A stretch of DNA of 64,000 bases, from positions 2,976,001 through 3,040,000 of the forward strand of contig NZ_AP027742.1 of NCBI RefSeq assembly GCF_030296775.1. The letters run 5' to 3'. Source of the DNA: Claveliimonas bilis. Lineage in GTDB: Bacteria > Bacillota > Clostridia > Lachnospirales > Lachnospiraceae. The notes under the pieces were generated by a model. That model did not search any database. It worked only from the letters and a program-made list of their open reading frames with translations, and was not told where the DNA came from. The translations under genes and the position numbers were made by a program. The number at the start of each line of letters is the position of its first letter. Positions within the stretch are counted from its first letter, which is position 1. Shown here in pieces: positions 1 to 64,000 of the stretch.

Positions 1-815
1 AGCGCCATCGCCTCTGCCAGAGCCGGCTTTTTCGGTGAACCGTATTCCAATTCGCCGTGATGAGCGATAACGCAGTGTTTCAGTTCATTTGCCAGTTTTT
101 CCGGAAAGTCCGGTATTTCTCTGATTGCGTCGCTGATCATTTCCACGCCGATCACAATATGTCCGAGAAGCTGACCATCGTCGGTATAATCGTTTGTCGG
201 AAAGGGGGAAAGTTCTTTCATTTTCCCGATATCGTGGCACATTGCTGCCGTATAGAGCAGATCCCGGTTGAGGATCGGATATGCACCTGCCATGTACTCG
301 CAGAATTTCACGACACTTAATGTATGTTCCAAAAGGCCTCCGGAAAATCCGTGATGTACGCTTTTGGCTGCCGAATGTGCTTTAAACTTTTTAATAAATT
401 TTTCGTCTTTTTCAAAATAATATTCTATCACCTGACGAAGATATGGATTTTTAATCTGTTTGCCGTACGCCAGTAGTTCCTGATACATACTCTCCGGATT
501 TTTCTCGGTTGTCGGCATATAATCAGCGGCGTTGTATTCGTCTTCATATGCCTTCCGTATCTGTTTAATATTCATCTGAAGCGCATTGTTATAGCTGATG
601 ATCTCTCCATACACTTCAATAAAATCCATTTCATCATAATCTGCGATTCCTCCGGAATTTGGATCCCAGACCTTCCCGTCCAGTGTTCCTGTCTTGTCCT
701 GTAGGATCAGATTGTCATATGGTTTCCCGTTTCTTGTTTCTGCAGAACGTTTTCCTTTGCAAAGATAAATGTTCCGAATTGTCTCTCCCTCGCAGAGAGT
801 ATTGATATATCTCAT
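1..815 (-). CDS. yhaM: 3'-5' exoribonuclease YhaM (partial, C-terminus off the window)
   Basis: The visible 271 residues have the YhaM layout: an N-terminal OB-fold (LILQDKTGTLDGKVW) followed by an HD phosphohydrolase domain with HTLSVVKFC, MCHDIGK and CVIAHHGELEYGSP. The family trims RNA and DNA from the 3' end with metal ions bound by the HD residues. The start at MRYINTL matches the usual YhaM N-terminus; its ribosome binding site is weak (AGAGG). The gene lies 29 bp downstream of the htrA-like gene on the same strand and may be co-transcribed. The C-terminus lies beyond base 1. The assignment rests on motif recognition, and the domain pair is diagnostic. Confidence 0.9.
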   Translation of the reverse strand, partial: MRYINTLCEGETIRNIYLCKGKRSAETRNGKPYDNLILQDKTGTLDGKVWDPNSGGIADYDEMDFIEVYGEIISYNNALQMNIKQIRKAYEDEYNAADYMPTTEKNPESMYQELLAYGKQIKNPYLRQVIEYYFEKDEKFIKKFKAHSAAKSVHHGFSGGLLEHTLSVVKFCEYMAGAYPILNRDLLYTAAMCHDIGKMKELSPFPTNDYTDDGQLLGHIVIGVEMISDAIREIPDFPEKLANELKHCVIAHHGELEYGSPKKPALAEAMA

Positions 816-844
816 ATAGCTGCCTCTTTCTAGTCTGATTTTTG

Positions 845-2095
845 TTATTCTTTACTTCCTATGGCCACTGTAAAATCAATGTCCACGTAACCGCCGTTTC
901 CCTGTCTTTTTCCTTCTACTTTAATTTCTTTTCCAGCATCCAGTTCCATCAGGGCATTCGTATATCCACTCAGCGTGGAAATACTGGTTTTTCCAATGCG
1001 GGTGATCACATCCCCGCTTTGAATCCCTGCCTTCATGGCCGGAGAATCCGCTGCAACTTCCTGCACATAAATTCCTTCCGGAAGCCCCTGCTGTTCTGCA
1101 AGATCCTCTGTTACTGTCACGCTTAAGATTCCAAGATAAGGAACGGCTTTATTATTCGACAGAAATTCAACGGCTTTTTTCAAATCAGAAATGCCATAGG
1201 CGATGACCTGCCCCTGCCCTTCTTCACCCAAAAGCGTCTGATCTATGATTCCAACGATCTGTCCGTCCGTATCAGCCAAAATACCTGTCCCTGCCTGTGA
1301 AGACGGGATGTCTGTGCAAATGAGATCATATTGCCCATCATACTTCATTACTCTATTTGCAGTAGAAGCCGCAATGCCGATCCCCATTCCTCCGTAATAA
1401 CCGAATGGACTTCCCAAAGCAAGGATTACCTCACCTTTCAAAATACTATTGGAACTTCCCAATGTAGCAATCTGAATCTGATTCCATGCAGATTCCGACA
1501 CTGTATTTTTGGCTACAGCCAGAACCGCAATACCCAGATTATCGTCTCTCTTTTTCAGGCTTGCCGGATAAGTCTTCCCGTCCGCCAGTTTGACCGTGAT
1601 ATTTGCACTGCCGCTTAATACTCTGCTGCTTCCCAAAATAAGAAGTTCTGTCCCATTATCTTCAAAGAGTACTCCTGCTGCACTGGATACCGCCGGTTCC
1701 TCATCCGACTCTTTACCGCTCCCTTCTGCCCTGATCTCCACGATGCTGCGGTTTACAGTATTTCCTATATTTATAAGAGCCCGATTCATTTCCTCATAGT
1801 CTTCAACTGTCAGAGTCTGCGCCTCCTGCGTTTCTCCCTGCCCTTCTGCTTCTGTCTCTTCTTCTTCCTCTTCAGGAATTGTAATTTTCTGCGGATTGCC
1901 GGCAAATTTTTCCTCTGCCCAGGGTTTGAGCGCACAAAATCCTATGCATGCCGCAAGGCCAAAAACAAGACCAAGGCCTGCATACTTTAAAACGATATTC
2001 CGGAGCTTGTTATGTCCGCCATTTTCATCCTTAATCGTTTCCTGAAGGAAAGCATAATCATCCTTCTTTTCTTCAGGTTCTTCCTGATATCCCAT
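845..2095 (-). CDS. HtrA-like trypsin-fold/PDZ membrane protein with degenerate catalytic triad
   Basis: 416 aa: a cytoplasmic N-terminus, one membrane segment (about residues 36-56), an acidic linker (EEEEEETEAEG), a trypsin-like domain (about 110-300) and a C-terminal PDZ domain (about 310-405, GIYVQEVAADSPAMKAGIQ). Aligned by hand to DegP, the NNHVV His falls on Arg158 (SSRVL), the SDIAL Asp on Gly188 (LGIAV) and the GNSGG Ser on Gly269 (QAGTG), so the whole catalytic triad appears lost. It probably acts as a membrane-anchored peptide-binding or scaffold protein rather than a protease; that role is inferred. A TTGAAC-17-TATACT promoter and a GAGGAGA ribosome binding site precede the start. 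Confidence 0.85.
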   Translation of the reverse strand: MGYQEEPEEKKDDYAFLQETIKDENGGHNKLRNIVLKYAGLGLVFGLAACIGFCALKPWAEEKFAGNPQKITIPEEEEEETEAEGQGETQEAQTLTVEDYEEMNRALINIGNTVNRSIVEIRAEGSGKESDEEPAVSSAAGVLFEDNGTELLILGSSRVLSGSANITVKLADGKTYPASLKKRDDNLGIAVLAVAKNTVSESAWNQIQIATLGSSNSILKGEVILALGSPFGYYGGMGIGIAASTANRVMKYDGQYDLICTDIPSSQAGTGILADTDGQIVGIIDQTLLGEEGQGQVIAYGISDLKKAVEFLSNNKAVPYLGILSVTVTEDLAEQQGLPEGIYVQEVAADSPAMKAGIQSGDVITRIGKTSISTLSGYTNALMELDAGKEIKVEGKRQGNGGYVDIDFTVAIGSKE

Positions 2096-2127
2096 GACGC
2101 ATCTTCTCCTCGTACAATCCTTTTTTT

Positions 2128-2156
2128 AGTATACAATATCGCCCCGCAATGTTCAA
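2128..2156 (-). promoter_or_regulatory. sigma-A type promoter of the htrA-like gene
   Basis: On the minus strand TTGAAC is followed after 17 bp by TATACT, about 30 bp upstream of the htrA-like start codon. It diverges from the promoter of the repeat leader, whose -10 box lies only 33 bp away. Confidence 0.65.
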
Positions 2157-2188
2157 CATTTATCCTTTCCTTTCCCCCTCAAATGGGG

Positions 2189-2763
2189 TATAATGTCCAC
2201 GTAAGCAAAGAGCCATGCAGAAATACAAGAGATCAGCAGGGGCTGCTTGCAGACACTGCTGGTATCTTGTATTTCTATAGGGCGAATGCCCGTGAGCGAG
2301 AGACTTTTGTCTCGAGCTCGCATGGCTCTTTGCGGGAGCTTGTCTTTCATAGGGCGAATGCCCGTGAGCGAGAGACTTCTGTCTCGAGCTCACATGGCTC
2401 TTTGCGGGGGCTTGTCTTTCTTAGGGCGAATGCCCGTGAGCGAGAGACTTCTGTCTCGAGCTCGCATGGCTCTTTGCGGGGGCTTGTCTTTCTTAGGGCG
2501 AATGCCCGTGAGCGAGAGACTTCTGTCTCGAACTTGCATGGCTCTTTGCGGGGACTTGTCTTTCTCAGGGCGAATGCCCGTGAGCGAGAGACTTCTGTCT
2601 TGAGCTCACATGGCTCTTTGCGGAGACTTGTCTTTCTTAGGGCGAATGCCCGTGAGCGAGAGACTTCTGTCTCGAGCTCGCATGGCTCTTTGCGGAGACT
2701 TGTCTTTCACAAAGCCACCGGGCACACTACACAAACAACAATCCAACAACCAGGTGAATATAT
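2189..2763 (+). promoter_or_regulatory. Leader element A: promoter plus structured repeat leader of mutS2
   Basis: The element opens with GGTATAAT (-10 box 2189-2194; the -35 TTTCCT is weak). It has a 5' arm GCAAAGAGCCATGC (2205-2218), a hairpin AGAAATACAAGA/TCTTGTATTTCT (2219-2230 with 2265-2276, apical CAGCAG/CTGCTG), then six 72-bp units, each ending in GCATGGCTCTTTGC or a near variant that can pair with the 5' arm. No U-tract terminator occurs before mutS2, so transcripts should run into it. Related elements precede the AraC gene and the sortase. Its function is unknown. This stretch holds no convincing protein gene, although open frames cross it because 72 is a multiple of three. Confidence 0.7.
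2279..2710 (+). repeat. Six tandem 72-bp hairpin repeats
   Basis: Units start at 2279, 2351, 2423, 2495, 2567 and 2639, each exactly 72 bp. Each carries a GGGC-GAAT-GCCC mini-hairpin, then GTGAGC-GA-GAGAC-loop-GTCTC-GA-GCTCRC (a stem with a symmetric tandem G.A internal loop), then the 3' arm. Differences between units are few and lie mostly in the loop (TTTT/TTCT), the outer stem (GCTCGC/GCTCAC) and the spacer. Confidence 0.95.
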
Positions 2764-5142
2764 ATGAATCAAAAAACACTGAATAAACTTGAATACAACA
2801 AAATCATCGAACTTCTGGCACAGCAGGCCACCTGTCCCGGAGGCGAACGCGCCTGCCGGGCTTTAAAACCGTCTGCCGACTTAACTGCCATCGAAACAGC
2901 ACAGGCGGAAACAGAAGCCGCTTTTTCAAGGATCGTCCGCAAAGGAAAACTTTCTCTTAGCGGCTGTTATCCTGTATCCGACTCTCTGAAACGCCTGGAA
3001 ATCGGCGGAACTTTAGGAGCCGGAGAACTGCTGCGCATCTGCAAGCTTCTCTCGGCTGCAAACCGTGCGAAATCCTACGGACGCCACGAGACAACGGACG
3101 ATCTTGCAGATTGTCTGGACCCGTATTTTGAACAGATCGAACCCCTTACCGTTCTGTCGTCCGAGATCGAACGGTGCATCATCAGCGAGGAGGAGATCAG
3201 CGACGATGCAAGCCCTGCCCTGAAGCAGATACGCCGGCAGATCGGCCTTGCAAATGACCGGATCCATTCCACCCTCACCTCCCTTGTAAATGGTTCCATG
3301 CGCAGTTATCTTCAGGACGCATTGATCACCATGCGGGGAGACCGTTACTGCATCCCTGTCAAAGCAGAATACAGAAGCCAGGTTCCCGGTATGATCCACG
3401 ACCAGTCGGCCACCGGATCCACTCTTTTCATCGAACCAATGTCTGTTGTAAAGCTGAATAACGACCTAAAGGAGCTGTACGGCAAGGAACAGGAGGAAAT
3501 CCAGGTGATCCTGGCCTCTCTTAGCGCCGCTGCCGCCGAGCACATCGATGCCATACGCGCCGATTACCAGATCATGACTACCCTTGATTTTATTTTCGCA
3601 AAGGGGAGTCTTGCACTGTCCATGAACGCAAGCCGTCCGGTCTTCAATCAGGACCGGCGCATCCATATACGTGAGGGCCGCCATCCTCTCCTTGACCGGA
3701 AAAAGGTAGTTCCCATCACCGTGACGCTGGGGGATACCTTTGATCTTCTGATCATTACCGGTCCCAACACCGGGGGAAAAACTGTCTCCCTGAAGACAGT
3801 GGGACTTTTCACCCTCATGGGACAGGCCGGACTTCATATTCCCGCCCTGGACCGCTCTGAACTGGGTGTTTTTGAAAATGTCTATGCAGATATCGGAGAT
3901 GAGCAGAGTATTGAGCAGAGCTTAAGTACCTTCTCGTCTCATATGACAAATATTGTCTCCTTCCTGAAAATGGTCACTCCGTCTTCTCTCGTCCTCTTCG
4001 ACGAGCTGGGCGCCGGAACAGACCCTACAGAAGGTGCAGCTCTTGCCATTGCGATCCTAAGTCATCTTCATCGGCAGGGAATCCGCACCATGGCAACCAC
4101 CCATTACAGTGAGCTGAAGGTATTTGCCCTTTCGGAGAAGGGCGTGGAAAATGCCTCCTGTGAGTTTGATGTGGAAACTCTCCGTCCCACTTATCGTCTT
4201 TTGATCGGTATTCCCGGCAAGAGCAACGCCTTTGCCATTTCCAGCAAACTGGGGCTTCCCGACTACATTATTGAGGACGCCCGCCGTCAGCTTTCCTCCC
4301 AGGATGAATCCTTTGAGGACATTTTAAGCAATCTGGAACAGAGCCGGCGCACCATTGCCCGGGAGCAGGAGGAGATTGCCGCTTACAAGCGGGAGCTGGA
4401 AAAACTGAAATCCGAAGCGAAACAAAAACAGGAAAAACTGGATGCGCAGCGGGAACGCATCATCAATGAAGCCAACGAAAAGGCCCGCACTATCCTGCAG
4501 GAAGCCAAGGATGTGGCCGATGAAACAATGAAAAATTTCCGGCGTTTCGGCAAGGAAAACATTTCCGCCTCCGAGATGGAGAAAGAAAGGGAACGCCTCC
4601 GCCGCAAGATCGCCGCATCAGAGTCCGGAAATTCCCTGCAGACAAGGAAGCCTGCCAAGGTTCACAAACCAGGCGATTTCAAATTAGGGGAATCTGTCCG
4701 TGTCCTCAGCATGAACTTAAACGGTACTGTTACCTCTCTTCCCGATTCCCGCGGAAATGTAACAGTGCAAATGGGAATACTCCGCTCGCAGGTTAATATT
4801 TCCGATCTGGAGATCATTGAGGAAAAGCCGGTATATACTGCTGCCAAGAACAGACGTAATACATCCCAGGGCAAAATGAAGATGGGCAAATCCCTTTCTG
4901 TCAGCCCGGAGATCAATCTTCTGGGAAATACAGTGGATGAGGCGATTGCCAAACTGGATAAATATCTGGATGACGCTTACCTTGCGCATATTAACCAGGT
5001 GCGGATCGTTCACGGCAAAGGAACCGGAGCGCTCCGCAATGGAATCCATAATTATCTTCGCCGTCAAAAACATGTGAAAAATTATCACCTTGCCGCTTTC
5101 GGCGAGGGAGATGCCGGCGTAACTATTGTAGAATTTAAGTAA
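2764..5142 (+). CDS. mutS2: Endonuclease MutS2
   Basis: 792 aa, the usual MutS2 length. It has the MutS core and clamp, Walker A GPNTGGKT (about residues 333-340), Walker B LVLFDELGAGTD (about 408-419), a long Lys/Glu-rich coiled region (520-620) and a C-terminal Smr nuclease domain (about 715-792, VRIVHGKGTGALR). MutS2 proteins lack the mismatch-recognition domain; they act on branched DNA and suppress recombination, and some rescue collided ribosomes. The start lies 53 bp after the last repeat unit of leader A, with only a weak ribosome binding site (CAGGTGA). A response regulator gene follows after 14 bp, so the three genes to 7366 may form one operon. Confidence 0.95.
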   Translation: MNQKTLNKLEYNKIIELLAQQATCPGGERACRALKPSADLTAIETAQAETEAAFSRIVRKGKLSLSGCYPVSDSLKRLEIGGTLGAGELLRICKLLSAANRAKSYGRHETTDDLADCLDPYFEQIEPLTVLSSEIERCIISEEEISDDASPALKQIRRQIGLANDRIHSTLTSLVNGSMRSYLQDALITMRGDRYCIPVKAEYRSQVPGMIHDQSATGSTLFIEPMSVVKLNNDLKELYGKEQEEIQVILASLSAAAAEHIDAIRADYQIMTTLDFIFAKGSLALSMNASRPVFNQDRRIHIREGRHPLLDRKKVVPITVTLGDTFDLLIITGPNTGGKTVSLKTVGLFTLMGQAGLHIPALDRSELGVFENVYADIGDEQSIEQSLSTFSSHMTNIVSFLKMVTPSSLVLFDELGAGTDPTEGAALAIAILSHLHRQGIRTMATTHYSELKVFALSEKGVENASCEFDVETLRPTYRLLIGIPGKSNAFAISSKLGLPDYIIEDARRQLSSQDESFEDILSNLEQSRRTIAREQEEIAAYKRELEKLKSEAKQKQEKLDAQRERIINEANEKARTILQEAKDVADETMKNFRRFGKENISASEMEKERERLRRKIAASESGNSLQTRKPAKVHKPGDFKLGESVRVLSMNLNGTVTSLPDSRGNVTVQMGILRSQVNISDLEIIEEKPVYTAAKNRRNTSQGKMKMGKSLSVSPEINLLGNTVDEAIAKLDKYLDDAYLAHINQVRIVHGKGTGALRNGIHNYLRRQKHVKNYHLAAFGEGDAGVTIVEFK

Positions 5143-5156
5143 CCAGGGGGAGAACT

Positions 5157-5858
5157 ATGGTAACGAAACAGAAAATCTTAATTGTAGACGATGACGAAAA
5201 TATTGCTGAACTGATTTCGCTGTATCTGACAAAGGAATGTTTTGACACAATGATGGTCCACGACGGAGAAGAAGCATTAAAAACCTTTGATCTTTATCAG
5301 CCTAATCTGATTCTCCTTGATCTGATGCTGCCCGGTATTGACGGCTATCAGGTGTGCCGGGAAATCCGCAGCCGTTCTCAGACGCCTATCATCATGCTTT
5401 CCGCAAAAGGTGAGGTTTTTGACAAGGTTCTGGGGCTGGAACTGGGTGCCGATGACTATATTCTGAAACCATTCGACTCCAAAGAACTGGTGGCTCGTGT
5501 GAAGGCTGTCCTTCGGCGGTATCATCCTGTCAAGACAGAGGAACCGGAAAAAGATCGCGGGAAATACGTGGAATACCCCGGTATCGCGATCAATCTTACA
5601 AACTATTCTGTTCTTGTAGACGGCAAAAATGTGGATATGCCTCCCAAAGAGCTGGAGCTTCTCTATTTCCTTGCCTCCTCGCCCAATCAGGTATTTACAA
5701 GAGAACAGCTTCTGGATCAGATCTGGGGCTATGAATACATCGGCGACACAAGAACAGTAGATGTCCATATCAAACGGCTCCGTGAAAAGATCAAGGATCA
5801 TCCATCCTGGAGTCTTAGCACAGTATGGGGAATCGGCTATAAATTTGAAGTAAAGTAA
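5157..5858 (+). CDS. OmpR/PhoB-family response regulator
   Basis: 233 aa. The receiver domain (1-120) has the acidic cluster at 11-13, phosphoacceptor Asp55 (LLDLMLPG) and Lys104 (LKPFD). The C-terminal winged helix (about 130-230) contains the typical PKELELLYFL and RTVDVHIKRLREK segments. It should be phosphorylated by the kinase encoded 47 bp downstream and bind DNA directly. A GGGGGAGAA ribosome binding site precedes ATG. The target genes cannot be told from sequence. Confidence 0.95.
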   Translation: MVTKQKILIVDDDENIAELISLYLTKECFDTMMVHDGEEALKTFDLYQPNLILLDLMLPGIDGYQVCREIRSRSQTPIIMLSAKGEVFDKVLGLELGADDYILKPFDSKELVARVKAVLRRYHPVKTEEPEKDRGKYVEYPGIAINLTNYSVLVDGKNVDMPPKELELLYFLASSPNQVFTREQLLDQIWGYEYIGDTRTVDVHIKRLREKIKDHPSWSLSTVWGIGYKFEVK

Positions 5859-5905
5859 CGGCTAAGTAAATCTTTTATGAAATAAATCTTCTATGGAGAA
5901 CAGTC

Positions 5906-7366
5906 ATGATCTTTCACCGTTCTAAACAAAATCAGCGGAAGGCTACCCTTCCGCTTAACAGCACACTATATCTGAAATTTATTGTTATTTATATTGTGTT
6001 TGGCTTTCTGGCCCTTTTCACTGCTGCCACATTGACTTCCAGTCTGACTTACACAAGTCTCAAGGAATCTGCTGCCAGCAGACTCTATTCCGAAGCTACT
6101 GTCTTTGCCAATGATTATCTTCCGGATTATTTCAACGAATTCTTATCTTCTTCTGAAGTTCGTATGCAGCTGGAGGGAATGAGTTCTTACACAGACGCTT
6201 CTGTCTGGCTGGTAGACCGGGAAGGTACTCTTTTGTTTTCTGCCCATCCGGATATCTATCCATCCGCCCCCTCTGCGATTGAAAATTTCAACCCGGCCGA
6301 AAACGGAAGTTCTACTTATCAGGAGGGAAATTATCATGGCTACTTTTCAGAATCCGTTCTTACCGTCATGGTCCCGGTGATCCGCGGTTTTTCCACAGAC
6401 GGATATCTTCTGATCCACAAATTCGTATCAGATATCACCCAGTCGAGAGACATGCTGATGCAGTTTGTATACATTACTGTCATCATCATTTACCTTCTCT
6501 CTTTTATTGTACTGCTGGCCTTTCAGGTTCTCGTATACCGTCCCTTGCGCAAGATCACAGAGGCGGCGACTCAGTATGCCTCGGGAAATCTGGACTACGA
6601 GATTCCTGTCACCACGGAAGATGAAATGGGATACCTGTCCGCCTCTTTAAACTATATGTCATCACAACTCAAAGATATGGAAGATTATCAGAAAAAGTTT
6701 GTCGCTAATGTATCCCATGATTTCCGATCTCCGCTTACATCCATTAAAGGTTATGTGGAAGCCATGACAGATGGAACGATTCCGCCCGAAATGCAGGAAA
6801 AGTACCTGAAGATCATTCTCTTTGAAACAGAACGTCTGACGGATCTGACACAGGATCTCCTCACATTGAATGAATTTGACACAAATAACCTTCTTTTAAA
6901 CAGGGAAAATTTTGATATTCACGAAGTCATTAAAAATACGGCCGCCTCTTTCGAGGGAACATGCACCCACAAAAAAATTTCTATCGAGCTTGTTCTCGCC
7001 ACAAAACATGTGAATGTCTATGCAGATAAACGTAAGATCCAGCAGGTTCTCTATAATCTGATCGACAACGCCATTAAATTCAGCGAGCCGGAGTCCACCG
7101 TCATTGTAGAGACAACCGATCGCGGCGACCGGATCCACATTTCTGTAAAAGATTACGGGATAGGGATTCCAAGAGATGCCCTGAATAAAATCTGGGAGCG
7201 CTTCTATAAAACCGACAACTCCCGCGGAAAGGACAAAAAAGGCACAGGCCTGGGGCTCGCCATTGTTAAGGAAGCTCTCCAGGCCCATGGTGAAAATATT
7301 AATGTCATCAGTACTGAAGGTGTGGGAACCGAGTTTATCTTCTCTCTTCCCAAGAAAGGGAATTAA
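5906..7366 (+). CDS. Membrane sensor histidine kinase (HAMP-HisKA-HATPase)
   Basis: 486 aa. Two membrane segments (about 23-45 and 185-207) flank an extracellular sensor region, followed by HAMP (207-258), HisKA with phospho-acceptor His271 (NVSHDFRSPL) and a HATPase domain with N box (YNLIDNAIKFS), G1 (DYGIGIP) and G2 (GTGLGLAI). It is the likely partner of the response regulator just upstream. Its 3' end overlaps the convergent lipoprotein gene by 4 bp. The signal sensed is unknown. Confidence 0.95.
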   Translation: MIFHRSKQNQRKATLPLNSTLYLKFIVIYIVFGFLALFTAATLTSSLTYTSLKESAASRLYSEATVFANDYLPDYFNEFLSSSEVRMQLEGMSSYTDASVWLVDREGTLLFSAHPDIYPSAPSAIENFNPAENGSSTYQEGNYHGYFSESVLTVMVPVIRGFSTDGYLLIHKFVSDITQSRDMLMQFVYITVIIIYLLSFIVLLAFQVLVYRPLRKITEAATQYASGNLDYEIPVTTEDEMGYLSASLNYMSSQLKDMEDYQKKFVANVSHDFRSPLTSIKGYVEAMTDGTIPPEMQEKYLKIILFETERLTDLTQDLLTLNEFDTNNLLLNRENFDIHEVIKNTAASFEGTCTHKKISIELVLATKHVNVYADKRKIQQVLYNLIDNAIKFSEPESTVIVETTDRGDRIHISVKDYGIGIPRDALNKIWERFYKTDNSRGKDKKGTGLGLAIVKEALQAHGENINVISTEGVGTEFIFSLPKKGN

Positions 7367-8562
7367 TAGAGCATAGCTGCTATTTCGCCTTCTTGTATAT
7401 TATCTGCGTCTACCCAGACGTATCCGGAATCGATTTCCGCTTCATTTCCCATATCCAGAATAGAACGGGCGCTTGCCACAATGGCTGCATATCCCATTCC
7501 GTAAGGATTCTGAGCTACAAGTCCGTATATACTGCCGTCCTGCAAAGCCTGAACCTCTTCTTCGGTAGCGTCAAAGCCTACAATCTTCACGTCTTTTTCC
7601 AGACGGGCGGACTGCTCTGCCGCTGTCATGACTGCATTTCCGCTCGTACCATATATCCCTTTTACATCCGGATTCTTTGCAAAAATATAATCCATCAGTT
7701 CGTCATCTGTGATATCAGCTGCCTGAACCTGCGTTTCCGGATCCTCATTCACTCTGGCCTCTTCCCCTGCCTTTGCATAAGTTCCTCCATTTATCTCATC
7801 TGCCATAGTCTGCTTCAGACTATCCAGATCTTCCAGATAATAAATGTTTTTCACTTCCATCTCCGGATAATCATTCTTTATCTTATTGACAAAAGCTTCT
7901 TCTCTCTCTTTTGCGGTAATAGATCTGGAATCATGGACAAAGACCATGACTTCTCCTTTGTTCTCCAGCGCTTCTGCCATATGTACGGCCGCCTCCTCTG
8001 CTGCCGCTGTATTGTTTGTGCTGATTCTTGCCATGATATTCTGATAGTTGCTGCCTGAATCAAAGGTTACAACAGGAATCCCGTTCTCTGCCGCCAGGTC
8101 AAACTGGACATCACATGACTGTGAATCAATGATCGAAATCGCTACTGCGGCAGGATATCTTGCCAGCTCTTCATCCAGGATGTTCACCTGTTCATCTACG
8201 TTTCCATTCTCACTGGGGCCGCTGTATACCATACGTACCTTATCGTCCCCTTTATATCCAAGCGCTTCATTTATATCATCCACGGCCTGCTGTGCCCCTT
8301 CTTGTACATTATCCCAATAATCTCCCGAGGCAGCCTTGCCGAGCAGGGAAAAATACGTTCCTGGCTCCAGATTCAGCCCTTCTACATTTCCATAGGCTGT
8401 CGGATTCAGGGCATCCAGTCTGATCTTTTCTTTGTCCACTTTTTCTTCTGTTTTATTAACGGTTGTTTCCCGCTCTTCTCCGTCATTGGACTGAACAGCG
8501 CAGCTGCAAAAAAGTAAAGCTGTGCTTAATACGATTGCTGATAATTTCCACTTTTTACACAT
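7363..8562 (-). CDS. Sugar-binding-type lipoprotein (periplasmic-binding fold)
   Basis: 399 aa with a lipoprotein signal (LLFCSC; lipidated Cys19 or Cys21) and a type-1 periplasmic-binding domain like those of ribose/galactose ABC transporters (GKAASGDYWDNVQEGAQQA; VAISIIDSQ; GIPVVTFDSG; KIVGFDATEE). No permease or ATPase gene is adjacent, so it may serve a distant transporter or act as an accessory sensor for the convergent histidine kinase; both are inferences. The start has a GGGAGAGGA ribosome binding site 6 bp upstream. Confidence 0.85.
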   Translation of the reverse strand: MCKKWKLSAIVLSTALLFCSCAVQSNDGEERETTVNKTEEKVDKEKIRLDALNPTAYGNVEGLNLEPGTYFSLLGKAASGDYWDNVQEGAQQAVDDINEALGYKGDDKVRMVYSGPSENGNVDEQVNILDEELARYPAAVAISIIDSQSCDVQFDLAAENGIPVVTFDSGSNYQNIMARISTNNTAAAEEAAVHMAEALENKGEVMVFVHDSRSITAKEREEAFVNKIKNDYPEMEVKNIYYLEDLDSLKQTMADEINGGTYAKAGEEARVNEDPETQVQAADITDDELMDYIFAKNPDVKGIYGTSGNAVMTAAEQSARLEKDVKIVGFDATEEEVQALQDGSIYGLVAQNPYGMGYAAIVASARSILDMGNEAEIDSGYVWVDADNIQEGEIAAMLY

Positions 8563-8711
8563 TACTTTCCTCTCCCTGCATCATATTTTTTTACGTAACT
8601 ACAAACACTATACACCAAAACAGCGGGAAAATGTAAAAAATTTTTCTTAAATTTTACTGAGAACTTTCTATTATTTTTGTATACTGTATTCAATTTAGTA
8701 CAATATTCTTA

Positions 8712-8775
8712 TTGACTAAATGATATTCGTTCTCATATAATAATCTTAACCGGTCTGTATCAGGTTTGACCGGTT
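8712..8775 (+). promoter_or_regulatory. pfl promoter and inverted-repeat operator candidate
   Basis: TTGACT (8712-8717) and TATAAT (8736-8741) with an 18-bp spacer. Just downstream is an inverted repeat AACCGGT-14-ACCGGTT (8748-8754 and 8769-8775) at the expected transcript start, well placed for a repressor or an RNA hairpin. The binding protein is unknown. The remaining bases between 8563 and 8814 are AT-rich with nothing else seen. Confidence 0.6.
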
Positions 8776-8814
8776 GGTAATTGATCAAACAGCTCATTTA
8801 AGGAGGAACCTTTT

Positions 8815-10932
8815 ATGGAAAAACATTGGATCTCTGAAAGCTGGGACGGCTTCCGCCCCGGCAGATGGAACCGTACATCCGTCAATGTGCGCGACTTCAT
8901 TCAGAATAATTATACTCCCTATGAGGGAGATGAAGCTTTTCTTGCAGGCCCCACAGAGGCCACCAGAAAACTTTGGGAACAGGTTATGGATCTGTCTAAA
9001 AAGGAGCGTGAGGCAGGAGGCGTCCTTGATATGGATACGAAGATCATCTCCAGCATTACTTCACACGGACCGGGCTATCTCAACAAAGACCTGGAACAGA
9101 TCGTAGGCTTCCAGACAGACAAACCTTTCAAGCGTTCCCTGCAGCCTTTCGGAGGAATCCGTATGGCACAGAATGCATGCCACGAGAATGGATACGAAGT
9201 AGATCCTGAAGTGGTGGATATCTTTACCAAATACAGGAAAACTCACAATCAAGGGGTATTTGACGTCTACACGCCGGAGATGCGCCTTGCCAGAAAGTCA
9301 GCGATCATCACAGGTCTTCCGGACGCTTACGGACGCGGACGCATCATCGGCGATTACCGCCGCGTAGCTCTGTACGGAACTGACTGGCTGATCGAGGACA
9401 AAAAGCAGCAGCTTGCCACCTCCCTTGTCCGTATGACCGGAGATAACATCCGTTTAAGAGAAGAACTGGCCGAACAGATCCGGGCCCTCGGCGAATTGAA
9501 AGAATTGGGTGAGATTTACGGATTCGATATCAGTAAGCCGGCCAAAAATGCCAAAGAGGCAATTCAGTGGCTCTACTTCGGCTACCTGGCAGCCGTCAAA
9601 GAGCAGAACGGCGCTGCCATGAGTCTGGGCCGCACCTCTACCTTCCTCGACATCTATATTCAAAGAGATCTTGACCGCGGGCTTATCACGGAAGAACAGG
9701 CGCAGGAGTATATCGATCACTTTATTATGAAGCTTCGCCTGGTAAAATTTGCCCGTACTCCGGAATACAATTCCCTTTTCTCCGGAGACCCGACCTGGGT
9801 GACTGAATCCATCGGAGGAGTGGGCATCGACGGACGGCCGCTCGTGACGCGTACTTCCTTCCGGTATCTCCATACACTGGACAACCTGGGAACCGCTCCG
9901 GAACCGAACCTGACCGTATTATGGTCTACGAGGCTGCCACGGGCTTTTAAAGAATACTGTGCGAAGATGTCTATCAAATCTTCTTCCATTCAATATGAAA
10001 ATGATGATCTGATGCGTGCTACCCATGGAGATGACTATGCGATCGCATGCTGTGTATCTTCTATGCGTGTCGGAAAGGAAATGCAGTTCTTCGGAGCCAG
10101 AGCCAACCTGGCTAAATGCCTCCTGTACGCTATCAACGGCGGTATGGACGAACGGCTGAAGGTACAGGTGGGTCCGAGATACCGCCCGGTAGAAACAGAA
10201 TATCTGGATTACGATGATGTCATGCAGAAGTTTGACGATATGATGGAATGGCTGGCAGGCCTGTATGTCAACACACTGAACGTCATTCACTATATGCATG
10301 ACAAATACTGCTATGAAAGGCTTCAGATGGCCCTTCACGACAGAGAAGTGAAACGTTACTTTGCAACCGGTATCGCCGGCCTTTCTGTTGTGGCCGATTC
10401 CCTGTCCGCCATCAAATATGCCAAAGTAAAGGCTGTACGTGATGAGGATGGTCTGGTGGTTGATTACGAAGTAGAAGGTGATTTCCCGAAATACGGAAAC
10501 AATGACGACCGCGTAGATGAAATCGCAGTAGAGCTTGTCCGAAACTTCATGGATAAGATCCGCAAGCATCACACCTACCGTCATTCCATTCCTACTATGT
10601 CTATCCTCACCATCACATCCAATGTTGTTTACGGTAAAAAGACCGGAAATACACCGGATGGCAGAAAACAGGGCGAGCCTCTTGCGCCGGGTGCAAACCC
10701 GATGCATCAAAGAGACACTCACGGGGCTTTGGCTTCTCTTGCCTCTGTTGCAAAGATCCCATTCCGCCATGCACAGGATGGTATCTCAAATACCTTCTCC
10801 ATCATTCCGGGAGCGCTCGGAAAGGACGACATGATCTTTGCCGGGGATCTGGATCTTGACAGGCTGGAGGCAGAGTGCGGAAATATGGCGTGCAATATTC
10901 CAAATATCGAAGAGAGCATTGACCGCGAGTAA
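8815..10932 (+). CDS. pflB: Formate C-acetyltransferase (PFL) large part, lacking the glycyl-radical domain
   Basis: 705 aa. It matches pyruvate formate-lyase from the N-terminus through the active-site Cys412-Cys413 (IACCVSS) and the [15 protein letters not shown] and [18 protein letters not shown] segments, then stops after a divergent tail where PFL normally continues into the RVSGYAVNF glycyl-radical loop. That loop is encoded by the next gene, 35 bp downstream with its own ribosome binding site. The pair would form a two-chain enzyme converting pyruvate and CoA to formate and acetyl-CoA. AAGGAGGAA precedes the start. An alternative is another glycyl radical enzyme, but the Cys pair and sequence favour PFL. 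Confidence 0.9.
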
Positions 10933-10967
10933 TTTAACTGGTATTGTAAATAGAAAGGAGAATCATT

Positions 10968-11210
10968 ATGACAGTAAATAAACAGCAGGTAGATAATCTT
11001 GTATCCATGTTAGACGGCTATGTTGAACAGGGCGGACACCATCTGAATGTAAATGTATTCACAAAGGAAACTCTTCTGGATGCCCAGAAGCACCCCGAAA
11101 AATATCCGCAGCTCACTGTCCGTGTATCGGGATATGCCGTAAACTTCATCAAACTGACGAAAGAGCAGCAGGATGACGTTATTGCCAGGACATTCCACGA
11201 AAATCTTTAA
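10968..11210 (+). CDS. Autonomous glycyl-radical domain protein (GrcA/YfiD-like) of PFL
   Basis: 80 aa, homologous to the last part of [23 protein letters not shown], then [16 protein letters not shown] with radical-bearing Gly55. In E. coli the similar protein YfiD replaces an oxygen-damaged PFL C-terminus; here the large subunit ends without its own loop, so this protein should be required rather than spare. It has an AGAAAGGAG ribosome binding site and lies 3 bp before pflA. The clean start and absence of a matching out-of-frame tail argue against a recent frameshift. Confidence 0.9.
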
Positions 11211-11213
11211 GCT

Positions 11214-11957
11214 ATGAAAGGTTTTGTGCATTCGATAGAAAGCTGCGGCACTGTGGACGGTCCCGGGATCCGTTATGTGATCTTCCTTCAGGGCTGTCCC
11301 ATGCGGTGTCAGTACTGTCATAATCCGGATACATGGGAGTATGGAAAAGGAACGGAAATGACTGTCCAGGAAGTTCTGGAAGGTTTTTATTCCAATCTTC
11401 CTTTCTACAGAAATGGAGGAGTGACTGTCACCGGAGGGGAGCCCATGATGCAGATGGATTTTCTGATCGAGGTTTTCCGTGATCTAAAGAAACACGGCAT
11501 CCACACCTGCATCGATTCTTCGGGAATCATGTTTAATCCTCACAATGATGCCTTTATGAAACGGCTGGATGAACTTTTATCCATGACTGATCTCATCCTT
11601 CTGGATATCAAGCATATAGATGACAGACAGCATCAGATTCTGACCGGACATTCCAACCGCCAGATTTTGGCTTTTGCCAAATATCTGGATGAACGGGGTG
11701 TCCCTGTATGGATCCGTCACGTTGTCGTCCCCGGCATTACACTGTTCCGGGAATATCTGGAACAGCTTGGAGCGTTTATGGGGACTTTAAATAACGTGAA
11801 AGCCCTGGATGTGCTTCCCTATCATTCCATGGGAAAAATAAAATATAAAACCCTACATCTTTCCTACCCATTGGAAAATACCAGGGAAGCCACCAGGGAA
11901 GAAGCGGCTATGGCAAAACACATTATTTTATCCGCCTACAAAAAGGCTAAAAGTTGA
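11214..11957 (+). CDS. pflA: Pyruvate formate-lyase activating enzyme
   Basis: 247 aa radical-SAM protein with Cys28-x3-Cys32-x2-Cys35 (GCPMRCQYCHNP), the GGEP motif (VTGGEPMMQ) and a typical activase length without extra ferredoxin inserts. It generates the glycyl radical on Gly55 of the upstream small protein. It starts 3 bp after that gene's stop, so translation is probably coupled. The order large subunit, radical subunit, activase forms a complete functional set. Confidence 0.95.
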   Translation: MKGFVHSIESCGTVDGPGIRYVIFLQGCPMRCQYCHNPDTWEYGKGTEMTVQEVLEGFYSNLPFYRNGGVTVTGGEPMMQMDFLIEVFRDLKKHGIHTCIDSSGIMFNPHNDAFMKRLDELLSMTDLILLDIKHIDDRQHQILTGHSNRQILAFAKYLDERGVPVWIRHVVVPGITLFREYLEQLGAFMGTLNNVKALDVLPYHSMGKIKYKTLHLSYPLENTREATREEAAMAKHIILSAYKKAKS

Positions 11958-12003
11958 AAATGACATTCAATTTCTTGTCCTAAATTTAGAACATCTTTTT
12001 CTC

Positions 12004-12032
12004 TTGTATATTTGTTTTTTTTGTATTATGAT
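12004..12032 (+). promoter_or_regulatory. Ferredoxin gene promoter
   Basis: TTGTAT-17-TATGAT, ending about 50 bp before the ferredoxin start codon, in a T-rich stretch that also follows pflA. Confidence 0.55.
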
Positions 12033-12084
12033 ATGTATAAACCAAGTAGACTTATGTTCTATAATGATAAAGGAGGATATACCA

Positions 12085-12255
12085 ATGGCACATGTAATTA
12101 GTGATGAATGTGTAAGCTGTGGAGCTTGCGAAGCAGAATGTCCAGTAGGAGCTATTTCTCAGGGCGCTGACCACTATGAAATCGATGCAGACGCTTGTGT
12201 TGACTGCGGAGCTTGTGCAGCTCAGTGTCCAACAGGAGCAATTTCCCAGGGCTAA
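12085..12255 (+). CDS. 2[4Fe-4S] ferredoxin
   Basis: 56 aa clostridial-type ferredoxin with two complete motifs, CVSCGACEAECP and CVDCGACAAQCP, each ligating a 4Fe-4S cluster. The start ATG follows AAAGGAGG by 8 bp; an upstream in-frame ATG would add an unlikely hydrophobic extension. It is a soluble low-potential electron carrier and could supply pflA or other radical-SAM enzymes. A monocistronic layout is suggested by its own promoter and terminator. Confidence 0.95.
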   Translation: MAHVISDECVSCGACEAECPVGAISQGADHYEIDADACVDCGACAAQCPTGAISQG

Positions 12256-12290
12256 TTCATCTCTGGAAACATAAAAACAAAAAAGAAATC

Positions 12291-12327
12291 AAAAAAGACA
12301 GGCTGGTTCGACAGACTGTCTTTTTTT
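12291..12327 (+). terminator. Rho-independent terminator of the ferredoxin gene
   Basis: Stem AAAAAAGACAG/CTGTCTTTTTTT with a 14-nt loop and a T run, 36 bp after the ferredoxin stop. Confidence 0.85.
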
Positions 12328-12445
12328 CGTCTCTTTTTGTATTTTCCGGCGGAATATGTAACTAAGATTCCCCGGGCACATCCTCCTTTTGACAATATCT
12401 TCACTGTGTACATGCTATACTTGGAATTGCAAAGGGGGTATGAAT

Positions 12446-12802
12446 ATGGGAAACGCACTTAACACATTAAGCAGTGCAACAAAAGAAGATACCAAACTAT
12501 ACAATTGTATTAAAGAGCTATATGAACAGGGCGTTCCATTTGACGAGCTGAAAGCTCTCATTCCCGATATGAAACGCACCAGAGAACAGCTCCGCATGAA
12601 GCGTATGCTGGAAAATAATAACGAAGTGCTGACAGCTATGATCACAAAAGAACTGTCCTTCCTCCTGGATGCCAAAGAGCGGCAGGAAGAAGAACAGTTC
12701 AAACGGCTGGATCAATTGATCCGCCAGCAGCAGTCCTTTCGGAAAGAAGCTGCCAAAGCAGGACCGGCAGAACGGCTGAAACGCCTACTCCTGCCAGGAT
12801 AA
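12446..12802 (+). CDS. Small helical protein of unknown function
   Basis: 118 aa, rich in Lys, Glu and Leu, predicted mostly helical, with a charged coiled segment (LLDAKERQEEEQFKRLDQL). No family recognised. The chosen ATG has AAAGGGGG at 7-bp spacing, and an extended -10 (TGCTATACT) lies about 25 bp upstream. The last 18 bp overlap the convergent 3' end of dnaB, an arrangement that would make overlapping transcripts. Confidence 0.75.
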   Translation: MGNALNTLSSATKEDTKLYNCIKELYEQGVPFDELKALIPDMKRTREQLRMKRMLENNNEVLTAMITKELSFLLDAKERQEEEQFKRLDQLIRQQQSFRKEAAKAGPAERLKRLLLPG

Positions 12803-14134
12803 ATTGGCAAACTTCGTGTAATCCGGCAGCCATGCCAGATGAACGGTCCCTATGGGGCCGTTTCTTTGTTTTGCGATAATGATCTCCGCCTGATTAGGCG
12901 TCTCTGTATCTTTATTATAATAATCGTCACGGTAAATAAACATTACCACATCGGCGTCCTGCTCAATGGCTCCCGACTCTCTAAGGTCGGAAAGCATCGG
13001 TCTGTGATCGGGCCTTTGCTCTACCGCACGGCTGAGCTGTGATAATGCGATCACGGGAACATTCAGCTCCCTTGCCACGCCCTTCAGGGATCTGGAAATA
13101 TCAGAAATTTCCTGCTGACGCGACTCTGCACGCCCGCCTACTCTTCCGGTCATCAGCTGCAGGTAGTCAATAATGATCAGGTGAAGATCCTGCTCCAGCT
13201 TATACTTTCTGCATTTGCTTCTTAATTCGGAAATGGAAATTCCCGGCGTATCATCAATAATAAGGTTGGACTTTCCGATAATCCCCGCACTTTCTATCAA
13301 TTTTTCCCAGTCATCGTCCTTTAAGTTTCCAGTACGAAGGGCCTGAGAATCCACCTGTGACTCCAGGGAAAACAATCGGTTTACCAGCTGCTCCTTGGAC
13401 ATCTCCAAACTGAAAATGGCTACGGTCTTATTGCCTTTAAAAGCCGCATGCTGTGCGATATTCAAAACAAAGGCTGTCTTTCCCATAGAAGGCCTTGCTG
13501 CCACAAGGATCAGGTCCGACGGCTGCAGTCCTGACAGCTTGTAATCCAGATCCAGGAATCCGGTAGGAATACCGGTGACAGTCCCCTTCGTCTTTGCCGC
13601 CTTCTCGATCCGGTCCAGGGCATTTAAGACAACCTGCTTGATGGGCACATAATCTCCTGTGCTTCTTTTCTGGGCCAGCTCGAAAATGCTCTTTTCCGCT
13701 GTCTCCAGGATCGCTTCCATTGAATCGCTTCCTGCATAACAGGAATTTGCAATCTCTTCATTTGTCTTTATAAGCCTGCGGAGCATAGATTTTTCAAACA
13801 CAATATCCGCATAATATTTAACGTTCGCTGAAGTGGGAACTGCGGCAACCAGATCGCGGACAAATTCCAGACTGGAAATTTCATCCGGTACATCCTTTTC
13901 CTTCAGCCTCTCCTGAAGAGTGATCAGGTCCACCGGCTTCCCTTCATTGAAAAGCTCTGTCATAGAATCAAATATAACGCCGTATGAAGTTTGATAAAAA
14001 TCTTTGCCGCTGATGATTTCAGAAGCGGTCATGATCGCATCCTTGTCCATCAGCATGGCGCCTACGACAGACTGTTCCGCCTCTATGCTGTGAGGCGGTA
14101 CACGTTTAATGAGAGCTTCCTCCATCTCCGGCAT
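12785..14134 (-). CDS. dnaB: Replicative DNA helicase DnaB
   Basis: 449 aa. An N-terminal helical primase-interaction domain (PPHSIEAEQSVVGAML) is followed by the RecA-like helicase with Walker A AARPSMGKTAF (about 215), Walker B LIIIDYLQLM and the conserved RQQEISDISRSLK and LRESGAIEQDADVV motifs. It unwinds DNA at the fork as a hexamer. It is last in the gdpP-rplI-dnaB order, 4 bp after rplI, a cluster widespread in Firmicutes. Confidence 0.97.
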   Translation of the reverse strand: MPEMEEALIKRVPPHSIEAEQSVVGAMLMDKDAIMTASEIISGKDFYQTSYGVIFDSMTELFNEGKPVDLITLQERLKEKDVPDEISSLEFVRDLVAAVPTSANVKYYADIVFEKSMLRRLIKTNEEIANSCYAGSDSMEAILETAEKSIFELAQKRSTGDYVPIKQVVLNALDRIEKAAKTKGTVTGIPTGFLDLDYKLSGLQPSDLILVAARPSMGKTAFVLNIAQHAAFKGNKTVAIFSLEMSKEQLVNRLFSLESQVDSQALRTGNLKDDDWEKLIESAGIIGKSNLIIDDTPGISISELRSKCRKYKLEQDLHLIIIDYLQLMTGRVGGRAESRQQEISDISRSLKGVARELNVPVIALSQLSRAVEQRPDHRPMLSDLRESGAIEQDADVVMFIYRDDYYNKDTETPNQAEIIIAKQRNGPIGTVHLAWLPDYTKFANLSWQE

Positions 14135-14138
14135 CGTT

Positions 14139-14588
14139 CTATGCCTCCTCTGTTACATTTACTTTCAGCTCTACAGTCACTTTCGCGTGAAGTTTTACAG
14201 GAACCATGTGAGTTCCCAGGGTTTTCAGCTGTTCCTTAAGCTGGATCTTTTTCTTATCCACTTTCAGTCCCATCTGCTCTTCCACAGCCGACGCAATTTC
14301 CTTGGAAGATACAGATCCGAAAGCCTTGCCGCCGTCTCCGGTTTTAATGGAAATGGTCACCTTGCCTTCCTCCAGCTTCTTTCCAAGTTCTTTTGCCGCA
14401 TCCAGCTGTTCCTGTGCAATCTTCTCCTGATTTGCTTTCTGCAGTTTCAGGTCATTCATATTACTTTTGTTTGCCTCTGCTCCCTTTTTTGTCTTCAGCA
14501 GAAAGTTTCTTGCATATCCGTCATTTACCTCCACAATCTCCCCTTTTTTCCCGAGAGACTTTACATCCTCCAATAAAATTACTTTCAT
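14139..14588 (-). CDS. rplI: 50S ribosomal protein L9
   Basis: 149 aa, standard length. It begins MKVILLEDVKSLGKKGEIVEV with the L9 signature (NDGYARNFLLK), a long central helix and a C-terminal rRNA-binding domain (ISIKTGDGGKAFGSVSSKEIA). It starts directly after gdpP and precedes dnaB. Confidence 0.97.
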   Translation of the reverse strand: MKVILLEDVKSLGKKGEIVEVNDGYARNFLLKTKKGAEANKSNMNDLKLQKANQEKIAQEQLDAAKELGKKLEEGKVTISIKTGDGGKAFGSVSSKEIASAVEEQMGLKVDKKKIQLKEQLKTLGTHMVPVKLHAKVTVELKVNVTEEA

Positions 14589-16649
14589 CTATATATCTCC
14601 TTTTTCTTTCATTTCAGTAAGCACTTTCTTCAGATCCGCCACGGCTTCATCCAGATCCGTATGATCAAACTGGGCTCCTGACGCGTTCATATGACCTCCG
14701 CCGCCAAGCCGCTCCATGATCACCTGCACGTTTATCTCATCAATCGAGCGGGCGCTGACATAGATCCTGCCGTTATACACTGTGAGCACAAACGTCGCCT
14801 TAATTCCGTCAATGTCAAGCAGTTCGTTGGCTGCCTGAGCCCCAATAATTGTCGGACTTTCGATCTTAAGATTTTCTCCTGTTGCAATTGCAAAATCATC
14901 CATATATACTTCCGCTCCGCTGATGATCCGCGCTTTCGCCTGATAGGATTTCAGATCATCCCGAAGAATTTTCCGGATAAACGGGATATCAGCGCCGCAC
15001 CTTCTTAAGAAGGCCGCCGCCTCAAAAGTACGGACTCCTGTCTTATTCAGGAAATTATTCGTATCGATCATAATTCCTGCATAGAGACTGTTGGCTTCCA
15101 TGGCCGGTATTTTGACATCATCTACAATATACTGCAGAACTTCTGATACCATCTCACACGCCGACGATGCGTACGGCTCAATGTAGGACAACAATGCACT
15201 TTCAATATTATCACTGCTCTGCCTGTGATGATCAAAAACAACCACAGTCTTTGTCATAGTCAGAAGTTCCGGACATTCTGTCATCTTAGGACGGTTCGTA
15301 TCCACTACGATCACCATGGAACTGTCATCGATCATCTCCTTGGCCTCACCGGAAGTCACAAACATATCATCAGGATAATTGGGATGATTGACAAACTCCT
15401 CATACATGACGCGGACAGAGGCGGAAATATTATCCACTACAATATGCGCTTTCTTTTCAAGAGCTGCCGCAGCGCGGTAGATGCCAATTGCCGCTCCCAG
15501 GCAGTCCATATCCATCATCTTATGCCCCATAACAAGGATCGTGTCATTGACAGTAATAAATTCGCGGAGTGCTTCTGCTTTTACTCTGGCCTTTACCCTC
15601 GTATTTTTGGAGGTCTGCTCCCGTTTGCCTCCGTAGTAAGTAATGCCGCTGCTGTCCTTAATAACCGCCTGATCTCCTCCTCTTGCCAGAGCCAGATCAA
15701 TGGCTGCCCGGGCATAGGTATAGCTCTGCACGTAAGCAGTCTGGCTAAGTCCGAGACCGATACTTAATGTGGCCGGAATATTATTCCCGATATTTACGGA
15801 TTTTACATCCTCAAGAAGAGAAAAACGATCCGCTTCCAGTTCCTTGAAGCACTGTTTTTTCATAACGATAAAATATTTATCTGTCTCCATCTTCTTTACG
15901 ATTCCGTCAAGACGGGCAATATACTGGTTGATCTTCCTGTCGATCAGCGCTACCAGAAGACTCTGGCGCACTTCCTCTACACTGTCGATCACCTCGTCAT
16001 AATTGTCGATGTAGATCAAACCTGCTACCAGCCGCTGTTCTTCATTTTGACGAAGAGCAGTATTCAGTTCTGTCACATCGGAGAGATAGACCGCAATAAA
16101 ATATTCCTTCTCTTCCGGCATTTCCAGAAGCTGTTCTGAATTACTGAAGCCTTCCACAGGCACCTTCCTAAGTTCTGCCCGGTACTCTTTATCTTTATAA
16201 TAGACTTCCATCTCTACCGTCTGATTTTCTTCTTTCGGGAAAATGCTGCGGTTCAGCTCCGGAATGTAACGACTGAGGACATTTTCTCCCTTCAGCTTGC
16301 CCCCCAGTATCTCACGGAACTGATCATTCATCCACATCAGCTTCCCATCTTCCAGAAGAAGAGCATATGGTACTGCCAGTTTCTTCAAAAGAGTATTCTG
16401 TACGATTCCATACTGGGCTGCAAATTCCACCAGGTCTTTCATAACAAGGGACTTATTATAAAAATACATTACGCCCACGATGACAATATAGATCACAACA
16501 AAAAGGCACATCAGCATCCCTGCCTTGCGATCAAGACGATAGATCCATATATTCATTGCGATCAGCAAAATGGACATAACAGCCGGCCATTGCATGTATA
16601 CTCTTAGTTGTCCTTTTAATCGTACACTTTGTTTTTCTTTCTTCTTCAT
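14589..16649 (-). CDS. gdpP: Cyclic-di-AMP phosphodiesterase GdpP
   Basis: 686 aa from the ATG preceded by GAGGGA at 7 bp; an earlier ATG 21 bp upstream lacks a ribosome binding site. Two membrane segments near the N-terminus, a PAS-like region (about 75-190), a degenerate GGDEF domain and a C-terminal DHH/DHHA1 module (MGHKMMDMDCLG, VVDTNRP, VFDHHRQ, GGGGHMNASGAQ). The family hydrolyses c-di-AMP to pApA and controls potassium, osmolyte and cell-wall homeostasis. It is first in the gdpP-rplI-dnaB operon. Confidence 0.95.
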   Translation of the reverse strand: MKKKEKQSVRLKGQLRVYMQWPAVMSILLIAMNIWIYRLDRKAGMLMCLFVVIYIVIVGVMYFYNKSLVMKDLVEFAAQYGIVQNTLLKKLAVPYALLLEDGKLMWMNDQFREILGGKLKGENVLSRYIPELNRSIFPKEENQTVEMEVYYKDKEYRAELRKVPVEGFSNSEQLLEMPEEKEYFIAVYLSDVTELNTALRQNEEQRLVAGLIYIDNYDEVIDSVEEVRQSLLVALIDRKINQYIARLDGIVKKMETDKYFIVMKKQCFKELEADRFSLLEDVKSVNIGNNIPATLSIGLGLSQTAYVQSYTYARAAIDLALARGGDQAVIKDSSGITYYGGKREQTSKNTRVKARVKAEALREFITVNDTILVMGHKMMDMDCLGAAIGIYRAAAALEKKAHIVVDNISASVRVMYEEFVNHPNYPDDMFVTSGEAKEMIDDSSMVIVVDTNRPKMTECPELLTMTKTVVVFDHHRQSSDNIESALLSYIEPYASSACEMVSEVLQYIVDDVKIPAMEANSLYAGIMIDTNNFLNKTGVRTFEAAAFLRRCGADIPFIRKILRDDLKSYQAKARIISGAEVYMDDFAIATGENLKIESPTIIGAQAANELLDIDGIKATFVLTVYNGRIYVSARSIDEINVQVIMERLGGGGHMNASGAQFDHTDLDEAVADLKKVLTEMKEKGDI

Positions 16650-16752
16650 ATTTATATCCCTCAAAAACAATACAACTGCACACTGTATTATACCACTTTT
16701 GCCAGTAAAAGGGAAGAATTTTAAATGCCGGCAGTTTTTTTTGCACGAAAGA

Positions 16753-16788
16753 AGGGGACAAAGATTTTCCGAAAATCTTCGTCCCCCT
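16753..16788. terminator. Intergenic hairpin between galE and gdpP
   Basis: Stem GGGGACAAAGATTTT/AAAATCTTCGTCCCC with a 3-nt loop, one mismatch and TTTT on the plus side. It lies 47 bp past the galE stop and probably ends the galE transcript, although the minus-side U-tract is poor. Confidence 0.6.
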
Positions 16789-16834
16789 TTTCAGCCCGGT
16801 CTGCTTTTCTTGAAACAGCAGTCCTTCCTTGCTT

Positions 16835-17851
16835 TTATGATTCGTATCCGTTAGGATTCTGTGACTGCCATCTCCATGTGTCTTCGCACATTTCATCCAG
16901 TCCTCTTTCCGCTTTCCAGCCAAGCACCTTCGCCGCCTTTGCAGGATCTGCATAGCACATTGCAATATCCCCTGCACGGCGCGGTTTGATCTCATAGGGA
17001 ATCCCTTTCCCGCATGCTTTGGAAAATGCTTTTACCATGTCAAGAACCGAATATCCCTGCCCTGTTCCAAGGTTGATCACATCAAGTCCCGGATTAGTGA
17101 AAATATAATTGATGGCTTTCACATGACCGATTGCCAGGTCAACTACATGAATATAATCACGCACTCCTGTTCCGTCCGGCGTGTCATAGTCATCTCCAAA
17201 TACACCCAGTTTTTCCAGTTTTCCTACTGCCACCTGTGAAATATACGGCATAAGGTTGTTGGGGATTCCTTTCGGATCCTCTCCGATACGGCCGCTCTTG
17301 TGCGCTCCCACCGGATTGAAATAACGAAGAAGGATCACATTCCATTCCGGATCCGCTTTCTGCAAATCTGTCATGATCTGTTCCATCATGGATTTTGTCC
17401 ATCCGTACGGATTCGTGCACTGTCCCTTCGGGCATGCCTCCGTGATCGGCATTTCTTCCGGGCTTCCGTATACAGTTGCAGAAGAACTGAATACGATATT
17501 CTTTACGCCGACTTCTCTCATTACGTTCATCAGTGTTAAAGTTCCGGTAATATTATTCTGATAATACTCCAGAGGCTTGCGCACAGATTCTCCTACTGCC
17601 TTAAGGGCCGCACAGTGGATCACTGCATCGATCTTCTCTGCCTCAAACATAGCTTTTAACGCTTCTGCGTCCAGAACATCTCCTTCATAAAACTGAACGC
17701 TTTTTCCTGTAAGCTCTTCCACACGCTTCAGGGATTCTTTAGAGGAATTACAGAGATTATCATACACAACAACCTCATAACCTTCATTCAGAAGTTCCAG
17801 GGCTGTGTGGCTTCCGATGTATCCTGCACCGCCTGTGATCAATATTTTCAT
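16835..17851 (-). CDS. galE: UDP-glucose 4-epimerase
   Basis: 338 aa extended short-chain dehydrogenase. N-terminal NAD motif GGAGYIGSH, catalytic Ser region FSSSATVYG and YGWTK (YxxxK), and the sugar-binding RYFNPVGAH and [10 protein letters not shown] segments typical of GalE. It interconverts UDP-glucose and UDP-galactose. A GAGGAGG ribosome binding site precedes ATG. A nucleotidyltransferase gene lies upstream on the same strand, separated by 118 bp of AT-rich DNA, consistent with a sugar-nucleotide supply group. Confidence 0.95.
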
Positions 17852-17969
17852 TTTAATTACCTCCTCATATACGGACTATGTTTTGATGGATCAACTATAC
17901 TTTGATTATAATCATCACATCTTATAAATACTATAAACATCATGGTGAAAACTATAAAAATATTGCGTT

Positions 17970-18896
17970 TTATGCTTCCTCCCAGAGATGCTGCGGATAA
18001 ACTCCCTCATCCTTCATTCTCTGGATCGCTTCCATAACAACCGGCTTGTCCTCTTTATAAGTCACTCCATACCACTTGTCCCTGGATTTCAGGACTGCTG
18101 CCGTCGCTTTTCCCTCTCCGATCAGATCGCTGACAACAGTAGGAAGGAAATATTCGCACTTCATCGGATTGCTCTTCAGGCCTTCCTCTAAGAATGCCGG
18201 GAATCTTTCCTTGATCTCTTTCAAAATGCTGGCTGTAAATCCCCACATATTCATGGAAACTGTTGTGTCCGCCGGAACGAATGTCCAGGTTGCTCCTTCA
18301 TCCTCGGAATAGGCAATTCCGCCTTCTCTCTTCTCGATCCTGGTTCTTTCATGAATACCTGTCAGCTCGCCCTTTTCATTCATGTCGCACAGACCTCTGG
18401 CCACATGTCCGTTATCTGTAACCGTATTTCCCAGTTCATACCCTACCATAGTATAACGATATTTCTCATCATCCTCATGAGATGCAAGATAATCATAGAT
18501 CAGTTCAAATGCTTCCCGTCCGTAATAGTCGTCAGCATTGATCACCGCAAACGGTCCGTCGATCTCATCGATCGCACTTAATACCGCATGGGCAGTTCCC
18601 CATGGTTTCACTCTTCCTTCCGGCACTTCAAAGCCTTCCGGAATATTCTGAATATCCTGATATGCATAGGCAACATCCATATATTTACTGATGCGTTCTC
18701 CTACATTCTCCTTGAAATCCTTTTCTATCTCATGCTTAATAATAAAGACAACCTTTTCAAATCCGGCTCTTTTCGCATCATACATGGAAAAATCCATAAT
18801 AATATGCCCTTCTTTGTCTACTGGATCGATCTGCTTTAAGCCGCCGTATCTGCTTCCCATTCCTGCTGCCATAATTACTAAAACTGGTTTTTTCAT
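17970..18896 (-). CDS. Sugar-phosphate nucleotidyltransferase
   Basis: 308 aa from the ATG at MKKPVLV; an ATG three codons earlier is nearly as likely, and both share the GGAAAGGA site. The NTP-transferase signature MAAGMGSRYGGLKQIDPV is at the N-terminus, with the nucleotide/metal motif INADDYYG in the middle. Family members join NTP to a sugar-1-phosphate; the substrate is not clear, and the protein is not a standard GalU or RmlA. Neighbouring galE suggests hexose nucleotides for surface glycans. Confidence 0.8.
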   Translation of the reverse strand: MKKPVLVIMAAGMGSRYGGLKQIDPVDKEGHIIMDFSMYDAKRAGFEKVVFIIKHEIEKDFKENVGERISKYMDVAYAYQDIQNIPEGFEVPEGRVKPWGTAHAVLSAIDEIDGPFAVINADDYYGREAFELIYDYLASHEDDEKYRYTMVGYELGNTVTDNGHVARGLCDMNEKGELTGIHERTRIEKREGGIAYSEDEGATWTFVPADTTVSMNMWGFTASILKEIKERFPAFLEEGLKSNPMKCEYFLPTVVSDLIGEGKATAAVLKSRDKWYGVTYKEDKPVVMEAIQRMKDEGVYPQHLWEEA

Positions 18897-19054
18897 CACT
18901 TTCATTTCCTTTCCAAAATTACACAGCCTGTCCGCTGCTGTCCTTTGTACATTTACGCTTATTGTAGTATAAAGAGCCAAAAAAATCTTTATCCTATTTT
19001 TTAATTGATTTGTACAATCTGCACTTTCTTTTTGCTTTTTTTACAAAATCAGGG

Positions 19055-19286
19055 TATAATGTTCACGTAAGCAAAGAGCCATGCAGAAATACAAGAGATC
19101 AGCAGAGGCTGCTTGCAGACACTGCTGGTATCTTGTATTTCTATAGGTTCTATAGGGCGAATGCCCGTGAGCGAGAGGCTCTGCCTCGAGCTTGCATGGC
19201 TCTTTGAGAGAGCTCGTTTTTCGTATAGTGAATGCGCTATACGCCGCTGCACGGAAGCAAACAAAAAATCAGGAGAACAATATTCT
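19055..19286 (+). promoter_or_regulatory. Leader element B: promoter plus structured leader of the AraC regulator
   Basis: GGTATAAT (-10 at 19055-19060, a TTGCTT -35 with 17-bp spacing), 5' arm GCAAAGAGCCATGC (19071-19084), the AGAAATACAAGA hairpin with the same apical CAGCAG/CTGCTG, and one repeat unit: GGGC-GAAT-GCCC, then GTGAGC-GA-GAGGC-TCT-GCCTC-GA-GCTTGC and 3' arm GCATGGCTCTTTG (19194-19206). Compared with leader A, the inner stem changes from GAGAC/GTCTC to GAGGC/GCCTC, a compensatory pair. A short extra hairpin GTATAG/CTATAC follows before the AGGAGA ribosome binding site. Confidence 0.7.
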
Positions 19287-20201
19287 ATGGCATATGACGG
19301 TATCAGACTAAAAAATTCCATATCGATCGAAAAGCTCTACAGTATTCACTATTTTGAATATATGAGCGATTTTAAATTTCCGGGGGAAACCCATGATTTC
19401 TGGGAGTTTGTGTGTGTAGATAAAGGGGAGGTATCCGTCACGGGCGGAGATCGGCAGTTTGTCCTGAAACGGGGCGAAATCGCCTTCCATCAGCCCAATG
19501 AATTCCACAGCGTAGAGGCAACGCGGGGAATCGCACCCAATCTGGTCGTTATTTCTTTTGGATGCACGGATCCCGCCATGGATTTTTTCAGAAACCGTAT
19601 CCTTCAGATCGATGAGAAAGAACGGATGATCCTGGCCGATATCGTCATTGAAGCAAGACGCTGCTTTGACTGCCGCCTGGATGATCCCTATCTGCAAAAT
19701 ATGCCTACAAAAGAGCCTGACGCTTTTGGCGCTCAGCAGATGATCCGCCTCTACCTGGAGCATTTTCTCATCCACATGCTCCGCCGGTACTCCAACCCTA
19801 TGATACTGCCCAAAAGCTCCCTTCGTCCTCTTCCTCTCAAAGCGACCAAAAAGAGGAGTGATATCGAACTTTTCAATCGCGTGGTGGACTATCTGGAGGC
19901 TCATCTGGACAGTCATGTTACCATTGAGCAGATCTGCCGCGAAAACCTGATCGGCCGTTCACAGCTGCAGAAAATTTTCCGGGAACAGAGCAGCCTTGGT
20001 ATCATTGAATATTTTTCCCTTATGAAAATCAATGCAGCCAAGCAGCTCATCCGCACAAATAAAATGAATTTCACGCAGATTTCCGAGCAGCTTGGCTACA
20101 CGTCCATTCACTATTTTTCCAGACAGTTTAAAAAAGTAACCGGAATGACACCTTCCGAATATGCCTCTTCCATTAAGGCAATGGCAGACAGAAAGTTTTA
20201 A
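19287..20201 (+). CDS. AraC-family transcriptional regulator with cupin sensor
   Basis: 304 aa from the ATG with CAGGAGAA 9 bp upstream. The N-terminal cupin-like domain (about 20-110, FWEFVCVDKGEVSV and RGEIAFHQPNEFHSV) usually binds a sugar or other small ligand. The C-terminal double helix-turn-helix (about 200-295) includes TIEQICRENLIGRSQLQKIF and YTSIHYFSRQFKKVTGMTPSEY. The reading frame stays open upstream into leader B, but nothing supports translation from there. It overlaps the convergent murD end by 4 bp. The regulon is unknown. Confidence 0.93.
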   Translation: MAYDGIRLKNSISIEKLYSIHYFEYMSDFKFPGETHDFWEFVCVDKGEVSVTGGDRQFVLKRGEIAFHQPNEFHSVEATRGIAPNLVVISFGCTDPAMDFFRNRILQIDEKERMILADIVIEARRCFDCRLDDPYLQNMPTKEPDAFGAQQMIRLYLEHFLIHMLRRYSNPMILPKSSLRPLPLKATKKRSDIELFNRVVDYLEAHLDSHVTIEQICRENLIGRSQLQKIFREQSSLGIIEYFSLMKINAAKQLIRTNKMNFTQISEQLGYTSIHYFSRQFKKVTGMTPSEYASSIKAMADRKF

Positions 20202-21595
20202 CCGAAAACATATTTCTTAAAAACTTCTCCCCGCTCTTCAAAATTTTTGAAGATTCCATAACTTGCCGCCGCTGGTGAGAGTATGCAGGCGCTGCCCTCC
20301 TCTCCCAGCTTTCCCGCAAGTTCCACAGCATCTTTCAGGTGATCTACAAGACAAAGTTTTCCACTTCCGAAAAGCGTCGGATATCGCTCTTCTATTTCAC
20401 TGTAGATCCGTTTCCCTGTTGCTTCCATCAGAATAATGTGTTTTACACTGCTGCCGGCAAGATATTCTTCCAGCTGATCATAATCCACACCTCTGTCCAT
20501 ACCGCCAATCAGTATGCTTCCTGCGTTTTTAATACTCTCAAGCGCCTGGATCGTCGTTTCCCCGATTGTGGAAATGGAATCGTCATAAAAGCGGATTCCG
20601 TCTTTTATCCCCAGATATTGAAGCCTGTGGGGAAGGGTTTGATAACTGCGAAGCCCTTTCAGGAACTGTTCATCCGTAAGAGAAAATTCCTTACATATTC
20701 CATAAACCATGGCAATATCAAAATAATTATGCTGACCGATGAGGGAAATCCCCTGTTCCGGAATGCGAAGACCGCTGCCTCTGTAGCGCACTGCATTTCC
20801 AGCCACTTCAATATCTCCTCTGCCGGAAGGATTTTCTCCCTCGGGGATCAAAACCGCCGAGATCACTTCGCCTTTACATGGCACGCCGGCGCTTTCCGGG
20901 CCTGCCCCCTCCACTTCATGTCCGGGAAGAAATTCCATATTGCAGAAAAGGAGATCCTCCTTTTCCTGCCATGCATAGATATTCTGTTTTGCCCGGACAT
21001 ACGCCGCCATCGTTCCATAATGATCGAGATGCTCCTCATAAAGATTCAGAAGCACCGCTATATGAGGAGAAACAGTGATATATTCCAGCTGATGGCAGGA
21101 TAATTCCAGTACAATGACCTCTCCCACTGTAATGTCTTCCGCAATATCAAACACCGGGATACCGATATTTCCTGCAAGCACGACGTCCTCTCCGTTCTCT
21201 TTCAAAACATGATACAAAAGAGTGGATGTGGTGCTCTTTCCCTTTGTCCCGGTAATTCCCACGATCTGACTGCGGAATTTACTGATAAAAAGTCCGGTCT
21301 GAGACACAAACTGGCACTTATAGTTTTCTATTTTTTCCGGCAGAACAATACCCGGAGTCTTAAAGACAATATCATAGGAATCAAGGAGCTCCTTGTCCAT
21401 ATAATGCGTTCCCGATATGACCGGAATCTTCTCTTCTCCGGATTCCTTTACCTCCACCGGGTTCTGATCCGCCACTGCCAGCTCCTTATATCCTCCTGCC
21501 TTCCGGATCATACGCAGACTGGATCTTCCCTCTCTTCCAAGTCCAAGAACCAGAACTTTTTTATTTTCTACGGTCTGGCGTATTTTTTCCAGCAT
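20198..21595 (-). CDS. murD: UDP-N-acetylmuramoyl-L-alanine glutamate ligase (MurD/MurD2 type)
   Basis: 465 aa Mur ligase with the ATP loop GITGTKGKSTTS (about residue 110), central VIVLELSCHQLEY and NLYEEHLDHYG motifs, and a C-terminal domain (IRFYDDSISTIGETTIQAL; ILIGGMDRGVDY). It adds glutamate to UDP-MurNAc-L-Ala in the cytoplasm. A MurL-type epimerase gene lies 1 bp upstream on the same strand. In the known MurD2-MurL pathway the ligase adds L-Glu and MurL then converts it to D-Glu, so this ligase may prefer L-Glu; that preference is inferred from context alone. Confidence 0.9.
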   Translation of the reverse strand: MLEKIRQTVENKKVLVLGLGREGRSSLRMIRKAGGYKELAVADQNPVEVKESGEEKIPVISGTHYMDKELLDSYDIVFKTPGIVLPEKIENYKCQFVSQTGLFISKFRSQIVGITGTKGKSTTSTLLYHVLKENGEDVVLAGNIGIPVFDIAEDITVGEVIVLELSCHQLEYITVSPHIAVLLNLYEEHLDHYGTMAAYVRAKQNIYAWQEKEDLLFCNMEFLPGHEVEGAGPESAGVPCKGEVISAVLIPEGENPSGRGDIEVAGNAVRYRGSGLRIPEQGISLIGQHNYFDIAMVYGICKEFSLTDEQFLKGLRSYQTLPHRLQYLGIKDGIRFYDDSISTIGETTIQALESIKNAGSILIGGMDRGVDYDQLEEYLAGSSVKHIILMEATGKRIYSEIEERYPTLFGSGKLCLVDHLKDAVELAGKLGEEGSACILSPAAASYGIFKNFEERGEVFKKYVFG

Positions 21596-21596
21596 G

Positions 21597-22985
21597 TTAC
21601 CTTTCCCCTTTCGTGCATTCTCTCCTTACCAGTTCAAGATACCTCTCCGGAAGGAGATTTTCTTCATCGAAATACCGGAAAAATCTTCCGGACGCGGGGT
21701 CGTTTTCTCTGTACAGTCCATTCAGCACGTAATAACGGAAAAGTCCGGGCAGTTTTTTCAGATCTTTCTCTTGCCCCATCATCCGGTCAATAGTCAGGGA
21801 AATTGCCGCATTCACCTCGTCTCTGCTTCCCACACACTCAAAAGGTTTCTCCTTTTCCATGCCTGTAAGCTTGCGGAAATCTTCTGTCATATCCGGATCA
21901 TTCAGCATATCTCTTCCGAAAATGCGGATGATTTCTTCTCCGGAAAGGAAAGGTGATAAAATCAGACACACAAAGAGACATTTCGGACAGTGCCCGCACC
22001 ATTTATCCTCTTTGCTCCCCGCATTGCAGCTTCGGAAAATATCGTGAAACTCCCGGCATTTTGCAAAATACCCGGCAATCTGAAACTCACTTAACGGGCG
22101 CAGCATACTGAAGTAATATGTTCCGCTTCCGATATATTCTGCCTCATAGTCATGAAATGCCTTCTCAAAACGAAAACTCTTGGAATACTGGTGATTTACC
22201 GTGCTTCCCTCCACCGTGCTTTCATTAGCGCTGGATTCATTGGAAAGGACAATATATTTTTTCCCTTCCATATATGCTGCGATCGTTGCAGAAAATGCTA
22301 CAATTGCCGAAAAAGGCGTATGGCCGTTCAGATACCCCTGCTTATTCAGCTCCAGCATGTTTTTATCCAGCGTCCGCTTTACGCAGCACATCTGCGCTTC
22401 TCCATAGCCGGCTCTTTCTACCGTTTTCAGTGTCGCTCCCCTGGGATTGATAATATAACAGCAGTTTGTCTCCTTTTCTCCTTTCAGAAGCGAAAGAGTT
22501 ACGGCAGAATCCTTTCCTCCTCCGACAGGCACAAGGCATCCTTCCAGCCGGCGGTCAGATAAAGCGTCGGCGCTGATTTCCTGCCCTGCAGAAACAATTT
22601 CCATAAAATCTTCCTGATTCTCACTGATTCCATTTGTATAGTAAAATTCTCCCAGTCCGTTAAAATACAGATCCTTCCACCACAGGATCTGCTCCGCCGT
22701 CAAAGCCCCGGCTTCCACGATCACTTTCGGCGGGCAGGCGATCTTCCAGTAGCTGATCAGCTCTACCATACCCAGGGAAAATGCCAGATTACGAAATGTA
22801 CTGTCATCAGCATACTTTCTATTCTCCTCATCTTTTTTGGGAAATTCCCAGGTGGGATGAAAAGAGGACAGGCCCGGGATTTCGAAATCATATTCCAGGC
22901 ATATCCTCTCTTTTTCTTCTTTTATCTGATACCCGTGATAAATAAATTCCGGGTAATCTTTACGCAGTTGTGTATATGAAAACAT
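21597..22985 (-). CDS. murL: MurL-type UDP-MurNAc-L-Ala-L-Glu epimerase
   Basis: 462 aa. I recognise the MurL family by PVGGGKDSAVTLSLL (a PP-loop-like nucleotide site, about 153-167), LSNESSANESTVEGSTVNHQ and CGHCPKCLF. MurL epimerises the terminal L-Glu of UDP-MurNAc-L-Ala-L-Glu to D-Glu, giving a route to peptidoglycan that does not need free D-Glu. It is followed after 1 bp by a Mur ligase, the gene pairing known for MurD2-MurL. AAGGAAGG precedes ATG. An alternative is another adenylate-forming PP-loop enzyme, but the pairing makes MurL most likely. Confidence 0.85.
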   Translation of the reverse strand: MFSYTQLRKDYPEFIYHGYQIKEEKERICLEYDFEIPGLSSFHPTWEFPKKDEENRKYADDSTFRNLAFSLGMVELISYWKIACPPKVIVEAGALTAEQILWWKDLYFNGLGEFYYTNGISENQEDFMEIVSAGQEISADALSDRRLEGCLVPVGGGKDSAVTLSLLKGEKETNCCYIINPRGATLKTVERAGYGEAQMCCVKRTLDKNMLELNKQGYLNGHTPFSAIVAFSATIAAYMEGKKYIVLSNESSANESTVEGSTVNHQYSKSFRFEKAFHDYEAEYIGSGTYYFSMLRPLSEFQIAGYFAKCREFHDIFRSCNAGSKEDKWCGHCPKCLFVCLILSPFLSGEEIIRIFGRDMLNDPDMTEDFRKLTGMEKEKPFECVGSRDEVNAAISLTIDRMMGQEKDLKKLPGLFRYYVLNGLYRENDPASGRFFRYFDEENLLPERYLELVRRECTKGER

Positions 22986-23097
22986 TATGATACCTTCCTT
23001 GTATATGTTCTTCTGTATATATTATCTCATTTTCAGCGTTTTCTCAAGTCATTCCAGGTCTTTGGGGAAAATGTCACTTTTCCCGGAAAGAAAATAA

Positions 23098-23126
23098 TTG
23101 ACAATTTCACCTTTCCATGATAAAGT
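23098..23126 (+). promoter_or_regulatory. Promoter of the T-box/trpB transcript
   Basis: TTGACA-17-TAAAGT immediately before the T-box leader. Confidence 0.7.
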
Positions 23127-23132
23127 TTCTAT

Positions 23133-23420
23133 AAACCAGTGAAGAAGAGTAAGTACTTTTTGACATTTGTCTCACAGAGAGCTGCAGGCGGTGGGATTGC
23201 GGCAGATCAAACCAAAAAGGAATGGGCTTCTGAGGGCGAGCGGAATACAGTAGTATGCAAGCCGGAGAGAGAACTCCGTTATCAAAGACAGCATATGTCA
23301 GTATGCATGAGAGGATGTTTTACATCAAGCCGGGTGGCACCGCAGGAGTTTTATCATTGATTTTTCAGTATAACAAGCTCTTGTCCCTGCATTTTATCTG
23401 CAGGGGCAGGAGCTTTTTTT
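23133..23420 (+). promoter_or_regulatory. T-box riboswitch, tryptophan-type
   Basis: The leader ends with the canonical T-box GGGTGGCACCGC (23332-23343), whose ACC-facing bases form the antiterminator with uncharged tRNA. A strong terminator (23375-23420) follows. A GGAATGGGC segment at 23219-23227 resembles a specifier loop with UGG (23223-23225), the Trp codon, which fits the trpB gene downstream. Uncharged tRNA-Trp should allow read-through. The specifier position is judged by eye, not by a covariance model. Confidence 0.88.
23375..23420 (+). terminator. T-box-controlled terminator
   Basis: Stem AAGCTCTTGTCCCTGCA/TGCAGGGGCAGGAGCTT with a T run, mutually exclusive with the T-box antiterminator. 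Confidence 0.9.
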
Positions 23421-23487
23421 CTTCTCTCCCTGCAGAAAAGCATCATCACATTTCAAGTTTATTTTATTCAGAAAGGAGAACAGACAC

Positions 23488-24873
23488 ATGGAAAAGAAAA
23501 TCCCTTACAAAATTTATCTGGAAGAAAGCGAAATGCCAAAAGAATGGTACAACGTCAGAGCTGATATGACAAACAAACCGGCTCCCCTTTTAAATCCCGG
23601 GACTTTAAAACCAATGACTGCCGAAGAACTGGGCACTGTATTTTGTGAGGAACTGGTAAAACAGGAACTGGACAATGACAACCGCTATATTCCTATTCCG
23701 CAGAAAATTCAGGATTTTTATAAAATGTACCGTCCCGCTCCCCTGGTAAGAGCTTATTGCCTGGAAGAAAAACTCCAGACTCCCGCAAAAATCTACTACA
23801 AATTTGAGGGCAATAATACAAGCGGAAGCCACAAGTTAAATTCTGCCATCGCCCAGGCATTTTATGCCAAAGACCAGGGACTGAAAGGCGTGACAACAGA
23901 AACCGGCGCCGGGCAGTGGGGAACCGCTCTTTCCATGGCATGTTCCTACCTGGATCTGGACTGCAAGGTATTTATGGTTAAATGTTCCTATGAGCAGAAA
24001 CCGTTCCGCCGGGAAGTCATGCGGACCTACGGCGCGTCCGTCACTCCCTCCCCTTCGGAAACAACAGAAATCGGACGCAAAATCCTCTCTGAACATCCAG
24101 GCACATCCGGAAGCCTTGGCTGTGCCATTTCTGAGGCAGTAGAGGTTGCTACACATACAGACGGATACCGCTATGTCCTGGGAAGCGTGCTGAATCAGGT
24201 ACTGCTCCACCAGTCCATCATTGGAATGGAGACCAAGATCGCCATGGATAAATACGGCATTAAACCAGACATCATTATCGGGTGCGCCGGCGGCGGTTCC
24301 AACTTGGGCGGATTGATTTCACCATTTATGGGAGAAAAGCTGCGGGGCGAAGCGGATTACCAGTTTATCGCAGTAGAACCGGCCTCTTGCCCCAGCCTCA
24401 CAAGAGGCGTATACGCATACGATTTCTGCGATACCGGAATGGTTTGTCCTCTTGCAAAAATGTACACTCTCGGAAGCGGATTCATTCCTTCTCCCAATCA
24501 CGCCGGCGGCCTTCGCTATCACGGCATGAGCTCTATTTTGTCACAGCTTTACCATGACGGCTACATGGAAGCCCGCTCTGTAGAGCAGACCTCTATCTTC
24601 GCCGCTGCCGAACAGTTCGCACGGGTAGAAGGAATCCTTCCTGCACCTGAAAGCAGTCACGCTATCCGCGTTGCCATTGATGAGGCAATGAAATGTAAAG
24701 AAACCGGAGAAGAAAAAACCATTCTCTTCGGGCTTACAGGTACCGGATATTTTGATATGGTTGCATATGAAAAATACCACAACGGGCAGATGAGCGACTA
24801 CATTCCGACCGACGCTGACCTTCAAATCGGATTCGACGGGATTCCGAAATTCCCGGGAAATGAGATCAAATAG
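23488..24873 (+). CDS. trpB: TrpB2-type tryptophan synthase beta chain
   Basis: 461 aa, longer than classical TrpB (about 400) and typical of TrpB2. PLP lysine Lys116 lies in NNTSGSHKLNSA; the phosphate-binding loop is GCAGGGSNLGG; ETGAGQWGTALS is the catalytic Glu region. TrpB joins indole and serine to form tryptophan. No trpA or other trp gene is nearby, as expected for TrpB2, which may salvage free indole. That would suit a gut organism exposed to indole; this is inference. Control is by the Trp T-box. A GAAAGGAG ribosome binding site precedes ATG. Confidence 0.93.
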   Translation: MEKKIPYKIYLEESEMPKEWYNVRADMTNKPAPLLNPGTLKPMTAEELGTVFCEELVKQELDNDNRYIPIPQKIQDFYKMYRPAPLVRAYCLEEKLQTPAKIYYKFEGNNTSGSHKLNSAIAQAFYAKDQGLKGVTTETGAGQWGTALSMACSYLDLDCKVFMVKCSYEQKPFRREVMRTYGASVTPSPSETTEIGRKILSEHPGTSGSLGCAISEAVEVATHTDGYRYVLGSVLNQVLLHQSIIGMETKIAMDKYGIKPDIIIGCAGGGSNLGGLISPFMGEKLRGEADYQFIAVEPASCPSLTRGVYAYDFCDTGMVCPLAKMYTLGSGFIPSPNHAGGLRYHGMSSILSQLYHDGYMEARSVEQTSIFAAAEQFARVEGILPAPESSHAIRVAIDEAMKCKETGEEKTILFGLTGTGYFDMVAYEKYHNGQMSDYIPTDADLQIGFDGIPKFPGNEIK

Positions 24874-24882
24874 ACAAAAAAC

Positions 24883-24919
24883 GTCCCCAACTATGGATTT
24901 TCTCTTCATAGTTGGGGAC
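24883..24919. terminator. Bidirectional terminator between trpB and the DUF4392 gene
   Basis: Perfect 13-bp stem GTCCCCAACTATG/CATAGTTGGGGAC with an 11-nt loop, A-rich on the left and T/C-rich on the right, between two convergent genes. Confidence 0.85.
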
Positions 24920-24931
24920 ATCTTCTTTCTT

Positions 24932-25789
24932 CTACACTGCAGCCAGCGTTTTCAATCCATCCAGGATTTCTTTTTCCACATCGAGTGAAAAACCATCCAC
25001 ACTCAGCGTCTGTTCCTTTGTCACGCCGTCCACGCTTCCCATATTTACGATCAGGGAGAGATACTCTTTGATTTCGGAAAACCCGGGTAAAACTTTTGTT
25101 CCGGTCATTTTCTGAATATAGGCTGCGATTGCATATGCACCCCAGTTGGAAACCGTCGCAATGACCAGAGTGTCTACCTTCACTTTACAGGGAACAAGTT
25201 CCAGTTTACCGGAAATAACCTCTTTTAAATTGCCCATGCCAATCTCATTTCCGCCGTCGCCCACTCCAAATGTCGGGATTCCCTGCTTTCTTGCCTGAAT
25301 AAACAGCCAGTCTGTCCGGGCTGTATATTCTTTAATGCTGACTCCGCGCATGTTGGCATAATCATTCTTTACATTTCGGCCGCAGCGCTCAATGGAAATC
25401 AGTGCTGTCGGTGCAAATTTCTCCAACAACGCCTCATACTTTTCTGCTCCATCCTCTACATCGACATAACATACTTCCAGATCTGCCGCTTCAAAAAATC
25501 CCCGGCAAAATTCATCTGTGATAATAACCGGATAAAAACCCTGTTTTTCCAATGCTTTTGCCAATACAACCGTCCCAAGAGGTCCATCTGTTTCCGCATG
25601 TCCCGCTACATAAAATCCGGTCGTTAAAAGGATCGTCCCTTTTTCCAACTCCAGAATCCTTCTTGCAGCCTGTCTGCAGTAATCCCTGGACATGTAGCTG
25701 CGTAGCACCGTCATTCCCCGTTTCGAATGGCGAAGTACTACATCTTCGATTGTTTCACTTTTTACCTGCGCTGCCGCTCCCAATTGCAT
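24932..25789 (-). CDS. DUF4392 protein, D-glutamate cyclase C-terminal-like
   Basis: 285 aa. Recognised as the DUF4392 domain, which in animal D-glutamate cyclase (DGLUCY) is fused to a DUF1445 domain. Motifs include LLTTGFYVAGHAETDGPLG, SIERCGRN and FGVGDGGNEIGMG. The enzyme turns D-glutamate into 5-oxo-D-proline. Here the two domains are separate genes of one operon with pxpA between them, so this is probably one half of a split cyclase. It is the last gene of the operon. The role is inferred from family and context. Confidence 0.8.
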   Translation of the reverse strand: MQLGAAAQVKSETIEDVVLRHSKRGMTVLRSYMSRDYCRQAARRILELEKGTILLTTGFYVAGHAETDGPLGTVVLAKALEKQGFYPVIITDEFCRGFFEAADLEVCYVDVEDGAEKYEALLEKFAPTALISIERCGRNVKNDYANMRGVSIKEYTARTDWLFIQARKQGIPTFGVGDGGNEIGMGNLKEVISGKLELVPCKVKVDTLVIATVSNWGAYAIAAYIQKMTGTKVLPGFSEIKEYLSLIVNMGSVDGVTKEQTLSVDGFSLDVEKEILDGLKTLAAV

Positions 25790-25833
25790 CTCTTCCTTTC
25801 TGTTATCATTTCTTCTGTCATTCAGGCGCCGGC

Positions 25834-26625
25834 TTAAAATGAATGCGCCTGTCTCTGGCCTACGATTTTTTCAAGAGGAACGATCTCTATTCCCTCCTGC
25901 ACCAGGGTTTTCCTGATCTTTTCCACAAAAGCCAATGCCTTTTCCCCATCGCCGTGGACACAGATGGAATCCGCCTGCACTTCGATGTCTTTTCCTGTAA
26001 TGGCCGTTACTTTTCCTTCTTTTATCATACGGACAACTCTTTCAATTGCTTCTTCCTCATTTGTGATCATTGCGCCCGGCCTGCTTCTTGCCACCAGTGA
26101 ACCGTCTTCTTCGTAAGCCCGGTCTGCAAAAACCTCTTTCGCTGACCGAAGCCCGGTCTTTTCAGCCGCCTTCAACATTTCACTGCCGGACAGTCCCAGA
26201 AGGATAAGCCCGGGATCTACTTCATAAATCCCCTCGCAAATAGCTTCTGCCAGTTTTGCATCCTTCCCTGCCATGTTGTACATAGCCCCATGAGGCTTTA
26301 CATGCCGCACCGACATTCCCTGTGCCTTTGCAATAGCCTGAAGCGCTCCTACCTGATACTGCACCATCGCTTTTACTTCTGCAGGAGAAGCTGAAAGATT
26401 TCTTCTTCCAAACCCAACCAGATCAGGATAACCTGGATGCGCTCCCACAGATACCTGATTTTCCTTTGCCAGCGCTACTGTCTTCATCATAACAAGCGGA
26501 TCTGATGCATGAAAACCGCAGGCTATATTCGCAGATGAAATAAAGGGGATCACTTCCTCATCCATCCCGCACTTATAATTTCCGAAACTTTCTCCAAGGT
26601 CACAGTTTAAATCTACAAAATACAT
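25834..26625 (-). CDS. pxpA: 5-oxoprolinase subunit PxpA (LamB/YcsF family)
   Basis: 263 aa, beginning [19 protein letters not shown], the LamB/YcsF signature, then [30 protein letters not shown] and VKPHGAMYN. PxpA acts with PxpB and PxpC in ATP-dependent opening of 5-oxoproline to glutamate. All three are in this operon, with DUF1445 between pxpC and pxpA. Confidence 0.95.
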
Positions 26626-26650
26626 CGTTTCTTCCTCGTTTCACTCTGAT

Positions 26651-27436
26651 TTAATACTTAAGCTCTACATTCTTTATGTCTGTGATCAGCATATGCCCTG
26701 GTGAATGTGTGATAACAATCTCCGGTTTTACATTCATAACAACATTCTGGGGCGTAACGCCGCAAGGCCAGAATACCGGAACCTCTCCTTCTTTGATGGT
26801 AACATCATCTCCAAAATCCGGTTTATGGATATCTGAAATGCCGATCACTGACGGATCCCCGATATGGATAGGGGCGCCATGCACCCTCGGCATCTCTCCG
26901 GTTACCAGCACCGCTTTCACTACCTGATCGTAAGGCATGGGCCGCATGCTCACCACCATGTTGCCTTTAAAAATTCCCGCCGGAGTACAGGGAATATTTG
27001 TCTTAAACATAGGGACATTGCAGTGTTCTTCAATCTGCCGCACCGGAACGCCCACATCCAGAAGCCCTGATTCAAAAGAAAAGCTGCATCCTATCAGAAA
27101 ACTGACAAAGTCATCCTGCCAAAACTCCTCCACATTTGTATATTCTCCTGCCAGCTCTCCTTTTCTGTAAATTCTGTATTTCGGAATATCTCTGGCAATG
27201 TCCACATCTTTTGCAATATAATGAAGCTGCCTGCTTCCCACATCACTGACTTCCAGAACCGGGCAGGATTTTGGGTTCCTCTGTGTAAATAAAAGGAAAT
27301 CATAAGCCAGATCCTTCGGAAGGATCACAAGATTTGCCTGTGCGTATCCGGCACACATCCCGGAAGTCTGTCCGGTTATCTTCTCTTCTCTTATCAGTGC
27401 CCGCGCCTGTGCGGGCGTCATTGTACTGTAATCCAT
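26651..27436 (-). CDS. DUF1445 putative hydro-lyase / D-glutamate cyclase N-terminal-like
   Basis: 261 aa of the DUF1445 family (MTPAQARALIREEKITGQT; LLFTQRNPKSCPVLEVSDVG; FLIGCSFSFE; WPCGVTPQNVVM; THSPGHMLITD). This domain is the N-terminal half of DGLUCY-type D-glutamate cyclase and a frequent neighbour of pxpABC. Together with the DUF4392 protein it could cyclise D-Glu to 5-oxo-D-proline. It follows pxpC after 2 bp, so translation is probably coupled. Annotation elsewhere as hydro-lyase is generic. Confidence 0.85.
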   Translation of the reverse strand: MDYSTMTPAQARALIREEKITGQTSGMCAGYAQANLVILPKDLAYDFLLFTQRNPKSCPVLEVSDVGSRQLHYIAKDVDIARDIPKYRIYRKGELAGEYTNVEEFWQDDFVSFLIGCSFSFESGLLDVGVPVRQIEEHCNVPMFKTNIPCTPAGIFKGNMVVSMRPMPYDQVVKAVLVTGEMPRVHGAPIHIGDPSVIGISDIHKPDFGDDVTIKEGEVPVFWPCGVTPQNVVMNVKPEIVITHSPGHMLITDIKNVELKY

Positions 27437-27438
27437 AA

Positions 27439-28377
27439 CTATTTCCCCCTCTTCATGCAGTCTGTCTGCTGCGATTCATTGATTCTTTGCGCCTCTTCCA
27501 CGCTGATCTTTACAAAACGAACCTGATCTCCCGGCTTGCCCTGTACAAGTTTGGGAATATCAAAGGAACACACTACGGCGATTTTGGCATATCCGCCTGT
27601 TGTCTGCCGGTCAGCAAGCAAAATAATAGGCTTCCCGCTTGCAGGCACCTGTATCGCTCCAAAAGCAATGCCGTCAGAAATGATATCCGTCCCGTTTACG
27701 CTCTCGATCGGTTCTCCCTCCATACGGTAACCCATACGGTCGCTCTGATCAGAAATTGTATAAATTCCGCCGTAAAAGGTTTCTTTGCCTTTGTCGCTGA
27801 AATATTCTGCCTGGGGACCTTCAATCACTCTCACCTCAATGGGAGAACCATAAAATTCCGCTTTCGCCCGCCGCTCTTTTACTTCTTCAAAAGAGGCATG
27901 CGGCGTTCCCGTCTTCAGCACATCTCCCGCTTTTAGCGCCCGTCCTTCATAGCCTCCCATGGCACATTTCAGATTCGTGGACCTGCTTCCCATTACGATC
28001 GGGACGTCAATACCTCCGCCAAAGGCAATATAAGTTCTGCATCCGCTTTTCACCATACCAAGAGAAACCGTATCTCCCGCCTGCAAGAGATACGGGCGGT
28101 TCATTTCAGCCGCTTCCCCGTTAATCTGCGGTTCCATGTCCGCCCCTGTAAAGGCGATCAGTGTATCTTCATCCACTTCCATCATTCCGCCAAACAAAGT
28201 GGCCTCCAGCACTGCTTCTCCTGCAGGATTTCCCACCAGTTCGTTGGCCTGTTTATAGGCTTTCTGATCCATTACTCCGGAAGTCTGGATACCGGAATTT
28301 TGATATCCATAACGCCCGGCGTCCTGCACTGTCGTGAGTGCACCCGGTATAATAACTTTTACAGACATCTTATGCAT
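27439..28377 (-). CDS. pxpC: 5-oxoprolinase subunit PxpC (biotin-dependent carboxyltransferase family)
   Basis: 312 aa of the allophanate hydrolase subunit 2/KipA family: IPGALTTVQDAGRYGYQNSGI, GGMMEVDEDTLIAFTGADM, AFGGGIDVPIVMGSRST and ILLADRQTTGGYAKIAVV. It is PxpC of the 5-oxoprolinase complex; biotin is not used in this family despite the name. Its start overlaps the pxpB end by 8 bp. Confidence 0.93.
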   Translation of the reverse strand: MHKMSVKVIIPGALTTVQDAGRYGYQNSGIQTSGVMDQKAYKQANELVGNPAGEAVLEATLFGGMMEVDEDTLIAFTGADMEPQINGEAAEMNRPYLLQAGDTVSLGMVKSGCRTYIAFGGGIDVPIVMGSRSTNLKCAMGGYEGRALKAGDVLKTGTPHASFEEVKERRAKAEFYGSPIEVRVIEGPQAEYFSDKGKETFYGGIYTISDQSDRMGYRMEGEPIESVNGTDIISDGIAFGAIQVPASGKPIILLADRQTTGGYAKIAVVCSFDIPKLVQGKPGDQVRFVKISVEEAQRINESQQTDCMKRGK

Positions 28378-29113
28378 CCTCCTCCAAAACCTCTACCTGA
28401 TATGTGCCGTTTACGATCATACGGCGGATATCATAATAATCATCTATCGTGATCGGAATAAAACGGATAAATTCTCCCGCCTTACAGAGGATCGGCTCCT
28501 CCCGGTCAGGATCGTAAAAATCCACCGGAGTGCCTCCCATCAGGCGCCAGCCTCCCGGCGATGCCAGCGGATACACACCTGTTTGATTTCCCCCGATCCC
28601 TACTGCTCCCGGCTGAATTTTCACCCGCGGAGTTTTCAGCCTCGGGATCTCGATTCTTTTATCCAATCCTCCCAGATATACAAATCCGGGAAGAAATCCC
28701 ATCATATAAATTTTATAGTCTACCGAACTGTGGATTGCGATAATTTCATCCCGGTCCAGCCCGGTGTAAGCTTCCATATCTGCCAGATCCTGGCCGAATC
28801 TCGCCCCATAGCAGCAAGGAATTTTTAAAATTCTTTTTTTCTCTTTCGCTGATCCTGCTCCTATCTCCCCGCTGTTTTCAAGCACCGCCTTCAGCTTCGC
28901 ATAGCTTGTCAGGAACGGATCATAATAGACCATCAGTGAACGGAAGGTTGGAACAAGCTCCACAATTCCCGGGATCTGCTCCTCTTCAATCCTTCTTGCA
29001 AGTGTATGTACCTGATCGTTAATCCTGGTATCGATCGCATTACCGAATTCTACGACCATTGCCCTGTCACCGGATGGCATAAATTTTACTTCTCCCATGA
29101 CTTCACCTTTCAA
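28370..29113 (-). CDS. pxpB: 5-oxoprolinase subunit PxpB (KipI family)
   Basis: 247 aa of the allophanate hydrolase subunit 1/KipI family: SGDRAMVVEFGNAID, LVPTFRSLMVYYDP, IPCCYGARFGQDL, MGFLPGFVYLGGLD and SPGGWRLMGGTPVDFYDP. It is PxpB, partner of PxpC. The ATG used here follows a GAAAGGTGA site; another ATG six codons in is possible. It follows the D-amino-acid transaminase gene after 31 bp. Confidence 0.93.
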   Translation of the reverse strand: MKGEVMGEVKFMPSGDRAMVVEFGNAIDTRINDQVHTLARRIEEEQIPGIVELVPTFRSLMVYYDPFLTSYAKLKAVLENSGEIGAGSAKEKKRILKIPCCYGARFGQDLADMEAYTGLDRDEIIAIHSSVDYKIYMMGFLPGFVYLGGLDKRIEIPRLKTPRVKIQPGAVGIGGNQTGVYPLASPGGWRLMGGTPVDFYDPDREEPILCKAGEFIRFIPITIDDYYDIRRMIVNGTYQVEVLEEDA

Positions 29114-29144
29114 ATTTTTCTTTCATCAAAATCTGTCATTTTTC

Positions 29145-29984
29145 TTATTTTGTCGCTTCATAAAACTCATCCAGCAAAGCTTTTCGAAGCTTTTCCAGAA
29201 GCTCAGGATTCTTTCCTCCTACCGGTTTTCCGTCAATCTCGTTTGCATAGAGGCAAAGATTGCTTGAGCTGGTAACAATCACTTCTTCAGCTGCGAAAAG
29301 ATCTTCCAGAGTATACGGTGTCTCACTAACCGGAATTTCCAGCTTTTTGCACATCCTGATCAGGTGTGCCCTGGCAATTCCCGGAAGGATCAGATTATCG
29401 GTAGGCGCTGTAACCAGTTTTCCGTCTTTGATAATATGAACATTGCTGTGTGCACATTCTGTTACTCTGCCTCCCGGACGGTAGAAGACCGCCTCCTGGC
29501 AACCGGCCTGTTTCGCCTTCTCTGTCGCCACACAGGAAGGGATCAGATTCAGCGTCTTGATATTACAGTGCAAAAATCTGGTATCTTCCAACGTGATCAG
29601 ACGGATCGGCTGCGTGCCGTCAGAAATTTCCGCCGGTTTCAGCATGATCCACAGATTCCCCGCTCCTTCTGTAAAAGCATGGTTCCTGATTCCGCTTCCT
29701 CTTGTCACCTGATAATACACAAATAAGTTGCCTGTATCCATTTTATTTACCATTTCCTGCAGAATTTCTTTTAGCTCTGCCTTGGTAACCGGCATCTTAA
29801 TATCAAGCAGTCCGGCACTGTTAAAGAAACGGTCTATATGTTCATCAAGGGCAAAAATTTTGTAGTTTCTGGAAGGACCTGCATCATATACTCCATCCCC
29901 AAACCAACATACTCTGTCGTTCATAGGAATCATCATTTCATCCAGTTCCCCATATCTCCCATTGTAATAACCCAGTGTTTTCAT
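29145..29984 (-). CDS. dat: D-amino-acid transaminase (class IV aminotransferase)
   Basis: 279 aa from the ATG 5 bp after AAAGGAGAG; the earlier ATG six codons upstream overlaps that site and is rejected. PLP-lysine is Lys143 in CNIKTLNLIP, matching the DIKSLNLL segment of D-alanine aminotransferase; GGRVTECAHSNVHIIKDGKL and LILPGIAR are class IV hallmarks. The usual reaction is D-Ala + 2-oxoglutarate to pyruvate + D-Glu. At the head of a D-Glu cyclase/oxoprolinase operon it would link D-Ala, D-Glu and L-Glu pools. A branched-chain transaminase is less likely given length and context. Confidence 0.88.
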   Translation of the reverse strand: MKTLGYYNGRYGELDEMMIPMNDRVCWFGDGVYDAGPSRNYKIFALDEHIDRFFNSAGLLDIKMPVTKAELKEILQEMVNKMDTGNLFVYYQVTRGSGIRNHAFTEGAGNLWIMLKPAEISDGTQPIRLITLEDTRFLHCNIKTLNLIPSCVATEKAKQAGCQEAVFYRPGGRVTECAHSNVHIIKDGKLVTAPTDNLILPGIARAHLIRMCKKLEIPVSETPYTLEDLFAAEEVIVTSSSNLCLYANEIDGKPVGGKNPELLEKLRKALLDEFYEATK

Positions 29985-30019
29985 ACAAACTCTCCTTTTC
30001 ATTCTTAATTTTCTTCAAT

Positions 30020-30136
30020 GCCCCGCTCGCATCTTGCAGAGCGTTTTATTTAATAGGGAACGAAGTTTCCTATTTAAATAAAAAAGAACGCAAAAAAGCT
30101 GTCTGCTGACATCTTTGCCTGCGTTCTTTCACAATC
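30020..30136 (-). promoter_or_regulatory. dat operon leader: early terminator hairpin and palindromic repeat
   Basis: About 10 nt after the expected transcript start the minus strand forms AAAGAACGCA-(21-nt loop)-TGCGTTCTTT followed by a T run, which is a good intrinsic terminator. A second palindrome follows (TTTTATTTAAATAGGAAAC pairing with GTTCCCTATTAAATAAAA), then CGCTCTGCAAGATGCG, which recurs at 56.5 kb. Transcription must pass the first hairpin to reach dat, so attenuation or a short independent RNA is possible. No ligand or uORF is evident. Confidence 0.55.
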
Positions 30137-30143
30137 TGTCTGT

Positions 30144-30172
30144 ATTGTATTCCTTTCTAATTTATATGTCAA
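30144..30172 (-). promoter_or_regulatory. dat-pxp operon promoter
   Basis: Near-consensus TTGACA-17-TACAAT on the minus strand, about 160 bp upstream of the dat start codon. Confidence 0.75.
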
Positions 30173-30245
30173 GGAATTTTTCATTTCTTTCAGCCATGAA
30201 ATTTTCATTTCAAAGCCGGATCAAATAAGGCGGCTTCCCAGAGTA

Positions 30246-30292
30246 AAAAAAGACCCTTCGGCAGGGTGATTTCCCAACCGACGGGCCTTTTA
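30246..30292 (-). terminator. Terminator after rpsR
   Basis: GC-rich hairpin (GGCCCGTCGG...CCGAAGGGTC on the minus strand, with an internal CCC/GGG extension) followed by TTTTTTT, 11 bp past the rpsR stop. Confidence 0.8.
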
Positions 30293-30302
30293 TTCTTTCT
30301 GA

Positions 30303-30569
30303 TTACTCCTGAACGTATGGCATCAAAGCAATATGTCTTGCTCTTTTAATTGCAACTGTAAGAGCTCTCTGATGCTTTGCACAGTTTCCTGTAATTCTTC
30401 TCGGAAGGATTTTTCCTCTTTCAGAGATGTATTTTCTTAATTTTGCTACATCCTTGTAATCGATTTCGTTATTTTCTTTGCCGCAGAATACGCATACTTT
30501 TTTTCTTCTGCGTCCGCCGCCTCTTTTCTTAAAACCGCCTTCCGGACGATTTCCTTTTTCAAAAGCCAT
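30303..30569 (-). CDS. rpsR: 30S ribosomal protein S18
   Basis: 88 aa with a basic, Gly-rich N-terminus and the S18 core ([43 protein letters not shown]). The segment VCVFCGKEN with a second Cys downstream (NCAKH) suggests the zinc-binding C+ form. Third gene of the rpsF-ssb-rpsR operon. Confidence 0.96.
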
Positions 30570-30612
30570 GATAATTTCTCCTTTCTATCAAGTTTATTAA
30601 GCTGCCTTCAGC

Positions 30613-31053
30613 TTAATTAAACGGTAATTCTTCATCAATTCCATCCGGAATGTTCATGAAGCCGTCACCTGCTGGTGCGCTCGGTGCCGGTGCGGGAGCT
30701 GACTGGAAGCCGCCTGCATTTGCATCACTGGACGCTTTGCTCTCGGCAAATTCCTGTTCTTCCACTACTACCTCTGTTGTATATACTTTCACGCCATCTC
30801 TGTTGGTGTAGCTTCCTGTCTGGATACGTCCGCTGACAACGACTTTAAGTCCCTGACGATAATATCTCTCCGCATGTTCAGCCTGTCTGCCGAAAGCAAC
30901 ACACTGGATAAAATCAGCGCTCTGTTCTCCGTCACGTCTGAATCTGCGGTCTACAGCAAGTGTATATCTGGCAATAGCCAGGGGATTTTCTCCCTGTGAA
31001 TATCTTACTTCAGGGTCTCTTGTCAAACGTCCCATCAAAATTACTTTATTCAT
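30613..31053 (-). CDS. ssb: Single-stranded DNA-binding protein
   Basis: 146 aa. The OB-fold (1-105) starts MNKVILMGRLTRDPEVRYSQG and contains FIQCVAFGRQAEHAERYYRQG; a Gly/Ala/Pro linker leads to the acidic tip DGIDEELPFN, which recruits partner proteins. Between rpsF and rpsR, as in most Firmicutes. Confidence 0.96.
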   Translation of the reverse strand: MNKVILMGRLTRDPEVRYSQGENPLAIARYTLAVDRRFRRDGEQSADFIQCVAFGRQAEHAERYYRQGLKVVVSGRIQTGSYTNRDGVKVYTTEVVVEEQEFAESKASSDANAGGFQSAPAPAPSAPAGDGFMNIPDGIDEELPFN

Positions 31054-31071
31054 TCTTTTACCTCTCTTCTT

Positions 31072-31359
31072 CTATGCCTCTTGTTTTACGCATAAATATC
31101 TGAGTACGTTATCCATGATGCGGATTCTCTGTTCGATCTCGCCTGGAGTTGTAGCATCAGATTCGAAGTGGATGAAGTAATAATATGCTTCTTTCATTTT
31201 CTGAATTTCGTAAGCCAGTCTCTTCTTACCCCATTCATCAACGTCAGTCACATTTCCGCCGAAACGAGTAATTAATGCTTTTACTTTTTCGATTACCTGT
31301 GCCCTTTCATCGTCTTCGATTTTTGCATTGACTACAACAGCTAACTCATATTTGTTCAT
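31072..31359 (-). CDS. rpsF: 30S ribosomal protein S6
   Basis: 95 aa from the ATG 10 bp after AAAAGGAGG; the open frame upstream (to 31620) is not coding. It has the S6 fold: MNKYELAVVVNAKIEDDE, GGNVTDVDEWGKKRLAYEIQK and EAYYYFIHFES. First gene of the rpsF-ssb-rpsR operon. Confidence 0.96.
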   Translation of the reverse strand: MNKYELAVVVNAKIEDDERAQVIEKVKALITRFGGNVTDVDEWGKKRLAYEIQKMKEAYYYFIHFESDATTPGEIEQRIRIMDNVLRYLCVKQEA

Positions 31360-31450
31360 GTAGTGTGCACCTCCTTTTGGTCTTTTGGCCCCCTGTTTTC
31401 CTGCGGGGAGCAAGGATATTCTTCTGTCATGCGCCTTGCATGACCAGACG
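31360..31450 (-). promoter_or_regulatory. Candidate S6:S18 ribosomal leader
   Basis: The leader before rpsF can form GTCATGC/GCATGAC and a CCCC-GCAGGAAAACA-GGGG hairpin with a CCG triplet at its base. Leaders of rpsF operons often bind the S6:S18 dimer at a CCG box for feedback control. The match is by eye and partial; Rfam was not searched. A weak TATATT -10 lies just upstream. Confidence 0.4.
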
Positions 31451-31499
31451 AATACTAATATATCACGGTTTAAAATGATACCATAACGCCCCGGTGATT

Positions 31500-31691
31500 T
31501 CAAGCTTTTTTTCTTAAATCCCTCGTATTTTTCTCCACCAGTTTTCTGGCGATCATGATCTGATGTCCGCACCCCATACATTTCAGTCGAAAATCTGCTC
31601 CGACTCTCAGGATTTCCCACTCAAAACTACCGCAGGGATGCTTTTTTTTCATTTTCACAATGTCTCCCACTTCATAAGTATACTGCGGCAT
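31500..31691 (-). CDS. DUF951 domain protein
   Basis: 63 aa from the ATG 3 bp after AAGGAGGAG. DUF951 hallmarks: YEVGDIVKMKKKHPCGSFEWEI, then KCMGCGHQIMIAR with a CxxC pair; a small beta-rich, possibly zinc- or nucleic-acid-binding protein. The family has no settled function but often neighbours rpsF. It follows the sortase gene after 22 bp. Confidence 0.9.
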   Translation of the reverse strand: MPQYTYEVGDIVKMKKKHPCGSFEWEILRVGADFRLKCMGCGHQIMIARKLVEKNTRDLRKKA

Positions 31692-31713
31692 AATCTCCTC
31701 CTTACACACTTTT

Positions 31714-32604
31714 TTATTCTTCTATCTGCTTTTCTTCTTCTTTTACTCCCACAACTACCATCCTGTGCTCATCACTTGCCCTGGTACAGGTAGACAGAGT
31801 CACCACCGTATCCTCTGCCGTAACTTCGACGCCGGTGTCATATTCGGACGCCTCTTTTGTATAATCAAGAAAAGCCTCATAGGCAGCGTCGTCTGCAAAT
31901 TCTGTCAGATATGTATCAGAAGTATCTGTCACTACTCCTGCCGCATAAATATGATAAGTAATCTCCCGTCCGTCCGGCGTGTAAATATAGAAATAAGGAT
32001 TCTCTTCCCAAAAAGATTTTTCTTCATATTTTGCCAGATCATGGAACATAGAATTATCATTCATGCGGTGTCCGTAAATAATAGTATTTCTGTCATTAAA
32101 ATCCGGATTATTATATGTGTTTACAAAAATTGCACCTACCGTATTATCATTTGCAGAAAATGTCTTGTCCAGATATGTGCTGTTATCTGTTGTCTGCACC
32201 ACCGGATAGTTGATCTGTGACGGTTCCGGATCGAAACGTATCCATCCCACTGTATCCGGGTTGATCTCCATCAGTGCATCAAAATCTACCTGAAATTGCT
32301 CTTCCCCATCTTCTGCCTTTTCCTGTGTCACTGCCATCTCACGAACCTGGTCATATTCCTGACGCCCTTCCTGATATCCGGATATGATCCGGTAAAGTTG
32401 AAATCCCGACACACAGAATACAATAATTGCAACTACCAGTACAATATTGCTTATCAGTCTTCCTTTCCCTGCCGACTTTTTCTTTTTCCTTTTACTTCTG
32501 CTGCCGGTACTGTTGGTTCTTTTTGTATCCTCATCCCTCATTGCCGTCCGCTTTTCCGATACTGGTTTTCTTCTTCCTCTATGATAATGTTTCCGTTCGC
32601 CCAT
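31714..32604 (-). CDS. Class B sortase
   Basis: 296 aa from the ATG with AAGGAGG 7 bp upstream. A highly basic N-terminus and one membrane anchor (about 52-75) precede the sortase domain with catalytic His (YGHRMND), Cys273 (TLSTCT) and Arg281 (HRMVVVG). Class B spacing and SrtB-like NTYNNPDFNDRNTIIYGH fit. It joins surface proteins or pilins to peptidoglycan; no substrate gene is adjacent. The frame remains open upstream through the repeat units of leader C up to a conserved ATG at 32889, which would add 95 repetitive residues; I consider that leader. Confidence 0.92.
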   Translation of the reverse strand: MGERKHYHRGRRKPVSEKRTAMRDEDTKRTNSTGSRSKRKKKKSAGKGRLISNIVLVVAIIVFCVSGFQLYRIISGYQEGRQEYDQVREMAVTQEKAEDGEEQFQVDFDALMEINPDTVGWIRFDPEPSQINYPVVQTTDNSTYLDKTFSANDNTVGAIFVNTYNNPDFNDRNTIIYGHRMNDNSMFHDLAKYEEKSFWEENPYFYIYTPDGREITYHIYAAGVVTDTSDTYLTEFADDAAYEAFLDYTKEASEYDTGVEVTAEDTVVTLSTCTRASDEHRMVVVGVKEEEKQIEE

Positions 32605-32826
32605 TTTTATCCTCCTTCTCTTCATCCGCCATGCAAGCTCGCCCCTCCGGGGGTCTCGCTCGCGGGCTTTCGCCCTATGCCAGGCTTTCTTTCCCCTCAT
32701 CCGCCATGCAAGCTCGCCCCCTCCGGGGTCTCGCTCGCGGGCTTTCGCCCTATGCCAGGCTTTCTTTCCCCTCATCCGCCATGCAAGCTCGCCCCCTCCG
32801 GGGTCTCGCTCGCGGGCTTTCGCCCT
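32602..32826 (-). repeat. Three tandem 75-bp hairpin repeats
   Basis: Minus-strand units begin at 32826, 32751 and 32676 with a 75-bp period; the first two are identical, and the third diverges at its 3' end where it supplies GAAGGAGG and the sortase start. They are diverged relatives of the 72-bp units before mutS2. Confidence 0.92.
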
Positions 32827-32915
32827 ATAGAAATGCAAGACGTCCAAATTGCATGCAAGCATGCATTTGTCCCTCTTGTATTTCTGCATGGCTCAATGCC
32901 TACGCGGATATTATA
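32605..32915 (-). promoter_or_regulatory. Leader element C: promoter plus structured repeat leader of the sortase
   Basis: On the minus strand GGTATAAT (32910-32915) is followed by GAGCCATGC, then AGAAATACAAGA pairing with TCTTGCATTTCT, but with a completely different apical helix (CAAATGCATGC/GCATGCAATTTG). Three 75-bp units follow, each GGGC-GAAA-GCCC, GCGAGC-GA-(G.CCCC/GGGG.C stem)-GA-GCTTGC, GCATGGC. The last unit runs into the sortase ribosome binding site. Architecture matches leaders A and B, while helix sequences differ. Confidence 0.7.
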
Positions 32916-33164
32916 CCACATTCCCGAAGAGGTCTTCTATTATTTTATATATTTTTAATGGGGAGTTTATTGACTTTGACGATGGTAAGTGTATCATTCC
33001 TGTATAGGAGCTAACTATATAAAAATCAAGTAGTTTTTTTAACATTGAATTTTAGTTAGTAAAAGTATGTACTTTGAAAATATGTGAATAATTATGGATT
33101 TTGTGGCACAACAAACAGACCTTCCCAAGAAGGCTCATTGTAATAAGCTGGGTTGTAATTATAG

Positions 33165-34349
33165 CTATATCAGTAACGTAGAATCAAAACTCTGTCCGGT
33201 ACTTAGAAGATGATAGATGACTCTTAAAAGTTTTCTGATACAGTGACCTTGAGCACATCTGTGACCTTTGCCTTCGGCTATCTTTTTGTTGTAATAAGAA
33301 GTGAAGACCCTGTTGTGATTGATGACCGGCAAGATAATCTGATACAGTGTTTTTCTCAGATACCGGGAACCTTTCTTGGTGATTGCAGTATGCCGGGCGA
33401 TAAACTGACTGGATTCATAGTGATATGGGGCGACACCGGCAAATTTAATGATTTGAGACGCTTTTGTATAGTTGCAAACATCTCCTAATTCCGCTAAAAT
33501 AGAAGTACCAGAGAAGTGTGAAATTCCTGGTATGGAGAGGATAGGAGAGTTGTTTTGCAGGGAAAACTCTTCTATCTTTTTGTCTATTTCAGAAAGTTGT
33601 TCTTCTATCATTTCAATTTGACTTACAAGGTGTCTGATCTGGATTTCTTCAGCAACAGAAGAGATGCCGACAGAAGCTTTGGCTGCTGTTTTAAGCTGTT
33701 CGGCAGAAAGTTGAATCCGTTTTCCGCGCCCCTCATATTCAAAACATTTCCGGATGGTCCGGATATCAGAGTTTGCAATCTTTTCAGCAGAAGCAAACGA
33801 TTTTAAAACATTCATGTAAACAATGCCATACTTTGAACGGAATAAGGAATTAAATTCAGGGAATACGATATCAATACATTTCTGAAGCCGGTTTTTGTAG
33901 AGGTTTAATTCCTCTTTCAGGTTGTGGTGATGGCGTGTCAGCTGCTTTTGTTCATAAAGGTCGAAACGGTTTACTTTTGTAATGCGATAAGGCTTTTTAC
34001 GCTGATTTGAGCCGATGACATCACAAATGGTAAGAGAATCCAGGGGATCGTTTTTGGTAATGCCGCCCTGAAGTTTTCTGGTAAGGTCAGTAGTGGTTGG
34101 GTTGATCAGAGCAACAGTATAGTGCCTGTTAAGAAGATATTTGAGTAAGGCAAAATGATAATGCCCGGTATCTTCCATGCCAATAAGAAGCTGTGATTTG
34201 GCATAGCAGCTTAGTTTTCCGATGAGTAACAAAAAGCCATCTTGATTGTTATGAAAAACAGAAGGATTAGAAAGTATTTCACCGGATTGTTTGTCAATGA
34301 TGGAGAAGATGTGTTGATGTTTACCAATGTCAATTCCGACTAAAATCAT
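33165..34349 (-). CDS. IS110-family transposase (DEDD)
   Basis: 394 aa. The RuvC-like N-terminal domain carries the DEDD residues Asp7 (VGIDIGK), Glu59 (GMEDTGHY), Asp101 and Asp104 (TKNDPLDS). The C-terminal Tnp20 domain has ILSIPGISHFSGTSILAELG and the serine region HYESSQF. IS110 transposases recombine DNA under guidance of a bridge RNA encoded in the element's non-coding end. The gene looks intact. Confidence 0.95.
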   Translation of the reverse strand: MILVGIDIGKHQHIFSIIDKQSGEILSNPSVFHNNQDGFLLLIGKLSCYAKSQLLIGMEDTGHYHFALLKYLLNRHYTVALINPTTTDLTRKLQGGITKNDPLDSLTICDVIGSNQRKKPYRITKVNRFDLYEQKQLTRHHHNLKEELNLYKNRLQKCIDIVFPEFNSLFRSKYGIVYMNVLKSFASAEKIANSDIRTIRKCFEYEGRGKRIQLSAEQLKTAAKASVGISSVAEEIQIRHLVSQIEMIEEQLSEIDKKIEEFSLQNNSPILSIPGISHFSGTSILAELGDVCNYTKASQIIKFAGVAPYHYESSQFIARHTAITKKGSRYLRKTLYQIILPVINHNRVFTSYYNKKIAEGKGHRCAQGHCIRKLLRVIYHLLSTGQSFDSTLLI

Positions 34350-34533
34350 GATAATACATTCCTTTCGTAAAAAATATGCAATGTGTTATCCACAGCACTT
34401 ACTTCGTAAAACCTGGTACAAGATAGGAATTCAAGACTCATCTAACTAATCATTATTTAGAAATAAGGTGTGGTGAGAACCTCCTACAAGTAGTCAAAGC
34501 CACAGGATAAAAAAATACAAATCCACATCACAT
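34350..34533 (-). ncRNA. Candidate bridge RNA of the IS110 element
   Basis: A TTGATT-17-TATGAT promoter (34540-34568, minus strand) would start a transcript near 34533 that runs about 180 nt to the transposase start, the position and size reported for IS110-group bridge RNAs. No folding program was run; target and donor loops are not assigned. Confidence 0.5.
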
Positions 34534-34539
34534 ATTTAC

Positions 34540-34568
34540 ATCATACAAATGTACAATACCGTAATCAA
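34540..34568 (-). promoter_or_regulatory. Promoter in the IS110 left end
   Basis: TTGATT-17-TATGAT reading toward the transposase, inside the 12-bp inverted repeat pair. Confidence 0.55.
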
Positions 34569-34658
34569 CCACGGACTAAAAGGTTGATAGAAAGGAGACG
34601 GTATATTTGTAAGTGACCGTTAGATGAGTCAATTACAATATACCAGGATGATAATATC

Positions 34659-35054
34659 ATGAAAGAAAAACTGATCCGTTTTATGGCAGGCCGTTACGGC
34701 TTTGATTCTTTAGGAAAAGCTACTATAATTGCTGCACTTGCTGCTGTTGTTCTCGCCAGTCTTTTTGACATTCCGGTTCTGTCCTGGCTGGCCTGGGCGC
34801 TGATTATTTATGCTTATTTCCGTATGTTTTCACGTAATATTTACAAACGCTCTGCTGAAAACCAGACATACCTTGCCAAAACGCGCCGGCTCCGCACCTG
34901 GTTTTCTACACAGAAAAATCTTCTGGCACAGAGAAAGACACATCATATCTACAAATGTCCCACCTGCCGTCAGAAAATCCGTGTACCAAAAGGAAAAGGA
35001 AAGATCGAAATCCGCTGTCCCAAATGTCAGACACGCTTTATTAAAAAGAGTTAG
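34659..35054 (+). CDS. Membrane protein with C-terminal zinc ribbon
   Basis: 131 aa: two membrane segments (about 20-36 and 40-55), a basic linker, then a zinc ribbon with Cys100-x2-Cys103 and Cys120-x2-Cys123 (KCPTCRQ...RCPKCQ). The zinc ribbon should be cytoplasmic. Function unknown. It starts just past the IS110 element, which may have separated it from its native promoter. A flavodoxin gene follows after 17 bp. The ribosome binding site is weak (AGGATG). Confidence 0.75.
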   Translation: MKEKLIRFMAGRYGFDSLGKATIIAALAAVVLASLFDIPVLSWLAWALIIYAYFRMFSRNIYKRSAENQTYLAKTRRLRTWFSTQKNLLAQRKTHHIYKCPTCRQKIRVPKGKGKIEIRCPKCQTRFIKKS

Positions 35055-35071
35055 AAAGGAGAGATTCACAA

Positions 35072-35596
35072 ATGCTGGAATACCTTGTTTTATATAACAG
35101 CCAGTCAGGCAATACAAAAAATCTGGCGGCCTCTGTCTTCTCTGCTCTGCCGGGGAACTCAAAAGATCTCATCGACATTACGACAGAAAAAAGTATACCA
35201 GAGGCGCGCCTTTATTTCATCGGCTTCTGTGTCCACCGGGGCACATGCGCTTTAGAAGCGAGCAATTTTATCCAAAGTCTCACCGGAAAAGATATCGCTC
35301 TGTTCGGCACCTGCGGTATGGGAAATTCTCCCGAATACTATAAAATGATCGAGCAAAATGTCAGTATCTGGATCAACGATACCTGCCGCTATCTGGGCGC
35401 GTACCTCTGCCAGGGGAAAATGCCTCTTCAGGTGCGTAACAAATATGAAACTATGCGCACTGATGAAAATTCCGAACAAATTGATATGTTCATCCGAAAT
35501 TTCGATATGGCTATGACCCATCCTGATACAGAAGATTATCAGAAGGCCCAGGAATTTGCCATTGCCTGTATTTCATCTGCTGACAGTTCCATTTAA
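35072..35596 (+). CDS. Flavodoxin-family protein
   Basis: 174 aa with the FMN phosphate loop YNSQSGNTKNLA near the N-terminus and IALFGTCGMGNSPEYY for the second FMN loop. The C-terminal MRTDENSEQIDMFIRNFDMAMTHPD resembles the flavodoxin-like protein BilS that accompanies bilirubin reductase, but no bilR is present here, so I leave the symbol empty. It likely carries electrons for a redox enzyme elsewhere. AAAGGAGAG lies upstream. It overlaps the convergent MATE gene by 4 bp. Confidence 0.82.
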   Translation: MLEYLVLYNSQSGNTKNLAASVFSALPGNSKDLIDITTEKSIPEARLYFIGFCVHRGTCALEASNFIQSLTGKDIALFGTCGMGNSPEYYKMIEQNVSIWINDTCRYLGAYLCQGKMPLQVRNKYETMRTDENSEQIDMFIRNFDMAMTHPDTEDYQKAQEFAIACISSADSSI

Positions 35597-36918
35597 ATTG
35601 TTTTTATTCGGGAAGGTGCATCTGTTCTCCTTCTGCATCTGTCTTCGGATATTCGCAGTATCAGGGCGAGAAATGCCGTTAAAATCTGGGAAGCAACCAC
35701 GCTCCACCACACGCCGGTCTGGCCCCAGATTCCCGGAAGGATAAACAATAATATCAATAGCAGAACCGGTTCTGCATAGACACACAGATAAGAATAAATG
35801 TTATTTTCTGTTGCATAAAACTCAGATGTTGTAATTCTTGAAAAAGCATAAAAGATCAATCCGACAAGAAATACCGGCAGTATATCCGCTACTAAGCGCC
35901 CCGTACTTTCTGACGCTCCAAACAGTTCTCCCAGGCTGGTTCTGATAAAAAACAGTACTGCATTGCTGATGAGCGCCAGCCCCACCGCGCTGATATACGC
36001 AATATTCTGTACTTTTCTGACCTCTTCTCTTTTCCCTTCACCATAATACCTGCTCATAAGCGGCTGACTTCCGTCTCCAACGCCCTGCATCAGCATTTGA
36101 ACAACAGAAAGCACATATGCGATACAGGCATAGCAGGCTACTGCCGCTTCTTTGCCGTGCATCATAGAAAAGCGGTTGATCAGCATAAGAGATATCATGG
36201 GAGAGAGTGTCAGGCCGAATGGGGCGATACCAATCCTGAAAATATTCCATGACATTCGTCCGAATCCGGGCAGAGAGCCAATGACCGGCAGTTTCCGGTA
36301 GATCAGATAGAAAAACGCCTCCACAGTTGTCACCAATTGCCCCAGGACAGTAGCCAGCGCCGCTCCCTTTGTTCCCATATCAAACACCCATACCATCAGA
36401 TAATCCAGCAGGATATTCGTCAGAAATCCCGACACCATAACTACCAGCGCAAAAAGAGAGCTTCCATTATTGCGGATGATCGGGACAATTCCTGTTGCAA
36501 AAATCTGGAAAGCCGCGCCAACAACAATGACATCAAGATAATCTTTCCCGAAAATCAGGATTTCTCCTTCAGCGCCAAACAGTCTCAAAATGGGCTCCGT
36601 TACAAAATAAATACCCGCGGTCGTTGCCACACTTACCAGCAACAGCAAAAGAAGTGTCCCCCTGACATATTTCCCCGCAGCCTCCTCGCTTCCGGAGGCT
36701 TTTTTTACTGTCCACAAAACGGAACCTCCCATGCCAATTCCGGTTCCCAAAGACTGCATCAGCGATACAACCGGAAAGGCGATATTGATAGCAGACAGTC
36801 CTGCATCTCCTGTGCTCCTTCCCACAAAAAATCCGTCCACGATCGCATAAACCCCTGATAAAGCAAATGCCAGAACAGATGGAATTACATATGAAGCAAA
36901 TACTTTATACCGATTCAT
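35593..36918 (-). CDS. MATE-family efflux transporter
   Basis: 441 aa with about 12 membrane segments and the MATE/DinF pattern (VIPSVLAFALSGVYAIVDGFFVGRSTGDAGLSA; QGVGDGSQPLMSRYYGEGK). It exports drugs or metabolites using an ion gradient. Its start overlaps the upstream MarR gene by 4 bp (ATGA), so expression is probably under that regulator. Confidence 0.92.
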   Translation of the reverse strand: MNRYKVFASYVIPSVLAFALSGVYAIVDGFFVGRSTGDAGLSAINIAFPVVSLMQSLGTGIGMGGSVLWTVKKASGSEEAAGKYVRGTLLLLLLVSVATTAGIYFVTEPILRLFGAEGEILIFGKDYLDVIVVGAAFQIFATGIVPIIRNNGSSLFALVVMVSGFLTNILLDYLMVWVFDMGTKGAALATVLGQLVTTVEAFFYLIYRKLPVIGSLPGFGRMSWNIFRIGIAPFGLTLSPMISLMLINRFSMMHGKEAAVACYACIAYVLSVVQMLMQGVGDGSQPLMSRYYGEGKREEVRKVQNIAYISAVGLALISNAVLFFIRTSLGELFGASESTGRLVADILPVFLVGLIFYAFSRITTSEFYATENNIYSYLCVYAEPVLLLILLFILPGIWGQTGVWWSVVASQILTAFLALILRISEDRCRRRTDAPSRIKTI

Positions 36919-37358
36919 TTTGCTTCCTCCAAACGCTTTTCAAGCAAGGTATTAAACGCATCGATCGTATCGATCATCTGCGAAATTTTTTCATCTCCAA
37001 TTGTTGAAAAGACATACTGTTCCGCCTGATAAAGCGATGCAAGCAGTTTCTTCGCATACGCTTCCCCCTTTTCTGTAAAAACAACCAGCTTTTCTCTTCT
37101 GTCTCTCCTGCCCGCTTCCAGAGATACATAGCCCTGCTTCACAAAGTCATGGACAACCCCGTTGACCGTCTGCTTTGTAAATCCGCAGAAATCACAAATA
37201 TTTTTCTGCGTCATGCTTCCACGAACATCAAGCCCATACAGCGTCATAAACGCCGCATAACTGATTCTCATATGTTCCGCCCACTTTTGATAAAGAATAT
37301 TTGTATGGCTCCACACAGAAGAAAAATCTTTCTGCTGTTTTCTAAATAGCTGTTCCAT
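36915..37358 (-). CDS. MarR-family transcriptional regulator
   Basis: 147 aa with a winged-helix core (MTQKNICDFCGFTKQTVNGVVHDFVKQGYVSLEAGRRDRREKLVVFTEKG) flanked by dimerisation helices. It directly precedes and overlaps the MATE gene, a common drug-responsive repressor-pump arrangement. GGAGAAGGG precedes ATG; an AT-rich upstream region probably holds the promoter and operator. Confidence 0.92.
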   Translation of the reverse strand: MEQLFRKQQKDFSSVWSHTNILYQKWAEHMRISYAAFMTLYGLDVRGSMTQKNICDFCGFTKQTVNGVVHDFVKQGYVSLEAGRRDRREKLVVFTEKGEAYAKKLLASLYQAEQYVFSTIGDEKISQMIDTIDAFNTLLEKRLEEAK

Positions 37359-37486
37359 TTCCCTTCTCCTTCCCCAATTAGTCTCTTGTCGTACTATTTT
37401 ATATTTTATTTCGTACTATGTCAAGTGGCATCTGATTGAGCTGTATCCCCCTGACCGAACATACACATCTGAATGGATCCGTAATA

Positions 37487-38101
37487 CTAAATACTTCTCC
37501 TCTCTCTGTCCAGGGCAATCCACTCATCCAGAGTAAGGGGCGTATAGTCCGAATACATGCAGAAACAATTGATCATGCTGCTGGGAATCGGCCTCTCCTC
37601 TCCATCCGGACTTTGTACAGTCGTTCTTTTTGTTATTTCCTGAAACTGTTCCAGCAGTCTCTGATCCATCGTATCATGCACATGTCCGTAAAGCATATAG
37701 GTTCTGGGATTCCCCTTTCTGTCCAGCCGGTACTGACCGTTATAGCACATCACCGGATAATGGCAGAGGATTACCTTTCTTTGATTGTCCTGCATTTCCG
37801 CATAGGACTTTATCCACACAAACCGCTCCGCCCGGAAATCTGATTTTTGCAGAAAATAGTCATGATTTCCCCGGATCATATATAGTTTCCCGTGAAGCCT
37901 GTCCAGAAGATCATTTGTCTCCTCTGCATTTCCCCAGGAAAAATCCCCAAGGATAACAACCTCGTCATTGCGCCGTACTTTCTGATTCCACTTTTCTATC
38001 ATGTATTCATTCATTGCCTGAACACTTTCAAAACCGCGTTTGTCCATTTTTTCATTAAGGGCTTCATGAAAAAAATGGCAGTCTGCAATATAGTATCTCA
38101 T
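37487..38101 (-). CDS. Calcineurin-like metallophosphoesterase
   Basis: 204 aa. Metal-ligand motifs of the superfamily are present in order: YYIADCHFFHEAL (Asp and His), VILGDFSW (GD), MIRGNHDYF (GNHD), VILCHYP (H) and YGHVHDT (GHxH). The short form resembles bacterial phosphoesterases of unknown substrate. It stands alone between the marR gene and the terminator at 38136. Confidence 0.9.
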   Translation of the reverse strand: MRYYIADCHFFHEALNEKMDKRGFESVQAMNEYMIEKWNQKVRRNDEVVILGDFSWGNAEETNDLLDRLHGKLYMIRGNHDYFLQKSDFRAERFVWIKSYAEMQDNQRKVILCHYPVMCYNGQYRLDRKGNPRTYMLYGHVHDTMDQRLLEQFQEITKRTTVQSPDGEERPIPSSMINCFCMYSDYTPLTLDEWIALDRERRSI

Positions 38102-38135
38102 AAGATCACTCCTTTGCCCTTTTCCTTGTAAACAG

Positions 38136-38186
38136 AAAAAGAACTATGACTTTCATCTTGAAATAAATTCTGTCATAGTCCTTTTT
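38136..38186 (-). terminator. Terminator between the phosphoesterase and glycan genes
   Basis: Stem AAAAAGAACTATGAC/GTCATAGTCCTTTTT with one mismatch and a loop of about 21 nt; T runs lie on both sides. Confidence 0.6.
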
Positions 38187-38230
38187 CTATTATATTTGCG
38201 CTTCGCACATTTTGTCAAAAATTTTCTCTG

Positions 38231-39265
38231 TCAGCCGTCCTTATAAATATCCGTTCTGCTCTGCCGTTCATCCCGGTTCATCTCCTCATAAATCCCGTTC
38301 AGGCGCATTCCCGTTTCATAAATCCCATGCTCTTCCGCCAGCTTCCTTCCTGCCGCCGTCATTTTTAAACCACACTGGAAAAAGATCTTTTCCAGTTTTT
38401 CCCGAAATTCTTTCGTATCCGCCGCTTTATAAACCTGTACTCCGTCTTCCAGCCAGCCTTCATATACCGGGATATCCCTTACCACCACCGGCACTTCACA
38501 GGCAAGCGCTTCCAGCACTACAATCCCTTCTGTCTCTTCATAACTGAAGAAAGCAAATGCATCGGCTCCGCAGTAAGCTTCTTTCAGTTCCCGGGGCTCT
38601 ACATACCCGGCAAACAGGACATTATCCGGTTTATTCCGAAGCGCCCGCTTTACATCCCGGGGCACCGCCCAGCTGTTTCCTCCGCCAAACCATACGAAGA
38701 GTGTATCCGGCATTTCCGATGCGAGACTCAAAAAATCGAAAATTCCCTTTCTCCGGATAAGGTGTCCCGCTGAGATCACCACTTTTTTCTCTTCCGGAAT
38801 CTGATATTTCTTACGGAATTTTCTTCCTGCCTTCCTGTCTGCGCAGAAGAACTCTGTATCCACTCCGTTCGTAATAGAGTAAACCGGCTTTTCTATCCCG
38901 TATCCCATGATCAATCCTCTGGAATACTCCGTCGGCGTCAGTACTGCATCTCCCATCCTGTAACATCTGCAGATCCACCTTTTAAATAAAGGCGCTGCCA
39001 TATTCGATCCGACAAAGGAATTACGGAAGTCTTCCATGGTAGAGTGTCCGTAGTATACGACTTTCTTCCCCTGTTTCTTCGCCAGATACGCCGCAAAAAA
39101 CGAATCCGGGAATACCGTATTGATATGTACCACATCCGCCTCCCTCCACTGGTCTGTCACCAACACCCCTGTTTCTTTGAGCATCTGTTCCTGATGACGG
39201 ATCGCGCTTCCCACTCCGCTCTTTCTGACAATGGAAAAGCCTCCTTTATACAGATAAATCTTCAT
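38231..39265 (-). CDS. Glycosyltransferase family 4
   Basis: 344 aa from the ATG 7 bp after AAAGGGGAG; an earlier in-frame ATG has no support. A GT-B fold: the N-terminal domain begins YLYKGGFSIVRKSGVGSAIRHQ; the C-terminal donor domain contains VISAGHLIRRKG, LFAGYVEPRELKEAY and EETEGIVVLEALACEVPVVV. It transfers a sugar from a nucleotide donor, probably to a membrane lipid or surface glycan. Its start overlaps the preceding YfhO remnant by 4 bp. Confidence 0.9.
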   Translation of the reverse strand: MKIYLYKGGFSIVRKSGVGSAIRHQEQMLKETGVLVTDQWREADVVHINTVFPDSFFAAYLAKKQGKKVVYYGHSTMEDFRNSFVGSNMAAPLFKRWICRCYRMGDAVLTPTEYSRGLIMGYGIEKPVYSITNGVDTEFFCADRKAGRKFRKKYQIPEEKKVVISAGHLIRRKGIFDFLSLASEMPDTLFVWFGGGNSWAVPRDVKRALRNKPDNVLFAGYVEPRELKEAYCGADAFAFFSYEETEGIVVLEALACEVPVVVRDIPVYEGWLEDGVQVYKAADTKEFREKLEKIFFQCGLKMTAAGRKLAEEHGIYETGMRLNGIYEEMNRDERQSRTDIYKDG

Positions 39266-40330
39266 AGTTTTCTCCCCTTTATCTGAACTCTGATCCTGCC
39301 GGGTATTGCAGATATCCCTCGCCTGCTCCTGATCGGATGTGCCAGGAGAACCCCAATACACAGCAGCGTCACTGCCGCTCCGGTTTTCAGTCCCGGTGTC
39401 TCATAGCTGATCTTTACCTCATGCTTCCCCGCATCCACACCGACTCCAAGGATTCCTTCCAGATTAAGTGTTTTTACTTCCCGTCCATCTACTTCCACAT
39501 GGATCCCATTATCATAGAAACTACCGAAAAACAATATCCCGGCCCTGTCCGCCTGTATGGATCCCCTGCCATTCCGTATTCGGACTTCGTTTTGAGACAG
39601 CTTGCGATAAATGCTGTCCATCTGTGACTGTTCAAAGGTTCCAAGCACTGCATTTCCAAGAGAATGCCCGGTCATACCTACCTCTACAATCCTGTCTTTT
39701 TCCGAATATCCAAGATCAAGAAAATTATTATTCCAGTTATTGTATTTCTGTATTCTTCCATTTATGCTGACGGCAGAAGGTTCTGTCCCCGGAATCCACA
39801 AATATCCATGCTGGCCTCCCTTGAGCCGGAGCTTAAATATGTTCCCTGCTGTCGCCGTCTGTTTCGGAAGAGTTCCGACTTTTACTGTCTGATAAAGCAC
39901 GAAGCCCCCCATATGGCGAAGCAGGTTGTTCTGAACTTCAAAAGGATTCTTCTCTTTCAGTCTAAAATCCTGTATGCTGCTGTCCACAAGATATCCGCCA
40001 GCCAATACCCGGGGATTCCTGTACAGATCAAAGTATTCGCCGCTATATATCTTCTTATAAGGAGTATCAAGACCGATCGTATTTCTGCACGCCAGATATC
40101 TTATACCCAAAAGCATGTCCATAAGCTCTGTTGCTCCGGCATACTGAAAGCGGTTTTTTCCCGTTTCAAATCCCATCTTTTCCATCCACAGCTGCATAGC
40201 GTCAGTATTTGTAGAAGAAAATATGGAAACGCCATTTAATCCAAACAAAAGTTCCTCATTTCTCAAGATAGGATTTACAATCGCCGCCCGACTGCCATCT
40301 TGAATGCCTGCCGACCCACATAAAGAAGAA
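39262..40330 (-). pseudogene. YfhO-family membrane protein, C-terminal remnant
   Basis: About 350 residues match only the C-terminal soluble part and last membrane segment of YfhO-type membrane proteins (LLFGLNGVSIFSSTN; LLGIRYLACRN; GVGVDAGKHEVKISYETPGLKTGAAVTLL). YfhO proteins are usually about 800-900 aa with a dozen N-terminal membrane segments that are missing here. Upstream the frame runs into a truncated glycosyltransferase gene, so a deletion fused the two. It could be translated from an ATG in the donor gene, but function is doubtful. Confidence 0.75.
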
Positions 40331-40970
40331 CTGTGCTGTCTGGTGTAAGCAAGTAGCGTTTCCGTATCTTTTCCCGCCATTCCGTCCTTCTGGCAGTTCC
40401 TTCTTCTCCGGATCCGCCAAATTCAGAGAGCCGGATTCCGGACGGGACAACCCACAGCGGGCACTCCACCTGATAACCTTCCAGGATACGGCGGATCTTT
40501 TCACTTGGAACAATCATACCGGACACCTGTCTGGACAATTTTCGTGTAATCTGACGTACCACATTTTTTCCCCACGTTTTATTCGGCGAAAAATAATGCG
40601 TATAGTCTTCATAAACCGTATGATATGTATGTATGATCGGAATATTTCCTTCACAGGCAATCTTCCGCGCAATAAAAAAGGTAGAAAATTCACACTGGGA
40701 ATGGATAATATCCGGCCCCCATTCCATCAATTCCCCTACATACCGTTCCGGTATCGGAAGACGGAACCGGGCTTGCGGATAGATCCGCCCTGCGCTTGTT
40801 GATCCCATGTAATATACATGCTCTTTTTCATAGGACCGGTAATTTCTCGACAATGTCAGCACTCTCACCTCATGTCCCCGTTTTTGAAGTTCCTCCTCAA
40901 GTGTATGCACGGATGTAACCACTCCGTTAATCACCGGATCATACCAGTCCGTTGTAATCAGCACCTTCAT
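40275..40970 (-). pseudogene. Glycosyltransferase family 4, N-terminal remnant
   Basis: About 220 residues match the acceptor domain of GT4 enzymes (LITTDWYDPVINGVVTSVHTLEEELQKRGHEV; IIHSQCEFSTFF; IPIIHTYHTVYEDYTHYF) up to VLLYVGR at the start of the donor domain. The frame then enters YfhO sequence and stops after QAFKMAVGRRL. The donor-sugar domain is missing, so the product should be inactive. The start has no strong ribosome binding site. Confidence 0.8.
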
Positions 40971-41104
40971 ACTGCCGCCTCCCTACTATCGTTTCTTTTA
41001 TAAAAAGGTATCATACCGTGCTAAATATTCCGGTGATATTTCTTAAACGATTCATAAATAATAAGCATAAAAAAGAAGGGGCCATCCCCTTACTTTTTTC
41101 TTAT

Positions 41105-41356
41105 TTATCTCCGGTTCATTTTTCCGTATCCTCCTGCTCCATACTCTCCCTGTTTTGCCGCCGGCTTCCTCAGATAAATTTCACATACTCCGAGAAAGAC
41201 GGACGCTGCACACAAAGCATATAAAAGAAACATAGAGTTTCCCATAAAATTCATTAACGGATTGAACCAGTCCAGGATCTGTATGACCATCAATGAAATA
41301 CTGCAGATGATACAAATATGCCCTGCTATAATTTTTAAAAGATCGACTACTTTCAT
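41105..41356 (-). CDS. Small membrane protein
   Basis: 83 aa with two membrane segments (about 8-27 and 38-60) and a basic Gly/Arg tail. No family recognised. The start overlaps the stop of the phosphodiester glycosidase gene in a TAATG, indicating translational coupling and a shared role in the glycan cluster. Confidence 0.7.
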   Translation of the reverse strand: MKVVDLLKIIAGHICIICSISLMVIQILDWFNPLMNFMGNSMFLLYALCAASVFLGVCEIYLRKPAAKQGEYGAGGYGKMNRR

Positions 41357-42426
41357 TATACTCCCTCCGTAATAAATATTCCGTCTTCTACTTTATGCTC
41401 TGACTTATACGGATGATTCACCACCTGATCTTTTAATGTCATAAAAGAACAGTGTCCTCCGTCCAGGTTATAAGCCGCCTTGCATCCCAGCTGTTCAAAA
41501 AGGCCCGCCATTTCATCCAGAAACATTCCTCTTGAATTATCCTGCCTTCCGTCTACAACCAGCAAACAGTAATGTCCTGGCTCGTAATAGCCGATAGCCG
41601 TTCTCGGATGAGATTCCTCAATATAAGGCCATGTCCGGAACGTTGTTTTTGCTTTTCCATTCCCGTCCAAAAGGCTTGGCCCGAAGATCCAGCTCTGATA
41701 GGCGCCGCTGTCAATAAGTTTCTGAGTATCCATTTCCTCCGGATTATATATTTTCATTGTTCCGTCCCAATTCAGGACACAGGTCTCCATGTCTGTCTGC
41801 TGTGCACGATAGATCACTCCATTGCGGATGATCATTCCATTATCCCGGTGTCTGCTGTTGCTGTAGGAATCCCCGTTTACCGCAAGAACAGATTTCATCC
41901 GCGCCGACATATCAGTTAATTTTTCATCATATCCTACCCCATACATATTCTGCGCGAAACAAGTCTGAAAACAGGTAATATCGCCGACATAAATATCAGC
42001 AAGCACATAGGAAATATTCGTCCCGTATTTTTCATGATTACCGTCCTGCGTCTTATCCAGCCGATTGGTATCACACGAATAATAGGTAAGTTTTACCGAT
42101 ACATTGGGACTTGTATATGAAGTATCCGTGGAAACGATCCGGTCTGTAAACTTATCTGCAAACTTCTCATGCCAGTCTTGTGTATCCAGAGACACCTTTG
42201 TTGTGGGAAGTCCATTGAGTTTTTTCTGACTCGCCAATTGGCTTTCTCTTTGACTGTCCCTCCGGCTTTCTTTTTGGCCGTCTGCTGCCCGCACTTCCAT
42301 TGGCCTTGCCGAAATGCCTTTCTGCGGAATCAGATAATTCACACCGTAAATTCCTCCCAGCAGAAGCGCTGCAATCAGCAGATCCGATACAAAGGCAAGT
42401 ATTCTCCCTTTTATTTTTCCTTTCAT
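41356..42426 (-). CDS. Phosphodiester glycosidase family (NAGPA-domain) protein
   Basis: 356 aa. A signal anchor (about 7-30), a low-complexity linker, then a NAGPA domain: VLAVNGDSYSNSRHRDNGMIIRNG, HPRTAIGYYEPGHYCLLVVDGR and LGCKAAYNLDGGHCSFM. Family members hydrolyse GlcNAc-phosphodiester or related bonds and often sit in exopolysaccharide clusters. Its start overlaps the stop of the GT2-GtrA gene by 4 bp. Confidence 0.88.
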   Translation of the reverse strand: MKGKIKGRILAFVSDLLIAALLLGGIYGVNYLIPQKGISARPMEVRAADGQKESRRDSQRESQLASQKKLNGLPTTKVSLDTQDWHEKFADKFTDRIVSTDTSYTSPNVSVKLTYYSCDTNRLDKTQDGNHEKYGTNISYVLADIYVGDITCFQTCFAQNMYGVGYDEKLTDMSARMKSVLAVNGDSYSNSRHRDNGMIIRNGVIYRAQQTDMETCVLNWDGTMKIYNPEEMDTQKLIDSGAYQSWIFGPSLLDGNGKAKTTFRTWPYIEESHPRTAIGYYEPGHYCLLVVDGRQDNSRGMFLDEMAGLFEQLGCKAAYNLDGGHCSFMTLKDQVVNHPYKSEHKVEDGIFITEGV

Positions 42427-43344
42427 ATGCGTTCACCACTTTTCTTTATAAGTACAGGATATTTTATGCCGACACTTTTTCTCACACTGAAGATCAGTTT
42501 TTTCTGGATGAGCCAGCTGATCAGGAAAAGCGTGCATTCTGTCAGTATCTTTGCCGGATACAGCGGAATGTACACTGCCAGAAAAATCTGAAGCAGTATA
42601 TTGTTCAGCACCAGGATCAAACCTGCAAGCATGACATAGTCCAGCAGAAAACTGGAAAATGAAACAAAAGAAAACTTTAATAATTGCCTGTAAATCCGCA
42701 CCGAGTCCCTTACTTTCCGAAAATGAGAACAGCTATTTCCCTTATCGTGATAAATCGTTTCTATCGGTACTTCGATGATCGGTATATTTGCTTTTGCGCA
42801 AGTCACCAGTACATTCATCTCATATTCATAGCGCTCCCCCTCTATATCCAGCATAAAATCAAGAAGTCTCGTCGAAAAGGCCCTAAGCCCGGTCTGTGTA
42901 TCTGACACCTCCACTCCGGTTTTCATCCGAAATATTCTTCGGGTGATCAAATTTCCCATCCGGGATTTCCAGGGAACATTCCTGTCAATAGTCCTGCTCC
43001 CCCACGATCAGCGCCATCGGTTCTGCCGCTGCTTTCATCAGAAGCTTTTCCATATCATCAGGCAGATGCTGCCCATCTGCGTCCATAATCCCAACGACTC
43101 TGCATTCCCATAGCTCTTCTTTGATATATTTCAAAGCCGTTTTGATCGCCTCGCCCTTTCCCCTGTTCTCTTCATGGTGCAGAACAATACACTTCTCCCC
43201 TAACTCCCAGAACAGCCTCTCATACTTTTTATCACTTCCATCATCTACAAGAATAATCTGATTTTCCAACTCCCAGTTTCTTTCCACAATTTCCCCCAGC
43301 CCTTCATCAGGATTCAGCGCCGGTATGATAACAGTTCTCTCCAT
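42423..43344 (-). pseudogene. Glycosyltransferase 2 - GtrA fusion, frameshifted
   Basis: The first frame (from 43344) encodes a DPM1-like GT2 N-terminus (VIIPALNPDEGLGEIV; DDGSD; GIMDADGQH) and stops after ALIVGEQDY at 42985. The second frame continues the same domain (RNVPWKSRMGNLITRRIF; DTQTGLRAFS) and adds a GtrA membrane domain with four segments. Deleting one base from the C5 run at 42999-43003 restores a continuous LIVGSRTIDRNVPWKSRMG. An intact protein would make polyprenyl-phosphate sugars and help flip them. Real mutation, phase variation and sequencing error are all possible. Confidence 0.85.
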
Positions 43345-43573
43345 CCTATCCCTTCTTTCATCTTTGTTTTAAAACGTAGTCTAAAGGATAGTTCTAATCA
43401 CTTCGTATAGATTTGTTAAACAAATTTTAAATATTAAAAAACCAATAACCTGCACTCAATGTTTGCGGGTTATCGGCCTGGGAGGTTTATAAACCTGTTC
43501 GTCTGATCTGCACTGCCTTTCCTTTATTAAATAAAAAAATAGGAATGAAACTATTCATAATATATTTTCGCAT
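43345..43573. other. AT-rich intergenic region with hairpin
   Basis: Contains the hairpin CCAATAACCTGC/GCGGGTTATCGG (43441-43475, mismatched) and a short palindrome GGTTTATAAACC. No gene seen. It probably separates the AbiE-like pair from the glycan cluster. Confidence 0.5.
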
Positions 43574-44328
43574 TTATTCCTCTATGTACATCCTACTGTA
43601 TATATCAAGGATAGATTCCTTTGACCGGGAAATACCAATATCTGACAACCGTATATCCGTTTCCCGCATCTGCAAGATAAAATTTTGAATATCCGCCAAA
43701 ACAGAAGAGGGAACATGAATTTCCTGTTCCTCCCTGACGAGAGGGAAGAGACGGAATACATCAAGCCGGTGTTTCCGAAGATCTCTGGAATTGACATGAA
43801 TTCCCTGTTCCTTTTTACTCTTGAGATCAATCCACGCCTTCATTTTAAGCGGAATAATATGCTCTGCATCCAGAATCGAGATTCCAGCTTTCTCTATCCT
43901 CCCATTCAACAGGAAATGATAGTAGTCATCATTCAACAATATCGCTGATAGACTGGACACCTCATCATCGATATGCAGAGGCATAAGGTGAGTATTTGGC
44001 TGCAGTTTTACATTGCTCTGAGGACGCGAAAATAATTCAATCATTTTCGGATATGATGGATCTGTCGGATTGACAAAACGATAGAATTCCGGTTGTCCGC
44101 TGCTGCGATGGCGTGCCTGGTAACCCCATCATCAATAAAAGTCCAGAAAGCAGACGCGAATTCTGTTGTAAGTGCTTCTATAATGATAACCATATCAATA
44201 TCTACGGTCTGCCTGAAATCCAGTCCGGCATCTGTCATAAGAAGATCACAGGCGAATCCGCCGATTATTGTATACTGCTCTTTGTAATCGCTGAAGTGTT
44301 CCTTAAAAAGATCAATCCCATTTACCAT
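43574..44328 (-). pseudogene. AbiEii-like nucleotidyltransferase, frameshifted
   Basis: The N-terminal half (from 44328, AAGGAGAAG upstream) has the nucleotidyltransferase pattern YTIIGGFACDLLMTDAG and VDIDMVI, then stops shortly after DNRNS. The C-terminal half (LMPLHIDDEVSSLSAILLNDDYY; AEHIIPLKMKAWIDL) continues in another frame. Adding one base near 44090 joins them as DxPEFYRFVNPTDPSYPKMIELF. Related AbiEii proteins are toxins that transfer nucleotides to RNA. The partner regulator is 13 bp upstream. In the present sequence a full-length product is not made. Confidence 0.75.
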
Positions 44329-44341
44329 ATTCTTCTCCTTA

Positions 44342-45325
44342 TCATTCGTAATCTTTAACCGGAAGTCCGTGCTTCTCTCTGATCTCATCCAGTCCCATCT
44401 GTATCCGTTCATCCGGATCATTGTCAAGACTAAGCAAGAGAGAAATATCATCTACCCGTCCATTATCAGAAAGTAATTCCGGGGCATAGCTCCATACTTC
44501 GATAACCGATCCTCCAAAGTCTTCAAATTCCCGCTTTGATATGATGTATTCTGCAGGAATTGTCGATGCTATCCTTGCGGAGACAGCAATCCCTCTATCG
44601 TATTCTTTCGCGCCCACCATTGATATAGAAGAAAGTGCTTTTACACCACTCTGAAGAAGGTGCGGTCCTGATGGCTCGTTTTTCACATATATAACACGTT
44701 TTACCGGCGACTTCATCCTACTATATGCTTTCCTTAAAAATTCTGGTTTGTCAAACCGGGAAATAATCCACTTATTTGTACCTTCATTTTTTATTTCAAT
44801 GACTCCTGATTCAGCCAGATCTTTGATCGCCCTACTGCAGGTTGCTTTTGAGAGCCGAAGCTTTTTTGACAACTCTGTCTGGTTCATAGTCCTGTTGTGC
44901 CCTGTATGGTAATATAAATAAAGAAATACCAGCTGCGTACCCGGTGCCATGGTTTCCTCTATATGGGAAACGGACGCACATTTTTCATTAAAAAAGCATA
45001 CCCAGAAAGGTAAAAAAACCTGTTGTGATTCCGCTATAAAAGGCAGCCTGTTTTCTACTAAATTTCGGCGCTGCTGCGCAGTAAGCCTATCCAAATACAG
45101 CGCACACGGAACAGTGCTCAGTTTGCAAAAATTTACAAACTGCTTCTTTAAGGATGGAAGGCGCCAGGAATTACTATTCGGTGACAGCAATGCGCATCTG
45201 TGTTCATCCCACGATAAAAGTTGGACATTATAATTATCCCGAATATACACTGGCGTATCCCTCGGGTATTCATATGATGTAATTATAATATTATCACCAA
45301 ATATTGATTTCAGAAACTCCATCAT
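44342..45325 (-). CDS. Winged-helix regulator, AbiEi-like antitoxin candidate
   Basis: 327 aa from the ATG 7 bp after AAAGGAGA (a TTG two codons earlier is possible). The N-terminal domain is not recognised. The central MarR/Crp-like winged helix has NQTELSKKLRLSKATCSRAIKDLAESGVIEI, followed by a C-terminal domain (YDRGIAVSARIASTIPAEYIIS). The order regulator then nucleotidyltransferase resembles AbiEi-AbiEii type IV toxin-antitoxin modules used in phage defence. That role is inference from gene order. Confidence 0.65.
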   Translation of the reverse strand: MMEFLKSIFGDNIIITSYEYPRDTPVYIRDNYNVQLLSWDEHRCALLSPNSNSWRLPSLKKQFVNFCKLSTVPCALYLDRLTAQQRRNLVENRLPFIAESQQVFLPFWVCFFNEKCASVSHIEETMAPGTQLVFLYLYYHTGHNRTMNQTELSKKLRLSKATCSRAIKDLAESGVIEIKNEGTNKWIISRFDKPEFLRKAYSRMKSPVKRVIYVKNEPSGPHLLQSGVKALSSISMVGAKEYDRGIAVSARIASTIPAEYIISKREFEDFGGSVIEVWSYAPELLSDNGRVDDISLLLSLDNDPDERIQMGLDEIREKHGLPVKDYE

Positions 45326-45493
45326 ATCCAATCTCCTTTGAATCCCTCATAAGTTTCATTGTTTTTTTATTGTATCATTTATATTGAAACAATACAAGTT
45401 TCAATGAAATAATTGTTGATTCCCTTATAGTTTTAGTATTGCGTATTCTACAAATATAATACCATTTTATAAAAATGTAAAAGAGGAGGGGAT

Positions 45494-45538
45494 TGTATTA
45501 TGGCCGGCAGCATAAAAGATTTAGCAAATAAAAAATAG
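45494..45538 (+). pseudogene. Gene start cut off next to the IS91-type element
   Basis: GAGGAGG (45483-45489) and an ATG at 45500 open a frame MAGSIKDLANKK that ends at once at a TAG where the element's AATAGGC hairpin begins. It looks like the N-terminus of an interrupted gene; similar starts occur in HEPN-type proteins, but twelve residues are too few to assign it. The rest of the gene is not seen beyond the element. Confidence 0.45.
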
Positions 45539-45622
45539 GCTTCGCCTATTCAACTCCCCTACCCCTCAATCATGAGGGGATAGGGGGTTTTCTTTTGTTA
45601 CTTTTTCTTGCATAATAGACTT

Positions 45623-46774
45623 ATGAACATCTTACAAAGAATCTTTGCAGACCATTATGAAGAAATTAAATATACTCTTCATCCCAGAGAGACTGAGATG
45701 GAAAATATCAATAAGATGATCAACTGTGGTGATCCTTCTTTTGGCGGTGCCATGTACAATTGTCCGCACTGCGGGAACTTCAAATTCGTTCCTTTCCGCT
45801 GTCACAGCCGTTTTTGCCCTTCATGTGGCAACAAATATTCTATGGAACGCACCACCAGTATGTCTTTCAAACTCGTTAGCGTCCAACACCGCCATTGCGT
45901 TTTTACTATTGATGAAAATCTCCGCAGCTTCTTCCTTCAGGACCGATCTCTTCTGAACTGTCTCTTCCATTCCGTCTCCAGTGTAATATCAAGGATGTTT
46001 TTCAATCTAAACCATGCCCAAAATTTTACTCCCGGCTATATCATGGTCCTTCATACTTTTGGCCGCGATCTCAAATGGAATCCCCACATTCACTGCCTCC
46101 TTTCCGAAGGTGGCTACAGTAATGACGGCTTCTGGCGCCATGTAAAACACTTTAACTACAACTATCTGCGCAATGCTTTCCGCACGGCTCTTCTCAATGA
46201 ACTGGAAGACCGGATTGGACCTTCTTTCAAAAAAGTGAAAGCGAAATGTTACACTCAGCATAAGCAGGGCTTCTATGTCTATGCTAAACCGAATCTCTGC
46301 GATCCGAAAGTAGTGGCTAAATACATCGGCCGCTATCTTGGCAGGCCAGTAATTGCCACTTCCAGGATTGACCGGTATGACGGAGATATCGTTACTTTCC
46401 ACTATAACCGTCACGAAGATGAACAGTATGTGGAAGAAACTTTGCCTGTTATGGATTTCATAAAACGTCTCATCCGACACATCCCGGAAAAACATTTTAA
46501 AATGATCCGCTATGGCGGTCTGTATGCAAGGCACCGCAAGATTGATTCAAAACTGCACCGTGTCATCTCAAAAGAAAAGCATAGGATATACCGCAGCTTC
46601 ACTCAATGGAGAACATCTCTTTTTCTCTCCTTCGGATATGACCCCCTGTATTGTTCCGAGTGTAATCATAAAATGGAGTTCTTGGAACTTTATTACAACC
46701 ACAAGCGCGTACCTCTCGAAGAAATGTACGAGAAAGTAATGTCCAAATCTCGTGGAAAGCGTTCCTCCGCGTAG
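45623..46774 (+). CDS. IS91-family transposase (zinc finger, HUH, Y2)
   Basis: 383 aa from the ATG at 45623 (a TTG five codons earlier is possible; neither has a clear ribosome binding site). N-terminal zinc-binding motif YNCPHCGN...CHSRFCPSCG, the HUH metal motif NPHIHCLL, and the paired tyrosines KYIGRYLGRP that nick DNA in rolling-circle transposition. A C-terminal CSECNHKM forms another CxxC. The frame is intact, so the element may be active. Confidence 0.92.
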   Translation: MNILQRIFADHYEEIKYTLHPRETEMENINKMINCGDPSFGGAMYNCPHCGNFKFVPFRCHSRFCPSCGNKYSMERTTSMSFKLVSVQHRHCVFTIDENLRSFFLQDRSLLNCLFHSVSSVISRMFFNLNHAQNFTPGYIMVLHTFGRDLKWNPHIHCLLSEGGYSNDGFWRHVKHFNYNYLRNAFRTALLNELEDRIGPSFKKVKAKCYTQHKQGFYVYAKPNLCDPKVVAKYIGRYLGRPVIATSRIDRYDGDIVTFHYNRHEDEQYVEETLPVMDFIKRLIRHIPEKHFKMIRYGGLYARHRKIDSKLHRVISKEKHRIYRSFTQWRTSLFLSFGYDPLYCSECNHKMEFLELYYNHKRVPLEEMYEKVMSKSRGKRSSA

Positions 46775-46814
46775 AACCGTTGTGATATAATCCTCTCAAA
46801 GGAGGTTGCTTACC

Positions 46815-46991
46815 ATGAAACCAGATATTGAGGAACTGCGCAAAAAGTACATAGAGAATCCACCCGAAGGAATGACATCCGAGGACATTCGCCATATGAG
46901 CGAGGATGACCTTCTGGATATGGATTATTTTCTGAATGAAGACGACCCTTTTGACGATTTGTTTGGAGAAGAAGGTTTTTATATCTTCTAA
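46815..46991 (+). CDS. Small acidic protein following the IS91-type transposase
   Basis: 58 aa, strongly acidic at the C-terminus (MSEDDLLDMDYFLNEDDPFDDLFGEE). It has its own GATATAAT box and AAAGGAGG at good spacing, which supports real expression. Possibly a modulator or DNA mimic associated with the transposase; function unknown. Confidence 0.65.
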   Translation: MKPDIEELRKKYIENPPEGMTSEDIRHMSEDDLLDMDYFLNEDDPFDDLFGEEGFYIF

Positions 46992-47104
46992 ATCTAACCA
47001 TCGTCCTATTGTCATGCCCACTCCCCTGTTGATTTAACATATGTTCGATCAGTAGGGCTTTTTCCCCCTTATCCAAAAATCGGAATTTCCTATAAAGTAA
47101 AAAC

Positions 47105-47131
47105 AACCCGGAAAATAAACTTTTCCGGGTT
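47105..47131 (-). terminator. tRNA-Cys terminator
   Basis: Stem AACCCGGAAAA/TTTTCCGGGTT with a T-rich tail on the minus strand, 8 bp past the tRNA-Cys 3' end. Confidence 0.85.
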
Positions 47132-47138
47132 CTCTAAA

Positions 47139-47209
47139 AGGCGCCAACCAGATTTGAACTGGTGATGAAGGTGTTGCAGACCTCTGCCTTACCACTTGGC
47201 TATGGCGCC
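47139..47209 (-). tRNA. tRNA-Cys (GCA), copy 1
   Basis: 71 nt, acceptor GGCGCC/GGCGCC, anticodon GCA in a GGTCTGCAACACC loop region, T-arm GTTCAAATC and U discriminator, typical of tRNA-Cys. Identical to the copy at 57756-57826. It lies downstream of the LUD gene. Confidence 0.95.
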
Positions 47210-47290
47210 GTATATAAGTGCCCTGCTCCGGTCATTTCTGCCGACCGCCGGGCACTTTTTTATTATAACAGAGCATTTCTTGTTCGTCAA

Positions 47291-47929
47291 TTAAAATCCC
47301 AAATCTTCATTGACAAGGATTACCTTGATCCTTCCTTTTTCTTTGGAAAATCTTGTGACAAGGATCTGGCTGCAGATACTGTCCGGAGATTTGCAATTCG
47401 CACATGCTCCGGTCTTAGAGCAGGGCGTGCTCAGATCAAAACGCATAGCATTGATAGGCGCCGCCTCGTTTCTTGCGCGGGATACGGCGTCGTCCACTTC
47501 TTTGACAACTTTATTCATCCCTACAATGAGCAGAACATTTTTCGGTCCCCAGGCAATGCAGGCCACACGGTTCCCTACTCCGTCAATATTAACCAGGATC
47601 CCGTCTTCTGTAATGGCATTGGTACTTGCCAGGAAGAAATCACTGTGGAAAATATTAAGCTGCACTTCCCGTTTTTCTTCCGGAGATTTACAGGTATCCC
47701 TGTTATAGACCGTATAATTTCCCTGACAGACTTTTTCGATCAGTCCGATCTCCTGTGCGGACATGGAACCGCCCCAGCCGATCACGCTTCCTTCCGGGAT
47801 CATATCCAGAGCTGTCTTAAGCGCTTCCTCTTTCGTCTCCGCATAATAGCCTTCCATTCCCCTGGATTCCAGCCCTTTCATTACTTTTTGTGCCAGCATC
47901 TGGTTTCTCTTTTTTCTGTTGTTGTCCAT
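47291..47929 (-). CDS. LUD-domain lactate utilization protein
   Basis: 212 aa of the LUD (DUF162) family: EEALKTALDMIPEGSVIGWGGSMSAQEIG, DFFLASTNAITEDGILVNIDGVGNRVA, and a Cys-rich tail (CSKTGACANCKSPDSICSQ) that may bind a metal or iron-sulphur cluster. Standalone LUD proteins of this type are common in Clostridia, without a proven substrate. A GC-rich hairpin (47216-47257) separates it from tRNA-Cys. AAGGAGGAG precedes ATG. Confidence 0.9.
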   Translation of the reverse strand: MDNNRKKRNQMLAQKVMKGLESRGMEGYYAETKEEALKTALDMIPEGSVIGWGGSMSAQEIGLIEKVCQGNYTVYNRDTCKSPEEKREVQLNIFHSDFFLASTNAITEDGILVNIDGVGNRVACIAWGPKNVLLIVGMNKVVKEVDDAVSRARNEAAPINAMRFDLSTPCSKTGACANCKSPDSICSQILVTRFSKEKGRIKVILVNEDLGF

Positions 47930-48052
47930 TTGTAAACTCCTCCTTTATGTTTTGTCTGTTTCGCTTCTTCTCTCCCAAATACGCTATGTTCTTATTTTGT
48001 GATATATTCCTTTCCCGTTTGTTCTATCGTTATTTTTCTATTGCTATCATTC

Positions 48053-49267
48053 TTACACGATATTTCCGGCGCGGCGGGCAAGGATCTCATCCAGAATGCA
48101 TCCGGCCACCTCCTCTTTGCTCATGATCTCCAGTTCTTTTACCGCGTCCTCTGTAATCAGGGTTACAATATTGGTGTCCGTTCCAAACCCGGCTCCTTCC
48201 ACCTTCAGATTGTTGGCAACGATCATATCCACATTTTTCTTCTTCAGCTTTGCTTTGGAATTTTCCAACATATTTTCGGTTTCCATGGAGAAGCCGCAGA
48301 TAAACTGTCCTTCTCTTTTATGGCTTCCGAGGAATTTCAAAATATCTTCTGTACGCTCCAGGGAAAGACTGGTATCGCTATCCGATTTTTTTATTTTTTC
48401 ATTGCTGACGCTGGCGGGACGGTAATCCGCCACTGCTGCCGCTTTAATGATAATATCTGTCTGGCTGCTCCTTTGGGTCACGGCCTCGTACATATCCTGT
48501 GCACTTACGACTGGAACAATGCTGACAAACATAGGCGGTTCTATGGAGGTGCGCCCGCTCACCAGTGTCACATCCGCTCCCCGCAGTGCGCAGATACGCG
48601 CAATGCTGTATCCCATCTTCCCGCTGGAATGGTTGGTGAGATAGCGGACCGGATCCAGGCTCTCCTGGGTCGGTCCTGCTGTCACAAGGACCTTGAGCCC
48701 TTCCATATCTTTTTTATATGCGCATGCCTTCAGTACATACTGATACAAAATATCCGGCTCCGGCATTTTTCCCTTTCCTACATCTCCGCATGCAAGTCTT
48801 CCCTCCGCCGGTTCCACAATCTCCATGCCATACTCTTTTAATTTTCTAAGGTTGTCCTGCGTAACCGCATTTTCATACATGCGTGTGTTCATGGCAGGCA
48901 CAATGATTTTCGGACAGGTGCAGGCCAGAACCGTCGTCGTCAGCATATCATCCGCAATTCCATGAGCAAGCTTCGCGATCACATTGGCTGTTGCCGGAGC
49001 AATGATCACTGCATCAGCCCGGTCTGCCAGAGAAATATGTTCTGTGCTGTACTCATGGTTTCTGTCGAATGTATCCGTATGGCACCGCTGATTTGTCAGT
49101 CCTTCAAATGTCAGCGGCGTAATAAATTCCTGCGCATGTTCCGTCATGATCACCTGCACATCAGCCCCTGCCTTTACCAGAAGACTGGTAAGATAAGCGC
49201 TTTTGTAAGCTGCGATCCCCCCTGTTACTCCCAGAAGTATGGTTTTGCCCTTTAACAGTTTCAACAT
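48053..49267 (-). CDS. coaBC: Bifunctional phosphopantothenoylcysteine decarboxylase/synthase
   Basis: 404 aa. N-terminal flavoprotein decarboxylase (KTILLGVTGGIAAYKSAYL; catalytic His in the GLTNQRCHTDTFDRNHEYSTEHISLA region; PAMNTRMYENAVTQDNL) and C-terminal synthetase (VLVTAGPTQESLDPVRYLTNHSSGKMGYSIA; KKKNVDMIVANNL). It makes 4'-phosphopantetheine for CoA. Divergent from the ECF S-component gene, which likely imports pantothenate. A TTGTTA-18-TATAAT promoter lies upstream. Confidence 0.96.
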   Translation of the reverse strand: MLKLLKGKTILLGVTGGIAAYKSAYLTSLLVKAGADVQVIMTEHAQEFITPLTFEGLTNQRCHTDTFDRNHEYSTEHISLADRADAVIIAPATANVIAKLAHGIADDMLTTTVLACTCPKIIVPAMNTRMYENAVTQDNLRKLKEYGMEIVEPAEGRLACGDVGKGKMPEPDILYQYVLKACAYKKDMEGLKVLVTAGPTQESLDPVRYLTNHSSGKMGYSIARICALRGADVTLVSGRTSIEPPMFVSIVPVVSAQDMYEAVTQRSSQTDIIIKAAAVADYRPASVSNEKIKKSDSDTSLSLERTEDILKFLGSHKREGQFICGFSMETENMLENSKAKLKKKNVDMIVANNLKVEGAGFGTDTNIVTLITEDAVKELEIMSKEEVAGCILDEILARRAGNIV

Positions 49268-49311
49268 GTTGTAAATTCCTTCCTTTCGTGCTATACTTCC
49301 ATCGTAATTGT

Positions 49312-49341
49312 ATTATATCCCTACAGAGGGAATGATAACAA
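49312..49341 (-). promoter_or_regulatory. coaBC promoter
   Basis: TTGTTA-18-TATAAT on the minus strand, in the 88-bp gap shared with the divergent ECF transporter gene. Confidence 0.6.
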
Positions 49342-49355
49342 GGAGGAATTGAATA

Positions 49356-49985
49356 ATGAGAGAAAAAACACATGACACCAGATGGATGGTCTGTGTTGCA
49401 CTTATGGCAGCGATCGTCATTGTCCTTGCGAACACACCGCTTGGCATGATCCAGCTTCCGATCATTAAGGCGACAACAGTACACATTCCTGTCATCATCG
49501 GAGCAATCCTTTTGGGGCCTTTTGCGGGAGGCGTTTTGGGAGCCGTATTCGGCATCTGCTCCGTCATCAGCAACACCATGGCACCTACACTTTTATCCTT
49601 TGCGTTTTCACCTTTTATGAGCACGACCGGATTTCCCGGAGTTGCCAAAGCGCTGTGGATCTCAATCGGATGCCGTATCCTGATCGGCGTCGCCGCCGGC
49701 TGGCTCTGGCGCCTGTGCCTTCATTTCCACTGGAATCAGACAATCTGTCTTCCAATTGTGGGCTTTGCAGGATCTATGGTAAATACCATCACCGTCATGG
49801 GCAGCATTTATCTGTTCTTTGCCAGAGAGTACGCCCAGGCACAGGACGTAGGACTGACTGCCGTGTGGGGACTCATCATGGGAACCATCACCGCATCCGG
49901 CATTCCGGAGGCCGTCGCATCAGCTGTACTTGTGCTGGCGCTGGGAAAAGTACTTTTGAAATTTATGAAAAGAAGTTTGATATAA
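49356..49985 (+). CDS. ECF transporter S component, probably pantothenate (PanT)
   Basis: 209 aa with about six membrane segments and the S-component Ala/Gly pattern (VHIPVIIGAILLGPFAGGVLGAVFG; FAGSMVNTITVMGS). S components bind a vitamin and use shared EcfA/EcfT units encoded elsewhere. Head-to-head placement with coaBC suggests pantothenate as substrate; this is contextual inference. CAAGGAGG precedes ATG. Confidence 0.82.
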   Translation: MREKTHDTRWMVCVALMAAIVIVLANTPLGMIQLPIIKATTVHIPVIIGAILLGPFAGGVLGAVFGICSVISNTMAPTLLSFAFSPFMSTTGFPGVAKALWISIGCRILIGVAAGWLWRLCLHFHWNQTICLPIVGFAGSMVNTITVMGSIYLFFAREYAQAQDVGLTAVWGLIMGTITASGIPEAVASAVLVLALGKVLLKFMKRSLI

Positions 49986-50038
49986 AAATAACGGGAGACG
50001 TAGTAAAATTGAATTTTGCTACGTCTCCCGTTATTTTT
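49984..50038. terminator. Bidirectional terminator between panT and telA
   Basis: Perfect 20-bp stem AAAAATAACGGGAGACGTAG/CTACGTCTCCCGTTATTTTT with A and T tracts, between convergent genes. Confidence 0.93.
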
Positions 50039-51091
50039 TTAACGTCTGATTTCCAGCAATTTTGCTTTCAGTTCTCCTTCCAGCCGCTGTATTTCCTGTT
50101 CCGCTTCTCTTCTCTTTGTCCGTCCTTCCTGCTGGATCTGCATTACCTCATCAAGGGTGGAAATAAGAGATTCATTTGTGGCTTTCAGTGTTTCCATATC
50201 CACGATTCCCCGCTCGGATTCTCTGGCGGATTCTACAGACGCCATCTTCAGTTTTTCTGCATTTCTGCGAAGAAGTTCATTTGTCATATCTGTCACTTCC
50301 CGCTGTGCAGCTGCTGCCTGTGAGGAATGCTCCACGCCAAGGGCAAGCACCATCTGACTTTTCCACAGCGGCACTGTATTGACAATGGTAGATTGGATTT
50401 TCTCCACCATCAGCGTATCATTGTTCTGCACCAGCCTGATCTGCGGAGCAGTCTGCACTGCGATCATTCTTGTCAGCTCCAGATCATGAACTTTCTTTTC
50501 AAAACGTACACACAGAGATTCCAGGTCTTTCGCCGCCTGAATATCCTCCGGGAACCCGCTGGTCTCCGCTTTCTTTATCATTTCCGGGAGTTCTTTTGTC
50601 CTTACATCCTCTATCTTCTTTTTTCCTGCCGCAATATAGAGGTTCAGCTCTTTATAATATTCCAGATTCTGCTGATACATCTTATCCAGAAGAGCTGCAT
50701 CTTTCATAAGCTGAACCTGATAGCCCTCCAGCGTTTTACAAATCTTGGAGATGTTTGCCTCCGCCTTATCGTATTTTGCTTTCATGGCTGTCAGCTTATT
50801 GGCATTCTTCTTAAAAAATCCAAAAATTCCTTTGCTTTCTTCCTCGTCAAAATCTTTCAATTCAGTGACGACATCGGTAAGCAGCCCGCCGATTTCACCG
50901 AGATCTTTGGTACGCACATTTTCCAGTGCCTTTTCAGAAAAATCCGCCATCTTTTTCTGTACGCCGGAGCCATACTGCAAAACGGCGTTGGAATCATACA
51001 GATCAATCTCTCCGGCAAATGCTTCTGCTCTTGCTTTTTCTTCCTCTGTAAGAGAGGTCTGTTCTGTTAGGGTTTGATATTCTTCGTTCAT
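50039..51091 (-). CDS. telA: TelA-family toxic anion resistance protein
   Basis: 350 aa from the second ATG (7 bp after AAGGA); the first ATG two codons earlier overlaps the site. Long helical protein of the TelA family (KGIFGFFKKNANKLTAMKAKYDKAEANISKI; LTRMIAVQTAPQIRLVQNNDTLMVEKIQ; STIVNTVPLWKSQMVLALG). TelA homologues are linked to tellurite and cell-envelope antibiotic resistance by an unknown mechanism. It follows xpaC, its common partner, after 27 bp. Confidence 0.92.
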   Translation of the reverse strand: MNEEYQTLTEQTSLTEEEKARAEAFAGEIDLYDSNAVLQYGSGVQKKMADFSEKALENVRTKDLGEIGGLLTDVVTELKDFDEEESKGIFGFFKKNANKLTAMKAKYDKAEANISKICKTLEGYQVQLMKDAALLDKMYQQNLEYYKELNLYIAAGKKKIEDVRTKELPEMIKKAETSGFPEDIQAAKDLESLCVRFEKKVHDLELTRMIAVQTAPQIRLVQNNDTLMVEKIQSTIVNTVPLWKSQMVLALGVEHSSQAAAAQREVTDMTNELLRRNAEKLKMASVESARESERGIVDMETLKATNESLISTLDEVMQIQQEGRTKRREAEQEIQRLEGELKAKLLEIRR

Positions 51092-51118
51092 ACTCATTTC
51101 CTTTCCTGATCTGTTCTG

Positions 51119-52348
51119 TTATTTTCTGTTTTTCTGAAGGCCGTCCTCTGTCAGCCCCTCCTGCGCCAGCATTGCTTCCAGTACGGAAATATCAGAAGAA
51201 ATATCCCAAGCCACGTCTTCAAACAGGCTGTCCAGCAATTTCTCAAAAGCTGTATTCAGCGTATCCAGCGTCTTTTCAATCTCTTCTTTTGCCTGACGGA
51301 TATTTTCTCCTGCTTCCGGCTGGCCGTCCAACTGCTCGTAAGCCTCCAGAAGTTTCACCGTTGTGGGGAGATAGTATTCCATCATTTTTTCAATATCTTC
51401 CACGGCAGAAGGATCTTCCTTCACCCGATCAAATATCCTGCGGACCAGAAGTTCGATCCGGTCAATTTTCCGGGAAATTTCCACTCCCGGAATGGCGTCG
51501 TTGCACTCCCTGATCTTCTTCACATACCAGTTTCCCAGACTGATGACTTTTTCTGCTTCCGTCTCCGGCTTTTCCGGTGTTCTTTCCTGCCTCTGTCTCT
51601 CCTGTTCCCTGGCTTCCCGGCGCTCCTTCTCCGCCTGCATGTGGGCTTCTCTTTGCCGTTTCAGCTGCTGATATTCTTCATAAAATGCGTCCGTCACCAT
51701 AAGGCAGGTTTCCTGATCGTCCAGATGCCCCTGCAGAAACCAGCGCTTTTCGATCATTTGTTTCAGATCCTTTACAACGCCTTTTGCTGATCTTCCGCTT
51801 TTATCGGCCAGTTCTTTTACATTGCAGTAGACTCTTCCCTGCATAATCTCAATATATTTATGAAAACGCCTGTTCCTTCCAAGGCGGGTCCTGCCGTTCC
51901 ATATAAGAACAACTCCCGCTGCGACCAGCAGCAAAAGCGTCCCGATCAAAAGGCCTCCCAGCCATGGAAATGCTCCTGTTACCGCTACGGTTATTACAGT
52001 TGCCGCCAGCACAAGACTGCTTGGAATCAGCAGGAGGCATCCGAGAATCGTTAAAATGATCCCTGCTGCTTTTACTCCTTTATTGCCGGCAAAAAGAGTG
52101 AGGGGCTTTGTATCCGGCCTGCTGTATTCCTGTCCATCCCACCGGAAATCCGGTCTGCTTTTCCCAAAATCGGCGTCGGCCTGCCGGAATCCTTCGCCTG
52201 TCTGACGGACACTCTCCTTGAACTGAAACACCGCGTCATTTACTGTATTTGCAATTGTATCATTAAGTCTGCGAAAATCCTGGGAGTCAATGGCATTTTG
52301 AACGATGTTCCGAATGTCGCGCCCCCATCTTTCCCAATCCTGGTTCAT
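51119..52348 (-). CDS. xpaC: XpaC-like membrane protein
   Basis: 409 aa of the 5-bromo-4-chloroindolyl phosphate hydrolysis (XpaC) family. A helical N-terminus, two membrane segments (about 90-150, GIILTILGCLLLIPSSLVLAATVI), a charged coiled region (QAEKERREAREQERQRQERTPEKPE) and the XpaC core (IEKMMEYYLPTTVKLLEAY). xpaC-telA pairs are frequent in Firmicutes. The hydrolysis name is historical; the true activity is unknown. Confidence 0.9.
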   Translation of the reverse strand: MNQDWERWGRDIRNIVQNAIDSQDFRRLNDTIANTVNDAVFQFKESVRQTGEGFRQADADFGKSRPDFRWDGQEYSRPDTKPLTLFAGNKGVKAAGIILTILGCLLLIPSSLVLAATVITVAVTGAFPWLGGLLIGTLLLLVAAGVVLIWNGRTRLGRNRRFHKYIEIMQGRVYCNVKELADKSGRSAKGVVKDLKQMIEKRWFLQGHLDDQETCLMVTDAFYEEYQQLKRQREAHMQAEKERREAREQERQRQERTPEKPETEAEKVISLGNWYVKKIRECNDAIPGVEISRKIDRIELLVRRIFDRVKEDPSAVEDIEKMMEYYLPTTVKLLEAYEQLDGQPEAGENIRQAKEEIEKTLDTLNTAFEKLLDSLFEDVAWDISSDISVLEAMLAQEGLTEDGLQKNRK

Positions 52349-52439
52349 GCTTTCTGCGTCCTTTCTGTTCTTTGTCTTCCATTATAGCAAGTTGCCGGCC
52401 TGCTGACTAGTGTATTACTGCATTCCCTTTCAGATAAGT

Positions 52440-52566
52440 TCCCCTTGTGATATAATATTTTTATAAGCATCTGCCATGCAAAAACTCCGTAAGGCCAAAC
52501 ACCAGCGAGCGTGAAGCCCAAGGAAACTAACGTTTAAGCATGGCGCATAAAAAGGAGGAATACTTT
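52440..52566 (+). promoter_or_regulatory. Leader D before DUF1847, possible distant relative of leaders A-C
   Basis: GATATAAT (-10 at 52450-52455) is followed by GCCATGC (52474-52480) and, 53 bp later, GCATGGC just before AAAAAGGAGG. The position of the promoter, the GCCATGC/GCATGGC pair and a GCGAGCGTGAAGCCC segment recall leaders A-C, but the inner hairpins do not align, so kinship is uncertain. Confidence 0.4.
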
Positions 52567-53205
52567 ATGTCCGAGAATAACCTATCCTGCATTGACTGTG
52601 CTGTAAAAAACTGCGACAAGGAGGATCGCTCCTATCCGCCTTTCTGCCTCACAACGCACATGGATCACGAGATTCTTAACGAAGCTCTCTCCTGCTACCA
52701 GGAGCCGGAAAATCACGCAATCATGTGCGCTGCCGCAGAAGTGGAATTTGAGCACTACTGTAAATATACCAGGGTAGAGGAAATTATGGCTTTTGCCGAA
52801 AAAATAGGCGCAAAAAAGATAGGCATAGCCACCTGTGTGGGACTGCTGGCGGAAAGCCGTACCCTGGCGCAGATTTTTCGCAGCCATGGATTTGAAGTTT
52901 ACGGAATCGGCTGTAAAGTAGGCGCCATCCCCAAAACAGCTCTCGGAATTGATGAAAAATGCAACGGCGTAGGCAAAAACGCCTGCAATCCTATTCTGCA
53001 GGCCAAGCTTCTTAACGCCGCGAAAACCGACCTCAACGTGGTAGTAGGTCTCTGCGTCGGTCACGACAGCCTGTTTTACAAATATTCCGACGCCATAGTT
53101 ACAACAGCCGTGACAAAGGACAGAGTTCTTGGGCACAATCCGGCGGCTGCACTTTATACTGCCAACTCTTATTATTCAAAATTAAAACAGGAAGGTGAGG
53201 TATGA
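52567..53205 (+). CDS. DUF1847 domain protein
   Basis: 212 aa from the ATG 7 bp after AAGGAGG. Cys-rich N-terminus (CIDCAVKNCDKEDRSYPPFC) suggests metal binding; the remaining fold contains AAAEVEFEHYCKYTRVEEIMAFAEKIGAKKIGIATCVGLL, GIGCKVGAIPK and LNVVVGLCVGHDSLFYKYS. DUF1847 proteins occur in anaerobes and lack a proven function. Its stop overlaps the start of the pentapeptide gene, indicating coupling. Confidence 0.88.
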   Translation: MSENNLSCIDCAVKNCDKEDRSYPPFCLTTHMDHEILNEALSCYQEPENHAIMCAAAEVEFEHYCKYTRVEEIMAFAEKIGAKKIGIATCVGLLAESRTLAQIFRSHGFEVYGIGCKVGAIPKTALGIDEKCNGVGKNACNPILQAKLLNAAKTDLNVVVGLCVGHDSLFYKYSDAIVTTAVTKDRVLGHNPAAALYTANSYYSKLKQEGEV

Positions 53206-53906
53206 TGAAGAAATTATCTTCAGAAGAATTAAAAGAGCAGTTAAAAGAACGAAAAGAAGGCTCTCTGCTTCCTCTTCGCGAAATTCTGGTTGAAAATGCC
53301 GACCTTAGCGGCTGGAATATGGATCATGTTGACTTTTCCCTTTCCACTTTCCGAAACGTCTGTTTTAACGGATCAAGCCTGAAAGGAAGCGCTATAGAAA
53401 ACTCTCTGTTTGATCAGTGTACGTTCCGCAAAACCTGCTTTCAAAACGCCAATATGAAAGGCGCTGCCCTCCGCTATGACGATCTGACCGGAGCCGATAT
53501 CCGGGGCGCCAACCTCTTTTCCGCAGTGTTAGAGTTCGCCGATCTGACGGATATTATTTCTGATGAGGATACAAAATTCTTCCGGCTCTACTGTCCGGAG
53601 AAGGGCGCTTTCCTTGGATATAAAAAATGTTTCAACAATCGGCTGGTGCAGCTTCTTATCCCGGCTGACGCCAAGAGAACTTCCGCCACCCTAAACTCCT
53701 GCCGCTGCAGTAAAGCTAAAGTTCTGACGATCAAAAGCTTCGACTATTCCGAAGAATATGCCGAAGCCTGGTCTCTTGTAGATGAAAATTTTGTTTACCG
53801 CCGGGGTCAGTGGGTAGAAGTCAAAGATTTCAATGAAGACCGGTGGCAGGATTCTACCACCGGAATCCATTTCTGGCTCACCCGCGAGGAGGCCAAAGCT
53901 TATTGA
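53202..53906 (+). CDS. Pentapeptide-repeat protein with DUF5758-like C-terminus
   Basis: 234 aa. Residues about 25-125 carry degenerate A(D/N)LxG pentapeptide repeats (ENADLSGWNMDHVDFS; LKGSAIENSLF; LTGADIRGANLFSAVLEFADL) that fold as a quadrilateral beta-helix. The C-terminal part (FFRLYCPEKGAFLGYKKC; IKSFDYSEEYAEAWSLVDENFVYRRGQWV) matches a conserved domain often found with such repeats. Function unknown. Overlaps DUF1847 by 4 bp. Confidence 0.82.
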   Translation: MMKKLSSEELKEQLKERKEGSLLPLREILVENADLSGWNMDHVDFSLSTFRNVCFNGSSLKGSAIENSLFDQCTFRKTCFQNANMKGAALRYDDLTGADIRGANLFSAVLEFADLTDIISDEDTKFFRLYCPEKGAFLGYKKCFNNRLVQLLIPADAKRTSATLNSCRCSKAKVLTIKSFDYSEEYAEAWSLVDENFVYRRGQWVEVKDFNEDRWQDSTTGIHFWLTREEAKAY

Positions 53907-54017
53907 TGCATCAACGCTTTAAATCCCACCTGTTAACTTTCTTTTGACTTCATATCGCTTTCTGTATTTCCTCGAGCTATAATCGTCTCAAATATATTAG
54001 CGAAGGGAGAGATATAT

Positions 54018-54557
54018 ATGGAAATTGGCGATAATTTAAAAAGAATAAGATTAAAAAGGGGACTTTCACAAAATGAAGTCGCTGATAAATTAAACATATC
54101 TCGACAAGCTGTTTCTAAGTGGGAACGTAATATATCTTCACCTGATATAGAAACATTAGAGAAATTAAGGAAGCTTTATGATGTAAGCTTTGATGAACTA
54201 ATAACACAGACGGAAATAGACAGTAATGCTTCTATTGTTGAAAAAAGTGATAATATGGACATATTTGAAGGTCAGGAGAATAGAATAATACATTGCCTTA
54301 TTATTATTGGAATGCTTGTATTATCTTGCTCATTACCTTTTCTTGGAATCATTATCTCCATTTTTATCATATACTATTTAGTAAAAATCAGGTCAAAATC
54401 TATCCTGCTTTTTTCTTGCTGCTTTCTTGCCATTTTTATCAATACCTGGAACACTTGGGCGTTTTTAAATAATGCTTTTATAAAAGAAGCGACAGCCACT
54501 GTTGAAGTAGTGGCTGTCAATTATAAAAATAATTATTTAGATCACCTCGGTTTTTAA
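54018..54557 (+). CDS. XRE-family regulator with membrane C-terminus
   Basis: 179 aa. The N-terminal HTH_3 (MEIGDNLKRIRLKRGLSQNEVADKLNISRQAVSKWERN) is followed by a linker and two to three membrane segments (about 94-155). AT-rich codons differ from the flanking genes. Its 3' end overlaps the convergent exported-protein gene by 21 bp. It may regulate the three-gene exported/membrane cluster facing it; this is inferred from position. GAAGGGAGA precedes ATG. Confidence 0.85.
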   Translation: MEIGDNLKRIRLKRGLSQNEVADKLNISRQAVSKWERNISSPDIETLEKLRKLYDVSFDELITQTEIDSNASIVEKSDNMDIFEGQENRIIHCLIIIGMLVLSCSLPFLGIIISIFIIYYLVKIRSKSILLFSCCFLAIFINTWNTWAFLNNAFIKEATATVEVVAVNYKNNYLDHLGF

Positions 54558-55009
54558 AGCACTTCCTGAAATACAGGCTTTTACCCCTGTGGGAATCGCT
54601 ATTATACCAGGATAATAGTTAAATGTATACAAAGCTTCTTTTGTACTTGTTAATCTAAGCCTGGCCCCTTCTATTCTACCTATGTAAGCGGCATAAAATG
54701 GATCATATGCTGACACTAGCTTATTATCTTTTACTTTTACCTTAAATCCCGCTCTCCAGCTCCCGGAAGATGTGCATGTAATCTGATAAGAATTGTCCGC
54801 AATTCTTTCTTCTGAAACGATTTGCGATATGACTACATGTATAGCATTTCCTTCCTTGTCTAATATATCAAATTCTTGAGTACCACCTGTATTTATATTA
54901 TACGATGCGCTTGAGACTGTAGCGGCATACACTGGTGTATTTACTGTTAATAGTGCAAGTATACAAAAAACACTTAATGCAAAAACTTTTTTGAAGATCG
55001 TTGTTTCAT
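54537..55009 (-). pseudogene. Exported DUF5626-like protein, frameshifted in the signal peptide
   Basis: The ATG at 55009 (AAGGAG upstream) opens MKQRSSKK and then meets a stop, but adding one T to the T6 run at 54987-54992 gives MKQRSSKKVFALSVFCILAL..., a complete signal peptide ending VYA, continuous with the mature domain (SYNINTGGTQEFDILDKEGN; SWRAGFKVKVKDNKLVSAYDPFYAAYIG). The mature part resembles DUF5626. Slippage in a homopolymer could switch the gene, or the base may be a sequencing error. Confidence 0.7.
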
Positions 55010-55028
55010 TATAAACTCCTTATCAATC

Positions 55029-55426
55029 TTATTTCTTTATAAATAGCATCCGTACATATCTAAAAATTTCTACCCCCATTATCATTGCTCCTACACTTAA
55101 GAAATTCTGCCAATTCAAATGAAAAGAAACTGGATAAAATGAAAAATATATCAGTTGTATAAAAAGTGTTAACATCCAGATGGAAGGGATATCCAATAGC
55201 AATACATCTAAAATAAGAGTTTCCTTTTTCTTAGGACAATAAGCTATATAGCTAAATATAATCCCTATTAGTATGCTCGTAAAAAATAGATACCATATTG
55301 TACGAGCACAGTTGTCATAGGTGATTTTGACAAAAGCTCAATCTTATCATTTAAATCTGTATATAACCAAAACAGATAGCAATATAGAATTACAATAAAT
55401 ATATAGGGCTTTTTGTTTACTTTCAT
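55029..55426 (-). pseudogene. Small membrane protein, frameshifted
   Basis: The ATG at 55426 has GGAGGAG 8 bp upstream and encodes a membrane protein (MKVNKKPYIFIVILYCYLFW...) that stops at 55268. Adding one base to the A6 run at about 55284-55289 (T6 on the coding strand) continues it as IYFFTSILIGIIFSYIAYCP and two further membrane segments to RYVRMLFIKK. No family recognised. It lies between two exported-protein genes on the same strand. Confidence 0.65.
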
Positions 55427-55427
55427 A

Positions 55428-56183
55428 CTAATGCTCTCCTCCACCTGGTTCCCATACATTTCCATATTGCGTCGTCACAGATACCACATATTCTGAATTT
55501 CCATGCTTATATTTTACCAAAAAGTCACACTTTAAAATCCCCCAATAATATGTACTATAGAAATATTGAAATCCTAAATTACTTTTTCTATATACAGTGT
55601 TTTCCTTCGGAGAGGCAATTATTAAAGGATTACCTTCTTCGTTTGCAATCCCTAAAGTATAATTACCTCCATCGCCCTGTTGCCCCCAACAAAGCGGATG
55701 TGCTGATAAATCGTGTACTCCTGTTTCGCGAAAATTGTACGCTTTTGTTTCAACGGCTGTCATTTTACAGTATTCTTCTCCATTATCTATTGATTCATCC
55801 GCTCCAGCAGTAGTATCACTTCTTACTGCCATACTAATAACAGAGTACGTTTCATCAATGTCACCTGAACGATACGTTGTAATCTTTAACGGAGTTTTAC
55901 TAATAAATGAATAATTAATAAAACCATTTCTATTTTCAGAAATGCTAATATTTGCTTTACCTCCTATAGATTCAAGATCTAAATCAGTTATATTTTTTGC
56001 CTCCTTCAAATCATTTTCATAGGATATATCATCTGCATTGGCAATCTCTATTGACTCAACAGATTTTGCATCGATTTCTTGTGGCTCATTCGCAAAGACA
56101 CTATTTTTAAAAGAAAACAGAATTGATAATGCCATAAGTAGTGCCATAACAGCTCTAAGTCTATATTTTCTCTTTCTCTTCAT
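55428..56183 (-). CDS. Exported protein of unknown function
   Basis: 251 aa with a clear signal peptide (basic MKRKRKYRLR, hydrophobic core to about 30, cleavage after VFA). The mature part is Asp/Glu-rich, then a Tyr/Trp-rich beta-type C-terminus (YFYSTYYWGILKCDFLVKYKHGNSEYVVSV). No family recognised. Low GC, like its two downstream neighbours, with which it probably forms an operon (the next start is 1 bp past its stop). Confidence 0.8.
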   Translation of the reverse strand: MKRKRKYRLRAVMALLMALSILFSFKNSVFANEPQEIDAKSVESIEIANADDISYENDLKEAKNITDLDLESIGGKANISISENRNGFINYSFISKTPLKITTYRSGDIDETYSVISMAVRSDTTAGADESIDNGEEYCKMTAVETKAYNFRETGVHDLSAHPLCWGQQGDGGNYTLGIANEEGNPLIIASPKENTVYRKSNLGFQYFYSTYYWGILKCDFLVKYKHGNSEYVVSVTTQYGNVWEPGGGEH

Positions 56184-56561
56184 ATCTCTCCATTTATTTT
56201 TTAATTCCTTTTAACTACTGGTTTCAAAATCAAGTTTTCAAGAAAGCTTTCTTAAAATATAATTGTAATCTAAATGTATCTTACTAAAATTTCAAGAATC
56301 TAATTGTTTCAGGAGGGAATCTGACAGTTGCATATGTGATTTTGTAAATTTTTATATTTCTTTTATATACTTTTATACATAATAATATTTAATGAAATTA
56401 TTCTTTTATTTTTTATGAGAATTTCAATTCCTCTTTACATTCTAAATGGGGGGCATAAACAAAGAGTTACGCAAGCGGGACTCTCGCGCCGAGCGCGGTC
56501 GCTTTAGCGGCAACTTCTACTTCGCACGATTGCGCATCCCGCGGAGCGTTTTATTTAATAG
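56184..56561. other. AT-rich upstream region with a dispersed GC-rich repeat
   Basis: 56184-56440 is very AT-rich and probably holds the promoter of the exported-protein operon, though no single box stands out. From about 56455 the composition jumps to GC-rich: on the minus strand CTATTAAATAAAACGCTCCG, GGGATGCG and GAGAGTCCCGC. Its first 30 bases match the palindromic repeat before dat at 30 kb. No gene seen. Confidence 0.6.
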
Positions 56562-57610
56562 GATTAGGGTGTCAAAAGGTTATGAACCTTTGATATAAAT
56601 TTCTACCTTGAAAACTGAACACGATATAAGAATATTCTTAAATCTTTGATACAATCAATGTATCAAAGATAGAGGTGATCGAAATGGCTTTTGTATCAAA
56701 CGATACCCAGCAGATGTCATTGGCAGACAGTACCTTTCATCTGACTAACCGAGAGCGTAAATTTCTTGAAAAATCCTGGGCCAAAACATTTGCAGATAAG
56801 ATTTTTCCTGCAATAGATGAAGATCTGTTTTCTGTTTTATACAGCGAAAAGGCATCAAGGCCGAATACTCCTGTAAATGTGATTGTCGGAGCGCTGATAC
56901 TGAAAGAAGCGCTTGGCGATTCAGACGATGAACTTGTTCAGGCTTTGATGTTTGATATCAGATATCAGTATGCACTCCATACGACCAGTTTTAAGGAGCA
57001 CCCTTTAAGCGACAGGACATTGAGCAGATTCCGCGCCAGATGTCTGGCATATGAAACGGAAACAGGGATCGACCTGATCCACATTTGTGTGACATCTCTG
57101 GCAAAAGAGATTGCAGAATTTATGGGTCTGGCTCCTTCCATGCAGAGAATGGACAGTATAATGATCGCTGCAAACATCAGAAATCTTTCGTTACTGGAAC
57201 TTTTTTATACCTGTGTTTCAAATCTTGCAAAAGTTATGGTGACCCGGGATGTTCCCCTTCCGGAAGCGCAAAAGCACTATGTCGAGAAAGATGATTATAA
57301 TGCATTCATTTATCATCAGCGCAACCTTGATGCCAATAACAGGACACACCAGGTCATGCATGATGCAGAAAGGCTTCTGGATATCTGTGGCGGGGATTTT
57401 GACGATACCAGCGAATATCAGCTGTTGATCCGGCTGCTTAAAGAACAGACAACTTTTCATAACGACGGGACCCGGCGTTTGCGCGAGAAAAGGGAAAAAG
57501 AGGATCCTTCAAAAGTGCTGTTGAATCCATCGGATCCAGAAGCAGCTTTCCGTAAAAAGGCTGGCAGTAAACAAAGGCCACTTTTAGATATGCCTTTTGA
57601 CACCCTAATC
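56562..57610 (+). mobile_element. Internally deleted IS1182-like element, 1049 bp
   Basis: Bounded by perfect 18-bp inverted repeats GATTAGGGTGTCAAAAGG (56562-56579) and CCTTTTGACACCCTAATC (57593-57610), flanked by a 7-bp direct repeat TTAATAG (56555-56561 and 57611-57617). Only the N-terminal part of the transposase remains, so it cannot move alone but its ends could be mobilised by a full-length relative. It split a dispersed palindromic repeat. Confidence 0.9.
56684..57580 (+). pseudogene. IS1182-family transposase, truncated
   Basis: About 300 residues match the N-terminal DUF772 half of IS1182 transposases (VNVIVGALILKEALGDSDDELVQALMFDIRYQYALH; PLSDRTLSRFRARC; SMQRMDSIMIAANIRNLS; DPEAAFRKKAG). 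At about 57580 the match ends where the catalytic DDE core should continue, and the frame runs on into the element end and even the tRNA-Cys gene, which is an artefact. An internal deletion is the simplest cause. Confidence 0.85.
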
Positions 57611-57640
57611 TTAATAGAAAAAAATTTCCTGTCAAATAAA

Positions 57641-57700
57641 AAAGACGACCCGGCAGAAAAATCCGGCTTTCATAAAACCTGGATTCTGCAGGAACGTCTT
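57641..57700 (-). terminator. Terminator downstream of the tRNA-Glu/tRNA-Cys pair
   Basis: Minus-strand hairpin GAAGACG...CTGCAGAATCC/GGATTTTTCTGC...CGTCTTTTTT with a strong T tail, about 56 bp past the tRNA-Cys 3' end and just before the dispersed palindromic repeat. Confidence 0.75.
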
Positions 57701-57755
57701 CCTTTTATATATCAGGGTACTGAAGTTCGGTATTTCCCGACAGCCCCTCTTATAA

Positions 57756-57826
57756 AGGCGCCAACCAGATTTGAACTGGTGATGAAGGTGTTGCAGACCT
57801 CTGCCTTACCACTTGGCTATGGCGCC
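57756..57826 (-). tRNA. tRNA-Cys (GCA), copy 2
   Basis: Identical 71-nt sequence to copy 1, anticodon GCA. It lies 3 bp after tRNA-Glu on the same strand, so the two are co-transcribed. Confidence 0.95.
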
Positions 57827-57829
57827 ATA

Positions 57830-57901
57830 TGACTCCACCGGGAATCGAACCCGGGTTACCGCCGTGAAAGGGCGATGTCTTAACCGCTTGACCATGGAGC
57901 C
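57830..57901 (-). tRNA. tRNA-Glu (TTC)
   Basis: 72 nt, acceptor GGCTCCA/TGGAGTC, anticodon TTC (CCCTTTCACGG), T-arm GGTTCGATTCC, A discriminator. First gene of the pair with tRNA-Cys. Confidence 0.95.
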
Positions 57902-58013
57902 GGATATTATATTGTCGAATCACTGCCTTAAACCGTGACCGAGAATTATAATATCACACCTTATAAGAAAATGCAAGCACTTTTTATAATTTCTTTGAAG
58001 GTTTTATACGTCT

Positions 58014-58511
58014 TTATATACCCTTCTCTTTTTCCTCCCATTTTCTCATTTTCAGCTTCAGCAAAGCCAAAGCTTTCTTTGCATCAATCTCTGTTACTGT
58101 ATTTTCAGCCAGTACTTTTGTCTCATCGCCGTCCTGTTCCATTCTATCTCTCGATTTATAATAGCATACCACTCCATCCAGATATTTATTCTGTACAACA
58201 AAATCTTTTGCCGGGCACTGGCTTAAAACCGCAGTAGATATACCCCTTTTTTCTGTCTCTTCGATAGCATGGGCATAATCTACATGATTATTGCCAATAC
58301 CATTGCAGGAGAAAACTGCACCGTCCACTCTCATACATTCCAAAGATACGCCGACTCTCTCGGCAGATAAATATTTGTCTTCGTTTTTGTCAGGAGAACC
58401 CACGATCACAATTCCCCGAAGATTCACATCCGCATCTTCCGAAAGGACTTCCACCAACGGATCTCTGTAATAATGAAGTGTTGTTTCCTTCATACTCGTT
58501 CCGATTCCCAT
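58014..58511 (-). CDS. PrdE-like proline reductase cluster protein
   Basis: 165 aa similar to the GrdE/PrdA C-terminal-type domain found as PrdE: GIVIVGSPDKNEDKYLSAERVG, VDGAVFSCNGIGNNHVDYAHAIEETEKRGI and MRKWEEKEKG. It follows the PrdD-like gene after 14 bp with AGGAGG before ATG. In proline-fermenting clostridia such genes accompany the selenoenzyme PrdAB, which is absent here, so this pair may work with a different reductase or have a new role. Confidence 0.75.
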   Translation of the reverse strand: MGIGTSMKETTLHYYRDPLVEVLSEDADVNLRGIVIVGSPDKNEDKYLSAERVGVSLECMRVDGAVFSCNGIGNNHVDYAHAIEETEKRGISTAVLSQCPAKDFVVQNKYLDGVVCYYKSRDRMEQDGDETKVLAENTVTEIDAKKALALLKLKMRKWEEKEKGI

Positions 58512-58525
58512 AAAACATCCTCCTT

Positions 58526-59281
58526 TTAATCCATCGCGTGCATAATTCCATCCCGAAATTCATTGGGCGTCACAATTACCGGCATCCATCCCATATCGAT
58601 CACAGATCTGCCGCCCTCATATCCGCCGGGTTCATGGCCGAACAGCCTTGTGTCATAGACCGCTCCCTGGCCGGATACTTCTTTTACAATTACCACATCC
58701 TTGCGTCCCGGCTCGTAAGTCTCCTGAAACACATGCTTTTCCGTACATTTATAGCCATTAAATTTTTTCATCTGACTGCGGAAGATCTGGCAAAAGGCGT
58801 CACATGCTCTGTGGATTGCTTCCGGTCCCGGCCGGTCCGCCCATGTACCTTCTTTTAACACTACATCAAAGGAGATCAGGATATCGCTTTCCAGCGGCGT
58901 ACCCGGACGTCCCCATGCAATCTTGTCCTTAAGGATCCCGTCACTGGCACCGAAGTTGCATACCTGACGCCCGCCTTCATCTACTCCGGTCAATATCACA
59001 TATACACCTGTTAAAGTATGGGTGATCCCTTCTCCCACCCGTCCCAGCACCTTAGTGGAAAGCGGAATGACATCCATCACCGTATTGGTATGCTGCTGAT
59101 GCTCATCGGGCTGTATGATCCGGATTTTAATATCACTGATCAGCGGCTCCCCGGCCTTTATGCTGTCCGCAATCCCGGGCTGTACAGTCATATGGCCATC
59201 CACATCGATTCGATTTTCTTCTCCGTACTCTACCGAATAAACATGATAGGCACGGACTGTAAGTCTGCTTCCTGTTTCCAT
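58526..59281 (-). CDS. PrdD-like proline reductase cluster protein
   Basis: 251 aa resembling PrdD and the N-terminal domain of PrdA/GrdE: LTVRAYHVYSVEYGEENRIDVDGHMTV, VLGRVGEGITHTLTGVYVILTGVD and MGWMPVIVTPNEFRDGIMHAMD. I see no Cys at a cleavage site for pyruvoyl formation, as expected for PrdD rather than PrdA. First of an orphan two-gene set with the PrdE-like gene. Confidence 0.75.
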   Translation of the reverse strand: METGSRLTVRAYHVYSVEYGEENRIDVDGHMTVQPGIADSIKAGEPLISDIKIRIIQPDEHQQHTNTVMDVIPLSTKVLGRVGEGITHTLTGVYVILTGVDEGGRQVCNFGASDGILKDKIAWGRPGTPLESDILISFDVVLKEGTWADRPGPEAIHRACDAFCQIFRSQMKKFNGYKCTEKHVFQETYEPGRKDVVIVKEVSGQGAVYDTRLFGHEPGGYEGGRSVIDMGWMPVIVTPNEFRDGIMHAMD

Positions 59282-59340
59282 CCTCTTCGTCCCCTTTCTA
59301 TTACACGATATGCAGGAAAATTTCCCTGTACATCTGGCTC

Positions 59341-60498
59341 TTACCCGTTCTGCTGCCGGTTATAGACAAGAATCAGTTCCACCATTCTGTCATAACTTAC
59401 AACGCCATCCTGCTGTCCGTTGGCCTTCAGATAAGTGTCATTTACCTCATTTGCCACCTCTGCCACCGGACTTTCATACTTCTGCCAGAACTGGCTGTTT
59501 GCTTCCAGATCAACTTCCGCTTCTTCGCAAAGCTCTGACCGTATCTCCCGATAAGCTTCGTAATCCGTCTCCTGCAGAGCATTGGTACAGTAGATCCATC
59601 CAAGAAGCGCCCCACTGTACTGAAACTCTGTATCATCCGACTCAAGCGCTGCCAGATAACCGATAAAATTTGCCTCCTGCTCCTGCATAAATCCTTTGAG
59701 ATGGGCCAGCTCATGACAGGCTGTAAAAGGAATATTATAATCTGTCATTTCCGTATTATAATTTGCTTCTATCGTAAAGGGAGAATATATTCCTGTCAGT
59801 TTCTGGACAGAAAGAATCCAGGAAAACACAAGTCCTTTCGGCCGAGGATACTCTCCTTCCAGACAGTCATATTTCTCTCCCAGCTTTTCCATGGCAGCCA
59901 CTGCTCTTTCCTGAACGTCGCCTGTCAGCTTCATCTGGCCGGACTCATCCCGATAAACTTCCGAGGCAGTTTCATTGACCTGATCTGTCAGCATCCGGCA
60001 CGCTTCCTTCAACTCTTCCACCGTTCCCCCCTCCACCTCAAGGGAAGTCTCCTCTGCAAAAGATGTACGATAATAATTTACTCCACATGCCGCCGCATAG
60101 ATAAAAAACAGGATTCCAGCGGCCAAAAGCAGACCCGAAAAGAACTTGGACAATGGGGCTGCCGCCTTTCCCGAGTGTACGGCTTCTCTGATCGTCCGTC
60201 CGATACAAAAGACAAAAAACACTGCCAATATATATAGAAGGAACTCCGATACAGATATCGGAAATATCCCAAAAAAACGCCCTGCTAAAGACACAAGTGC
60301 TTTATATATATGTAGGCTGTACCACGTGGCAAAATTCGGAAATGAACGGGCTGCAAAGAGAAGAAGCACTGCGGCCAAAAGCAGAAAAAGCCCCTCCAGC
60401 GCCCTCTTTTTTTCTCTCTGCCCTTTCCCCTTCTGCTGTTTTTCCCCCGTCTGCAGCTCTTCCTTCCCCTGTCTCATCCTCTGCAAATCTTGAGCCAT
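59341..60498 (-). CDS. DUF3810 membrane metallopeptidase-like protein
   Basis: 385 aa. A charged N-terminus, three membrane segments (about 32-55, 85-105, 118-140) and an external domain with the zinc motif HELAHLKGFMQEQEANFIGYLAAL, the HExxH signature with a downstream Glu. DUF3810 proteins are suspected metallopeptidases; substrate unknown. AAGGAAGGAAT precedes ATG. Confidence 0.88.
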   Translation of the reverse strand: MAQDLQRMRQGKEELQTGEKQQKGKGQREKKRALEGLFLLLAAVLLLFAARSFPNFATWYSLHIYKALVSLAGRFFGIFPISVSEFLLYILAVFFVFCIGRTIREAVHSGKAAAPLSKFFSGLLLAAGILFFIYAAACGVNYYRTSFAEETSLEVEGGTVEELKEACRMLTDQVNETASEVYRDESGQMKLTGDVQERAVAAMEKLGEKYDCLEGEYPRPKGLVFSWILSVQKLTGIYSPFTIEANYNTEMTDYNIPFTACHELAHLKGFMQEQEANFIGYLAALESDDTEFQYSGALLGWIYCTNALQETDYEAYREIRSELCEEAEVDLEANSQFWQKYESPVAEVANEVNDTYLKANGQQDGVVSYDRMVELILVYNRQQNG

Positions 60499-60571
60499 CC
60501 GCTATTCCTTCCTAAGTAAATTTCAATCCTGGATTTATCTACAGTATACTGCAAAATCTCTGTAATTACAA

Positions 60572-60605
60572 ACAGGGAACTCCTGTTTCCAGGAGTCCCC
60601 TCTGT
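60572..60605 (-). terminator. Terminator after the AAA/DUF4143 gene
   Basis: Stem ACAGGGAACTCCTG/CAGGAGTCCCCTCTGT with a TTTC loop and small bulges, 49 bp past the stop. Confidence 0.65.
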
Positions 60606-60653
60606 ATTAAGAGACACTTCCTAAAGTTTAAAACAAAGTCTGCACCGGCCATT

Positions 60654-62114
60654 TTACAATTTACCGTTCCATCCCTCTGCTTCTGCTTTTCCTAAGATAT
60701 AGAGAAAAGCAATAGCCGGAACACGCAGAATGGGTACCTTTGTTTTATGCTTGGTAATACCAAAATCGTCCAGGCGTTTTGTGATTAAAAAAGCGTTTGT
60801 CACTTTCGTTTGTTCGTCCCGGCATAACTCGACAATGGCATCTGTCTCTGTAATGTGAGAATTATTACGGTATTTCACTTCACAGAGGATCTTCTGACGG
60901 GGAAGTTCTACCACCACATCGACCTCTTTCTGATTATTCTTTGCCTTTCTGAAATATCCAAGCTGAGCAGGACTTCCCTGATAAAAAGAAACCATATGTT
61001 TATAAACAGTTGTTTCCACCATTGCGCCGAGTTCCTTTTCATCTGAAAGTACATCGTCAATCATCAGCACTGCATTACGGATAGCCGCATCAGCAATGAA
61101 TATTTTCGGCTTCCCTTTTAGAGCACCTTTGCTTCCTACATCCATTGGCTTTGCCAAATAAATGAGATTGGACATTTCCAGCGCTTTAATATAACTTTCA
61201 ACCGTTGTGATCGAAGTATTTTCCAATTCCTTTGCCGCGGTAGTAGCGTTAAAAATCTCGGTTGAGTTCATACACAAGTAGAGAAACAGCTTTTCCATCA
61301 ACAGAGGACTTCGAATATTAAAGAGCGACAGCACATCTCGCTTGATAACCTTATCGACCACGTCTTCCCTCAGCATTCTCTGTGCATAGACATCGTCGTC
61401 CGATAACACCAGCTCTGGAAAACCACCGATCATTAGATAACGATTAAAATGATTTTGCAATGGAGTAAATTTGTCCATCAAACTGCCAAGCTGTGCCGAA
61501 CTAAAGCCTTGAAGCTCTGATAAACGCAGCTCATCCTCCAAAACAGGTAAATCGAGACCAAGCAGCCTGCAATACTCATAAAAAGACATAGTAGGTATTT
61601 TGAGAACGCTCCAACGCCCTGTGCCGCTGTCTGCAGCCCCCCTTTCCAGGATAGGACTGGCAGACCCTGTAGCAATCAAACGAATATCCTTTCTGCTGTC
61701 ATAAATCACCTTCATCCAGAGCTCCCAATTTTCAGTGTACTGTACTTCATCAAAAAGAATATACCTTGTACCCTCTATAGGGTACATTCCTTCATAGATG
61801 GACAGCACATTTTCCACATTGACAAGTTTCAGAATCGGATTATCAAAGGTAGCGTACAGAATATTTCCGGGATTGATCCCCCGGTCTATCAGATGGTCAA
61901 TGATCTGATAGAGAATTGTCGTCTTACCCACACGTCTCATGCCAGACAAAACAGCAAATCTTCGTATCGTTTTATGCGTAAGTATTTTCAGGGCTTCATA
62001 ATATGCCAGCCTTTTGTGCGGCTTGCTTTCTTCCTTGATGGCAGAAGGCGTCCGCCACCACGGGTTATACTGCCGCAATACTTTAATAACTTGTTCATCA
62101 TTTACAATCGCCAT
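60654..62114 (-). CDS. AAA ATPase with DUF4143 (PD-D/ExK-like) domain
   Basis: 486 aa. AAA_14 domain with Walker A GMRRVGKTTI (about 58-67) and Walker B YILFDEVQ (about 117-124), sensor IATGSAS, then DUF4143 with a C-terminal restriction-like core (KEVDVVVELPRQKILCEVKYRN). Such proteins are very common in gut anaerobes; roles in defence or DNA metabolism are proposed but unproven. It stands alone with GGAGGTG before ATG. Confidence 0.9.
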   Translation of the reverse strand: MAIVNDEQVIKVLRQYNPWWRTPSAIKEESKPHKRLAYYEALKILTHKTIRRFAVLSGMRRVGKTTILYQIIDHLIDRGINPGNILYATFDNPILKLVNVENVLSIYEGMYPIEGTRYILFDEVQYTENWELWMKVIYDSRKDIRLIATGSASPILERGAADSGTGRWSVLKIPTMSFYEYCRLLGLDLPVLEDELRLSELQGFSSAQLGSLMDKFTPLQNHFNRYLMIGGFPELVLSDDDVYAQRMLREDVVDKVIKRDVLSLFNIRSPLLMEKLFLYLCMNSTEIFNATTAAKELENTSITTVESYIKALEMSNLIYLAKPMDVGSKGALKGKPKIFIADAAIRNAVLMIDDVLSDEKELGAMVETTVYKHMVSFYQGSPAQLGYFRKAKNNQKEVDVVVELPRQKILCEVKYRNNSHITETDAIVELCRDEQTKVTNAFLITKRLDDFGITKHKTKVPILRVPAIAFLYILGKAEAEGWNGKL

Positions 62115-62437
62115 AATACACCTCCATAATACTAGTATTCTATCGGAGTTTAACTATTATATGCTCCATTTTTACGCGCCGTTTACAAAGTATATTATAT
62201 CAATAGTCTTTACAAATTGCAAATTATATTACAAAAATATGCAAACACCGACATAATCCTCCCTAAGAGGAATCCTTGACTCTTTTGCAGCGCCATACAG
62301 CAAGGTATCCTCCGGTAATCCACATAGACAGACATGCACACAATCCAATGTAGCAAAATACAGGTTTGGCGTTTTTGCTAATCGTTTCCATTCATTATTG
62401 GCAAAAGGTTTTATTTCATACTTGCCAAAAATAACAA
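62115..62437. other. AT-rich intergenic region
   Basis: No convincing gene. A 79-codon minus-strand frame (62229-62468) overlaps the terminator below, lacks a ribosome binding site and matches no family I know; the region may be remnant DNA. Confidence 0.4.
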
Positions 62438-62476
62438 AAATACTATGCAATAGACTAATCTTTTGCATAGTATTTT
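62438..62476 (-). terminator. Terminator of the dehydrogenase-acyltransferase gene
   Basis: Perfect stem AAAATACTATGCAA/TTGCATAGTATTTT with a 12-nt loop and T-rich flanks, 11 bp past the stop. Confidence 0.75.
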
Positions 62477-62487
62477 CTATTTTTCCT

Positions 62488-63711
62488 TTAATCGGGTCCT
62501 TCAGGCGGAATAAACCCGCAGCCCATTCCCACTTTATTTCCTTTCTGTAAATATGCCTTCAACGCTCTTTGAAGACTTGTATCTTCCGGATATTCTTCTA
62601 TCCGGTCCGTCACCTTTCCAAAGACTCTTTCTTCTGCCTGCCTTGCAGGTATCTCATTATAAACAAAAAACAAATCCTGAAACCGGAGAATATTGGACTG
62701 TTTTGAAAGCAGATTGTGAAGCTGCGGAGAAAGAAGCCAGGATTCACAGTGAAATCCATCGTACTTATAAGAAACCACTTCTTCAAAAAATCCCGCCGCT
62801 TCTTTAAATGAATCTTTCACTGCCTGTACATCCAATGGCTCCCCTTCGGGAATATGCACCTCCAGAACCGGAATCTCTTCCCCTTCCTCCCAGTTTTCAT
62901 CTTTCAGCCGGGAAGGTTCATACTGCAGCCGTCCGAGGCGGTAAATCTTCCTTTTAATAGGAAGGCTTGTCCACTGGTACTGTTTCATCCCCGGGATGCC
63001 CGTCTCCTTCAGACAGTGTCTGTACCAGATCTCCATATCCCGAAATGTATCATAATAGATCCTGTCGGATATTCCCGCTTCCTTATAAGAAGGATAGCTC
63101 TCCGCTCCCCATTTCATATAGAGATACAGTGCTGTCTGATACTCTGTCTTCTCTTTTTGCAAAGCCTGATAAAAGGACGGCTCATCTTCTTCAAATAGTT
63201 TCCTAAGCTGCGCTTCCTTTTCCCCTGGTATCCGCCCTGCCTCTGCTGCTTCAAAGGGAAGTCCGATTTGCCCGCTCTTTAAAATTCGTTTCACTTCCTG
63301 GTAGAAAGGTGTATAACGGAGAACATGGCAGATCACAACAGTCCTGTTCAGTTTTTTTGCTACCCGAATGATCTCCCTGCACTCGTTAAGATCCGGAGAA
63401 ATCGGTTTTTCCATCAAAAGGTCATATCCCTTTTCCATCGCCTTGATTGCCTGCCCTACGTGCTGCTGATCCTGGGTAGTAATGAACATAACGTCCGCCA
63501 GTTTCGGCTGACTGATCATTTCCTCCGCACTGGTGAAACAGGATTCATCCGGAACATCATAAGCATCCGCCACCTCCTTCACCTTAGCCGGATCAATATC
63601 AGCAATTGCTACAATCTTCATGCGATCCGGAAACAGCTTTGCCGCCGGGGCGTATGTATCTTTTCCTCTGCTTCCCAGCCCTGCAAGCGCCACTGTTACT
63701 TGTTTTTTCAT
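62488..63711 (-). CDS. Chimera: Gfo/Idh/MocA NAD-binding domain joined to a GNAT-like acyltransferase domain
   Basis: 407 aa. Residues 1-150 are a Gfo/Idh/MocA Rossmann domain (VALAGLGSRGKDTYAPAA; EKPISPD; CHVLRYTPFYQEVKRILKSGQIG). The dehydrogenase C-terminal domain, which normally holds the substrate site, is absent. From about residue 151 the sequence resembles bacterial acyltransferase-domain (DUF5596-type) proteins: FFEEDEP-like FEEDEPSFYQAL, YYDTFRDMEIWYRHCL, RLGRLQYEPSRL, HCESWLLSPQL and GNKVGMGCGFIP. The join is in frame near 63261. It may be a deletion fusion or a genuine new architecture. Confidence 0.7.
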   Translation of the reverse strand: MKKQVTVALAGLGSRGKDTYAPAAKLFPDRMKIVAIADIDPAKVKEVADAYDVPDESCFTSAEEMISQPKLADVMFITTQDQQHVGQAIKAMEKGYDLLMEKPISPDLNECREIIRVAKKLNRTVVICHVLRYTPFYQEVKRILKSGQIGLPFEAAEAGRIPGEKEAQLRKLFEEDEPSFYQALQKEKTEYQTALYLYMKWGAESYPSYKEAGISDRIYYDTFRDMEIWYRHCLKETGIPGMKQYQWTSLPIKRKIYRLGRLQYEPSRLKDENWEEGEEIPVLEVHIPEGEPLDVQAVKDSFKEAAGFFEEVVSYKYDGFHCESWLLSPQLHNLLSKQSNILRFQDLFFVYNEIPARQAEERVFGKVTDRIEEYPEDTSLQRALKAYLQKGNKVGMGCGFIPPEGPD

Positions 63712-64000
63712 TTTTGTCTCATCCTTTCCAGCAAAAGATATTTTTCGGCCGAACAGTTTATCTTTTGTTTTTAGTAATTTTATTATAATTTATACAATTC
63801 TTTCCTGCTTGTCTTATTCCTTATTCAAGTTATCTTATTCTATCTATTTTTTAATATTTTTTTCACAATATTTTTATATTATCCTTTTAAATTCTTTTAT
63901 TTACAAGCAAAAATTTGTTATTTCTAAAATTTCTCTCTTTTTTTCTTGTCAGATTTCCTGCATTGTGTTATCTTTTTTAGTAAATTGTTAAGATTAAACA
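63712..64000. other. AT-rich end of window
   Basis: Very T-rich on the plus strand. It should contain the promoter of the chimeric dehydrogenase-acyltransferase gene, but no clear -35/-10 pair or gene is visible. Confidence 0.5.

Follow-up and report, generated by a model that had tools for sequence, protein, structure and literature searches.

A dispersed structured element located behind -10 boxes of Claveliimonas bilis and varying in length between strains

Results

The tandem array upstream of mutS2

The window, a stretch of 64,000 nucleotides of the Claveliimonas bilis genome, carries a 72-bp tandem array in front of mutS2. A sequence-only reading of this DNA had described six tandem hairpin units of 72 bp at 2279-2710, and this was confirmed by TRF, which gave a period of 72, 6.1 copies, 93% matches and a score of 754 in the window. 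In a motif scan the units started at 2279, 2351, 2423, 2495, 2567 and 2639, with 0 expected by shuffling. Each unit is composed of P3, P4, the 3' arm of P1 and a linker. The same reading had proposed that one 5' arm at 2205-2218 faces six alternative 3' arms, and these were located at 2320-2333, 2392-2405, 2464-2477, 2536-2549, 2608-2621 and 2680-2693; in units 2 and 5 the 3' arm starts with ACATGGC, as had been noted. The P3-P4 motif was found elsewhere in the window once at 19154 (+) and three times near 32654-32826 (-), again with 0 expected by shuffling. The counts given earlier, six units before mutS2, one before araC and three before the sortase gene, were thus correct, with the genes identified by Pfam. 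The features are as follows.

2189-2194 (+): TATAAT, the -10 box of the mutS2 promoter; native, with TATAAT or TAGAAT at the equivalent place in element-free relatives; upstream homology to four relatives (G003, G005, G006, G009) reaches through the box and then ends
2195-2204 (+): left end of the element, GTCCACGTAA; unpaired, family consensus RTNCRCGTAR
2205-2218 (+): single 5' arm of P1, GCAAAGAGCCATGC
2219-2276 (+): P2, a long hairpin with a conserved CUUG apical loop; pairing kept, stem sequence variable
2279-2710 (+): six tandem 72-bp units; five units in strain c-25
2280-2291 (+): P3 of unit 1, GGGC-GAAU-GCCC
2292-2319 (+): P4 of unit 1, two stems flanking a GA/GA internal loop
2320-2333 (+): 3' arm of P1 of unit 1, first of the six alternatives
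2764-5142 (+): mutS2, the gene downstream of the array, with MutS_V, Smr and MSSS domains (Pfam)
19055-19206 (+): second copy in the window, one unit, counted from its TATAAT, before an AraC-type gene (Pfam)
32622-32915 (-): third copy in the window, three 75-bp units (four in c-25), before a sortase gene (Pfam)

The mutS2 array is the variable 3' tail of a small dispersed element of about 140 nt plus extra units. The right end of the element is not sharply defined.

Fold of the element

Each copy follows the same plan: the 5' arm of P1, the long P2 with its CUUG apical loop, P3 (in general GGGC-GAAA-GCCC), P4 with its GA/GA internal loop, and the closing 3' arm of P1 (P1'). The P1 arms, which are the inverted-repeat ends of the element, are 14 bp long at mutS2 and araC and 7 bp elsewhere. 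The predicted fold had a z-score of -10.7 for the 5' arm with the first unit and of -10.2 for the whole mutS2 leader. In an alignment of 40 copies 94.4% of the paired cells could pair, as compared to 66.6% in shuffles; 36 of the 39 pairs had changes on both sides, and double-change cells numbered 394 versus 98 in shuffles. This alignment was fitted to the structure and the pairing is therefore inflated, but the difference between 394 and 98 is far beyond such inflation. When the partner column was slid by 1-3 positions as a control, pairing fell to 36-45%. The alignment shows that the predicted fold of the ~140-nt element, a four-way junction, is conserved through compensatory change.

With the 5' arm forced onto each of the six 3' arms, the calculated folding energy of the mutS2 leader ranged from -264.8 to -268.3 kcal/mol, a spread of 3.5 kcal/mol, in comparison to -250.5 kcal/mol with the arm left free. 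In this model the growing transcript would pair with the first 3' arm before the others. Since the six arms are nearly equal in energy and arm 1 would be favoured during transcription, extra units would, barring refolding, mainly lengthen the leader.

Distribution in the genome and the family

A first covariance model was built from six copies. Covariance searching detected about 15 full-length copies in the 3.11 Mb C. bilis genome, and the six-copy model also gave full-length matches in most of the Lachnospiraceae relatives that were checked. With the refined model R2 matches were found in 157 of 250 Lachnospiraceae genomes, a sample of essentially one genome per genus. Similar copies form lineage-specific clusters, those of C. 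bilis being closer to each other than to the copies of other genera. The tandem P3-P4-P1' module is a family-wide property and not a peculiarity of mutS2, as it is also repeated in other copies and in the Clostridiales-1 RNA described below. An element specific to mutS2 was rejected, because R2 found no copy before this gene in the other 29 genomes checked. At one locus of another genome (G052, L075:1392-1781) the match to the element model falls within a region scored by Rfam as a T-box leader (77.8 bits), which is either an insertion or a cross-match; a BOX element has been described within the pneumococcal trp leader.

Relation to Clostridiales-1 RNA

The copies in the window matched no Rfam family at gathering or relaxed thresholds. 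Clostridiales-1 RNA (RF01699), for which the Rfam gathering cut-off is 48 bits, a score not reached by the element, gave one weak match in this genome (E 0.0024) and none in eleven other copies of the genome. Two intermediate copies from other genera matched RF01699 along its whole length, with strand and position in agreement but scores below the curated cut-off: L055 with 42.9 bits (E 4e-7, or 4e-6 in a larger search) and L054 with 38.3 bits (E 8e-6, or 8e-5 in the larger search). The reverse search with R2 was weak (best E 0.003) and overlapped partially with the places of RF01699, and for this reason the window element was not assigned to Clostridiales-1. By sequence comparison Clostridiales-1 RNA is the nearest named relative of the element, and the two are probably related.

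Clostridiales-1 RNA was listed in 2010 as probably an RNA, not cis-regulatory and with no function (Weinberg 2010, PMC2864571). It was present in 27 of 61 relatives, with at least 30 listed copies in three genomes. In common with the element it has the helix order P1, long P2 (with a GCUUGC loop), P3, P4 and closing P1 arm, it is multi-copy in Lachnospiraceae, and its 3' module occurs in tandem in one genome, G036 (L111, L117). The copies of G036 differ from the element in that most of them do not follow a -10 box, and in having terminal inverted repeats, with ends TGATGCCAGGGTCAAAAG ... CTTTTGACACCCACATCA, and short flanking duplications, which were AT-rich and present at most sites inspected by eye. 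Three copies of G036 (L112, L118, L120) have an additional insert within P3 that ends in GACCGAAGCGGAGCGTAGA, one element being nested inside another. L112 also lies directly upstream of mutS2 in this other genus, by chance or through a shared preference.

Position behind -10 boxes

In C. bilis TATAAT immediately precedes 13 of the 15 copies, and all copies read in this species are upstream of a gene and oriented in its direction. The genes downstream (mutS2, pfkA, glyA, a sortase, araC, nicotinate phosphoribosyltransferase and a hydrogenase, among others) share no pathway. As models R1 and R2 include TATAAT, which could bias this count, an independent pattern without TATAAT was run over the species genomes. 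Of 17 usable hits, 12 had TATAAT no more than 16 nt upstream, among them 6 of the 11 outside C. bilis, against a background of 0.4%.

At mutS2, four relatives share the sequence upstream and the -10 box and then continue with an ordinary leader. We compared nine more loci with element-free relatives (hydrogenase, pfkA, kinase, glyA, CoA-ligase, araC, L035, sortase and L026), and in each the upstream homology to alignable relatives extends past the -10 hexamer and breaks off no more than a few bases from it. The comparison thus covers 10 loci, at which all alignable relatives carry a plain leader; the nicotinate phosphoribosyltransferase locus (L027) did not align with other species, and L024 and L029 were left out. 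At the araC and kinase sites host homology resumes 0-3 nt past this hexamer; host sequence was thus not lost there to any large extent, nor is a target duplication obvious. The nagA gene of another genus is an independent case, with six element-free relatives. Sequence comparison at the ten loci and at nagA thus shows that the element was inserted at pre-existing host promoters.

The box itself differs at four of these sites. The relatives have TATGAT at araC (4/4), TATACT at CoA-ligase (4/4), TATACT at the sortase gene (relatives read) and TATACT at nagA (six relatives), whereas the element-bearing allele has TATAAT in every case. These differences suggest that AAT is supplied by the left end of the element, which would be joined to the host behind TAT.

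Exceptions to the -10 position

In other genomes about 20 of 51 loci have a box matching at least 5/6 at the same spacing. About 30 of the 51 copies have no TATAAT-like box upstream, and the target rule is therefore incomplete. The positions of such copies were the stop codon of V-ATPase subunit B (copies L036, L067, L219 and L225) or of rubrerythrin (L066 and L076), a T-run, or next to hsp20. The V-ATPase copies, to which L287 belongs as well, come from several genera and separate subunit B, directly at its stop codon, from subunit D. An ancient fixed position at V-ATPase B/D was rejected, as only 3 of 30 loci are occupied; judged from this occupancy, inheritance is less likely than repeated insertion at the one site, which looks like a recurrent target. 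An empty V-ATPase site in G066 (L280) ends in GGTAAACAATAA, which resembles the left end of the element itself. Six copies in several genera (L061, L206, L209, L220, L223, L224) adjoin a CIRCE-like repeat, with a divergent hsp20-type gene adjacent in four of the six.

Unit number in two strains

The C. bilis strain c-25 (NZ_AP024845.1) was used for comparison, so that the following concerns two strains only. It shares 14 copies with this genome, in flanks that are about 97-99.8% identical. Unit number differed by whole units at 10 of the 14 shared loci, as follows (this genome/c-25).

Differing: sortase 3/4; kinase 2/3; L026 3/2; mutS2 6/5; pfkA 4/3; hydrogenase 1/2; CoA-ligase 4/1; L035 1/2; V-ATPase 2/1; atpC 5/3
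Equal: L024 1/1; L029 2/2; glyA 2/2; araC 1/1

The earlier suggestion that copy number may vary between strains was thereby borne out, at mutS2 and beyond; a constant unit number, which would have spoken against that reading, was not what we found. Judged on the assemblies, an artefact is disfavoured, since both genomes are single contigs and the whole-unit differences carry base changes of their own.

The linkers are locus-specific, indicating that unit duplication comes after insertion. At the hydrogenase locus (L031) the linker of unit 2 is a copy of the 3' flank, joined at AGGGC, and illustrates a possible route to a second unit. From these sequences an expansion after insertion is plausible. 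At L035 one strain has lost the closing P1' arm, so closure of the junction is usual and not obligatory. At the nicotinate phosphoribosyltransferase gene (L027), c-25 is without the P1-P2 part, which was deleted between repeats; this strain difference is a secondary deletion. No presence/absence polymorphism of the element was caught between the two strains.

Discussion

We consider it fairly probable that the element inserts at promoters and becomes the 5' leader of the mRNA, altering its stability or expression, and this reading as a whole is the best explanation of our observations. The alternative arms and the strain variation put forward by the sequence-only reading stand; what it missed is that the array belongs to an inserted, family-wide element.

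The element would be, or would have been, mobile and directed to -10 boxes, where the target is probably melted, single-stranded promoter DNA. Joining would take place after TAT, the left end of the element completing TATAAT, and transcription would then start from its first bases, so that the host mRNA would begin with it. Such a compact 5' fold could slow 5'-end-dependent decay of the RNase J type and change the leader. The P3-P4-P1' module may subsequently be duplicated or lost via slippage or unequal recombination, which would alter the length of the leader, usually with one or more closable junctions left. In Bacilli, extended downstream regions can be stabilised at a distance by a hairpin that lies at the 5' end or close to it (PMC3997798). 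By analogy, for an element at the very start of unrelated mRNAs, mRNA stabilisation would be the most economical effect on the host, and its most likely role is that of a mobile, transcribed 5'-terminal structure changing mRNA stability or expression. We found no mobilising enzyme within the one family checked, Y1 transposase. This candidate was rejected because its presence does not follow the element: Y1_Tnp is absent from G022 and G030, which have several copies, and present in G033 and G035, where the element is absent.

The element could also be a purely selfish, MITE-like repeat, in which the fold serves transposition as hairpin DNA and the -10 box is a target preference with no benefit to the host. 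We regard this as a serious possibility, somewhat short of an even chance. The element is short, non-coding and multi-copy, its P1 arms form inverted-repeat ends, similar copies cluster by lineage, and the genes downstream are unrelated. The related RF01699 copies of G036 have terminal inverted repeats and AT-rich target-site duplications; at araC and the kinase gene no such duplication was visible. The leader position is intact in all thirteen C. bilis copies that follow TATAAT, and the CUUG loop and the GA/GA internal loop are typical of RNA; both points speak against a selfish repeat and neither is decisive.

A cis-regulatory RNA, a riboswitch or attenuator in which copy number or the alternative 3' arms switch expression, along the lines of the sequence-only reading, seems improbable to us. 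The C. bilis copies lie on the same strand as the downstream gene and the modelled alternative pairings have similar energies, both in favour of such a switch, but no consistent function emerges from downstream genes without a common pathway, and unit number changes freely between strains, with P1' even lost at L035 in one of them. An attenuator was rejected, as P1' is without a following T-run in the copies read.

An ancestral presence of the element at these promoters, followed by loss in the relatives, is very unlikely. All promoter sites are common to both strains and old copies occur elsewhere; against this stand the absence of a copy before mutS2 in the other 29 genomes checked, the plain leader of all alignable relatives at ten loci, and the greater likeness of the C. 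bilis copies to each other than to those of other genera. A coding minisatellite with a 24-aa repeat is barely conceivable, for although 72 is divisible by 3 and a 251-aa frame (2012-2767, +) is open through all units, this frame was judged non-coding because units at other loci are often not multiples of 3 (about 61, 65, 68, 74 and 76), and conservation tracks base pairing and not codons.

Returning to an inserted leader element, several known systems resemble it. In the parts of the BOX description used here (PMC3049150), the BOX elements of Streptococcus (boxA-boxBn-boxC) are likewise dispersed, intergenic and folded, with fixed ends and a variable tandem module, and are transcribed with host operons; the comparison is one of architecture alone. 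They belong to another bacterial order, and these parts describe no insertion exactly behind -10 boxes. The structure of BOX is also said there to depend little on boxB, whereas in C. bilis every unit brings its own closing arm for the outer helix. BrickBuilt of Porphyromonas gingivalis, a MITE with an internal minisatellite (PMC4596501), is also small, non-coding and intergenic with a leader, a tail and tandem units, but it is from another phylum and has 23-nt units, and the portions of its description considered mention neither a four-way junction nor -10 targeting. The papA-type hairpins and 5' stabilisers of Bacillus resemble the element in the proposed function, that of a structure right at the mRNA 5' end; they differ in being native leaders and not a family-wide inserted element (PMC3997798).

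Small bacterial repeats are usually described as landing anywhere in intergenic space. The element described here is family-wide, lies in near single-base register behind existing -10 boxes and is promoter-oriented, and relatives show the original sites. In the open-access literature we found no description of -10-targeted repeats. It is conceivable, though we would give this less than an even chance, that the element represents a new class of mobile element which targets the -10 box itself in promoter orientation, becomes the 5' end of the mRNA and then varies in length by module duplication. Through its position behind existing promoters, a mobile element would be a source of ready-made 5' leaders, varying in length by strain, for housekeeping genes such as mutS2, pfkA, glyA and a hydrogenase in common gut bacteria. 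Clostridiales-1 RNA, which has been an orphan since 2010, might also gain an evolutionary setting from these findings. Natural strain pairs that differ in unit number are available for a direct test.

Other structures were seen at promoters. At L027 of this genome (G000:C1, ~636600) and at the mutS2 promoter of G006 (L122) there is a different promoter-proximal structure, GGTATAAT, with three consecutive hairpins followed by an inverted -10-like ATTATACC or ATATACC; this may represent another family of elements associated with -10 boxes. In sister species another hairpin-like stretch, GAACACTTGGCG(A/G)GG..., lies directly after the -10 box at the kinase promoter of G006 and G005 (L175, L176) and at mutS2 of G005 (L124).
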